This document shows, piece by piece, positions 1 to 39,422 of a stretch of 39,422 nt of DNA (its first letter is position 1; every line of letters begins with the position of its first letter). Under the pieces are notes generated by a model. The model saw nothing but the letters and a program-made list of their open reading frames with translations, was not told the DNA's origin and made no database searches. Position numbers and translations under genes: made by a program. This DNA is from Paracoccaceae bacterium (GTDB lineage: Bacteria > Pseudomonadota > Alphaproteobacteria > Rhodobacterales > Rhodobacteraceae), in assembly GCA_027489355.1 (NCBI GenBank), contig JAIXZY010000030.1, positions 1 through 39,422 on the forward strand. The letters are read 5' to 3'.

Positions 1-290
1 AGTGAAGCTGACACCTAGATCATCGGGCCGAAACCCTACTAGGCCGATATGCTGCGATTACGACGCCGATGCGCCCAAACCGCCCGCATATCCCTTCTCT
101 TCCATCAATGTCAAAGAGCTACCGTCAGACAAAAAACGTGCGATGCGCCAGCTTCCTGGCGTATCCCTCGCGCCTTGTCTTCAGATGTTCCGAACTTTCG
201 CTTCCGTTTCCGTTCGCTTCCGTCCGCCACCGTCGCCGTTCCGCTTCGGTGAGGCGGTATTTACGGAGAGCGTCCGGAACCCGCAAGAGC
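1..290 (-). promoter_or_regulatory. Probable rRNA operon promoter and leader (boxA-like), running off the left edge
   Basis: No convincing protein gene lies in 1-423; the open frames there are shadows. Read on the minus strand, 109-120 gives AGCTCTTTGACA, close to the rRNA antitermination boxA consensus TGCTCTTTAACA. A 6-bp hairpin (CGCCAG/CTGGCG, 146-161) lies just upstream of it, in the boxB position. Further upstream is a promoter-like pair, TTGCGG (281-286) and TAAATA (258-263), with a 17-bp spacer and A/T-rich tracts behind it. An AAGGGATATGCGGG stretch follows boxA, of a kind I associate with alphaproteobacterial rRNA leaders and spacers. The 16S gene would begin left of position 1. A 16S-23S spacer is the alternative, but no tRNA-Ile or tRNA-Ala is seen and a promoter sits just upstream. 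Confidence 0.5.
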
Positions 291-423
291 AAAAAACACG
301 TTCGTCGCAAAAATTTTGCAGAAACTGGAAAAGACCGCAAAATCTGGTGGTTGGCGCAAGAAAGGGCACAACTGACGCGGCGCTGCGGCAACTTTCTTGC
401 GCCCGCAGCACAAAGGACCGGCG

Positions 424-1032
424 TCAGACCGAAGCCGGACGGCGCAATCCGCCCCGGGGCACCAGACGCAAGGCCAGCAGGCCCAGCGCCAGAACCAGAT
501 AGATCAGGACTTCGGTCGTCCAGACCTTGGAAAGCAGGGCCAGATGCACCGCTCCGGCCAGAATCGCGACGTAGGCCAGCTTGTGCAGCCGGTTCCAGGC
601 CGCAGCTCCCATCCGCCGGATTGCACCATTCCACGACGTCGCGGCCAGGGGAATCATCACCAGGAAGCCGACCATCCCCAGAATCACGAACGGCCGCTTC
701 GTCAGGTCGGCCAGCATCTCGCCCCAGCGCAGCCCCATGTCGAGCCAGACCCAGGCCACCAGATGCAGCGTGACGTAGATAAAGGAGAGAAGCCCCAGCG
801 CCCTCCGGAATCGCAGAAGGTTCAGGCCCACCCGCCGCAAGGGCGTGATCGCCAGCGAGGCCAGAAGGAACTGCAATCCGCGCTCACCCAGACCCCGTTC
901 GATCGCCTTGACGGGATCAGGACCAAGACCGCCGAAGACGGCCCCCCAGATCAGGAGGCCCAGCGGGATCAGCCCCGCGAGATAAACGACCCAGGTCGGA
1001 ACCCGGCGGGCCTGGGCGTTCAGCCAGTTCAT
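424..1032 (-). CDS. msrQ: MsrQ, heme-binding membrane subunit of the MsrPQ methionine sulfoxide reductase
   Basis: This 202-residue membrane protein is expected to pass electrons from the quinone pool or flavin to periplasmic MsrP, which repairs oxidised methionines in envelope proteins. About five or six hydrophobic helices are visible. Family-typical pieces are GPDPVKAIE near the first loop, the RRxLGL segment before a helix with a THLVAW-type histidine, and WNRLHKLAY with a second histidine that probably ligates heme. The ATG overlaps the msrP stop by one base (TGATG), so translation is coupled; this is why I reject the longer upstream frame. A GC-rich imperfect hairpin (382-409) lies just past the stop and may end the transcript, but it has no clear T-run. 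Confidence 0.93.
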   Translation of the reverse strand: MNWLNAQARRVPTWVVYLAGLIPLGLLIWGAVFGGLGPDPVKAIERGLGERGLQFLLASLAITPLRRVGLNLLRFRRALGLLSFIYVTLHLVAWVWLDMGLRWGEMLADLTKRPFVILGMVGFLVMIPLAATSWNGAIRRMGAAAWNRLHKLAYVAILAGAVHLALLSKVWTTEVLIYLVLALGLLALRLVPRGGLRRPASV

Positions 1033-1931
1033 CAGTAGTCCTTTGCCAGATCCATCTCGGCATAAAGCGACGCCACCTCGGCCTCGTAGCCGTTGAACAT
1101 CAGCGTGTCCTGCCGCCCGCCGAACAGGCCCGCGCCGATGCGCCGCTCGGACGCCTGGCTCCAGCGCGGGTGATCGACCTTGGGGTTCACGTTGGCATAG
1201 AAGCCGTATTCCTGCGGCTGGAGCATGTTCCACGTCGTCTGCGGCATGGCGTCGGTCAGGCTGATCCGCACGATCGACTTGATCGACTTGAACCCGTACT
1301 TCCACGGCACCACAAGCCGGATCGGCGCGCCGTTCTGCTTTGGCATAGCCTCGCCATAGAGACCCGTGGCCAGAATGGTCAGCGGATGCATCGCCTCATC
1401 CAGCCGCAGGCCCTCGCGGTAGGGCCAGTCGATGAAGGGCGAGGACTGGCCCGGCATCTCCTCGGGGCGGACCAGAGTCTCAAAGGCCACGAACTTCGCC
1501 GAGGGCTGGACGCCGACCCGGTTAAGCAGGCCCGAGAGCTGGAAGCCGATCCAGGGCACCACCATCGACCAGGCCTCGACGCAGCGGAAGCGGTAAATGC
1601 GTTCTTCAAGCGGCTGGCCCTTCACCACATCGGCCAGATCATAGGTGCCTGGCTTGTCGACCATCCCGTCAATCACGATGGACCAGGGGTCGACCGTCAG
1701 CCCGCCGGCATATTCCGCCGGGTCGCCCTTGCCGGTGCCGAATTCGTAGAAGTTGTTGTAGCTGGTGATGTCCTCAAGACTGTTCGGCTCAGCGTCCGTG
1801 GAATAGGCGCTTTTCGCAGCCTCGATCTTCGCCAGCGCAGGACTGGCCGCTAGCGCTGTCGCCCCCGCGATCAGCTGGCGTCGGCTCAACCAGAGCGGCT
1901 TCGGGGTGACGTCGGACCAGGTCAGGCGCAT
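1032..1931 (-). CDS. msrP: MsrP, periplasmic molybdopterin-dependent methionine sulfoxide reductase
   Basis: This is the catalytic subunit (299 residues) of the periplasmic protein-methionine sulfoxide reductase. A twin-arginine signal (SRRQLIAG, about residues 16-23, then a hydrophobic stretch ending in ALA) fits export of a folded molybdenum-cofactor enzyme. The oxidoreductase molybdopterin domain follows, with YRFRCVEAW, whose cysteine is the expected molybdenum ligand, and [11 protein letters not shown] near the C-terminus. I chose the ATG at 1931 because GAGGAG lies about 7 bases upstream and the Tat motif then falls near the N-terminus; the frame stays open for 31 more codons without a ribosome site. 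It is the first gene of msrPQ and is divergent from the FAS1 genes. Confidence 0.94.
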
Positions 1932-2143
1932 CGGCTGTCTCCTCACGGGTTTCGTCAAAGATGCGCCAGCCTGGCAGAAAGGCAAAACAATCCGCGTCAC
2001 GACTGCGGGACGGGCCTGAAACATGGGCCAACTCGCTCACGCGAGCTGAACTTTGCTCACCAAGCCTTGACTGGAAATTCCGGGAAGCCCCGGCTTAGCG
2101 CGGATGCCCGCGCCGTCAACCTGTCCTCACGGATAATTCGGAC

Positions 2144-2173
2144 TGATCCGATGTCGCAGTCCGGCCCTATCAG
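2144..2173 (+). promoter_or_regulatory. Candidate ECF (RpoE/ChrR-type) promoter of the first FAS1 gene
   Basis: TGATCC at 2144-2149 is followed after exactly 18 bases by TATCAG at 2168-2173. Rhodobacter sphaeroides RpoE promoters have TGATCC, an 18-bp spacer and a TAAGA-like -10. The -35 and spacing match fully and the -10 only in part. Transcription would start near 2180, about 35 bases before the ATG. A fasciclin gene is, from memory, part of the core RpoE singlet-oxygen regulon in R. sphaeroides, which makes the match more believable. Assigning this sigma factor is inference. Confidence 0.55.
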
Positions 2174-2214
2174 CCCTCGCCAATGACGGCATACCGATCA
2201 AACGGAGTGACCCT

Positions 2215-2694
2215 ATGATCCGCAGAACTTTCCTGGCTCTGACCGCCGCCACCGCCTTTGCGATGCCTGCCTTCGCGCAGGACAAGGATATCGTCGACAC
2301 CGCCGTCGCGGCGGGCAACTTCACCACGCTGGCCGCCGCGCTTGAAGCCGCCGGCCTCGTCGAGACGCTGAAGGGCGACGGCCCGTTCACCGTCTTCGCG
2401 CCGACCGACGCCGCTTTCGCCGCGCTGCCGGCCGGCACCGTCGAGGACCTGCTGAAGCCCGAGAACAAGGACAAGCTCACCGCGATCCTCACCTACCACG
2501 TCGTTCCGGGCAAGGTCATGTCGACCGATCTGACCGAGGGCATGAAAGCCGCCACCGTGAACGGCAAGGAAGTCACCATCACCCTGGAAGGCGGCCCGAA
2601 AGTCGACGGCGCCGTGATCTCGGGGCCGGACGTCGCCGCCTCGAACGGCGTGATCCACGTCATCGACTCGGTCATCCTGCCGCCGGAAGGCTAA
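2215..2694 (+). CDS. Secreted FAS1 (fasciclin) domain protein
   Basis: This 159-residue protein has a Sec signal peptide (residues 1-21, cleavage after AFA) and one complete FAS1 domain. The family's H1 box is [15 protein letters not shown] and the H2 box is LTYHVVPG, with the usual HVIDSVILP end. FAS1 proteins are extracytoplasmic adhesion or stress proteins of poorly known biochemical role. The gene is divergent from msrPQ and is followed by a strong terminator, then by a paralog sharing the [16 protein letters not shown] core. An ECF-type promoter match upstream suggests induction by envelope or singlet-oxygen stress. Confidence 0.93.
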
Positions 2695-2702
2695 GGACCA
2701 GG

Positions 2703-2729
2703 AAGGGGGCGCGGACAGCGCCCCCTTTT
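2703..2729 (+). terminator. Intrinsic terminator after the first FAS1 gene
   Basis: A 10-bp perfect stem (AAGGGGGCGC / GCGCCCCCTT) with a 5-base loop is followed by TTTT. It lies 8 bases after the stop codon, so part of the transcript should end before the second FAS1 gene. Confidence 0.85.
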
Positions 2730-2755
2730 CCTTTCAACCAACAGGGGACATCACC

Positions 2756-3247
2756 ATGAACCGCCGCACCCTCTTCCGCCTTGCCGGAGCCGTCTCGGTC
2801 GCCGCCCTGGTCTCGGCCTGCGTGCCTGCCGAGACCGAACCCGACATCGTCGACATCGCCTCCTCGAACGAGGACTTCTCGACCCTCGTTGCCGCCGTCA
2901 GCGCAGCGGGCCTGGTCGACACCCTGAAGGGCGACGGTCCCTTCACCGTCTTCGTTCCCACCAACGCCGCATTCGAGGCCCTGCCCCCCGGAACCGTCGA
3001 GAGCCTGCTCAAGCCCGAAAACAAGGACCTGCTGATCAAGATCCTGACCTACCATGTCGTGCCGGGGGCCGTGACTTCGGACCAGCTGGCGGGCAAGCGG
3101 CAGGACGTCGCCACGGTTCAGGGCCAGACCGTCCACATCGATGGCCGGAACGGGGTGAAGGTCAACACCAGCCGCGTGACCACGGCCGACATCACGGCCT
3201 CGAACGGGGTGATCCACGTCATCGACAAGGTTCTCCTGCCGAAGTAG
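2756..3247 (+). CDS. FAS1 (fasciclin) domain lipoprotein
   Basis: This 163-residue paralog of the preceding gene carries a lipoprotein signal: NRRTLFRLAG, a hydrophobic stretch, then the lipobox LVSAC with Cys22 as the predicted lipidated residue. The FAS1 domain has H1 FTVFVPTNAAFEALP and H2 LTYHVVPG. The pair therefore places one FAS1 domain free in the periplasm or outside the cell and one anchored in a membrane. There are two non-DD residues after the cysteine (V, P), so retention in the inner membrane is not indicated. AGGGG upstream of the ATG serves as ribosome site. The gene may be reached by read-through of the terminator at 2703-2729. Confidence 0.92.
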   Translation: MNRRTLFRLAGAVSVAALVSACVPAETEPDIVDIASSNEDFSTLVAAVSAAGLVDTLKGDGPFTVFVPTNAAFEALPPGTVESLLKPENKDLLIKILTYHVVPGAVTSDQLAGKRQDVATVQGQTVHIDGRNGVKVNTSRVTTADITASNGVIHVIDKVLLPK

Positions 3248-3348
3248 GCCGGCTGTCCACGCAGGACAGCACGTGCCTGCCCAAGTCTGTCAATGCCTTG
3301 GACGTGGGCGATAACCGGGCGTCAACCTTGTTGCCTGCACAGCTTCCG

Positions 3349-3377
3349 AAAGGGGTCCCCGCCGGGGGACCCCTTTT
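3349..3377 (+). terminator. Strong intrinsic terminator downstream of the FAS1 pair
   Basis: A 12-bp perfect stem, AAAGGGGTCCCC (3349-3360) and its complement ending at 3376, encloses a GCCG loop and runs into TTTT. It lies about 100 bases beyond the second FAS1 stop. A 7-bp hairpin without a T-run (GCTGTCC/GGACAGC, 3252-3270) precedes it. Confidence 0.85.
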
Positions 3378-3399
3378 GCCATCCGGCAAGGGCCGGCCG

Positions 3400-3425
3400 G
3401 GAACGAAACCACAGCCTAACGCGTT
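3400..3425 (+). promoter_or_regulatory. Candidate EcfG-type general-stress promoter (GGAAC-N17-CGTT)
   Basis: GGAAC at 3400-3404 and CGTT at 3422-3425 are separated by 17 bases, the published spacing and sequence for alphaproteobacterial EcfG (ECF15) promoters. It lies 42 bases before the GlsB-like ATG, and proteins of that family are often stress-induced. Whether this organism has the PhyR-NepR-EcfG system cannot be seen here, so the sigma factor is inferred. Confidence 0.45.
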
Positions 3426-3466
3426 TCCCAGGCATCGCCCGCCAAGGGCATCGCAGGAGCGCCATC

Positions 3467-3721
3467 ATGGGAATCATCTGGACCATCATCATCGGCTTTC
3501 TCGCCGGGGTCATCGCCAAGTTCATCATGCCGGGCGACCGGAACGAGCCGTCTGGCTTCGTGATGACCACGATCCTGGGGATCGTGGGCGCTTTCGTCGC
3601 CAATTTCCTGGGGCAGTCCCTTGGCTGGTACGGACCCGAAGACGGTGCGGGGCTGATCGGCGCGGTGATCGGCGCGATCATCGTGCTGGCGCTTTACGGT
3701 TTCATTCGCCGCCGCGCCTGA
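3467..3721 (+). CDS. GlsB/YeaQ/YmgE-type small membrane protein
   Basis: This 84-residue protein has three hydrophobic helices (about residues 2-18, 31-48 and 60-78) and ends with a basic tail, FIRRRA. The FLAGVIAKFIMPG start, the GFVMTTILGIVGAFV helix and the IGAVIGAIIVL helix are typical of the transglycosylase-associated (YeaQ/YmgE) family, which is stress-linked and of unknown activity. I chose the ATG at 3467 because AGGAG lies 8 bases upstream and because the usual family length is 80-90 residues; a longer frame starting at 3293 crosses the terminator. Confidence 0.9.
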   Translation: MGIIWTIIIGFLAGVIAKFIMPGDRNEPSGFVMTTILGIVGAFVANFLGQSLGWYGPEDGAGLIGAVIGAIIVLALYGFIRRRA

Positions 3722-3750
3722 CCTTCAATAGGGGCTGCAGGCCAGATCGT

Positions 3751-5295
3751 TCAGCAAACCACCTCGATCAGCCTTGGCCCACGCTGCCCCATCGCCTCGG
3801 AAAAGGCCGCATTGAACCCCGCCATGTCGCTGACGCGCACCGCCTGAACGCCGTGCCCCTGCGCCAGCGCCACCCAGTCAAGGATCGGTCCCTCGACATC
3901 GAACATCCGTTGCGCGTTGCGGCCCACCCCGTTCACGCCCATTGCCGCCAGTTCCTCGCGCAGGATCTGGTAGCCGCGGTTGGCGAAGATCACCGTGGTC
4001 ACGTCCAGACCCTCGCGCGCCATCGTCCACAGGGACTGCAGCGTGTACATCCCCGACCCGTCGCCCTCCAGAACCACCACCTTGCGGTCCGGGCAGGCCA
4101 CTGCCGCACCCACCGCATTGGGCAGGCCAAAGCCGATAGAGCCCCCGGTGATCGTCAGCACGTCATGCCCCGCCGCCCGCCGCAACGCCGGGGCCAGGTG
4201 GGCCGAGGCGGTGATCCCCTCGTCCACGACGACCGCATCTTCCGGCATCAGGGCGGCGATGGACTCACCGACCTTGGCCATCGTCACCGCGCCTTCGGCC
4301 AGGGCAGGCCGGTCTTCGGGTACGAAATCATCCGCCGTCAGCTCCGCCTCGCCCAGCTCCTGCGAAAGCGCATGCAACGTCCATGCGATGTCCATCTCGC
4401 GGCTGCACAGCTCGATCAGCCGGGTTTCCGGGTCATCGGGCGTCGAAGGCAGCCCCGGATAGGCGAAGAACCCCGCGGGGCGCGCCGTGCCGCACAGGAC
4501 CAGCGACGGCGCCCCGGCCAGAAGCTTCAGGTTGTCCTCGATCCGGTAGGCCATGCGTTCGATCTTCAACGCCCCCGCCCCGCGCCGGAAACGGCTGACG
4601 AAGAAGGGCTGCATCAGCCGCGCACCGTAGGCCTTGGTCAGCCGCTTTGCCAGCAGGCCAAGGTCCGAATGCAGCGCCGGGCCGTCGATCATCAGGATCG
4701 CCCCCGGCTGGCGCAGGGCATTGGCGGCCGCCTTGACCTCGGCCACCGAAGGCCGCCGCAGCGGAGGAGGAGCGGCCGCGACAGCGAAGCTGGACGCCTC
4801 TTCCCAGGCCGTGTTCGCTGGCAGGATCAGCGTGGCGATCTGGCCGCCCTTGGACCGCGCCGCCTGCACCGCCTCGGCCGCGTCGCCCGCCACCTTGCCC
4901 GAGGACGAACAGACCCGCGTCCAGTGCGACACCGCCTGCGCGATGCCCACCGTGTCGCCCTTCAACGGCGCCTCGAAGCGCAGGTGATAATCCGCGTGGT
5001 CGCCCATGATGTTCAGCACGCCCGACTGCGCCTTCCGGGCATTGTGCAGGTTGGCGAAAGCGTTCCCGAAGCCCGGCGCCAGGTGCAGCAGCGTCGCAGC
5101 GACCTCGCCGGTCATCCGGTAATAGCCATCCGCTGCGCCCGAAACGCCGCCTTCGAACAGGCACAGGATGCAGCGCATCTCGGGGTGCTGGTCCAACGCA
5201 TGGACGAAGTGCATCTCCGAGGTGCCGGGATTGGCGAAGCAGACCCTCACGCCCGAAGCAAGCAAGGTCTCCACCAAAGTCTCTGCGCCGTTCAT
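3751..5295 (-). CDS. Thiamine diphosphate-dependent enzyme, acetolactate-synthase-like large subunit
   Basis: This 514-residue protein has the three-domain ThDP enzyme layout. The N-terminal Pyr domain holds FANPGTSEMHF and the catalytic glutamate in LCLFEGGVSGAADGY. A central Rossmann-like domain follows. The C-terminal PP domain has GDGSGMYTLQ, about 25 residues, then N (ANRGYQ), which binds Mg-ThDP. It resembles acetolactate synthase and benzoylformate decarboxylase relatives; no regulatory ilvN-like subunit is adjacent and the substrate is unknown. I prefer the ATG at 5295 to that at 5301: GGAG sits 6 bases before the former but directly abuts the latter. The gene is alone, between a convergent GlsB-like gene and ccrM. 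Confidence 0.85.
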   Translation of the reverse strand: MNGAETLVETLLASGVRVCFANPGTSEMHFVHALDQHPEMRCILCLFEGGVSGAADGYYRMTGEVAATLLHLAPGFGNAFANLHNARKAQSGVLNIMGDHADYHLRFEAPLKGDTVGIAQAVSHWTRVCSSSGKVAGDAAEAVQAARSKGGQIATLILPANTAWEEASSFAVAAAPPPLRRPSVAEVKAAANALRQPGAILMIDGPALHSDLGLLAKRLTKAYGARLMQPFFVSRFRRGAGALKIERMAYRIEDNLKLLAGAPSLVLCGTARPAGFFAYPGLPSTPDDPETRLIELCSREMDIAWTLHALSQELGEAELTADDFVPEDRPALAEGAVTMAKVGESIAALMPEDAVVVDEGITASAHLAPALRRAAGHDVLTITGGSIGFGLPNAVGAAVACPDRKVVVLEGDGSGMYTLQSLWTMAREGLDVTTVIFANRGYQILREELAAMGVNGVGRNAQRMFDVEGPILDWVALAQGHGVQAVRVSDMAGFNAAFSEAMGQRGPRLIEVVC

Positions 5296-5431
5296 CTGCA
5301 TCTCCGTTCCGGTCCGCGGCCAGATGACCGGATTCCAGGGGCGTGCACAACCCGGAACGGACAGAAATGCGGGGTTAAGATTTCCCTAATGCCCGCGACC
5401 AACCCTTTGATTCTTTTGATATAGTGGAAAC

Positions 5432-5446
5432 TGTCCACTGTGGACA
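5432..5446. repeat. 15-bp palindrome TGTCCAC-N-GTGGACA, copy 1
   Basis: The sequence is TGTCCACTGTGGACA. A near-identical copy, differing only at the central bases, lies at 11502-11516. This copy is upstream of the ThDP enzyme gene and 5 bases from the ccrM terminator T-run. It could be an operator; each arm also reads as a TGGACA -35-like element. The function is unknown. Confidence 0.5.
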
Positions 5447-5450
5447 CGCG

Positions 5451-5480
5451 AAAAAACCCCGCCGAGACATCTCGGCGGGG
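5451..5480 (-). terminator. Intrinsic terminator of ccrM
   Basis: A perfect 10-bp stem (CCCCGCCGAG at 5457-5466, CTCGGCGGGG at 5471-5480) with an ACAT loop is followed on the minus strand by six T residues (5456-5451). It lies 47 bases after the ccrM stop. Confidence 0.9.
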
Positions 5481-5527
5481 TAAAGGTGTCCCCCAGGCGG
5501 TCCAGGGGACAGGCGTGTTCCGAAAAG

Positions 5528-6736
<1,209 letters not shown>

Positions 6737-6738
<2 letters not shown>

Positions 6739-7369
6739 AAGAACTTACAGAAAGCTCTTGATACAAGATATTGTGGACGGGCTTGAAGGAACGCCTATGC
6801 CAAGGGGTCACACCCAGATTTTGCAATGCTTCGAGATGTGCCTTTGTCGGGTATCCGGCGTTGGCCTCCCAGCCGTAGCCGGGGTGCTGTTGCGCCAAAT
6901 CCACCATGATCCGGTCGCGCGTCACCTTGGCCACGATCGAGGCGGCAGCGATCGACAGGCAGACCGCATCGCCGCCGATGATCGGTGTCCCGCCGCAGCA
7001 CAGGCCGCGTGGCAGCATGTTGCCGTCGATCAGCGCATGGTCGGCTCCCAGGCCCGCGACAGCGCGCTCCATCGCCAGGTGGCTGGCGCGCAGGATGTTC
7101 AGCGTGTCGATCTCTTCCACGCTGGCATGGGCGACCGAAACCTCGGCCACGGCGGTGATCTCGATGTACAACGCCTCGCGCCGTTCGCGGGTGAGGACCT
7201 TGGAGTCGCGCAGGCCCTCGGGAATGCGCTTGGGGTCCAGACGCACCGCGCAGGCGGTCACCGGGCCTGCCAGCGGGCCGCGGCCCACCTCGTCCACCCC
7301 GGCCACGCGCAGCGCCCCGCGGCCGAATGCCAGCGTCTCATACGTGAAGTCGGGGATGATCTCGGCCAT
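6737..7369 (-). CDS. rnhB: Ribonuclease HII
   Basis: This 210-residue enzyme removes ribonucleotides from DNA by cutting RNA-DNA hybrids. The [14 protein letters not shown] motif (about residues 24-37) supplies the first catalytic Asp-Glu pair; DSKVLT and the DHALIDGN segment supply the remaining carboxylates, and the [11 protein letters not shown] end is typical. The length is normal. It precedes ccrM on the same strand, a pairing I recall as common in Rhodobacterales, and its stop codon overlaps the first GANTC site of the ccrM promoter. Confidence 0.96.
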
Positions 7370-7444
7370 GCGTTCCCGATTAGCGCGGAACGCATGGCAG
7401 AAAAAGGGGGCGGGAGCTGCTCACCCTCCCACCCCCAGCAAGAA

Positions 7445-7466
7445 GCGGGGTTTAGGGCGACCCCGC
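7445..7466 (-). terminator. Possible terminator hairpin after the 159-residue unknown
   Basis: GCGGGG and CCCCGC form a 6-bp stem with a 10-base loop, followed on the minus strand by TTCTT. A second perfect dyad, GGCCGCC/GGCGGCC, lies at 7476-7491. Neither has a full T-run, so the terminator role is tentative. Confidence 0.35.
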
Positions 7467-7497
7467 CTCGTTCCAGGCCGCCTCGGCGGCCCGCAGG

Positions 7498-7977
7498 TCA
7501 ACGGCCCGAGACGCGGAACCCCGCATCGCGCAGGCATTGCGCGGAATAGACGCGGTCGCGTTGACCAAAGATCGTCGCGCTGTTGGCGCAGTGCCGCGGC
7601 AGGCGGGTCTTGATCCCCTCGTCGCGCAGGCAGCTTTCCGGGTAAAGCGACACTGACCGCTCGGCCCCGTCGATCGAGATCGCGCAGACCGACGGCACGC
7701 GGCCCGACACCACCGGCTCCGGCTCGGGCAGCGGCACGGGATCGGCCTTGTCCTTGTCCTTCAGCTCGTGCGCGATGGCGCCGACCACCAGCGCGGCGAT
7801 CAGCGCCTTGGCCACGTCGTTCTTCTCGGCCTTGGCCGGGATCGTCGTCGCCAGCACCACGGCAAGGGCCGCCGCACCCCCCGTCAACATGGCGGCGAAG
7901 CGGCGGGCCGAGAGCGTGCTTTCCGGAACCCCGCGCGAGGCGATGCGGTGCGAGCGGCTTCTGAATTCGACGGACAT
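7498..7977 (-). CDS. Uncharacterised exported or membrane-anchored protein with acidic-proline linker
   Basis: This 159-residue protein is not one I recognise by name. Residues 1-23 are basic (RSRSHRIASRG). A hydrophobic signal or anchor follows (about 25-47, LTGGAAALAVVLATTIPAKA), then a short helix (ALIAALVVGAIAHEL), a charged KDKDKADPVPLPEPEP linker, and a C-terminal domain with four cysteines (CAISI, CLRDEG, HCANS, CLRDAG). The repeated CLRD-G element suggests an internally duplicated, disulfide-bonded periplasmic domain. The ATG at 7977 has GGAGG 5 bases upstream. The gene is divergent from the small secreted protein at 8226. Confidence 0.75.
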   Translation of the reverse strand: MSVEFRSRSHRIASRGVPESTLSARRFAAMLTGGAAALAVVLATTIPAKAEKNDVAKALIAALVVGAIAHELKDKDKADPVPLPEPEPVVSGRVPSVCAISIDGAERSVSLYPESCLRDEGIKTRLPRHCANSATIFGQRDRVYSAQCLRDAGFRVSGR

Positions 7978-8087
7978 GGAGGCCTCCTTATGCGGTCTTC
8001 TTGATCTTGGCGGGGCGCTGGAAACGGCCGGCGACCCCAATGGACCAAGCCTCGGCACCGGCTTCCGGGGTAAGCAATAACGACCGC

Positions 8088-8167
8088 CCGCTAGACGATA
8101 GCGGTGTGGGAAAACCGACTTGTTATCGGATAGCAGCCGCGCAAAAATGGCCGTGATATTGAATATC
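8088..8167. promoter_or_regulatory. Divergent intergenic region with two dyads
   Basis: The 248-bp gap between two divergent secreted-protein genes contains CCGCTA-N5-TAGCGG (8088-8104) and GATATT-G-AATATC (8155-8167). Both are perfect dyads in an otherwise relaxed stretch richer in A/T. They are plausible regulator sites. The membrane-anchored winged-helix protein encoded just downstream is an obvious candidate binder, but this is speculation. Confidence 0.35.
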
Positions 8168-8225
8168 AGCGCGCCCGTGCGCATTGTCGGCCAGCAATCG
8201 AGCAGCTCCTTCCGGGGACAAGAAA

Positions 8226-8510
8226 ATGAAAACCTTCCTCACCTCTGCGGTCCTTGCCCTGGCCCTTGTCGGTCCGGCGGCGGCAGAGTGTTATGCCGAC
8301 TACAAGGCCAAGCGTGACGAACCGCTGCAACTGCACTACGGTGTCGCGCAGGTGTCGGACGCGAACTGTTCGCCCGCCGCCGCAGAAGGCGAATTGGCGC
8401 CGAGACTGGCGGCCGATGGCTGGACGCTGCTGAACGTTCTGTCCACATTCGGGCCGGAAGGTCTGGAGGAAAGGAAAGCGAGTGCCGGAGACTACTTCCT
8501 CCGTTACTGA
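8226..8510 (+). CDS. Small secreted protein, co-translated with the winged-helix membrane protein
   Basis: This is a 94-residue conserved hypothetical. It has a Sec signal peptide (MKTFLTSAVLALALVGPAAA, cleavage before ECYAD), giving a mature protein of about 74 residues. Two cysteines (in ECYADY and DANCSPA) could form a disulfide. The C-terminal part is WTLLNVLSTFG, then GLEERKASAGDYFLRY. The last 29 bases overlap the next gene, so the two are translationally coupled. By analogy with small periplasmic partners of ToxR-like regulators, it could sense or stabilise its neighbour; that is inference only. Confidence 0.75.
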   Translation: MKTFLTSAVLALALVGPAAAECYADYKAKRDEPLQLHYGVAQVSDANCSPAAAEGELAPRLAADGWTLLNVLSTFGPEGLEERKASAGDYFLRY

Positions 8511-9186
8511 CAGTCTCAAGGCCGGCAACCGCGTCGTTGCCTTCGGAATCGCCGCCATCGTCCTGATCCTGCTGGCCGCGGCGCTGTTCCTGTTCCTGAA
8601 CCTGCCCGACGCCAACGCGTTCAATGCGCGCGTCGAGCGGCTGTTCGTCGAGAACGACGACCTTAACACCCTGGCCGAGATCAAGCTCTTGGAAATCCTG
8701 GCGCAGTCGGGGACGTCGTTCTCGGAGGTGCTGACCAGCTATCGCAGCGTGATCTTCGTGCTGCTGCTGTTTTCAACCGCGCTGCTGGTGTCGTCGCTGG
8801 TGTTCCTGGTGATGATCATCGCGCTGAACCGCAGGATCTCGGCGATCCAGCGGTCGGGCATCCAGGTGGCCAGCCTGATGATCAGCCGCGAGGCGCGGGC
8901 GGTCTACATCAACGACCTGGAATTCCAGCTGACCGAAGCGGCGCTGGAGACGCTGTCGGTGCTGGCCGAGGCGCGGATGGATGACGAGGTCCTGACCGGC
9001 GCGCAGATCGAGGCGGTGATTTCCGGCCGGAACGAGGCCGACTGCGACGAGGCCGCAGGCGCGACCCGGGTGAAGCGGTTGCGCGATGCCCTGGGCAACC
9101 AGCTGGTCAGCGAGCTTCTGGTCAAGACCATCGCCCGGCGCGGCTACATGCTGGCGGTGGGCAAGGACACCATCAAGATGATCTGA
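8482..9186 (+). CDS. Two-TM membrane protein with C-terminal winged-helix (OmpR/PhoB-like) DNA-binding domain
   Basis: This 234-residue protein begins at GTG 8482 behind GGAGGAAAGG. Hydrophobic helices at about residues 18-40 and 89-115 flank a periplasmic loop of roughly 48 residues. The cytoplasmic part (140-226) reads like a trans_reg_C winged helix. It opens with VYINDLEFQLTEAALETL, as in receiver-free OmpR-type domains, continues through an acidic linker to TRVKRLRDALG, and ends with the wing strand VKTIARRGYML. That last segment matches the family's i-T-V-rGxGY-l ending. ToxR and CadC place this domain at the N-terminus; here it is C-terminal, behind two membrane helices. It is probably a membrane-bound one-component regulator. 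DNA binding is inferred from pattern only. Confidence 0.7.
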   Translation: MPETTSSVTDSLKAGNRVVAFGIAAIVLILLAAALFLFLNLPDANAFNARVERLFVENDDLNTLAEIKLLEILAQSGTSFSEVLTSYRSVIFVLLLFSTALLVSSLVFLVMIIALNRRISAIQRSGIQVASLMISREARAVYINDLEFQLTEAALETLSVLAEARMDDEVLTGAQIEAVISGRNEADCDEAAGATRVKRLRDALGNQLVSELLVKTIARRGYMLAVGKDTIKMI

Positions 9187-9193
9187 AATGCAG

Positions 9194-9221
9194 AAGGCCC
9201 GGACCTTGCGGACCGGGCCTT
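9194..9221. terminator. Hairpin terminator between the winged-helix gene and tRNA-Lys
   Basis: A 9-bp perfect stem (AAGGCCCGG / CCGGGCCTT) encloses a 10-base loop between two convergent genes. It can serve both strands; T-runs are short on either side. Confidence 0.6.
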
Positions 9222-9229
9222 GCTGTGGG

Positions 9230-9305
9230 TGGTGAGCCGGACAGGATTCGAACCTGTGACCCGCTGATTAAAAGTCAGCTGCTCTACCAACTGAGCTACC
9301 GGCCC
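9230..9305 (-). tRNA. tRNA-Lys (anticodon TTT)
   Basis: The 76-base gene includes an encoded CCA (9230-9232). The acceptor stem is GGGCCGG/CCGGCTC with one G-U pair. The D-arm is AGCTCAGTTGGTAGAGC, the anticodon stem is GCTGA/TCAGC with loop CTTTTAA (anticodon at 9270-9272), and the T-arm contains GGTTCGAATCC. A small dyad (GCTGA-TTAG-TCAGC, 9314-9327) lies just upstream. Confidence 0.97.
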
Positions 9306-9402
9306 CACGGGCGGCTGATTAGTCAGCGGCTTGCCGGGGGTCAAGGGCAAAAACGTGCGGCACTGGCGAATCTTGGGTCCGCGGCGTATATGGCGTCGAA
9401 TG

Positions 9403-10239
9403 ATGGATACCAGCGCACAAACCGGCCTGCCGTTCATGAAAATGCACGGGGCGGGCAATGACTTCGTGGTGATCGACTCACGCGGGCGCGGGCCGGTGAT
9501 GACGGCCGGGCTGGCCCGCGCGCTGGGGGACCGGAATCGGGGGGTGGGCTTCGACCAGCTGGCCGAGATCACCTCGACCAGGGATGCGGATTTCGCGCTG
9601 GTGTTCTGGAACTCGGACGGATCGCAGGCCGGGGCGTGTGGCAATGCGACACGCTGCGTGTCGGATTATGTGATGCGGGACCTTGGGGCCGAACAGGTCT
9701 CGCTGGTGACGGCGCGGGGCGGATTGCGGGCCGAGAGGGCCGCCGATGGCCGGGTCTGGGTCAACATGGGCGAGCCGCAGCTGGACTGGGCGACGATCCC
9801 ACTGGCGCGCGAGGTGGACCACCTGCACCTGCCGCTGCCGGGCGATCCGGTCGCCGTGGGCATGGGCAACCCGCATTGCGTCCACTTCGTCGCGGATGCC
9901 GAGGCGGTTGACCTTGCCGCGCTGGGGCCGAAGATCGAGCATGACCCCTTGTTCCCGCAGCGCACGAATGTCGAGTTCGCCTCGCTGATCTCGCCCTGCC
10001 GGATGCGGATGCGGGTGTGGGAGCGCGGGACGGGGATCACGCTGGCCTGCGGCTCGGGCGCCTGTGCGACGGCGGTGGCGGCGCATCTGCGCGGGATGAT
10101 CGGGCCTCGGGTCGCGCTGGAGGTGGATGGCGGGACGCTGGAGGTCGACTGGCGCGACGACGGCGTCTGGCTGACCGGCCCAGTGGCGCGTGTGTTCGAC
10201 GGGGTGCTGACCGCGGATTACGTGGCGCACTACAGATGA
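9403..10239 (+). CDS. dapF: Diaminopimelate epimerase
   Basis: This 278-residue enzyme interconverts LL- and meso-diaminopimelate for lysine and peptidoglycan synthesis. The N-terminal [14 protein letters not shown] signature and the two catalytic cysteines in GACGNATRC and [11 protein letters not shown] are all present, as expected of the two-lobed fold. Two adjacent ATGs (9400, 9403) precede the conserved core, and another lies at 9436; no clear ribosome site decides between them, so the exact start is uncertain. The stop overlaps the next ATG (ATGA), coupling it to mtaB. Confidence 0.95.
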
Positions 10240-11498
10240 ACGCAGCGCAGAAGCCTCCGGTCTTTGCGACGCTCGGTTGCCGTCTGAACGCCTACGAGAC
10301 CGAGGCGATGAAAGAGCTTGCGGCAGAGGCGGGGCTGTCGGGCGCGGTGGTGGTGAATACCTGCGCCGTGACCAGCGAGGCGGTGCGGAAAGCGAAGCAG
10401 GAGATCCGGCGGCTGTCGCGCGAGAATCCGGGGGCGCCGATAATCGTGACTGGCTGCGCGGCACAGACCGAGCCCGAGACCTTCGCGGCGATGCCCGAGG
10501 TCGCGCGGGTTGTGGGCAACCACGAGAAGATGCAGGCCGAGACCTGGCGCGGGATTGCCGCGCCGGACCTGATCGGGGTGACCGAGAAGGTGCAGGTCGA
10601 CGACATCATGTCGGTGCGGGAAACCGCGGGGCACCTGATCGACGGGTTCGGGCGGCACCGTGCCTATGTGCAGGTCCAGAACGGCTGCGACCACCGCTGC
10701 ACCTTCTGCATCATTCCGTTCGGACGGGGCAACTCGCGGTCGGTTCCGGCGGGGGTTGTGGTCGAGCAGATCAACCGGCTGGTGGATCGCGGGTTCAACG
10801 AGGTGGTGTTGACGGGGGTGGACCTAACGTCGTGGGGGGCCGACCTGCCGGGGGAGCCGAAGCTGGGCGATCTGGTGCGGCGGATCCTGAAGCTGACCTC
10901 GGTGCCGCGCTTGAGGATTTCCTCGATCGACAGCATCGAGGCGGACCCGGCGTTGATCGAGGCGATCTCGACGGAGCCTCGGCTGATGCCGCACCTGCAC
11001 CTGTCCTTGCAGGCGGGGGATGACCTGATCCTGAAGCGGATGAAGCGGCGGCATCTGCGGGGGGATGCGATCCGGTTTTGCCAGGAAGTTCGCGCCTCGC
11101 GGCCGGAGATGGTCTTCGGGGCCGACATCATCGCGGGGTTCCCGACGGAGACGGAGGCGATGTTCCAGCGGTCGCTGGACCTGGTGGAGGAATGCGGGCT
11201 GACCTTCCTGCATGTCTTCCCCTTCAGCCCGCGCAAGGGGACCCCGGCGGCGCGGATGCCGCAGGTTCGGGGGCCGGAGATCAAGGAACGGGCGGCGCGG
11301 TTGCGGGCGCTGGGGGACCGGGTTCTGGGGGAGCATCTGGCGGCCCAGGTGGGGCGGGTCCACCGGGTGCTGACCGAGGGGCCGCGGGTTGGACGGACCG
11401 AGGGCTTCGCCGAGGTGGCCTTCGCGGCGGACCAGCCGGAAGGGGCGATCCTGGAGGTTCGCGTCACCGGAGTGGCTGGGGACCGGCTTCTGGTGTGA
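10236..11498 (+). CDS. mtaB: tRNA t6A37 methylthiotransferase MtaB
   Basis: This 420-residue radical-SAM enzyme adds methylthio to t6A37 of tRNAs reading ANN codons. The N-terminal methylthiotransferase domain has its three cluster cysteines in [17 protein letters not shown] and TGCAAQ. The radical-SAM cluster is [17 protein letters not shown] (CxxxCxxC, about residues 147-163). A C-terminal TRAM-like region is short. The start overlaps the dapF stop by 4 bases, so the two are co-translated. The gene is followed by the palindrome at 11502 and by an extragenic repeat. Confidence 0.94.
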
Positions 11499-11501
11499 GG
11501 C

Positions 11502-11516
11502 TGTCCACGGTGGACA
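11502..11516. repeat. 15-bp palindrome TGTCCAC-N-GTGGACA, copy 2
   Basis: TGTCCACGGTGGACA lies 4 bases after the mtaB stop. It matches the copy at 5432-5446 except in the centre. The one-base centre rules out a hairpin of the full stem, so a dimeric protein site is more likely than a terminator. Confidence 0.5.
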
Positions 11517-11670
11517 TACTCTGATCCTTTAATGAAAGCAGAGACTTGGTCGCGGACGTCAGGGGTTTCTTAACCTTTGCATTTCGCGCGGGTTGGGGCG
11601 GTTTTCAGATTGAGCGCGTGCCGCGCAAGCCTTGGTCTCGTCGTCGGGCCTTCGCCCTTCTCCTCGGCGT

Positions 11671-11716
11671 TGGGGACGCTTCGCCCCCCAAACCCCCAGA
11701 GGATATTTGCGGAAGG
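11671..11716 (+). repeat. Rhodobacter-type extragenic repeat, copy 1
   Basis: An imperfect hairpin (TTGGGG...CCCCAA around a TTC loop) is followed by ACCCCCAGAGGATATTTGCGGAA. The same architecture recurs at 21420-21457. Sequences of the form CCCCGGAGTATTT after a GC hairpin are, to my knowledge, frequent between genes in Rhodobacter and Roseobacter. It lies between the convergent genes mtaB and DUF1513 and may act in transcript ending. Confidence 0.6.
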
Positions 11717-11745
11717 GAAAGGGTTTGGCGCAGGGCGGGCGCTGC

Positions 11746-12792
11746 CTAGCCGAGCGCGACGAGGTGATTGTCCCATTGGGTTTGGTCAGAGGCGAGCGGC
11801 GTCAAGCTGTCATCGCTGGCGGCCCAGATCGCGCCCTGGCCGTCGGTGACGGTAAAGCCCGCGCTGCTTGCGGCCGCGCCGCAGAGGTCGGGGCGATGGT
11901 GGGTGGCGACATTGGTGCCTTTGGCGTCGAAGAGCATCAGCGCGCCGCCCTTGGGCGAGGTGATTAGGATGCGGTCCTTTGTGGCGGCGATGGAGCCGGC
12001 GTAGCCTTGCATCGTGAAGGCCTGCGCCTCGGGCGGGGTGCACAGGATCGGGGCAGTGCCGGGCGTCCAGAGGCCAAGCTGCGGGACGGCTTCGGACGGG
12101 TCGCCTTCCCATTGCATCGCAAAGGCGATGGTGTCGCCCATGAGCGCCAGGTGGCGGATGGAGTTCTGGCGAAGGTCGGGCAGTTCGATCTGGTCGAGGG
12201 GCGTGCCATCCGGCGACAGGAGCGTCAGATTCGGGCGCATGTCGGGGATGTTGAGCTTGCTGCGGTCGACCGGGTCGGTCTTGATCCCGCCATTGGCCAC
12301 GGCGAGTCGGCCGTCGGACAGGCGTTCGATCTCGTGTGGGCCGATGCCCTGGCTGGGCCAGTCGGCAAGGCGCGTGTAGCGCGCAGTGTCCCACAGGCCG
12401 ATGCGGCCCTCGGAGGTTTCTGCGACGACTTCGGAGGTCATCATGAGCGAACCGTCCAGTGAATAGGCGCCGTGACCGTTGAACTGCATGCCGTCAGGCG
12501 GGGTCAGGCGGTGCCGGGTCTCGCCCGTGGCGCAGTCGATCACCAGGGCGAAGGTGCCGGGGCGGCGGGCGAAGGCGACGGCCTCGGCAAGGCGCGGATG
12601 GGCGGCGGCGGCGTGTCCCCGGCCCGGAAGCGCGATCCGGAAGAGGCTGGTGCCGGTCGAGGTGAGGCCGTGGAGGAAGAAGTTCTCGCCGCGCTTCCCG
12701 GCGGCGAGGTAAGCGGGCGCGCCGACATCGGCCCAGGTCATGCGCGGGGCGAGGCTGGCGGCCAGGGTGGCAAGGAAGGTGCGCCGCTGCAT
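11746..12792 (-). CDS. DUF1513 exported protein of the iron-uptake cluster
   Basis: This 348-residue protein starts with a twin-arginine-like signal (MQRRTFLATLAASLAP, then TWA). The rest reads as a beta-propeller-like chain of short repeats: GKRGENFF, the FNGHGAYSLDGSLMMTSE stretch, GIGPHEIE, LSPDG, and HRPDLCGAAA near the end. These are typical of DUF1513, which is regularly the last gene of imelysin/di-heme oxidoreductase operons. The biochemical role is unknown. Its ATG overlaps the preceding imelysin-like stop by one base (TGATG), so it is the third gene of a tightly coupled set. Confidence 0.88.
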   Translation of the reverse strand: MQRRTFLATLAASLAPRMTWADVGAPAYLAAGKRGENFFLHGLTSTGTSLFRIALPGRGHAAAAHPRLAEAVAFARRPGTFALVIDCATGETRHRLTPPDGMQFNGHGAYSLDGSLMMTSEVVAETSEGRIGLWDTARYTRLADWPSQGIGPHEIERLSDGRLAVANGGIKTDPVDRSKLNIPDMRPNLTLLSPDGTPLDQIELPDLRQNSIRHLALMGDTIAFAMQWEGDPSEAVPQLGLWTPGTAPILCTPPEAQAFTMQGYAGSIAATKDRILITSPKGGALMLFDAKGTNVATHHRPDLCGAAASSAGFTVTDGQGAIWAASDDSLTPLASDQTQWDNHLVALG

Positions 12793-13748
12793 CAGTCGCC
12801 GTCCTGCGAATTGAAGCCGAGGTCCACGCCGAGGGCCGGGCCAAGTTCGGCCACAGCGGTGTCGCGCGTGGCGCGGACGGCCTGTTGCAGGATTTCCAGC
12901 TTCAGCCAGCCCTGCGGATCCGCGACGCGGTCGAGGTTGGGGTCGTCCAGCGCCTGGGCCAGACCGATGGCGTGGTCGAAGCCCGCGAGGGTCTTGCTGC
13001 TGTCCGGGCTGAGGCTTGCCGCCAACCCGCGCAGGGCCTGGAGCGACAGGGTGATGTTCGCGAGCGCACGGCCGGAGGCATGGCCCTCGGCCAGATCGGG
13101 GCGCGGCTTGTCGAAGGTGCCGAGCGGTCGGCCGATGCGGCGGTCGGCAATGAATTCGAGGCCGGTGGCGAGCTGGGTGAACAGCGCCTGCGTCGCCTCT
13201 TCGGGCTTGAGGAAGCGGGTGTTGCCGGGCTGGCCGGCGGTGAGAAGGTCGTCGCCATAAGGCCCCCAGCCGGCGGCAAGGGCCTCGGCCTGGCGGGCCA
13301 GGTCGTCCACGGTGACCTGGATCAGGGGGCAGGGGTCGGCGGGCAGCGGTTCGGCCGGGTAGAGCAGGCGTTCGAGGCCCGCAAGGCCACGGGCGGCGAC
13401 GGATTGCTGGGCCATGCCGTCGGTGGTCAGCGTCTGGGGGTCGGATTGCAGGAGCGCGTCCTGCGCCTTGGCCCCGGTGCCCTTGGCGTCGGGCCAGAAC
13501 AGGATGGCGAGCGAGCGGCCGTCTTCCTCGGCCGGGCCGAGGTGCAGGTGTTCGACCGCCATCCAGGCGTCATAGGCGGCCTGGAAGGCGGGGCGCAGGG
13601 CCTGTGCGTCGCAGCTTTCGACATCGGCCAGGCGCTGCGCGGCCTCGTCAAAGGCGGCGTAGCCGGGGCGGGCGTGGTCGGTGACGACGGTCGCCGTATC
13701 GGCGAGCGCCGGGGAAGCAAGGAGGAGGGCAAGGAGTGTGGCGCGCAT
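12792..13748 (-). CDS. Imelysin-family periplasmic protein lacking the GxHxxE histidine
   Basis: This 318-residue exported protein (signal residues 1-16, SPALA) has the imelysin pattern: an AYDAWMAVEHLHLGP segment in the first half and a second helical half ending in LEILQQAVRATRDTAV. The family's GxHxxE motif is replaced by GLAGLE, so the histidine is lost while the glutamate stays. It is therefore unlikely to bind metal as the full imelysin at 16877 does. It overlaps the di-heme oxidoreductase stop by one base and the DUF1513 start by one base. It probably works with them in periplasmic iron handling. Confidence 0.88.
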   Translation of the reverse strand: MRATLLALLLASPALADTATVVTDHARPGYAAFDEAAQRLADVESCDAQALRPAFQAAYDAWMAVEHLHLGPAEEDGRSLAILFWPDAKGTGAKAQDALLQSDPQTLTTDGMAQQSVAARGLAGLERLLYPAEPLPADPCPLIQVTVDDLARQAEALAAGWGPYGDDLLTAGQPGNTRFLKPEEATQALFTQLATGLEFIADRRIGRPLGTFDKPRPDLAEGHASGRALANITLSLQALRGLAASLSPDSSKTLAGFDHAIGLAQALDDPNLDRVADPQGWLKLEILQQAVRATRDTAVAELGPALGVDLGFNSQDGD

Positions 13749-15253
13749 CAGAGGCTTCCCAGGAAGGCGAGGAGGGCGTCGCGGTCTTCGGTTTGCATGG
13801 CAGCGACAGTGTCGCGTGCTGATTGTGCCTCACCCCCGTGCCAGAGGATAGCCTCCAGCAGGCTGCGGGCGCGGCCATCGTGCAGGTATTCGGTATGGCC
13901 GGAGACCTGTGGCGACAGGCCGATGCCCCAGAGCGGCGGGGTCTTCCACTCGGACCCGGTGGCGCGGCCTTCGGGGCGGTTGTCGGCGAGGCCGGGTCCC
14001 ATGTCGTGCAGGAGCAGGTCGGTGTAGGGCCAGATCAGCTGGAAGCTCTGTTCGGGCTGGCCGTCCAGGCGGTTGGTGACATGCTTGGGCGTGTGGCAGG
14101 ACTGGCAGCCGGTGGTGTAAAAGAGTTCCTTGCCCTTCAGGACCTTGGGATCGTCGATGTTGCGCCGCTCTGGCACGCCGAGGTTGCGGGAGTAGAAGGT
14201 GACGAGGTCGAGGGATTGCTTGTCGACCTCGAGCCCGTCGCGGATGCCGGGCTCTTGCCCGTGGGGGGCGTCGCGGCAGGTGGGTTGGGATGCCATGCAG
14301 TCGCCCCAGGGGTCGGGGTGGAGGGGTGTGGAGAGGCCCATGTCGCCGGCGAAGGCCCCGGCGGATTGTTCGCGGACGGTGGGGGCGCCGCCCTTGAAGC
14401 CGAAGCGACCCAGCATCGGGGCGCCATATTCGGCGGAGGGGACGATCTGCGGGCGGCCGGAGATGCCGTCGCCGTTGGCGTCCTCGGGGTCGGCGAGGGA
14501 CAGGATGTCGGCGGCGGGGATGGCTTCCAGAAGGCCGAGGCCGATCATCTGCGGCGCGACGCGGGGGGAGATCATCAGGTCGGGCGCGGGATCGCCGTAG
14601 GCGGGGTCGGCGAAGGCGTAGGTGGGCGCCCGGAGGTTGACCGTGGTGCCATCAGGCAGGGTGACGGGGGTTTCTTCCCAAGTGATGTCCATCCGGCCCT
14701 CGGCGGCATGGCCGGGGGCGGCGAGGTCCTGGAGCTGGCCACCGTAGGTCGGGTCTGGGCTGGTGGCGATCCAGTCGGCGATGCCCTCGGGGGTGGGGCC
14801 GCCGGGGACCGAGAGGCGCAGGAACATCGACACGCGGGAGGCGTCGGCGTCGGCGGGAGTGTGGCCGCGGCCGTCCTTCAGGTGGCAATCCTGGCAGCCG
14901 CGGGCGTTGTAGAGGGGGCCGAGGCCGTCGGAGGCCTTGGTGGAAGAAGGGGCGGCGACCCAGGTCTTTCGGAAGAGCGCGTTGCCGAGCTTGAAGTCCA
15001 TCTCGCGTTCGAACGGCATGTTGGCGGAGTGCTGGCTGAAGGCGCCGGCGGTAGTGATGGCGCGGACGGTGGCGGCCCCGGCGGGTTTGGCCTCGAAAGG
15101 TTCCGGCCTGGTGAAGTCGGTGGGCGGGGCGAGGACGGCGGCGATCTTCGCTTCGTCGGCAGGTGTGCGGGGGATCACGGGCAGGTGGCGGTCGTCCAGG
15201 CTTTGCGCAAGGGCGGGGGCTGCGGTCAGGCAGAACAGAAGGGCAAGGCGCAT
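13748..15253 (-). CDS. Di-heme oxidoreductase (DHOR/DUF1111), periplasmic
   Basis: This 501-residue c-type cytochrome has a Sec signal (cleavage near ALAQ17) and two heme sites, CQDCH at 120-124 and CQSCH at 383-387. It also has a calcium-like loop, DANGDGISGR (258-267), and the GFKGGAPTV segment typical of the family. Family members are annotated as putative thiol oxidoreductases or peroxidases; they are regularly found with imelysins in iron-regulated operons, which suggests redox chemistry on iron or its ligands. AAAGGAGG precedes the ATG. It is the first gene of the DHOR-imelysin-DUF1513 unit and has a promoter candidate with a dyad at 15273-15303. Confidence 0.93.
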   Translation of the reverse strand: MRLALLFCLTAAPALAQSLDDRHLPVIPRTPADEAKIAAVLAPPTDFTRPEPFEAKPAGAATVRAITTAGAFSQHSANMPFEREMDFKLGNALFRKTWVAAPSSTKASDGLGPLYNARGCQDCHLKDGRGHTPADADASRVSMFLRLSVPGGPTPEGIADWIATSPDPTYGGQLQDLAAPGHAAEGRMDITWEETPVTLPDGTTVNLRAPTYAFADPAYGDPAPDLMISPRVAPQMIGLGLLEAIPAADILSLADPEDANGDGISGRPQIVPSAEYGAPMLGRFGFKGGAPTVREQSAGAFAGDMGLSTPLHPDPWGDCMASQPTCRDAPHGQEPGIRDGLEVDKQSLDLVTFYSRNLGVPERRNIDDPKVLKGKELFYTTGCQSCHTPKHVTNRLDGQPEQSFQLIWPYTDLLLHDMGPGLADNRPEGRATGSEWKTPPLWGIGLSPQVSGHTEYLHDGRARSLLEAILWHGGEAQSARDTVAAMQTEDRDALLAFLGSL

Positions 15254-15272
15254 CGGGGCCTCCTTTGCGGGG

Positions 15273-15303
15273 ACTCATACCCCCGGGTAGTTGAGTGTTT
15301 CAA
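15273..15303 (-). promoter_or_regulatory. Promoter candidate with dyad upstream of the DHOR operon
   Basis: On the minus strand TTGAAA (15298-15303) and TATGAG (15274-15279) are 18 bases apart. The same stretch folds as an interrupted dyad: ACTCATACCC (15273-15282), a CC centre, GGGTA, a GT bulge, then TGAGT (15292-15296). A regulator or RNA hairpin acting on this promoter is plausible; which one cannot be told. Confidence 0.4.
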
Positions 15304-15388
15304 TCGGAAAATGGTGGCGCGGTGTCGCAGGCGGGGGTGGATTTCGGCCGGGGCGGGCGACATAAATCGCGACGGACAAGGGGGACGG

Positions 15389-15958
15389 ATGGCGCGAGCG
15401 AAGGCGGGAAGAAGGGCGGTGCCGGGACAGGTGCTGGGTCTGGCGCTGCTGCCGTTTGCGATCCCTGCCGGGCTGACAGTGCTGCTGGCGCTGACGGCGG
15501 ACTGGCCGCGCGACATTGCCCCTGGATCCGGGCTGAAGCTGGCCGGTCTGGGCGCGACGGTTGCGACGGCGCTGGTGGCCTGGGGGATCAGCATCCGGGG
15601 GCAGGAGCATCCCCGGACACGGCGCATCTCGGCGCTGTTCTGCGGGATGGTCGCGCTTCTGGCCTGGCCGCTCTGGTCGGTGGGCGTGCTGCCATCGGTC
15701 AACGGGGCAGTCCTGCGCGACCCGTTCGAGGTCGAGATGCTGCTGCAGCGGACCGAGGCGACGCGGCAACGGCGCAGCCCGGATTACCACCACTGGGCCT
15801 GGCTTGCGGCGCCGAAGGAGGGGGGCGGACTTCCCTCGGGCCGGTATTTCATCCCGGAGACGACCTATGACCGGCTGACGGCGGAACGTCCCGCGACCGT
15901 CACTGCCGAGGGCGCGACGGGGCTCTTGGGGGCGGTGGTAGTCACGGCGATCCGGTAG
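15389..15958 (+). CDS. Uncharacterised membrane protein with three predicted helices
   Basis: This 189-residue protein has a basic start (ARAKAGRR) and hydrophobic helices at about residues 15-35, 46-64 and 80-100. A soluble C-terminal part of about 85 residues follows, with FEVEMLLQRTEATRQR, PDYHHWAWL and the ending GLLGAVVVTAIR. I do not recognise the family. The ATG at 15389 has AAGGGGGA just upstream; the frame is open far upstream, but only antisense to the cytochrome gene. It lies on the opposite strand to its iron-cluster neighbours and interrupts them. A repeat-type hairpin follows 7 bases after the stop. Confidence 0.72.
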   Translation: MARAKAGRRAVPGQVLGLALLPFAIPAGLTVLLALTADWPRDIAPGSGLKLAGLGATVATALVAWGISIRGQEHPRTRRISALFCGMVALLAWPLWSVGVLPSVNGAVLRDPFEVEMLLQRTEATRQRRSPDYHHWAWLAAPKEGGGLPSGRYFIPETTYDRLTAERPATVTAEGATGLLGAVVVTAIR

Positions 15959-15965
15959 GGCTTTT

Positions 15966-15992
15966 GCAAGGTGCGCCTGTGGCGCACCCTGC
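15966..15992. repeat. GGTGCGC palindrome family, copy A (probable bidirectional terminator)
   Basis: GCAAGGTGCGCC (15966-15977) pairs with GGCGCACCCTGC (15981-15992) around TGT, with one wobble pair. TTTT lies directly upstream on the plus strand, so on the minus strand it ends bfr with a hairpin and A-T tract. Related copies lie at 25663, 28714 and 35464. Confidence 0.65.
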
Positions 15993-16012
15993 GCGGCCCT
16001 GGGCCGGGCGCG

Positions 16013-16498
16013 TTATTCGGCCTTGCTGGCGGGCTTGGCGTTCAGCAGGCCGTAGCGTTCGGCGCCGATGGAGTCGAAGAGGCTGAGCTGGGTTTCCAGG
16101 AAATCGATGTGACCCTCTTCATCCGCCAGGACCTCGTCGAACAGCGCGCGGGTGACGAAATCGCCGACCTGGTCGCAGTATTTCCGCGCCTCGATGTACA
16201 GCGCCCGCGCATCCTGTTCGGCGGCAAGGTCGGCCTCCAGCGTCTCGCGCACGGTCTGGCCGATGCGCAGGGGGTCGAGCTTCTGCAGGTTCGGGTGGCC
16301 TTCCAGGAAGATGATCCGGGCGATGAACCGGTCGGCGTGATGCATCTCCTCGATGCTTTCCGCGCGAGATTTGTCGGCGAGATGGCCGAAGCCCCAGTCC
16401 TGTTGCAGGCGGTAGTGCAGCCAGTACTGGCTGACGGCTGTCAGCTCGGACCGGAGGCCTGCGTTGAGATAGTCGATGACCCTTGCGTCGCCCTTCAT
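16013..16498 (-). CDS. bfr: Bacterioferritin
   Basis: This 161-residue subunit of the heme-containing iron-storage cage begins [12 protein letters not shown] and closely tracks the E. coli protein. The ferroxidase ligands are visible in [22 protein letters not shown] and [13 protein letters not shown]. The methionine of SIEEMHHAD corresponds to the heme ligand Met52. The ATG at 16498 has AGGGG upstream and matches the family N-terminus; a TTG two codons earlier is less likely. It lies downstream of bfd with a 133-base gap that holds a promoter candidate, so it may also be transcribed alone. Confidence 0.96.
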
Positions 16499-16570
16499 GG
16501 CCAATCCCCTTTGCTGTGTCGCAACAGATGTCTTGGCTTCGGCGCGGAAGGCCGTGGCTGGACCCCGGAA

Positions 16571-16599
16571 AGGCTAGCCGCGCGAAAGCCATCTGTCCA
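16571..16599 (-). promoter_or_regulatory. Candidate bfr promoter
   Basis: On the minus strand TGGACA (16594-16599) is followed after 17 bases by TAGCCT (16571-16576), leaving a leader of about 65 bases before the bfr ATG. The match is moderate and no iron-box dyad overlaps it. Confidence 0.35.
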
Positions 16600-16631
16600 C
16601 GCGCAACACCAAGAGGTCCGGGGCGGTTCCG

Positions 16632-16880
16632 TCAGCGCGCGGCGCGGCCCGGCTTGATGCGCAGGACCGGCGGCTCGCCAGCCCCCGGAACGCGAAGGCC
16701 GGGTGCGGCCTCCATCGTCGAGAGGAACAGCGGCATGCAGCCGCCGCAGTCGGCCCGCTTGCCAAGCGCCCGGTAAATCTTGCCGGGCGTGATCAGGGTC
16801 TGCGGGTCGGCAGCGCGCATCCAGCCCACTGCCGCGCGGATGTCCTGGTCAGAAATCGACTGGCAGTGGCAGACGATCAC
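16632..16880 (-). CDS. bfd: Bacterioferritin-associated ferredoxin (Bfd)
   Basis: This 82-residue [2Fe-2S] protein reduces the bacterioferritin heme to release stored iron. The ligands are Cys4 and Cys6 (VCHCQ) and Cys45 and Cys48 (CGGC), with the BFD-like spacing. It starts with GTG, overlapping the imelysin stop by 4 bases (GTGA), so the two are co-translated. It is longer than E. coli Bfd (64 residues) by a C-terminal tail ending in IKPGRAAR. Its place between imelysin and bfr ties uptake, storage and release of iron together. Confidence 0.93.
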   Translation of the reverse strand: MIVCHCQSISDQDIRAAVGWMRAADPQTLITPGKIYRALGKRADCGGCMPLFLSTMEAAPGLRVPGAGEPPVLRIKPGRAAR

Positions 16881-18118
16881 TGGAACACCGCCCCCGGGCT
16901 GTCGAGGCTGTCGGAGCCTTCGAATTCCACCTTGGACAGACCCAGCGCGGTGACGGCGCGGTCGATCGAGGCGGTCTGGGTTACAAGGGCATTGACGGCG
17001 GCCATGATGATCGCCTCGCCTTCCGCGTTGCCGGGGGCGATCAGGGTGTCGAAAGTCTGGCCGGCATCGCCTGCATCCTTCATCGCCTGAAGGGCAGCGA
17101 CCGAGGCGTCGAGTTCGGACTTCAGCTGGCTGTCCACAGCAGGATCGGCGGCGGCGACCAGTTCGGACAGCGCGGGGCCTTGCAGGGTCGAACCGTCGGT
17201 CCGGGTATAGGTCCCGAGGTAGACGTTGCGGATACCCACGCCGTCATAGAAGTGGCTGTTGTGGGTGTTGTCCGAGAAGCAGTCCTGCTCTTCCTCGGGG
17301 TCGTTGAGCATGAGGCCCAGCTTGATGCGTTCGCCCGCGAGTTCGCCGTACGACAGGCTGCCCATGCCGGTGAGGATGGCAAGGATGCCTTTTTGCGGGT
17401 CGGCGGTCACCGCCGCGCGGGCTGGGCCGTCTTCGTCCCAGTTGTCCACCATTTCGGTGAGGTCGGCGACGAGAAGATCGGTCGCAGATTTTAGATAGGC
17501 GGCACGGCGGTCGCAGTTGCCGTTGGTGCAGGCGTCTCCGCTGGCGAAGTCGGTGGCCGGGCGGTTCCCGGCGCCGGGGTTGGTGCCGTTCAGGTCCTGG
17601 CCCCAGAGCATGAATTCGATCGCGTGGTAGCCGGAGGCGACGTTGGCCTCGATCCCGTCAGCCTCGTGCAGGGTGCCAGAGATGAGGGCCGGGGTGATGG
17701 TGGTGGCGTCGATCTCTTTCCCCGAAAGGGTGAATTTCGGCGTGGCGATGACGTTGAGGGTGGCGAGCGCGTTTTCTTCGTTGCCGTAGTCCGCGCCGAC
17801 ATAGTCGATCAGGCCTTCGTCCAGCGGCCAGGAGTTCACCCGGCCCTCCCAGTCGTCGACGACGGGGTTGCCGAAGCGGAAGGCCTCGGACTGCTGGTAG
17901 GGGACGCGGGCGGCCTTCCAGGCGTCGCGGGCGGCTTGCAGGGTGGCGTCCGAGGGGGTGGCGATCAGGGCCTGGACGGCGGTCTGCAGGGCCTGCGCGG
18001 TGGTCAGGCTGTCCTGATAAGTCGCAAGGGCCATGTCGGCATAATGCGTCGTCACCTCCTCGGGCGTGGCGGCGAGGGCCGGGGTGGCGGACAAAAGCAG
18101 CAGGGCGGCGAGACGCAT
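16877..18118 (-). CDS. Imelysin (peptidase M75-like) iron-regulated periplasmic protein
   Basis: This 413-residue exported protein (signal residues 1-16, TPALA) has the full imelysin signature. DAWKAARVPYQQSEAFRFG is at about 66-84. GYHAIEFMLWG gives the GxHxxE motif with His165 and Glu168, a likely metal site. NSHFYDGVGIRNVYLG lies in the second half. Relatives such as IrpA and ICMP are induced by iron limitation and are thought to bind iron; the peptidase label of the family is weakly supported. It opens the imelysin-bfd-bfr run and follows pyrF on the same strand, with a possible operator at 18153-18170. Confidence 0.93.
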   Translation of the reverse strand: MRLAALLLLSATPALAATPEEVTTHYADMALATYQDSLTTAQALQTAVQALIATPSDATLQAARDAWKAARVPYQQSEAFRFGNPVVDDWEGRVNSWPLDEGLIDYVGADYGNEENALATLNVIATPKFTLSGKEIDATTITPALISGTLHEADGIEANVASGYHAIEFMLWGQDLNGTNPGAGNRPATDFASGDACTNGNCDRRAAYLKSATDLLVADLTEMVDNWDEDGPARAAVTADPQKGILAILTGMGSLSYGELAGERIKLGLMLNDPEEEQDCFSDNTHNSHFYDGVGIRNVYLGTYTRTDGSTLQGPALSELVAAADPAVDSQLKSELDASVAALQAMKDAGDAGQTFDTLIAPGNAEGEAIIMAAVNALVTQTASIDRAVTALGLSKVEFEGSDSLDSPGAVFQ

Positions 18119-18152
18119 GGGTGGACCTTCGGCAGTGGTGTTGCCGAATGTC

Positions 18153-18170
18153 TGACCAATTTAGTGGGTC
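18153..18170 (-). promoter_or_regulatory. Candidate iron-responsive operator upstream of imelysin
   Basis: TGACCAATTTAGTGGGTC is a partial dyad with perfect GACC/GGTC half-sites 9 bases apart, lying 35 bases before the imelysin start. A TTTACA -35-like hexamer (18172-18177, minus strand) abuts it. Location and A/T-rich core resemble boxes proposed for iron regulators in Rhodobacterales (IscR or RirA type); I cannot say which. Confidence 0.35.
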
Positions 18171-18187
18171 TTGTAAACCCGATTCTT

Positions 18188-18883
18188 TTACTTGGAGAAT
18201 TCGGCGATCACGGCGCGGGCCGCGGCGGCTGGGTCGGGGGCTTGCCAGATCGGGCGGCCGACGACGATGTGGTCGGCCCCGTCGGCGATGGCCTGCGCGG
18301 GTGTGGCGATGCGCTTCTGGTCTCCGGTCGCGGCCCCGGCCGGGCGAACGCCGGGGGTGACGATCAGCTTGCCTTTGGCTTCGGGGAGCGCGCGGATCAT
18401 CGCCGCTTCCTGCGGGGAGGCGATCACGCCATCTGCCCCGGCCCGCAGGGCGCGGGCGGCGCGTTCCAGGGTGATGTCGTGGATGTCTCCGGGCTTGATC
18501 AGGTTCGCGTCAAGGTCGGCGCGGTCGAGCGAGGTGAGGATGGTGACGGCGAGGATCTTGAGGTTCGTCCCGCCCTTCCCCGTCGCGGCTGCCGTGACGA
18601 CCTGGGGGTCGCCGTGGACGGTCAGAAAGTCGAGGTCGAATTGCGACAGGCCGCGGACGGCGGCCTCGATCGTCGCGCCGATGTCGAAAAGCTTCATGTC
18701 CAGGAAGACGCGCTTGCCCTGTTCGTGCTTCAGCTCGTTTGCCAGCGCCAGGCCGCCGCCGGTGAGCATCCCGAGGCCGATCTTGTAGAAGCTGGCGGCG
18801 TCGCCGATGCGGCTGACGAGGTCCAGGCCCTGAACCACGTTCGGCACGTCGAGGGCGACGATCAGGCGGTCATCTGCGGGCAT
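18188..18883 (-). CDS. pyrF: Orotidine 5'-phosphate decarboxylase
   Basis: This 231-residue TIM-barrel enzyme makes UMP from OMP, the last step of pyrimidine synthesis. The catalytic array lies in FLDMKLFDIGATIEAA (the family's DxKxxD motif), with IVALDVPN at strand 1, FLTVHGDP, and IVTPGVRP as the phosphate loop. I chose the ATG at 18883, which has AAAGGAGA 7 bases upstream; the open frame continues 18 codons further without a ribosome site. It is divergent from the ROK kinase gene and in line with the iron genes, but a functional link to them is unlikely. Confidence 0.96.
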   Translation of the reverse strand: MPADDRLIVALDVPNVVQGLDLVSRIGDAASFYKIGLGMLTGGGLALANELKHEQGKRVFLDMKLFDIGATIEAAVRGLSQFDLDFLTVHGDPQVVTAAATGKGGTNLKILAVTILTSLDRADLDANLIKPGDIHDITLERAARALRAGADGVIASPQEAAMIRALPEAKGKLIVTPGVRPAGAATGDQKRIATPAQAIADGADHIVVGRPIWQAPDPAAAARAVIAEFSK

Positions 18884-18969
18884 GGGGGTCTCCTTTGCGG
18901 GTCGGGGCGGTTTGACGGGGCGGGGAAGGGCTGTCAAGACTGGCGGAAAAATGGGGCCCGCTTACGGGG

Positions 18970-19845
18970 ATGGGGATGATCCTGGCATTCGACATCGGCG
19001 GCAGCCGGATCAAGGCGGCGGCCTGGGATGGGGCGTTGCGACCCTTGGGCGAGGTGGTGACGCCGCTGGGCGACAAGGCGGCCTTCACGGCGGCGATTGC
19101 CGGGTTCGTCACGGGTCAGGAGAAGGGCATCGCCATCTCTATCGCCGGGGTGGTCGATCCTGCGACGGGCGTGGGCAAGGTGGCGAACATCCCGGCAATC
19201 GACGGGCTGCGGCTGGGACCCGAGGTTCAGGCGGCCACGGGGCTGCCGGTCCGGGTGCTGAACGACGCCGATTGCTTCGCGCTGGCCGAGGCAGAGCAGG
19301 GCGCGGGGCGGGGGCATGGGACGGTGTTCGGGGTGATCCTCGGCTCGGGCGTCGGCGGCGGGCTGGTGATGGACGGGCGCGTGGTCATGGGCGCGGGCGG
19401 CTATGCCGGGGAATGGGGGCATGGGCCGGTGATCCGGGGCGAGTTCGCGTTCCAGTGCGGCTGCGGTCAGGTGGGTTGCGTGGACACGGTGGGCAGCGCG
19501 CGGGGGCTGGAGCGGCTGCACCGCAAGCGCACGGCCGAGCTGCTGGGGTCCGAGGCGATCATCGCCGCCTGGATGGCCGGGGAGGCCGAGGCGGGCGAGA
19601 CGATGGCCCTGTGGCGCGAGCTGGTGGCGGGGCCGCTGGCGATGGTGGTCAACGTGGTCGGCGCGGATGTGGTGCCGGTGGGCGGCGGGTTGTCGAAGGC
19701 TCCGGGACTGGTGAGCTACTTGGACGAGGCAGTGCGGGTTCGGGTGTTGCGGCGGACCAAGGGGCCGCTGCTGGTTCCGGCGGAGTGCGGCGCGGATGCG
19801 GGACTTCTGGGTGCGGCGATGGCGGGGGTCGCCGCATGGGGGTGA
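18970..19845 (+). CDS. ROK-family sugar kinase
   Basis: This 291-residue protein has the N-terminal phosphate loop AFDIGGSRIKAA and the catalytic aspartate in LNDADCFALAE. The ROK signature continues through LGSGVGGGLVMDG, with EWGHGPV and the zinc site CGCGQVGC (CxCGxxGC). The family phosphorylates N-acetylglucosamine, glucose, mannose or fructose; nearby genes do not decide the substrate. It has no N-terminal helix-turn-helix, so it is a kinase and not a ROK repressor. A second in-frame ATG lies 2 codons in (18976). The end overlaps cutC by 10 bases. Confidence 0.9.
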   Translation: MGMILAFDIGGSRIKAAAWDGALRPLGEVVTPLGDKAAFTAAIAGFVTGQEKGIAISIAGVVDPATGVGKVANIPAIDGLRLGPEVQAATGLPVRVLNDADCFALAEAEQGAGRGHGTVFGVILGSGVGGGLVMDGRVVMGAGGYAGEWGHGPVIRGEFAFQCGCGQVGCVDTVGSARGLERLHRKRTAELLGSEAIIAAWMAGEAEAGETMALWRELVAGPLAMVVNVVGADVVPVGGGLSKAPGLVSYLDEAVRVRVLRRTKGPLLVPAECGADAGLLGAAMAGVAAWG

Positions 19846-20621
19846 CGCTGGAGGTCTGCGTCGACACGGCGGAGGGGCTGGCCCAGGCCGTGGCCGGTGG
19901 GGCGGACCGGATCGAGCTTTGCGCCGCGCTGGCGGTGGGGGGGCTTACGCCCTCGGCCGGGTTGATCGCGTTGGCGGAGGGCTGCGGGGTGCCGGTTGTG
20001 GCGATGATCCGGCCCCGCGCGGGGGATTTCGTCTGGTCCGAGGCCGAGGTTGCGATGATGGAGGCCGAGATCGCGGCCGTGCGCACGGCGGGGCTTGCGG
20101 GCGTGGTGCTGGGGGCGTCGCGGCCGGACGGTGGTTTGGATGTGCCGGTTCTGCGGCGGTTGGTTGCGGCGGCGCGGGAAGACCGATTTCTTCGAAGAAA
20201 TCGGGACGGAGCCTTTGAAGGCTCCGGTCCGGAGTTTTCGAAAACTCCGGGGGCCTTCGAATTGGTGCTGCACCGGTGCATCGACCTGGTGCCGGACATG
20301 GGCGTGGCGTTGGAAGAGGCGGTGGCGCTGGGGTTCGACCGTATCCTGACCTCGGGCGGGGAGGTTATGGCCGAGGCCGGGGCGGCGCGGATCTCGGCGC
20401 TGGTCAGGCAGGCGGCGGGGCGGATCGTGGTGATGCCGGGTTCGGGGGTGAACCCCGGGAACGCGGCGATGCTGAAGGGGCTTGGCATTACCGAGATCCA
20501 CGCGTCATGTTCAGCCTCGACGCCGGTCGCGGGCCGGGTGGTGGAGATGGGGTTCGCGCCGGCGGTGCGGCGTCAGACCGATGCGGACGCGGTGCGGGCC
20601 TTGCGGGCGGCGCTGGTATAG
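19836..20621 (+). CDS. cutC: CutC-family protein with an in-frame palindromic-element insertion
   Basis: This 261-residue TIM-barrel protein has the CutC hallmarks: LEVCVD at strand 1, GADRIELCA, VVAMIRPRAGDF, then LHRCIDLVPDM, FDRILTSGG and VMPGSGV. The family was named for copper tolerance, but its activity is unknown. Between AAA113 and FELVLHR lies an extra block of about 24 residues (EDRFLRRNRDG through FSKTPG). The family normally runs straight into its TFHRAFD-like strand there. The block is encoded by three consecutive palindromes (20183-20250) and uses codons rare in the gene, such as AGA, TTT, CTT, AAT and AAA. The protein is therefore longer than the usual 240-250 residues. The HRAFD motif reads HRCID here. 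Confidence 0.88.
   Translation: MGVTLEVCVDTAEGLAQAVAGGADRIELCAALAVGGLTPSAGLIALAEGCGVPVVAMIRPRAGDFVWSEAEVAMMEAEIAAVRTAGLAGVVLGASRPDGGLDVPVLRRLVAAAREDRFLRRNRDGAFEGSGPEFSKTPGAFELVLHRCIDLVPDMGVALEEAVALGFDRILTSGGEVMAEAGAARISALVRQAAGRIVVMPGSGVNPGNAAMLKGLGITEIHASCSASTPVAGRVVEMGFAPAVRRQTDADAVRALRAALV
20183..20250. repeat. 68-bp triple-palindrome element inserted in cutC
   Basis: Three dyads follow one another. The first is a perfect 22-bp palindrome with half CCGATTTCTTC (20183-20204). The second is a 9-bp stem CGGAGCCTT/AAGGCTCCG with a TG loop (20207-20226). The third is a perfect 22-bp palindrome with half CCGGAGTTTTC (20229-20250). The reading frame of cutC stays open throughout. The composition is richer in A/T than the host gene. 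The layout recalls Rickettsia palindromic elements, which also insert in frame within genes. Confidence 0.85.
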
Positions 20622-20630
20622 GAGCGGGTG

Positions 20631-21404
20631 ATGGAGTTGAGGCTGGACTATGACCGCCCGGAGGAGGGACCAGGATCGGGACCGCTGACCGTGGGCTGGT
20701 TCCTGGCGCAGGACAAGGGGGCAGTGCTGTACGACCCGCCGGAGCGGGTGTCGATCCGCCCGCCCAACAAGGCGCACGCCAAGTCGGCCAGCCGCTGCCC
20801 CGCGGTGATCCAGCTGGAAAGCCGGTATTTCATGGTCAAATGCCCCTTTGACCTGCACATCGGCTTTCAGCGCGACGACAAGGGCAAGGCGGTGCTGGTG
20901 AACCGGGCGGGGGCGTCCTCGCCCATCCGCTCGTCGAAGCTGAACGAGGTGCTGACGCTGGTCAGCGAGGCGGAGTGGCGCTTTCCGGACCGGCCGACGA
21001 TCCAGCTGCACCTGCCCTACTATTTCATCGCCGACGAGATGGTCTACCTGACCCAGCTGGGGGCCTTTGCGCATTACCGCCCCGACCCCCTGCCCGGCAC
21101 GATCTTCGGCGGGCGCTTCCCGATTTCGATCTGGCCGCGGCCCTTGATGTGGGCCTTCGAATGGCACGAGCCGCAGAAGGACCTGGTCCTGCGCCGGGGC
21201 GAGCCCTTGTTCTATGTCCAGTTCGAGGGGATGGACCCGTCGCGGCCCGTGCAGGTGGTCGAGGCGGAGCGGACGGCGGAGCTGCAGGCCTATCTGGAAC
21301 AGATCTCGGGCGTGGTGAATTACGTCAACCAGACGTTCTCGCTGTTCAAGGCGGCGGAGGGCTTGCGGCCGAAGAAGCTGTTGGTCGCGAAGGACCGGGG
21401 GTAG
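20631..21404 (+). CDS. Conserved protein of unknown function
   Basis: I do not recognise this 257-residue protein. It has no signal peptide or membrane helix and is rich in aromatic residues. Notable blocks are SRCPAVIQLESRYFMVKCPF, IQLHLPYYFIADEMVYLTQ, FPISIWPRPLMWAFEWHE and VNYVNQTFSLF. The strong Trp/Tyr/Phe clustering suggests a compact all-beta or mixed fold. The ATG at 20631 has GGAG 6 bases upstream, formed at the cutC stop, so it is probably in one operon with the ROK kinase and cutC. An extragenic repeat follows 15 bases after the stop. Confidence 0.75.
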   Translation: MELRLDYDRPEEGPGSGPLTVGWFLAQDKGAVLYDPPERVSIRPPNKAHAKSASRCPAVIQLESRYFMVKCPFDLHIGFQRDDKGKAVLVNRAGASSPIRSSKLNEVLTLVSEAEWRFPDRPTIQLHLPYYFIADEMVYLTQLGAFAHYRPDPLPGTIFGGRFPISIWPRPLMWAFEWHEPQKDLVLRRGEPLFYVQFEGMDPSRPVQVVEAERTAELQAYLEQISGVVNYVNQTFSLFKAAEGLRPKKLLVAKDRG

Positions 21405-21419
21405 CGTCCTTGGCCGGCC

Positions 21420-21457
21420 CCGGGGCGCTGCCCCGGACCCCGGAGTATTTGCGAAAA
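21420..21457 (+). repeat. Rhodobacter-type extragenic repeat, copy 2
   Basis: A perfect 7-bp hairpin (CCGGGGC-GCT-GCCCCGG, 21420-21436) is followed by ACCCCGGAGTATTTGCGAAAA. Copy 1 at 11671-11716 has the same hairpin-plus-tail order and the shared TATTTGCG core. Both copies follow plus-strand genes. Confidence 0.65.
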
Positions 21458-21497
21458 GAGCAAGTGAAAATTTGAATTGAATTGAAGGGGTTGAGGC

Positions 21498-22322
21498 ATG
21501 CGCAGCATCATCGAGACCTATCACGTTGCGACCGGCCGGGTGTCCGAGGTCCTGGCCGTGGAGGGCCGGATCGAGGCGCCGAACTGGGCTCCGTCGGGGG
21601 ACTGGCTGCTGGTGAACGGGGAGGGGCGGTTGTACCGGGTGGCGCTGGACAGGCCGGCGCTGGAGGAAGTGCCGTCGGGCGAGGCGGTGCGCTGCAACAA
21701 TGATCACGGTATCAGCCCGGATGGGACCTGGATCATCCTGTCCTCGCATCACGAGGGGGCGGGATCGCAGGTCTATGTGATGCCGGTGACGGGGGGCGAG
21801 CCGGTGAGGATCTCGCCCGACAGCCCCAGCTGGTGGCATGGCGTCTCGCCGGACGGCGCGGTGCTGACCTACGTCGCGGCGCGGGGCGGAAGCCGGGTGA
21901 TCGACGTCTATACTCTGGTGCCGGGCGAGACGGAAAAGCGGCTGACCTTCGGCGAGGGGCATTGCGACGGGCCGGACTTCTCGTCCGACGGGGGCCGCAT
22001 CTATTACAACTGCGACCGGACGGGCCATGCGCAGATCTGGGTGATGGCGGCGGATGGATCAGGGCAGCGGCAGCTGTTCGAGGACGGGTTCGTCAACTGG
22101 TTCCCGCATCCGTCGCCGGATGGGCGACACCTGCTGTACCTGGCCTTCCCGCCGGGGACGACGGGGCATCCGGCGGATCTGCCGGTGGCGCTGGTGCTGT
22201 GCGACCCCGAGGGGGGCAATCGCCGCCGCGTGAGGGAGTTCACCGGGGGGCAGGGTTCGATCAACGTGCCGTGCTGGGCGCCGGATGGCAGTGCCTTCGC
22301 CTATGTGCGCTATGAACCCTAG
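21498..22322 (+). CDS. TolB-like beta-propeller protein (PD40 repeats), cytoplasmic
   Basis: This 274-residue protein is built of WD40-like PD40 repeats. The recurring element is a P-x-W/F-S/P-x-DG motif: PNWAPSGDWLL, GISPDGTWIILSS, GVSPDGAVLTYVA, PDFSSDGGRIYYN, HPSPDGRHLLYLA and PCWAPDGSAFAYV, giving about six blades. Unlike true TolB it has no signal peptide and no N-terminal TolB domain, so it is not the Tol-Pal component. The role is unknown. The ribosome site is GGGGTTGAGG. Its stop codon shares the CTAG tetramer with the stop of the convergent gene. Confidence 0.85.
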   Translation: MRSIIETYHVATGRVSEVLAVEGRIEAPNWAPSGDWLLVNGEGRLYRVALDRPALEEVPSGEAVRCNNDHGISPDGTWIILSSHHEGAGSQVYVMPVTGGEPVRISPDSPSWWHGVSPDGAVLTYVAARGGSRVIDVYTLVPGETEKRLTFGEGHCDGPDFSSDGGRIYYNCDRTGHAQIWVMAADGSGQRQLFEDGFVNWFPHPSPDGRHLLYLAFPPGTTGHPADLPVALVLCDPEGGNRRRVREFTGGQGSINVPCWAPDGSAFAYVRYEP

Positions 22323-22759
22323 GCCGGACGCAGGCCGCTGAGGCCCTTGGGCGCCTTGGGTTTCGCCTCGGGCGGCGGTTCGGGCAGGTCGACGGCAGCG
22401 AGGATCGGCTGCAGGTGGCGCGGGTCGCCCCAGACCGAGATGTAGACCTCGGGCGGGAAGCCATTCGACAGATGTTCGGGTGTCAGGTCGATGATCCGGA
22501 CGCGCAGGTCGTCACCGTGGGCAAGCGAGGGGGCGATGATCTCTTCCGCGACGGGGCCGAGATGGCCAATCAGCCCCTCGCGGTGATGCGGGATGAGGCC
22601 CAAGATCGGGCGGCGCAGCCGGGCGAACACGCCGATCCGGCCGTCGGAAAGTCGGTCGAGCCGCGCACTGTCCCCGATGGACAGGCCGGTGCGGGCGACG
22701 TGGATCGTCAGGCCCTCGACCGGGGCCTTGTGGATCAGGGGGAGTTTCGAGTCGCTCAT
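22319..22759 (-). CDS. Uncharacterised protein, possibly HIRAN-like
   Basis: This 146-residue soluble protein starts MSDSKLPLIHKAPVEG behind AAAGG. The central part (GLTIHVARTGLSIGDSA, then DGRIGVFARLRRPILGLIP) has a strand pattern faintly like HIRAN domains, which end in a lGylP-like motif, but key residues are not clear and I would not assign it. The C-terminal third is proline-, lysine- and alanine-rich (LPEPPPEAKPKAPKG). The much longer open frame on this strand is an antisense shadow of clpB. It converges with the TolB-like gene and is divergent from clpB. Confidence 0.7.
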   Translation of the reverse strand: MSDSKLPLIHKAPVEGLTIHVARTGLSIGDSARLDRLSDGRIGVFARLRRPILGLIPHHREGLIGHLGPVAEEIIAPSLAHGDDLRVRIIDLTPEHLSNGFPPEVYISVWGDPRHLQPILAAVDLPEPPPEAKPKAPKGLSGLRPA

Positions 22760-23041
22760 CGGGGGGCCTTTCCGTCGGACGAAGGCCAAGGATGGGGGTG
22801 GGGGCGGGCAATGCAAGGCGTCGGTGAGAGGGGCGAGAAAAGCTTGCCCGAACCCGCCGAAACGCCCGTGCCGCATCGGCAAGGAAAGGCCGAGCGGAAC
22901 GGAACCTTGGGACCTGTGCTTTTTCAGCAGACGGGGATTGCAAAGCTTTTCCCTCGCGCCCAGATGATGCGCAAGGCCTTCACGGGATGTGCTGGATGAC
23001 CGGGCATCGCAAGGGGGGCGCTTCATGAAAGGAGAATGCCG

Positions 23042-25657
23042 ATGAATTTGGAGAAATTCACGGAACGGTCGCGCGGGTTCCTTCAGGCCGCCCAGACCAT
23101 CGCGATGCGGGAAAGCCACCAGCGCGTGCTGCCCGACCACTTGCTGAAGGCACTCATGGATGATGACCAGGGGCTCGCCGCGAACCTGATCCGCAAGGCG
23201 GGGGGCTCGCCCGAACAGGTCAACGCGGCGGTGAATGCCGCGATTGCCAAGCTGCCGAAGGTGACGGGCGGCGATGCGCAGACCTATGTCGACCCGCAGC
23301 TTGTCCGCGTGCTGGACGAGGCGGAGGCCGTGGCGAAGAAGGCTGGGGATTCGTTCGTTCCGGTGGAACGCCTGTTGACGGCGCTGGCGCTGGTGAACAC
23401 GCGGGCAAAGGATGCGCTGACGGCGGGGGCGGTGACGGCTCAGGGGCTGAACACGGCGATCAACGAGGTCCGCAAGGGGCGGACGGCGGACAGTGCTTCC
23501 TCGGAAGACACGATGGAGGCGTTGAAGAAGTATGCGCGCGACCTGACCGAGGCGGCGCGGGATGGCAAGATCGACCCGATCATCGGCCGGGATGAGGAAA
23601 TCCGTCGTGCGATGCAGGTGCTGTCGCGGCGGACGAAGAACAACCCCGTTCTCATCGGTGAGCCCGGGGTGGGCAAGACCGCGATTGCGGAAGGCCTCGC
23701 GCTGCGCATCGTGAATGGCGACGTGCCGGAAAGCCTGAAGAACAAGAAGCTGATGGCGCTGGACATGGGCGCGCTGATCGCCGGGGCCAAGTACCGCGGC
23801 GAGTTCGAGGAGCGTCTGAAAGCGATCCTGAAGGAGATCGAGGCGGCGGCGGGGGAGATCATCCTCTTCATCGACGAGATGCACACGCTGGTCGGCGCCG
23901 GGAAATCCGAAGGCGCGATGGATGCGGCGAACCTGATCAAGCCGGCCTTGGCGCGGGGCGAGTTGCACTGCGTGGGTGCGACGACCCTGGACGAATACCG
24001 CAAGCATGTGGAGAAGGACGCGGCGCTCGCCCGTCGCTTCCAGCCGGTGTTTGTCGAGGAGCCGACGGTGGAGGATTCGATCTCCATCCTCCGCGGGATC
24101 AAGGAGAAGTATGAGCTTCACCACGGGGTGCGGATCACCGACGCGGCGCTGGTTGCGGCGGCGACGCTGAGCCACCGCTACATCACCGACCGTTTCCTGC
24201 CGGACAAGGCGATCGACCTGATGGACGAGGCCGCCTCGCGTCTGCGGATGGAGGTGGATTCGAAGCCTGAGGAGCTGGACGCGCTGGACCGCCAGATCCT
24301 GCAATTCCAGATCGAGGCCGAGGCGCTGAAGAAGGAAGACGACGCGGCGTCGAAGGACCGGCTGGAGAAGCTGGAGAAGGAGCTTGCGGACCTGCAGGAG
24401 AAGTCGGCCGAGTTGACGGCGAAATGGCAGAACGAGCGTGCCAGCCTTGAGGCGGCGCGGACGTTGAAGGAACAGCTGGATACCGCGCGGGCGGAACTGG
24501 AGCAGGCCAAGCGCGAGGGCAACTTCGCCAAGGCCGGGGAGCTGCAGTACGGCCGCATCCCGGCGCTGGAGAAGGACCTGGCCGAGGCGGAAGCCAAGGA
24601 AGGGCAGGCGCTGGTGTCCGAGGCGGTTCGGCCGGAGCAGATCGCCGAGGTTGTCGAACGCTGGACGGGCATTCCGACCACGAAGATGCTGGAAGGCGAA
24701 AAGGAGAAGCTCCTCAAGATGGAAGAGGAGCTTGGGAAGCGCGTCGTGGGGCAGCGGGCGGCGGTGGAAGCCGTCAGCCGCGCCGTCCGCCGGTCGCGCG
24801 CCGGGCTGTCGGATGAGAACCGGCCGCTTGGGTCGTTCCTGTTCCTCGGGCCCACCGGCGTCGGCAAGACGGAACTGACCAAGGCGCTGGCGGCGTATCT
24901 GTTTGACGACGACCAGGCGATGGTCCGCATCGACATGTCGGAGTTCATGGAGAAGCACTCCGTTGCCCGGCTGATCGGCGCGCCCCCCGGCTATGTCGGC
25001 TACGATGAGGGCGGGGTGCTGACCGAAGCTGTGCGGCGTCGCCCGTATCAGGTGGTCCTGTTCGACGAGGTCGAGAAGGCGCATCCGGACGTGTTCAACG
25101 TGCTTCTGCAGGTGCTGGACGACGGTCGGCTGACCGATGGCCAGGGCCGGACCGTGGACTTCAAGCAGACGCTGATCATCCTGACCTCGAACCTTGGGGC
25201 GCGGGCGTTGTCGGAACTGCCGGAGGGCGCGGACTCCAGCGCCGCGAAGGCCGAGGTGATGGAAGCGGTCCGGGCGCACTTCCGGCCGGAGTTCCTGAAC
25301 CGTCTGGACGAGCAGATCATCTTCGACCGGCTGAACCGTTCGGACATGTCGGGAATCGTCGAGATCCAGCTGCAGCGGCTGGAACAACGGCTGGCGGCGC
25401 GGAAGATCACGCTGGACCTGGACGACACCGCAAAGGTCTGGCTGGCCGAGGAAGGCTACGATCCGGTCTTCGGTGCGCGGCCGCTGAAGCGGGTGATCCA
25501 GCGCCAGTTGCAGGACCCGCTGGCCGAGATGCTGCTGGCCGGGGAAATCCTGGACGGTTCCGTGATCCGCGTGACCACGGGGCCGGAGGGGCTGATCATC
25601 GGCGACCGGGTGGTGCAAAGCCGCCGCGAACGCCCGGCGCAGGCCGTGGTGCACTGA
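23042..25657 (+). CDS. clpB: ClpB, ATP-dependent protein disaggregase
   Basis: This 871-residue Hsp100 hexamer rescues aggregated proteins with DnaK. Domains in order are: the N-terminal Clp repeat region (1-150); AAA-1 with Walker A GEPGVGKT (206-213) and [14 protein letters not shown]; the coiled-coil middle domain (about 400-520, rich in K/E/A), which marks ClpB rather than ClpA or ClpC; AAA-2 with GPTGVGKT (603-610) and the GYVGYDEGG pore loop; and a C-terminal D2 small domain. The ATG at 23042 has GGAG 7 bases upstream; one at 23036 is too close to it. Upstream (22843-22870) CTTGCC and CCCGTG are a weak sigma-32-like pair. A palindromic repeat and a strong terminator follow. Confidence 0.97.
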
Positions 25658-25662
25658 CACGC

Positions 25663-25690
25663 GTAGGGTGGGCGATATCGCCCACCCTAC
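25663..25690. repeat. GGGTGGGC palindrome family, copy B
   Basis: This is a perfect 28-bp palindrome with half GTAGGGTGGGCGAT, starting 6 bases after the clpB stop. It belongs with the copies at 15966, 28714 and 35464. Confidence 0.8.
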
Positions 25691-25708
25691 CCTTTCGCGA
25701 CCCAACGG

Positions 25709-25732
25709 ACGGGGGCCTTCGGGTCCCCGTTT
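25709..25732 (+). terminator. Intrinsic terminator of clpB
   Basis: ACGGGG-G-CC, a TTCG tetraloop, then GG-T-CCCCGT form a 9-bp stem with one wobble, ending in TTT. UUCG loops are unusually stable, so this is a credible terminator just past the palindromic repeat. Confidence 0.75.
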
Positions 25733-25884
25733 GCATCTAGGATATTCCGGTCCCTGCTTTCCTTCCTGCTGGCTGATCCGCGGGAAGTGACCGTCCGGCG
25801 GGGACCTGGTCAAGGTTCGGCGACAAGCAAAGTTTCCTGACGGGCCTCCGCTTGTGGGAAGTGCCATACCGTTTTGACTGCAAG

Positions 25885-27000
25885 TCAACCCGCGACCGGG
25901 TTCAGCCCCTTGTTGTAGGGATGCCAGTCCTGGATGTCGGGGTAGTGCTTCTTCCGCCAGGCCTTCACCCGGCGATTCATCATCCGCTTCCAGAGCGGCG
26001 GGATCATCGCGGCCATTGTCATCAGCGGATAGCCATAGGGAAGCTGCGGCGCCTCGCACCTTGGGTAGGTCTGGAGAAGGGGGAAGCGGCGGTCGGGCTT
26101 GAAGTGGTGGTCGGAATGGCGCTGAAGGTTGATCAGGAGCCAGTTCGACGCACGCTGGTCGGCGTTCCAGCTGTGCCGGGGCAGGACGTGTTCGTACTTG
26201 CCCTCGCCCAGGTGGCGGCGGGTCAGGCCGTAGTGTTCGATGTAGTTCACCAGCTCTAGCTGCCAGATCGCGGTGAAGGCCTGGACCAGGAAGAGACCGA
26301 GGCCGGTCCAGCCTCCAAGCAGGAAGGCCAGCGTCAGGAAGGCGAGTTGCAGCCCGGCATAGCGCCAGAAGGGGTTCTGACGGTGCCACCACGGCAAGCC
26401 CTGGCGCGCGAGCATCGCGGCCTCAGCCCGCCAGGCGGAGGGAGGGCACTGCCACAGGACGCGGGGGAAGAAGCGGTGGAAGCCCTCGTTGTAGCGGGCG
26501 GTGACGGGGTCCCTGGGCGTGCCGACGTGGATGTGGTGGACGCGCAGGTGTTCGGAGCGGAAGTGGGAGTAGAGGACGGAAGCAAGGAGGGCATCGGCGA
26601 GCCAGCGTTCGAGCCGGGATTTCTGATGCATGAGTTCATGGCTGTAGTTGATGCCGATGGTGCCCGACACGACGCCCATGCCGAAGAAGAGCCAGACCCT
26701 GGCGCCGGTGTCCAGGTGAGCGGCGCGGGGGACGTACCAGAGCATCAGCGCGAGGAGCGCGAACTGGATGGGCGGCCAGACCAAGGTGACGAGGCGATAG
26801 GCGGTGAGCCGGGCTTCGGGCGTCAGGGGGTCCGGGTTCGCGGTGTTGTGGCCGGTGATTGCATCGAGAAGCGTGAAGAGCCACCACGTCGACAGTGGCA
26901 GAAGCGCGATGGTCCAGCCGCCGTAGTACATCCCGACCAGCGCCAGCGGCGGAAGGCCGAGCGAAAGCCAGAACGGCAGGACGCGGGGAAGGCGGGTCAT
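25885..27000 (-). CDS. alkB: Alkane 1-monooxygenase (AlkB-type non-heme di-iron membrane hydroxylase)
   Basis: This 371-residue integral membrane enzyme hydroxylates the terminal carbon of medium-chain alkanes. All conserved histidine boxes are present: HELMHQ (HExMH), EHLRVHHIHV (EHxxxHH), NYIEHYG and LQRHSDHHF. Five or six hydrophobic helices surround them. The rubredoxin and rubredoxin reductase that normally supply electrons are not adjacent, so they must be elsewhere. The start at 27000 lacks a strong ribosome site; the frame stays open 26 more codons. It follows mutY on the same strand, 84 bases downstream, with no obvious functional link. Confidence 0.92.
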   Translation of the reverse strand: MTRLPRVLPFWLSLGLPPLALVGMYYGGWTIALLPLSTWWLFTLLDAITGHNTANPDPLTPEARLTAYRLVTLVWPPIQFALLALMLWYVPRAAHLDTGARVWLFFGMGVVSGTIGINYSHELMHQKSRLERWLADALLASVLYSHFRSEHLRVHHIHVGTPRDPVTARYNEGFHRFFPRVLWQCPPSAWRAEAAMLARQGLPWWHRQNPFWRYAGLQLAFLTLAFLLGGWTGLGLFLVQAFTAIWQLELVNYIEHYGLTRRHLGEGKYEHVLPRHSWNADQRASNWLLINLQRHSDHHFKPDRRFPLLQTYPRCEAPQLPYGYPLMTMAAMIPPLWKRMMNRRVKAWRKKHYPDIQDWHPYNKGLNPVAG

Positions 27001-27084
27001 CGGACGGACGGTCTCATTGGTGGGCTTCCGAGATCTGACTGCCTTGCCTGTCGGGCGGGAGTCAAAGGCTTCTCGCAAAGGATT

Positions 27085-28197
27085 TTATGCAGTGCCCGGT
27101 TTTTGGGCATCGGCTTCTAGGACCGGGCGCGCGAGGTCCCAGGCCTTGCGCATCACGGTGGGCAGATCGGCAGGACGAAAGCGGTCGCGGGGGATCAGGT
27201 CGCCTCGGCGCGGAGGGGCGTCGAGCCGGGCGGTGAGCACGGTGAGGATCAGGTGGAAATGGGTGAAGGTGTGGCGGACCTCGCCGATCTCGCGCCAGGC
27301 GGCATCGGCGGGGGCCGGGCCGCCCTGCCCGTCCCAGGCGTCGCCCGGGATGCCAAGCATGCCGCCGAGGAGGCCCTGTCCGGGCCGACGTTCGAGAAGG
27401 ATGGCGCCATCCCGGTGGCCAAGCCAGAGCCTGCCGCGACGGGTGGGCTTTTCGGGCTTCGGGGTCTTGCGGGGCAGCTCGGCCTGGACGCCCTCGGCGC
27501 GCGCTGCGCAGGCGTGGGACCAGGGGCAGATGCCGCAGGCGGGAGAGCGCGGGGTGCAGATCGTCGCGCCAAGGTCCATGATGGCCTGGGCGTAGTCTCC
27601 CGGCCGTGTCGCCGGGGTCAGGCGGGCGGCCAGCGCGGTCAGTTCGGGCTTGGCGGCGGGAAGCGGGGTTTCGACCCGGAAAAGGCGGGAGATCACGCGT
27701 TCCACGTTGCCGTCGACCACGGTGGCCGGTTCGTCGAAAGCAATGGCGGCGACGGCGCTGGCGGTATAGGGGCCGATGCCGGGGAGGGTCAGGAGGCCCG
27801 CGCGCCTGTCGGGGAACCGCGCGCCGTGGTCGGCCACCACGGCGCGGGCGCATTTCAGGAGGTTCCGGGCGCGGGCGTAATAGCCAAGGCCTGCCCATTC
27901 GCCCATCACCTGTGCATCTTCGGCGGCGGCCAGGTCGGACACCGTCGGCCAGCGGGCGGTAAAGCGGTGGAAGTAGTCCTTCACGGCGGCAACGGTCGTC
28001 TGTTGCAACATCACCTCGGACAGCCAGACGCGGTAGGGATCGGGGCGGATGCCAGCGGCGCGGTCCTGCGGCGACACGCGCCAAGGCATGACCCTTGCGT
28101 GGCGGTCGTACCAGGCAAGGAGCTGGGCGGAGAGGGAGTCGGGGTCCTGCATCTGGGCGAAGATAGCGGTCGTGCGGTCAGAGGCCAGAGGGGACAT
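27085..28197 (-). CDS. mutY: MutY, adenine DNA glycosylase
   Basis: This 370-residue base-excision repair enzyme removes adenine mispaired with 8-oxoguanine. The order is: EVMLQQTTV in the six-helix barrel with the catalytic glutamate, MGEWAGLGYYARARNL, then the helix-hairpin-helix LPGIGPYTASAVAAIAF followed by the catalytic aspartate in VVDGNVERV. The [4Fe-4S] cysteines lie in CTPRSPACGICPWSHAC (C-x6-C-x2-C-x5-C). The C-terminal Nudix-like 8-oxoG recognition domain includes LLGGMLGIPGDAW and HTFTHFHL. Another ATG at 28152 would shorten it by 15 residues; neither has a clear ribosome site. It is divergent from the decayed gene and dciA-like gene. Confidence 0.95.
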   Translation of the reverse strand: MSPLASDRTTAIFAQMQDPDSLSAQLLAWYDRHARVMPWRVSPQDRAAGIRPDPYRVWLSEVMLQQTTVAAVKDYFHRFTARWPTVSDLAAAEDAQVMGEWAGLGYYARARNLLKCARAVVADHGARFPDRRAGLLTLPGIGPYTASAVAAIAFDEPATVVDGNVERVISRLFRVETPLPAAKPELTALAARLTPATRPGDYAQAIMDLGATICTPRSPACGICPWSHACAARAEGVQAELPRKTPKPEKPTRRGRLWLGHRDGAILLERRPGQGLLGGMLGIPGDAWDGQGGPAPADAAWREIGEVRHTFTHFHLILTVLTARLDAPPRRGDLIPRDRFRPADLPTVMRKAWDLARPVLEADAQKPGTA

Positions 28198-28292
28198 GCG
28201 CGGGTTCCGCCTGCGGATTCTGCCGGGCGGCGCGGATATGCCATGCAGGCCGAGCCAGCGGACCGCCCGAAGCCGGGAGAAGAGACAGGAGC

Positions 28293-28730
28293 ATTGTCCA
28301 ACGCATCGACCGTCTGGAGCAGTTCGAGGCGTTGAAGCAGTTGAAGTATCGCTACTGCGCGGCGGTGGATGCGAACTACGGCGCCGCGGCGATTGCCGCG
28401 ATGTTCACGGAGGATGGTGTCTGGGACGGGGCCGACCCGGGTGATCTGGCGGGCGCGCAGCGATCCGTGAGGGATTCCAGAAGCCGAACGCGATGGTGCG
28501 GTGGACGACCCATACCGTGCTTAACCCGATCATCGAGATCGATGTGGATGCGGCGCGCTCCCAGTGGGACATGTGGCCGAGTATCCTGACCGACGGGCAA
28601 GAGCTGTCAGTGCGGCACCCACAGCGACCGCTGTCGCCGGGTGAACGGGGAGCGGCTGTTCGAAGTGATGCAAGTCCGTCTGCACAGGCTGCCGCAACGG
28701 ATTTGGGCGGAGCGGTGGGCGGATCGCCCA
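28293..28730 (+). pseudogene. Frameshifted NTF2/SnoaL-like protein
   Basis: Three consecutive frames each encode part of one NTF2-like fold. The first reads RIDRLEQFEALKQLKYRYC, then AAMFTEDGVWDGADPGDL (to about 28450). The second reads AIREGFQKPNAMVRW, then THTVLNPIIEIDVDA and SQWDMW, to LTDGQELSV (to about 28615). The third reads GTHSDRCRRVNGERLFEVMQV (to about 28680). This order matches SnoaL-like proteins, so two indels have broken the gene. AGGAG at 28287 precedes it, but no good start codon is in frame. A partial copy of the palindrome family sits at its 3' end. Sequencing error is the alternative, though two shifts and a missing start favour real decay. Confidence 0.75.
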
Positions 28731-28732
28731 CC
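28714..28732. repeat. GGGTGGGC palindrome family, copy C (partly decayed)
   Basis: GGTGGGCG and CGCCCACC flank a GAT centre and are followed by CTACG, the right arm typical of the family. The left arm's TAGG is lost. It lies at the 3' end of the decayed NTF2-like gene. Confidence 0.65.
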
Positions 28733-28900
28733 CTACGCCCCGCGCGCCCCGCAGGACCGGCGGGCGGGCGGGCGGAAGGGCGGCCGCGAAAATGTTTCCG
28801 ATCCCCGGATTTCCATAACGGATTCTTTATTCCCTCCCGTTCCCTGCCCACTGGCACGGCTGCCTCCTTGCGATAGTATGCCCCGAAGGAACCGGAGCAG

Positions 28901-29449
28901 ATGAGCCGCAAACCCCTTTCCTCTCCCTCTGCCGAACATCGCATGCGCGGGTTCGAGCCGGCCTTCGGGCTGATGAAGGACGCCGTCCGCACAGCGGGCG
29001 AAGCGCGGGGGTTCGCGGTCGCGCGGCTTCTGACCCATTGGGCCGAGGTCGCTGGCGAGGAGATGGCGCGCAAGACCCGGCCCGTGAAGATCGGCTATGG
29101 CAAGGGGGGCATGGGCGCGACGCTAACGCTGCTGGTCAAGGCCGCAGAGGCGCCGATGGTGCAGATGGCGCTGCCGGTCCTGAAGGAGCGGGTCAATGCC
29201 GTCTACGGCTACAACGCCATCAGTCATATCCACCTGACCCAGACTGCGGCCACCGGCTTTGCCGAGGGCCAGGCCGAGTTCACCGCGGCCCCGAAGGCAC
29301 CGAAGGCCCCGGACCCGGTGGTACGCGAGAAGGCGCAGGCAGTTGCGGGGGCGGTGACGGACCCCGGATTGCGGGCTGCGCTTGAACAGCTTGCGGAAAA
29401 CATCTTAACTCGCCCGCTATCCGACACGCGGGATGCAAAAGGACGCTGA
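28901..29449 (+). CDS. DUF721/DciA-family protein
   Basis: This 182-residue protein has the DUF721 core: FGLMKDAVRTAGEARGFAVA, then LLTHWAEVAGEEMARKTRPVKI, a glycine-rich turn, and TLTLLVKAAEAPMVQM. Relatives include DciA, which loads the replicative helicase DnaB in bacteria without DnaC. That role is plausible but untested for this branch. The C-terminal third is a low-complexity alanine/proline linker and a helix (LRAALEQLAENIL). It starts at the ATG behind GGAACCGGAG and is followed 3 bases after its stop by the DsbA-like gene, so the two are probably one operon. Confidence 0.82.
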   Translation: MSRKPLSSPSAEHRMRGFEPAFGLMKDAVRTAGEARGFAVARLLTHWAEVAGEEMARKTRPVKIGYGKGGMGATLTLLVKAAEAPMVQMALPVLKERVNAVYGYNAISHIHLTQTAATGFAEGQAEFTAAPKAPKAPDPVVREKAQAVAGAVTDPGLRAALEQLAENILTRPLSDTRDAKGR

Positions 29450-29452
29450 CCC

Positions 29453-30082
29453 ATGATGAAACTGAACCGCCGGGCGATGATCGCCCTTGCCGCCGCGGCG
29501 ACTGCGGCGATGACACCGGCACTGGCCCAGGAGGCTACCACCGAGGCCGCCGCTCCGGCGGTGAAGGACTTCTCGCTTGGCTCGGCCGATGCCAAGGTGA
29601 AGCTGGTGGAATATGCCAGCTTCACCTGCCCGCACTGCGCCAACTTCCATGCCACGGTCTTTCCGCAACTGAAGAAGGACTACATCGACACCGGCAAGGT
29701 GCAGTTCACCCTGCGCGAGGTCTACTTTGACCGCTACGGGTTGTGGGCCGCGCTGATTGCCCGCTGTGGCGGCGACATGAAGTATTTCGGCATCCATGAC
29801 ATGCTGTTCGACAAGCAGCAGGAATGGGCGGGATCTGACAATCCGCAACAGGTGGTCGAGAACCTGAAGACCATCGGCCGCTCGGCCGGTCTGGAAGATG
29901 CGGCGATGGATGCCTGCCTGAACGACCAGGCCAATGCCGAGGCGCTGATCAAGCAGTTCCAGACCAACTTCGAGGCGGACGGGGTCGAGGGGACCCCCAC
30001 GCTGTTCGTCAACGGGACCAAGCACGGCAACATGTCCTATGAGGATCTGAAGGCCATCCTTGACGCCGAGCTGGCGAAGTAA
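29453..30082 (+). CDS. DsbA-family periplasmic thiol-disulfide oxidoreductase
   Basis: This 209-residue exported thioredoxin-fold protein has a signal peptide (cleavage near ALAQ25), a short alanine-rich linker, and the active site FTCPHCANFH (CPHC, as in DsbA) near residue 60. The cis-proline loop is GVEGTPTLFVNG near residue 180. Extra cysteines occur in IARCGG and DACLND. It resembles the DsbA/BdbD-like group common in alphaproteobacteria, where it introduces or shuffles disulfides. Two adjacent ATGs (29453, 29456) are possible starts. Its TAA overlaps the ATG of the CoA-transferase gene by one base (TAATG). Confidence 0.9.
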   Translation: MMKLNRRAMIALAAAATAAMTPALAQEATTEAAAPAVKDFSLGSADAKVKLVEYASFTCPHCANFHATVFPQLKKDYIDTGKVQFTLREVYFDRYGLWAALIARCGGDMKYFGIHDMLFDKQQEWAGSDNPQQVVENLKTIGRSAGLEDAAMDACLNDQANAEALIKQFQTNFEADGVEGTPTLFVNGTKHGNMSYEDLKAILDAELAK

Positions 30083-31215
30083 TGTCCGCTCCGCTTGAGG
30101 GGGTCCGCGTCATCGAGCTGGCGCGGATCCTGGCTGGACCCTGGGCCGGGCAGACCCTGGCCGACCTGGGTGCCGACGTGATCAAGGTCGAGGCGCCCGA
30201 GGGCGACGATACGCGGCGCTGGGGGCCTCCGTTCATCGAGGCGGGGGGAGAGAAGACCGCCGCCTATTTTCATTCGGCGAACCGGGGGAAGCGGTCCATC
30301 ACCTGCGATTTTCGCACGGCGGAGGGACAGGAGATCGTGCGTCGGCTGGTGGCGGATGCCGATGTGGTGATCGAGAACTTCAAGGTGGGCGGGCTGGCCA
30401 AGTACGGGCTGGACTGGGAGTCCTTGCGGAAGGTGAACCCGCGGCTGATCTATTGCAGCATCACCGGCTTCGGGCAGGACGGGCCTTACGCGCACCGGGC
30501 GGGGTATGACTTCATCATCCAGGGCATGTCGGGTCTGATGTCGGTGACGGGTGCCCCGGACGGGCAGCCGCAGAAGGTGGGCGTGGCGGTGACGGACATC
30601 TTCACCGGGGTCTATGCTGCCACGGCGATCCTGGCGGCGCTGGTGCAACGCGGGCGGACCGGGGAAGGCCAGCAGATCGACATGGCGCTCTTGGACGTGG
30701 CGACCAGCATCATGGCGAACCAGGCGATGAATTACCTGGCGTCGGGGAAGGCTCCCGGCCTGATGGGGAACGCGCATCCGAACCTGGCCCCCTATGCGGT
30801 CTTCGACTGCAAGGACGGCTGGCTGATCCTGGCGACAGGGAATGACGCGCAGTACCAGCGGCTGTGCAAGATCCTGGGGCTGGACGCGATGGCGGCGGAC
30901 CCGAAGTTCCTGACCAACGCCGACCGGATTGCCAATCGGGCGGAGATGACTGACCGGATCACGGCGGCGACGAAGACCTGGGCCAAGGTTGACCTGCTGG
31001 CGGCCTGCGAGGCCGAGGGGGTTCCGGCGGGGCCGATCAACGATCTGGCCGAGGTCTTTGCCGACCCGCAGGTCGTGGCGCGGGGGATGCAGATCGCTCC
31101 GGAAGGGATGAAAGGCGTGCGCAGCCCGATGAGCTTCTCGGGTGCCGAGCTGGCGCTGGACCGGCCTGCACCACGGCTGGGCCAGCACCAGGATGAGGTG
31201 CTGGGGACAGGCTAG
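30082..31215 (+). CDS. CaiB/BaiF (class III) CoA-transferase
   Basis: This 377-residue enzyme moves CoA between carboxylic acids through aspartyl-CoA intermediates. The family blocks are GVRVIELARILAGPWAGQTLADLGADVIKVE at the N-terminus, RGKRSITCDF, VVIENFKVGGLAKYGLD, and GFGQDGPYAHRAGYDFIIQG. The catalytic aspartate is in GEGQQIDMALLDV near residue 195. The small domain ends with GVPAGPINDLAEVF and DPQV. The acyl substrate cannot be told; formyl-, succinyl- and carnitine-type enzymes share these motifs. It is translationally coupled to the DsbA-like gene and converges with lpxK, only four bases apart. Confidence 0.92.
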   Translation: MSAPLEGVRVIELARILAGPWAGQTLADLGADVIKVEAPEGDDTRRWGPPFIEAGGEKTAAYFHSANRGKRSITCDFRTAEGQEIVRRLVADADVVIENFKVGGLAKYGLDWESLRKVNPRLIYCSITGFGQDGPYAHRAGYDFIIQGMSGLMSVTGAPDGQPQKVGVAVTDIFTGVYAATAILAALVQRGRTGEGQQIDMALLDVATSIMANQAMNYLASGKAPGLMGNAHPNLAPYAVFDCKDGWLILATGNDAQYQRLCKILGLDAMAADPKFLTNADRIANRAEMTDRITAATKTWAKVDLLAACEAEGVPAGPINDLAEVFADPQVVARGMQIAPEGMKGVRSPMSFSGAELALDRPAPRLGQHQDEVLGTG

Positions 31216-31219
31216 CGCG

Positions 31220-32206
31220 CTAGATGCCCAGCCGGTCGAGCCGGGCGTCGAGTGGCGACCAGTCCTCGATCCGCAGCCGCACCACCAGCGTCAGGACCTT
31301 CGGCCGCCACTGCGGCGGCAGGCGGGCTGCGTCCTTCTCGGTCGTGACCAGCTGCGCGCCTGCGGCGGCCGCTTCCGCCTCTAGCCGTCTCAGCAGCGTT
31401 TCCGACAGCATCTCGTGATCGGCCAGCGCCTCGCCCCGGAGGACTTCGGCCCCCTCGGCGCGAAGGGTGGCGAAGAAGCGGGACGGGTCGGCGATCCCGG
31501 CAAACGCGAGCACGCGCTCACCTTTCCAATCCATGCCCATCTGGAGCGGCGCGAGGTGGCCGCGCAGGCGCGGCACGGCCGGGGCGCCCCAGGTCGCGTC
31601 GAACCGGGCCTGGGCCGCCGCGTCGCCGATGGTCAGCACCAGGTCGGCGCGGGCCAGCCCGGTGGAAACGGTTTCGCGGAGGGGACCCGCAGGGATGCAG
31701 CGGCCGTTGCCGAAGCCACGGGCGGCGTCGACGACGATCAGGGAGAGCGAGGGCTTCACCGCCGGGTTCTGGAACCCGTCGTCCATGAGGATCACTTCGG
31801 CCCCCGCCGCCTCGGCGGCGCGGACCCCGGCGGCGCGGTCGCGGGCGACCCAGACCGGGGCGAAGGCCGACAGAAGCCGCGGCTCGTCGCCAACCTCCTC
31901 GGTGCGGTGGCGGGTGTCCTCGACCCGGACGGGACCCGCAAGCGACCCGCCGTAGCCGCGGCTGACCACATGCACGCTGCGCTTGCGGGCAGAGAGACGT
32001 TCGATCAGCGCGATGACGGTGGGCGTCTTTCCGGCGCCGCCGGCGGTCAGGTTGCCGACGCAGATGACCGGGACGCGCGGGGTGTAACCGGACTGGCGCA
32101 ACCTGCGGGCGGTGCCAGAGGCATAAAGCCAGCCCAGCGGCGCAAGCAGCCTTGGAAGTACGCCGGGATGGTCGGGAGAGCGCCACCAGAACCCCGGCGC
32201 GCGCAT
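31220..32206 (-). CDS. lpxK: Tetraacyldisaccharide 4'-kinase
   Basis: This 328-residue membrane-associated kinase phosphorylates the 4' position of the lipid A disaccharide. An N-terminal membrane-interacting stretch (LPRLLAPLGWLYA) precedes the Walker A loop GNLTAGGAGKTP (about 51-62). VVSRGYGG, DEPRLL and the DDGFQNP motif (Walker-B-like) follow in the usual order, and VTTEKDAARL is near the C-terminus. The ATG overlaps the waaA stop by one base (TGATG). The waaA-lpxK order is a well-known alphaproteobacterial arrangement for finishing Kdo-lipid A. Confidence 0.95.
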   Translation of the reverse strand: MRAPGFWWRSPDHPGVLPRLLAPLGWLYASGTARRLRQSGYTPRVPVICVGNLTAGGAGKTPTVIALIERLSARKRSVHVVSRGYGGSLAGPVRVEDTRHRTEEVGDEPRLLSAFAPVWVARDRAAGVRAAEAAGAEVILMDDGFQNPAVKPSLSLIVVDAARGFGNGRCIPAGPLRETVSTGLARADLVLTIGDAAAQARFDATWGAPAVPRLRGHLAPLQMGMDWKGERVLAFAGIADPSRFFATLRAEGAEVLRGEALADHEMLSETLLRRLEAEAAAAGAQLVTTEKDAARLPPQWRPKVLTLVVRLRIEDWSPLDARLDRLGI

Positions 32207-33399
32207 CAGTCTTCTCCGTCCATGATCGCGCGCACGCGGTGCAGCACAAGCTCTGTCGCCTCGGCCCCTTCGCTGGCCACGGACCAGGCGGCCTGCGCCA
32301 GCCGCGCCGCCCGGTCGGGCGCAAGGAGATCCCCCAGCGCATCGCCAAGCCCTTGCGCCGATGCCACAGCCCGCGTCGCCCTTGCGGCGCCGAGACGGCC
32401 GAAGACCGGACCGCACTGGCCCATGCGCGGACCGTGGAGGATGGCCGAGCCGAGCGCCGCCGCCTCCATCGGGTTGCGGGTCGGCCCCTTGCCGAACAGC
32501 GACCCCCCAAGGAAGGTCACCGGAGCGAGGCGATACCAGAGGCCATACTCGGCCGGGTTGTCGACGATAAAGACCTCGATGTCCGGCTCGGGCTCTTCGT
32601 CCAGCGCGCGCTGAGCGACCGCCCAACCGGCCTCTTCGATCTGCCGGACCAGCGGCGCGGCGCGCGACGGTTCCTTGGGGATCAGGATCATCAAGAGCCG
32701 GTGCGAATGCTGCAGGGCCATGCGATGCGCCTGGAGGATCGCCTCTTCCTCGGCTTCCGTGATCCCGGCGGCGAACCAGACCGGCCGTGCCGCGAGAAGC
32801 CTGGCCAGCGCCGCACGCTCGGCCTCGACCGCAGGAAGGACGACGCTGTCCTCCTCCATCCGGCCGGTGACCGCCACCGCCGACAACGCCGCACCGCCCT
32901 TGCGGAAGGCCCGGGCCGCAGCTTCGTCCACCGCGAAGATCCCCCGGAACCGCGCCAGCGCCGAGCGCATCAAGCCGGGATACCAGCCGTCACGTTCGCG
33001 CAGGAAGGCGGGGGCCTTGCCATTGACGACAAGCATCGGGATCTGTCGCTCTGCGGCCTCGTGCATCACGGCGGGACGCAGCTGACCGCCCCCGAACAGC
33101 GCGACTTCGGGTTGCCAGTGGTCAAGGAAGGCGCGTGCCTCGGCCGGGCTGTCGTTGGGCGGCGGCTGCACCAGGACACCCGGCGGGGCAGCGACGTCGC
33201 CGGGCGCGGTCAGCAGGACGGGCAGGCCGTCCTCGGCCGCAAGCCGACGGGCCAGGGCCTGCATCGGGCTGACCAGAGCATCGTCCGGTGCGTGAACCCA
33301 GACCAGACGTCCCACCGGACGCGGCGGCCGCGCCGGTCCTTCGGCCTGCTCGCGCCGCTGGCCCAGGTTGTAAAGCGTCAGACCCAGCGAGGCGGCCAT
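32206..33399 (-). CDS. waaA: 3-deoxy-D-manno-octulosonic acid (Kdo) transferase
   Basis: This 397-residue inner-membrane glycosyltransferase adds Kdo to lipid IVA. It is a GT-B fold enzyme. VWVHAPDDALVSPMQALA replaces the usual HaaSvGE start of the family, and EVALFGGGQLRPAVM contains the family's conserved acidic region in changed form. GSLFGKGPTRNPMEAAALG is the sugar-nucleotide-binding GGS/NPLE-like motif near residue 310. The divergence at the catalytic-glutamate motif (HAPDDA) is worth noting and could mean altered activity or a rhodobacterial variant. It is coupled to lpxK and lies 3 bases after DUF4170. Confidence 0.88.
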   Translation of the reverse strand: MAASLGLTLYNLGQRREQAEGPARPPRPVGRLVWVHAPDDALVSPMQALARRLAAEDGLPVLLTAPGDVAAPPGVLVQPPPNDSPAEARAFLDHWQPEVALFGGGQLRPAVMHEAAERQIPMLVVNGKAPAFLRERDGWYPGLMRSALARFRGIFAVDEAAARAFRKGGAALSAVAVTGRMEEDSVVLPAVEAERAALARLLAARPVWFAAGITEAEEEAILQAHRMALQHSHRLLMILIPKEPSRAAPLVRQIEEAGWAVAQRALDEEPEPDIEVFIVDNPAEYGLWYRLAPVTFLGGSLFGKGPTRNPMEAAALGSAILHGPRMGQCGPVFGRLGAARATRAVASAQGLGDALGDLLAPDRAARLAQAAWSVASEGAEATELVLHRVRAIMDGED

Positions 33400-33402
33400 G
33401 AA

Positions 33403-33648
33403 TCAGTCGCCCAGCTCCTCGGTGGCCGAGCCCGCCGCCGCCTCGTCCCGCAGCCGGTGCAGATGGGCAATGAAATAGCGCATGTGGGCATTGTCCACGG
33501 TGCGCTGTGCCTCGGCCTTCCAGGCGGCGAAGGCGGCGGCGTAGTTCGGGAACATCCCGACGATGTGGATCTGGCTGACGTCGCGGAAGACGTTCTTCTG
33601 CGGGTCCACCAGCTCGCCTCCGAAGACGAGGTGCAGGCGTTGGGTCAT
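33403..33648 (-). CDS. DUF4170 small protein
   Basis: This 81-residue soluble protein matches DUF4170: RLHLVFGGELVDPQKNVF, then IHIVGMFPNYAAAFAAWKAEAQRTVD, and a MRYFIAHLHRL ending. The family is usually encoded just before waaA in alphaproteobacteria; its function is unknown. The spacing of 3 bases to waaA supports one transcript for DUF4170, waaA and lpxK. Confidence 0.93.
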   Translation of the reverse strand: MTQRLHLVFGGELVDPQKNVFRDVSQIHIVGMFPNYAAAFAAWKAEAQRTVDNAHMRYFIAHLHRLRDEAAAGSATEELGD

Positions 33649-33806
33649 GGTCGGCTCCGTTCGATGGGATTGCGCGCGACCCTATCCGCTTCGTCCGTCA
33701 GGGGGAAGATGGCGGCGGTCAGGGCCTGAGGACTTGCGTTGCGGGGCGTGAAGGGCAACATTGGGAACGGCGTGGGACGCGCCGCAATTTGAGAGGGGGT
33801 TTTTCC

Positions 33807-34688
33807 GTGGACATGCAAGACCTTATCGGCTGGCCGCTGGTCTATATCTTCATTGCCCTGTTTATCATCATCTCGATTTTCCTGGGGGTGCGCATCGTCC
33901 CCCAGTCCGAGAAGCATGTGGTGGAACGTTTTGGAAGGCTGCGGTCGGTGCTGGGGCCGGGGATCAACTTCGTTGTCCCCTTTCTGGACCGGGTGGCGCA
34001 CAAGGTCTCGGTCTTGGAACGGCAGCTTCCCAATGCACATCAGGACGCGATCACGGCGGACAACGTGCTGGTGAAGGTCGAGACCAGCGTCTTCTACCGC
34101 GTGACCGAACCGGAAAAGACCGTGTACCGCATCCGGGACATCGACGGGGCCATCGCGACGACGGTGGCCGGCATCGTGCGCAGCGAGATCGGCAAGCTGG
34201 AGCTGGACCAGGTGCAGTCGAACCGGGCGCAGCTGATCGAGCGCGTGCGCGAGCAGGTGACGGTCATGGTCGATGACTGGGGCGTCGAGGTGACGCGGGC
34301 CGAAATCCTCGATGTGAACCTGGACGAGGCAACGCGGGCCGCGATGCTGCAGCAGCTGAACGCCGAACGCGCTCGCCGGGCGCAGGTGATGGAGGCCGAG
34401 GGCAAGAAGCGCGCGGTAGAGCTGGCGGCGGACGCCGAGTTGTACGCGGCCGAGCAGCAGGCCAAGGCCAAGCGCGTCACCGCGGATGCCGAGGCCTATG
34501 CGACGGGCGTGATCGCCGAGACCATCAAGGAAAGCGGGCTTGAGGCGGCGCAGTACCAGGTTGCGCTGAAGCAGGTCGAGGCGATGCAGGCCATCGCCGT
34601 CGGCCAGGGCAAGCAGACGATCCTGGTGCCGGCGAACATGCTTGAGGCCTTCGGGGACGCGTTCAAGATGCTGAAAGGACGGCCGTGA
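33807..34688 (+). CDS. SPFH/band 7 membrane protein (paraslipin/QmcA-like)
   Basis: This 293-residue protein has one N-terminal membrane helix (about residues 9-28) followed by the SPFH domain, with VRIVPQSEKHVVERFGRL, GPGINFVVPFLDRVAHKV and YRIRDIDGAI. A long alanine/glutamate-rich coiled coil (about 190-265) drives oligomerisation into membrane rings. I chose the GTG at 33807 because GAGAGGGGG lies 7-8 bases upstream; an ATG two codons on is too far from it. An NfeD-like gene follows 1 base after the stop. That pairing is typical, and the two are thought to organise membrane microdomains or quality control. Confidence 0.93.
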   Translation: MDMQDLIGWPLVYIFIALFIIISIFLGVRIVPQSEKHVVERFGRLRSVLGPGINFVVPFLDRVAHKVSVLERQLPNAHQDAITADNVLVKVETSVFYRVTEPEKTVYRIRDIDGAIATTVAGIVRSEIGKLELDQVQSNRAQLIERVREQVTVMVDDWGVEVTRAEILDVNLDEATRAAMLQQLNAERARRAQVMEAEGKKRAVELAADAELYAAEQQAKAKRVTADAEAYATGVIAETIKESGLEAAQYQVALKQVEAMQAIAVGQGKQTILVPANMLEAFGDAFKMLKGRP

Positions 34689-34689
34689 G

Positions 34690-34971
34690 ATGTTGACGAC
34701 GCTTGTCGGAACCTGGTGGGTCTGGGTCGTCCTGGGCTTTGCCCTGGGCGTCCTGGAGATCCTGGCGCCCGGCTACATCTTCCTGGGCTTCGCCATCGGG
34801 GCAGTGCTGACCGGGATCGTGGTCGCGACGGGCCTGCCGGCCGGACCGGCGGCGCTGGTCCTGATCTTCGCGGTGTTGTCGGTCATCGCCTGGCTGGTCC
34901 TGCGCCGGACGATGGGGGTGCGCGAGGGCCAGGTGAAGGTCTGGGACCGCGACATCAACGACAACCCCTGA
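34690..34971 (+). CDS. Short NfeD-family membrane protein
   Basis: This 93-residue protein has two or three hydrophobic helices (about residues 8-25, 28-48 and 53-72), with ALGVLEILAPGYIFLGFAIGA typical of NfeD/YbbJ partners of SPFH proteins. The usual C-terminal OB-fold domain is missing; only about 20 soluble residues remain (GVREGQVKVWDRDIN). It probably acts with the SPFH protein encoded one base upstream. The Nudix gene begins directly after its stop codon. Confidence 0.88.
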   Translation: MLTTLVGTWWVWVVLGFALGVLEILAPGYIFLGFAIGAVLTGIVVATGLPAGPAALVLIFAVLSVIAWLVLRRTMGVREGQVKVWDRDINDNP

Positions 34972-35415
34972 ATGGACTTCACCGGGGCCAAGGCGGCGCT
35001 GTTCTGCGGGGCCTCGGTGCTGGTCTGCCTGCGGGACGAGACGCCGGGGCTGCGCTGGCCCGGCCTCTGGGACCTGCCCGGCGGTGGGCGCGAGGCAGAG
35101 GAGGGGCCAGAGGACTGCCTGCTGCGCGAGCTGTGGGAAGAGTTCGGGCTGCGCTTGGCCCCGGAGCGGCTGATCTGGCGGCGGGTGTTCCCCTCGATGG
35201 TGGAAGCGGGACGGGAGTCGGTCTTCTTCGGTGGGTGGCTCTCGCGGCAGGAGATCGGACAGGTCCGCTTCGGCGACGAGGGGCAGGGCTGGGAGCTGAT
35301 GCCGGTCGGGGTCTTCCTGCGGCATCGTCGGGCCGTGCCGGAGTTGCAGCGGCGGGTGGGGATCGTCTGGGAGGAGATCGGTGTCCACGCGGGACGGGAC
35401 CCGGCGTCGCTTTAG
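34972..35415 (+). CDS. Nudix hydrolase
   Basis: This 147-residue protein has a complete Nudix box: a glycine, 5 residues, Glu, 7 residues, then RELWEEFGL, within the segment starting LPGGGREAEEG. This pattern binds divalent metal and hydrolyses a nucleoside diphosphate linked to another moiety. The rest, with WPGLWDLPGGG before it and FFGGWLSRQEI after, resembles ADP-ribose or MutT-like members; the substrate cannot be told. It is probably translated with the NfeD-like gene, since start and stop are adjacent. The tail runs to a large palindromic repeat shared with lacI. Confidence 0.92.
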   Translation: MDFTGAKAALFCGASVLVCLRDETPGLRWPGLWDLPGGGREAEEGPEDCLLRELWEEFGLRLAPERLIWRRVFPSMVEAGRESVFFGGWLSRQEIGQVRFGDEGQGWELMPVGVFLRHRRAVPELQRRVGIVWEEIGVHAGRDPASL

Positions 35416-35463
35416 GATCAAGGGCTTCGCTGTGGGCGTTTACCGCGTGATGACCATGTCGCT

Positions 35464-35520
35464 GGCGTAGGGTGCGCTGTAGCGCACCGTCCGAAGGTGC
35501 GCTGTAGCGCACCCTACGCC
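35464..35520. repeat. GGGTGCGC palindrome family, copy D (double hairpin)
   Basis: Two copies of a hairpin, GGTGCGCTGTAGCGCACC (35471-35488 and 35496-35513), lie in opposite context. Outer arms pair over the whole unit: GGCGTAGGGTGCGCT with AGCGCACCCTACGCC. The right end overlaps the 3' end of the lacI-family gene and supplies its last alanine codon and TAG stop. It can also end transcription from the Nudix side. Confidence 0.85.
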
Positions 35521-36533
35521 TGACGGATCGTGTCCCCCGGTTGCAGCGTCGGGAACAGTTCCTCGACCTGCGATGCCTCGGGCGCCTCGGCGATGATCCT
35601 GGCGGCCTTGCGGCCGATCTCCAGGCGGCAGGCGTCCATCGTGGCGAGTTTGCGGGGGAGGCCGTCCAGAAGCTCCACCCCGTTGAACCCGGCAAGGCCG
35701 ATGCGGCCGGGGACATCAAGGCCCTGCGCCAGACAGTAAAGAAGGCCCCCTGCCCCGATCATGTCGTTGGAGTAATACAGGAAATCGACGTCCGGCGTCC
35801 GGTTCAGGACCGCCGCCGTCATCTCGCGACCTTTCAGGAGAGCGGAGCCGCCCGAGTAGTATTCGCGGTCGACCAGGGTCAGGCCCGCCTTGGCAAGCGC
35901 CTCTTCAAACCCTTCCAGCCGCTTCTTGGCGCGGAAGTCGTTCGGCATCTGGGTGCCGAGGAAGGCGATCTTGCGATAGCCCGCGGCGATGATCGCCTCG
36001 GCCATCTGGCGTCCGGCGCGGCGGTGCGAGATGCCGACGGCGTGGTTGATCGGCTCGCCGTCGATGTCCATGATCTCGACGATCGGGATGCCGGCGCGGG
36101 CCAGCATGGCGCGCGAGGCGGCGGAATGCTCAAGCCCCGCGATGATCATGCCCGAGGGACGCCAGCTCAGCATCTCGTAGATGACGGATTCCTCGCGGTC
36201 GGGCAGGTAGTTGGTCACTCCGACGACGGGTTGCAGGCCGGTGCCCTCCAGCACCTCGGAGATGCCGGTCATGACCTCGGGGAAGACCATGTTCGAAAGG
36301 CTGGGGATCACCACGCCGACGAGGTTCACGCGCTGGCTTGCAAGCGCCCCGGCGATCTTGTTCGGGACGTAGCCAAGGGCGCGAGCGGCCTCGAGCACCT
36401 TTTCGCGGGTGGGGGCGGAGACGTCGCCGCGGTTGCGCAGCACCCGGCTGACCGTCATCTCGGAGACGCCCGAGGCTTCGGACACGTCGCGGAGCGTGAG
36501 GGCGTGGCGCGGGTCGGGGGTGGGCTTGGTCAA
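35514..36533 (-). CDS. LacI-family transcriptional repressor (GntR-gluconate-like)
   Basis: This 339-residue regulator has the LacI helix-turn-helix at residues 13-32 (TLRDVSEASGVSEMTVSRVL) with the hinge helix PNKIAGALASQR. A periplasmic-binding-protein-like effector domain follows (VVIPSLSNMVFPEVMTGI, MLSWRPSGMIIAG, GIPIVEIMDI, ISHRRAGRQMAEAIIAAGY, SNDMIGAGGLLYC, GLAGFNGVEL). The pattern is close to the E. coli gluconate repressor GntR. A matching operator lies 75 bases upstream, so it probably represses itself. The target genes are not certain; the neighbouring rhamnose genes or a distant sugar-acid locus are both possible. The C-terminus and stop come from a palindromic repeat. Confidence 0.92.
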   Translation of the reverse strand: MTKPTPDPRHALTLRDVSEASGVSEMTVSRVLRNRGDVSAPTREKVLEAARALGYVPNKIAGALASQRVNLVGVVIPSLSNMVFPEVMTGISEVLEGTGLQPVVGVTNYLPDREESVIYEMLSWRPSGMIIAGLEHSAASRAMLARAGIPIVEIMDIDGEPINHAVGISHRRAGRQMAEAIIAAGYRKIAFLGTQMPNDFRAKKRLEGFEEALAKAGLTLVDREYYSGGSALLKGREMTAAVLNRTPDVDFLYYSNDMIGAGGLLYCLAQGLDVPGRIGLAGFNGVELLDGLPRKLATMDACRLEIGRKAARIIAEAPEASQVEELFPTLQPGDTIRQA

Positions 36534-36607
36534 GGCACGGTTCCGTTACTGCGTTCCTCTTGTTAGCGCCAAAGAGAAGGCTTGTCCAAGCCGGTTTCAC
36601 GTGATAT

Positions 36608-36621
36608 TGTTACCGCTAACA
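36608..36621. promoter_or_regulatory. LacI-family operator TGTTACCGCTAACA
   Basis: This dyad (TGTTA-CCGC-TAACA) is a canonical LacI/GntR-type operator, with a degenerate second site TGTTAGCGCC at 36561-36570 nearer the gene. Both lie upstream of the divergently placed lacI-family gene, consistent with autoregulation. A poly-G/C patch and tRNA-Arg follow on the other side. Confidence 0.65.
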
Positions 36622-36771
36622 GCCCAATTGGCTGGCCATATCTGCCGCGTCCTGCAAGCTCTCAAACTGGACACGACGGACCAAAGGGGGGGTAGTGGGC
36701 CAAAACTTGCCTCCCCTTTTCATTTCCGGTGGTTGCTTTTGCGCTGCTTTCGACGCAATGAGGTCGGGAGT

Positions 36772-36847
36772 GGCCCCGTAGCTCAGGGGATAGAGCGGCC
36801 GCCTCCTAAGCGGCAGGTCGATGGTTCGAATCCATCCGGGGTCACCA
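36772..36847 (+). tRNA. tRNA-Arg (anticodon CCT)
   Basis: This 76-base gene includes an encoded CCA. The acceptor stem is GGCCCCG/CGGGGTC with one G-U pair. The D-arm contains GCTCAGGGGATAGAGC, the anticodon stem GCCGC/GCGGC has loop CTCCTAA (anticodon 36805-36807), and the T-arm contains GGTTCGAATCC. It reads AGG codons. Confidence 0.97.
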
Positions 36848-36873
36848 TTCGCTTCCCCACCATTCGCTTCCCC
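36844..36873. repeat. Tandem 15-bp direct repeat at the tRNA-Arg 3' end
   Basis: ACCATTCGCTTCCCC occurs twice in perfect tandem; the first copy starts inside the tRNA, at the base before its CCA. It may be slippage or the scar of an integration event at the tRNA 3' end. No integrase is present. Confidence 0.7.
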
Positions 36874-36925
36874 TTGTGAAATCAGTCGGATAGGCTGTTC
36901 CCGGCGCTTTCGTGGGGGACGGGGA

Positions 36926-38290
36926 ATGCGGCGGATCGCGGTTCTGGACATCGGCAAGACCAACGCCAAGGTGCTGGTCGTGGACCTGGCCACGGGGGTG
37001 GAGGAAGTGCTGGCGCGGACGCCCAACGCGGTGGTCCGGAAGGGGCTTTATCCGCACCACGATCTGGACATGCTGTGGGCGTTCGCGCTGTCCGGTTTGC
37101 GGCTGGCGGCAGAGCGCGGGGTGGATGCGGTGTCGATCACCACCCACGGGGCGGCCTGTGTGATGGTGGACGGGGATGGCGGGCTGGCGCTGCCGATGCT
37201 GGATTATGAGCATGGCGGGCCGGATGGTGTGGCCGCCGAGTACGATGCGGTGCGGCCGGGATTTGCCGAAACAGGATCGCCCCGTCTGCCGGTGGGGCTA
37301 AACGTCGGCGCTCAGGTGTTCTGGCTGTCGCGGGCGTTTCCTGGGGAGTTCGCGCGGACAAGGCATGTGCTGATGCTGGCGCAGTACTGGTCGTTCCGGC
37401 TGTCGGGCGTGGCGGCGAGTGAGGCGACCTCGCTGGGCTGCCATACCGATTTGTGGAACCCGTGGGAGGGGCGGTTTTCGTCGCTGGTCGGCCGCATCGG
37501 GTGGGCGGGGCTGTTCCCTCCGGTCCGCAAGGCGGCGGATGTGCTGGGGCCGGTGTTGCCTTCGGTGGCGGAGGCGACGGGGCTGGCGGTGGAGACTCCG
37601 GTCCTATGCGGAATCCATGATTCCAACGCCTCGCTGGTGCCGCATTTGGCAGAGGCTCCGTGCGGGGTGTTGTCGACCGGGACCTGGATGATCGTCATGG
37701 CTTTGGGGGGCCGGGCGGTGGAGCTGGATGCCGCGCGGGATGTGCTGGTGAACGTGAACGCGCTGGGGCAGCCGGTGCCGACGGCACGGTTCATGGGCGG
37801 GCGCGAGCTGGAAGAGATCATGGGGGGGCGGATCGTGGAGCCCTCCGATGGGGATTTGCGCGCGGTGCTGGAGGGGCGGGTGATGGCGATGCCGTCGTTG
37901 CATCCGGAGACGGGGCCGTTTCCGGGGAAGCGGTTTGGCTGGATTGGTGGCGAGCCAGAACGCGGCGCGCGGATGGCGGCGGCGTCGTTCTATGCGGCGC
38001 TGATGGGGGCGGAGTGTCTGTCGCTTGTGGGCGCGGAGGGGCCGGTGATCGTGGAAGGGGCGTTCGGGGGGAACATGGCCTTCCTGCGGATGCTGGCGAC
38101 GGCGACGGGGCGGGTCGTGAAGGGCTCGGGTCAGGGGGCCGGGACGGGACTCGGGGCGGCGTTGCTGGCGGGGCCGTTGGGGGTGAAGGCGGCTCCGGCG
38201 GTGGAGGTTGTGCCGGAAGCTGACCCGCTCTGGACCGGGTATGTGAGCAAATGGCGGGACGTTGTGCGCGCCTGGGGTCAGGGCATGTAA
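36926..38290 (+). CDS. rhaK: FGGY-family sugar kinase, probable L-rhamnose/rhamnulose kinase (RhaK-like)
   Basis: This 454-residue kinase has the actin-fold phosphate loop [12 protein letters not shown] at its start, [13 protein letters not shown], and the C-terminal FGGY domain with [40 protein letters not shown] and [14 protein letters not shown]. The ATG at 36926 has GGGGGACGGGG upstream; a longer frame begins inside tRNA-Arg. The gene converges with and overlaps a rhamnose mutarotase gene by 13 bases, next to an ABC sugar permease. This is the gene set of the rhizobial rhaSTPQUK locus, where RhaK acts on rhamnose before or during transport. The sugar is inferred from context. Confidence 0.85.
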
Positions 38291-38592
38291 AAGGTCTCGG
38301 TCAGCGGGATCGCGAGGGGGGAGCCGTCGGGGTTCGTGGCCATGATGTCGCCCATGTAGGCCCACCAGCGCTTCATCACCGGGTGGTTGGGCAGGTCGTC
38401 CATCCGGTGGTCGTCGCGGCGTTCGAGGTAGCCGAAGAGGGTGTTGGTCTCTCGGTCCAGGTGGATCGAATAGTTCGAGATTCCCGTTTCGCGGAGGAGG
38501 TCCACCAGCTCGGGCCAGATCGCGTCATGGCGGCGGGTGTATTCGGCCTCCATGCCGGGGTTCAGGCGCATCTTGAAGGCGTGGCGTTGCAT
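38278..38592 (-). CDS. rhaM: L-rhamnose mutarotase
   Basis: This 104-residue enzyme interconverts alpha and beta anomers of L-rhamnose. Family motifs are [29 protein letters not shown] (tyrosine and histidine of the active site), [15 protein letters not shown] and [13 protein letters not shown]. The length is normal. Its start overlaps the permease stop by one base (TAATG). Its 3' end overlaps rhaK, read from the other strand, by 13 bases. The rhizobial equivalent is RhaU. Confidence 0.95.
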
Positions 38593-39422
38593 TACGCGTC
38601 CTTTCTGCGACGGGATTTGACGTCGTTCAGGAGGTTCGGGAGGAGGACCGAGGCGATCAGGAGGATGCCGATGACGCCGGTCTGCATGTGGCCGGTGATG
38701 TTCATCAGGCCCATGCCGTTTCGCAGGTTCAGGATGATGAGGATCGAGAGAAACACCCCCACCATGCTGCCCTTGCCGCCGAAGATGGAGACTCCGCCAA
38801 GGAGGACCATCGTGATGATGTCCAGTTCGAAGCCGAAGGCCGTGTCGCCGCGGACGGAGCCGAGACGGGCGGCGTAGAGGAGGCCGCAGAGGGCGGAGAT
38901 CAGGGCCGAGAGGAGGAAGAGGACCGTTTTCACGCGGGCGACGTTCAGGCCGGAGAAGCGGGCGACCTCGGCGTTGGTGCCGATGACGATGACCTGCCGC
39001 CCGAAGGAGGAGCGGTGGAGGGTCATGCCGAGGAGGAGTAGGAGCGTGAAGAAGAGGATTATTGCGAGGGGGATCGGGCCGATCATGCCCTTCTGGCCGA
39101 GGTCGGTGAACCATTGGGGGAAATCGCCCAAGGAGTTGTCCTGGACCAGGACCCGGGCGAGGCCGCGGAAGCCGATCAACATGGCGAGCGTGACGACAAG
39201 GGAGGGGATGCCGACGCGGGCGATGAGGACGGCGTTGACCGCCCCGGCGACGAGGCCAGCGGCGAGGCAGATGAGGATGGCGAGGCCTCCCGGAGTGCCT
39301 GCGTTGACGAGGTAGCCGAAGAGCGCGGCGGAGAGGCCCATGATCGAGGCGACGGAGAGGTCGATCTCGGCGTTGATGATGACGAGGGTCATGATCAGGG
39401 CGACGATGATCTTCTCGATCGA
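38592..39422 (-). CDS. ABC transporter permease, ribose/rhamnose type (partial, start beyond window)
   Basis: The 276 visible residues run off the right edge; the frame stays open to the last base ([20 protein letters not shown]). It is an RbsC-like permease with [13 protein letters not shown] near the front, [17 protein letters not shown], and the coupling-helix region [38 protein letters not shown] and at least seven hydrophobic helices follow. Downstream coupling to rhaM suggests it is RhaQ or RhaP of a rhamnose importer; the sugar specificity is inferred from neighbours. Confidence 0.9.

Follow-up and report, generated by a model that had tools for sequence, protein, structure and literature searches.

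The palindromic block within the cutC gene of this Paracoccaceae bacterium is probably one copy of a REP-like element of three hairpins that belongs to gene 3' ends, where it would act as a bidirectional terminator or as a stabiliser of transcript ends, and that landed in frame in a tolerant loop of the CutC protein. The block lies at positions 20183 to 20250 of the window, by which we mean the whole 39,422-nucleotide stretch of DNA that was analysed. A preliminary description had reported two perfect 22-bp palindromes around a hairpin, and these are indeed exact: P1 (CCGATTTCTTCGAAGAAATCGG, 20183..20204, core 20184-20203) and P3 (CCGGAGTTTTCGAAAACTCCGG, 20229..20250, core 20230-20249) each have 11-bp arms, and the P2 hairpin (CGGAGCCTTTGAAGGCTCCG, 20207..20226), which is kept between P1 and P3 in full copies, has 9-bp arms and a 2-nt loop. 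Together they form a 66-nt core on the plus strand (20184..20249) with a 20-3-20-3-20 geometry. This core scores 95.4 bits with our covariance model R1, which was built from 11 copies including this one, so that the value is the score of a training member.

The window contains three loopless perfect palindromes with arms of at least 9 bp, two of them in the block, while 10 second-order Markov sequences contained 0 or 1 each. The 68-nt block folds at -38.8 kcal/mol (z -5.76), and 0 of 200 shuffled sequences folded as low. The reading frame is open across the whole block, and its codon use is foreign, in line with the preliminary description: a home-made codon score gave log-odds of -11.5 within the element, whereas the 240-nt flanks scored +14.9 and +24.6. 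Nothing except the draft state of the genome (81 contigs) speaks for chance palindromes or an assembly artefact, a reading that the Markov and shuffle controls contradict and that independent genomes refute, since the block occurs in seven other genomes of the genus and in 44 of 120 CutC protein rows; we regard it as vanishingly improbable. Elsewhere in the window, a perfect 28-bp palindrome at 25663-25690 starts with GTAG and ends with CTAC, resembling the tag of GTAG-type REPs, and twin GGTGCGCTGTAGCGCACC hairpins lie at 35464-35520 within an inverted repeat (28 bp, 89%) whose arms are separated by a single base.

Searching the genome with the two 22-mers, as had been suggested, recovered three exact copies of P1 and two of P3, and none with the reversed controls. 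The inner 18-mer of P1 occurs nine times exactly and 24 times with up to two mismatches (reversed control, 0). The 20 loci inspected in the window's genome represent 15 distinct places, of which 11 have P1, P2 and P3 together and four have P1 and P3 only (L008, L015, L016, and L017). The 11 three-part copies yielded the 66-nt core with its 20-3-20-3-20 geometry, two of them with small indels. With the covariance model (E<=0.01, strands merged, some matches partial), 29 distinct places were found in this genome among the 150 scored of 4623 first-look candidates.

All 32 genomes of the genus match the model at E<=1e-6, with 1 to 89 rows each when both strands are counted. Under stricter filters and E<=1e-10, matches were found in 9 of 394 genomes of the family, two of them of this genus, and in 1 of 385 genomes of the class, which is the window's own. 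A pattern scan of named genomes returned at least 80 loci, and the names among the matches listed are Tabrizicola, Rhodobacter, Pseudogemmobacter, Gemmobacter, Xinfangfangia, Fuscovulum, and Pseudorhodobacter, together with unclassified MAGs. The host group is presumably the Tabrizicola group of Rhodobacteraceae, and the element is a repeat family of this group and a few related Rhodobacteraceae genera, present in few genomes outside the genus. Two of the pattern-scan loci (L172 and L176, CP059262.1) lie in a MAG labeled Exiguobacterium profundum, a label that is probably wrong.

We then asked where the element sits relative to genes. The 151 distinct full copies comprise 63 between convergent genes, 66 in tandem gaps, 7 in divergent gaps, 9 without a called neighbor, and 6 inside a gene. 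The 136 placed copies can be compared with the 561 element-free gaps of the same loci, which are 73 convergent, 385 tandem, and 103 divergent. From the element to the closest stop codon beside it, the median distance is 8 nt, and 98 of 129 cases lie within 20 nt; one gene end extends 23 nt into the element, and a few copies overlap called gene ends (L086, L148, and L168). Hairpin order in tandem gaps shows no orientation bias (34:32). The six intragenic copies are all at cutC loci, most of them fetched because they were cutC, and none of the remaining 145 is contained entirely in a gene called by our home-made codon scorer. With a coding density of 86.4% in the element loci, this amounts to a strong avoidance of genes. 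The set was assembled from the best-scoring model hits and exact pattern matches under a strict filter; this filter missed two of the eight cutC copies (G008 and G021), and decayed intragenic copies elsewhere would escape. A search with the insert-region peptide, covering one reading frame and a limited length range, found CutC in 23 of 25 proteins; the two others (P0024 and P0025) carry the insert near the C terminus and look like miscalled frames. The family is thus a gene-end element, and cutC is its exception.

These counts bear on the idea of a Rickettsia-type selfish palindrome that spreads through protein genes by being translatable in frame. Such an element would explain why the cutC copy is in frame and stop-free, why relatives lack the insert, and why, whichever of the six frames is read, 78 to 124 of the 145 intergenic copies contain no stop codon. 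The absence of any other full copy wholly within a gene, the near confinement of the peptide to CutC, and the failure to find a transposase above cut-off or a general target duplication (see below) all argue against it, and we consider it very unlikely. The preliminary description had likened the block to the gene-inserting, translated Rickettsia palindromic elements (RPEs), and the same counts of 0 of 145 and 23 of 25 do not bear this out.

Several possible identities and sources of the element were tried and rejected. Around the window copy, no Rfam model matched up to E 1; among 14 further loci, there were three sub-threshold matches, one of which overlaps an element (flavi_FSE in L012, 23.4 bits against a gathering score of 43), so that a known RNA family is not indicated. 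A 6S RNA-like match on the minus strand of L008 (1561-1719; 45.2 bits, gathering score 46.4) has a two-part copy of the element (P1 and P3) about 20 nt away. The Y1 transposase model PF01797 gave no match above cut-off in any of the 32 genus genomes and weak matches in two, while the control search was positive in Escherichia coli and four other control genomes; a REP transposase was rejected for these 32 genomes. Over 151 copies, the best flank identity (0.366) was within the permuted range (maximum, 0.377), and a general target-site duplication, as expected of MITEs, was not seen. Neither the 72,556 plasmid records nor the 50,697 phage records contained a match, which argues against a plasmid or phage source at the sensitivity used. 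Among the open-access matches listed, titles and abstract openings do not describe the element, and the only paper that joins Tabrizicola with the word palindromic appears, from these parts of the text, to concern parS sites. The word Rhodobacter is absent from the passages of two REP surveys that were available.

We also compared orthologous slots at gene ends. On the 3' side of pgi, 30 genus loci were read and a convergent ridA was recognized in 20, the remaining 10 having a different neighbor or no recognizable ridA. The 20 pgi/ridA gaps hold the element in seven cases, an A-hairpin-T arrangement in five by a loose rule (clear by eye in G022, G044, G008, and G045 and without a T tract in G005), and another hairpin in eight. 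At this one junction, the only one compared in such detail, the element stands where relatives have other hairpins, some of them terminator-like. A different recurrent hairpin, of type GCGGGGGTGTGAAACCCCCGC, occupies the pgi 3' slot in L272, L276, L281, L283, L284, and L288. On the 3' side of rnd, we compared 30 of the 32 matched loci: all three parts are found in G000, G005, G010 (decayed), and G017, three diverged hairpins are found in G001, and most genomes without the element have other sequence with no clear terminator. By eye, seven element-free rnd slots (L292, L293, L296, L297, L301, L305, and L311) contain repeat-like sequence around GCTCGTCG...GACTTCGTCACTCCTCGC. This pattern of presence and absence at the pgi and rnd ends indicates turnover of the element at orthologous gene ends. 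Of the mobile, protein-tolerated repeat family envisaged by the preliminary description, multiple copies and turnover at orthologous sites have been found, while host genes other than cutC, a transposase above cut-off, and a general target duplication have not.

The hairpins themselves are conserved. In the 145 intergenic copies, 97.8% of stem pairs are Watson-Crick and 91 two-sided changes are seen, compared with 19 to 43% and 3 to 9, respectively, when the partners are slid by one to three bases. The fifth pair of P3 is G-C in 68 copies, A-T in 62, and C-G in 10, and the bases immediately outside P1 and P3 covary as well. The conserved unit is therefore the set of hairpins, beyond their sequence alone. 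Imperfect palindromes can also be made perfect by templated correction. G-T intermediates at the fifth P3 pair are rare (2 of 145), which is consistent with such correction as well as with selection. The center of P2 is TG in 64 copies, CA in 63, and CG in only 11, a pattern resembling the outcome of C-to-T changes at a cytosine exposed in the loop; the centers of P1 and P3 are mostly CG, with CA and TG variants.

Compared with described systems, the element is a gene-end family that resembles REPs, but neither their usual tag nor their usual transposase was found. REPs are defined in the available part of PMC12306157 as short, similar, palindromic, multi-copy sequences mostly outside coding sequence, and the element, with 20-nt single hairpins found as a 66-nt trimer, fits this broad definition. 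According to passages of PMC3733652, REPs tagged with GTAG or CGTC are mostly intergenic, lie between convergent or same-direction genes and near stop codons, and are sometimes intragenic, with dimers and groups that encode 20 to 30 residues; different REPs occur at about the same recB site in two Xanthomonas species, and CGTC REPs are said to be without a dedicated transposase as well. Our element shares with them the short multi-copy palindromes, the intergenic location near stops, and the occasional intragenic copy. It differs in being a three-hairpin unit of fixed spacing and in having no conserved tetranucleotide tag, since no single junction has one in more than 9 of 145 copies. It differs from RAYT-type REPs in that no Y1 transposase above cut-off was found in the 32 genus genomes.

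RPEs, as presented in part of PMC10969869, are about 150 bp long, with close to half of them reported from within the open frames of genes unrelated to one another. Other bacteria too have genic repeat families that resemble the Rickettsia ones, according to the part of PMC2267715 that we consulted. As in RPEs, palindromic DNA adds residues in frame to a conserved protein here, and in all eight genus carriers the host gene is open through the element at the sequence level. Unlike RPEs, the element is 66 nt long, is found in one gene, and otherwise keeps to gene ends, and insertion into many unrelated genes is not seen (6 of 151 full copies intragenic, all in cutC, decayed copies escaping the count). 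Bidirectional intrinsic terminators occupy the same slot between convergent stops and share symmetric hairpins and a lack of orientation bias. The element differs from them in its conserved repeat sequence, its three hairpins, and the absence of flanking A/T tracts; a T tract does not follow the hairpins, the frequency of T being 0.03 to 0.23 in each of the six bases past the core. Judging from its position alone, we infer that the element may terminate transcripts or protect their 3' ends from either side.

The exceptional copy sits in a plus-strand gene (19836..20621) whose product belongs to the CutC family (PF03932, E 3.1e-61); the NCBIfam equivalog model gives 145 bits, under its cut-off of 311. 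An upstream gene on the same strand (18970..19845) overlaps the start of cutC, and another called 9 nt downstream (20631..21404, same strand) may belong to the same operon. The protein has 261 aa, compared with 236 aa in most insert-free relatives among those listed, so that the block adds about 24 to 25 residues, in agreement with the in-frame gain of about 24 proposed earlier; the core corresponds to residues 117-138 of P0001. In the predicted structure (mean pLDDT, 82.6), the insert lies between a helix (103-113) and a strand (142-148), and 17 of its 22 core residues have a pLDDT below 50. The insert is thus modeled as a low-confidence loop from helix to strand, just ahead of central strand five of the barrel; such a model had been proposed earlier as a way to see whether the insert sits in a surface loop. 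Helix-to-strand loops of a TIM barrel lie on the face away from the active site, and this predicted location would fit tolerance of the insert. The fold matches solved CutC proteins of the same family, human and bacterial (3iwp, 1twd, 2bdq, and 4r9x). The alignment with 3iwp is interrupted precisely where the insert lies (query 2-114 and 143-229), and the matches to 1twd and 2bdq are likewise split in two, with residue 113 as the end of the first part.

CutC was searched in 25 of the 32 genus genomes, and the site was covered in 22: eight carry the insert and 14 do not, while G014 covers the site partly and G002 and G007 have no CutC match. In all eight carriers, the insert is stop-free and in one frame and one orientation. 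At the level of the family, 69 genomes match CutC, with an alignment through the insert in G000 only; in the 68 others, 67 of which belong to other genera, no CutC match runs through it, and three matched on one side only. Of the CutC proteins at E<=1e-60, we aligned the best 120 of 692 among the matches listed, and 44 rows have the insert, whether intact, decayed, or partly deleted, while some insert-free rows retain a few extra residues. The preliminary description had named a block universal among CutC orthologs, or palindromes confined to one place in the genome, as grounds for abandoning its reading; close relatives lack the block, and the palindromes recur.

The insert columns were left out of a quick CutC tree of 145 rows and 224 columns, in which 48 rows are carriers and many forks are open. 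This tree requires 31 parsimony changes, compared with a shuffled mean of 40, and its starred branches force at least five changes of carrier state. Carriers as a single clade were rejected (p-AU 0.0001; 44 carriers versus 89 noncarriers, with four deep carriers excluded after inspection of the tree). Furthermore, near-identical inserts are found in very different cutC genes: G011 and G016 differ at 2 of 66 insert positions and at 204 of 675 flanking ones (30%), the similarity ending at the insert edges (19/63 differences on the left and 13/60 on the right), and G000 and G020 differ at 1 of 66 and 103 of 675 (15%). By contrast, the inserts of G008 and G021 diverge about as much as their flanks. 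The T/I variants of the insert require 12 changes on the tree, which is no better clustered than shuffled labels (mean, 13.3; 61 of 200 as low). These observations would be expected if the element had entered at one cutC codon repeatedly, in separate lineages, rather than ancestrally with later losses and exchange. A single origin, however, predicts the frame and orientation common to the eight DNA carriers and a constant spacing of 28 residues between where the insert begins and the LHR motif, which holds in 39 of the 48 carrier rows (the other nine unparsed). Allelic exchange predicts what is seen in P0027 and P0081, which differ in a short tract at the insert and beyond it: their 4 differences in 224 positions outside the insert region all lie within about 30 residues downstream of the insert. 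Losses alone would scatter carriers too, and the tree is a quick one with many open forks. We regard recurrent site-specific insertion, which is compatible with the other readings, as a real possibility, although somewhat less than probable.

The G000 cutC copy is one mismatch away from copies in two other genomes and three from the nearest sampled copy in its own, so that ectopic conversion within G000 is not supported, copies per genome being incompletely sampled. By eye, diverged repeats a few residues long can be seen on both sides of the insert in some cutC genes. Overall, many events of loss, decay, exchange, or regain have affected the cutC insert, and its hairpins are perfect in several species. 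Explanations that may hold, alone or combined, are a single old insertion followed by losses and exchange, repeated insertion, and maintenance of the hairpins.

Another reading is that the cutC copy works where it is: its hairpins would act on cutC and the gene downstream as a pausing signal or a translation-coupled attenuator, and selection would keep them. All 24 counted stem pairs are intact in five of the eight carriers, the inserts of the two pairs of genomes above have changed far less than the surrounding gene, and the neighboring genes are close and on the same strand. In addition, the P3 codons GAG...ACT and GAA...ATT differ by paired changes that keep the stem and alter a residue. 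Nevertheless, 14 of the 22 genus genomes lack the insert, decayed and partly deleted alleles exist (23 of 24 pairs in G010, 20 in G021, and 16 in G008), and templated correction of imperfect palindromes could yield the same pattern without selection. In-place function of this kind is, in our view, rather unlikely. Also doubtful is a scenario in which the insert serves at once as a protein loop and as a putative translation-gated terminator within the gene, is repeatedly regained or re-perfected at the same cutC codon in separate lineages, and has its hairpins held at the nucleic-acid level. If this were true, translation of cutC would decide whether the mRNA continues past the hairpins.

The gene-end element that we favor would act as follows. 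At gene ends, it would end transcripts or shield their 3' ends, from either side. An ectopic copy would have entered cutC in frame, before the fifth central barrel strand, and would have survived there because its frame is stop-free, its length is a multiple of three, and the helix-to-strand loop is exposed; ribosomes translating cutC would keep the hairpins from acting, and this may contribute to its tolerance.

These data provide a Rhodobacteraceae group with a described gene-end repeat family and a covariance model for it. With its intact, decayed, partly deleted, and empty alleles, the cutC site is a natural experiment in terminator-like DNA entering a protein, and these alleles could be used to test how coding palindromes are kept up, whether by selection, templated repair, exchange, or re-insertion.
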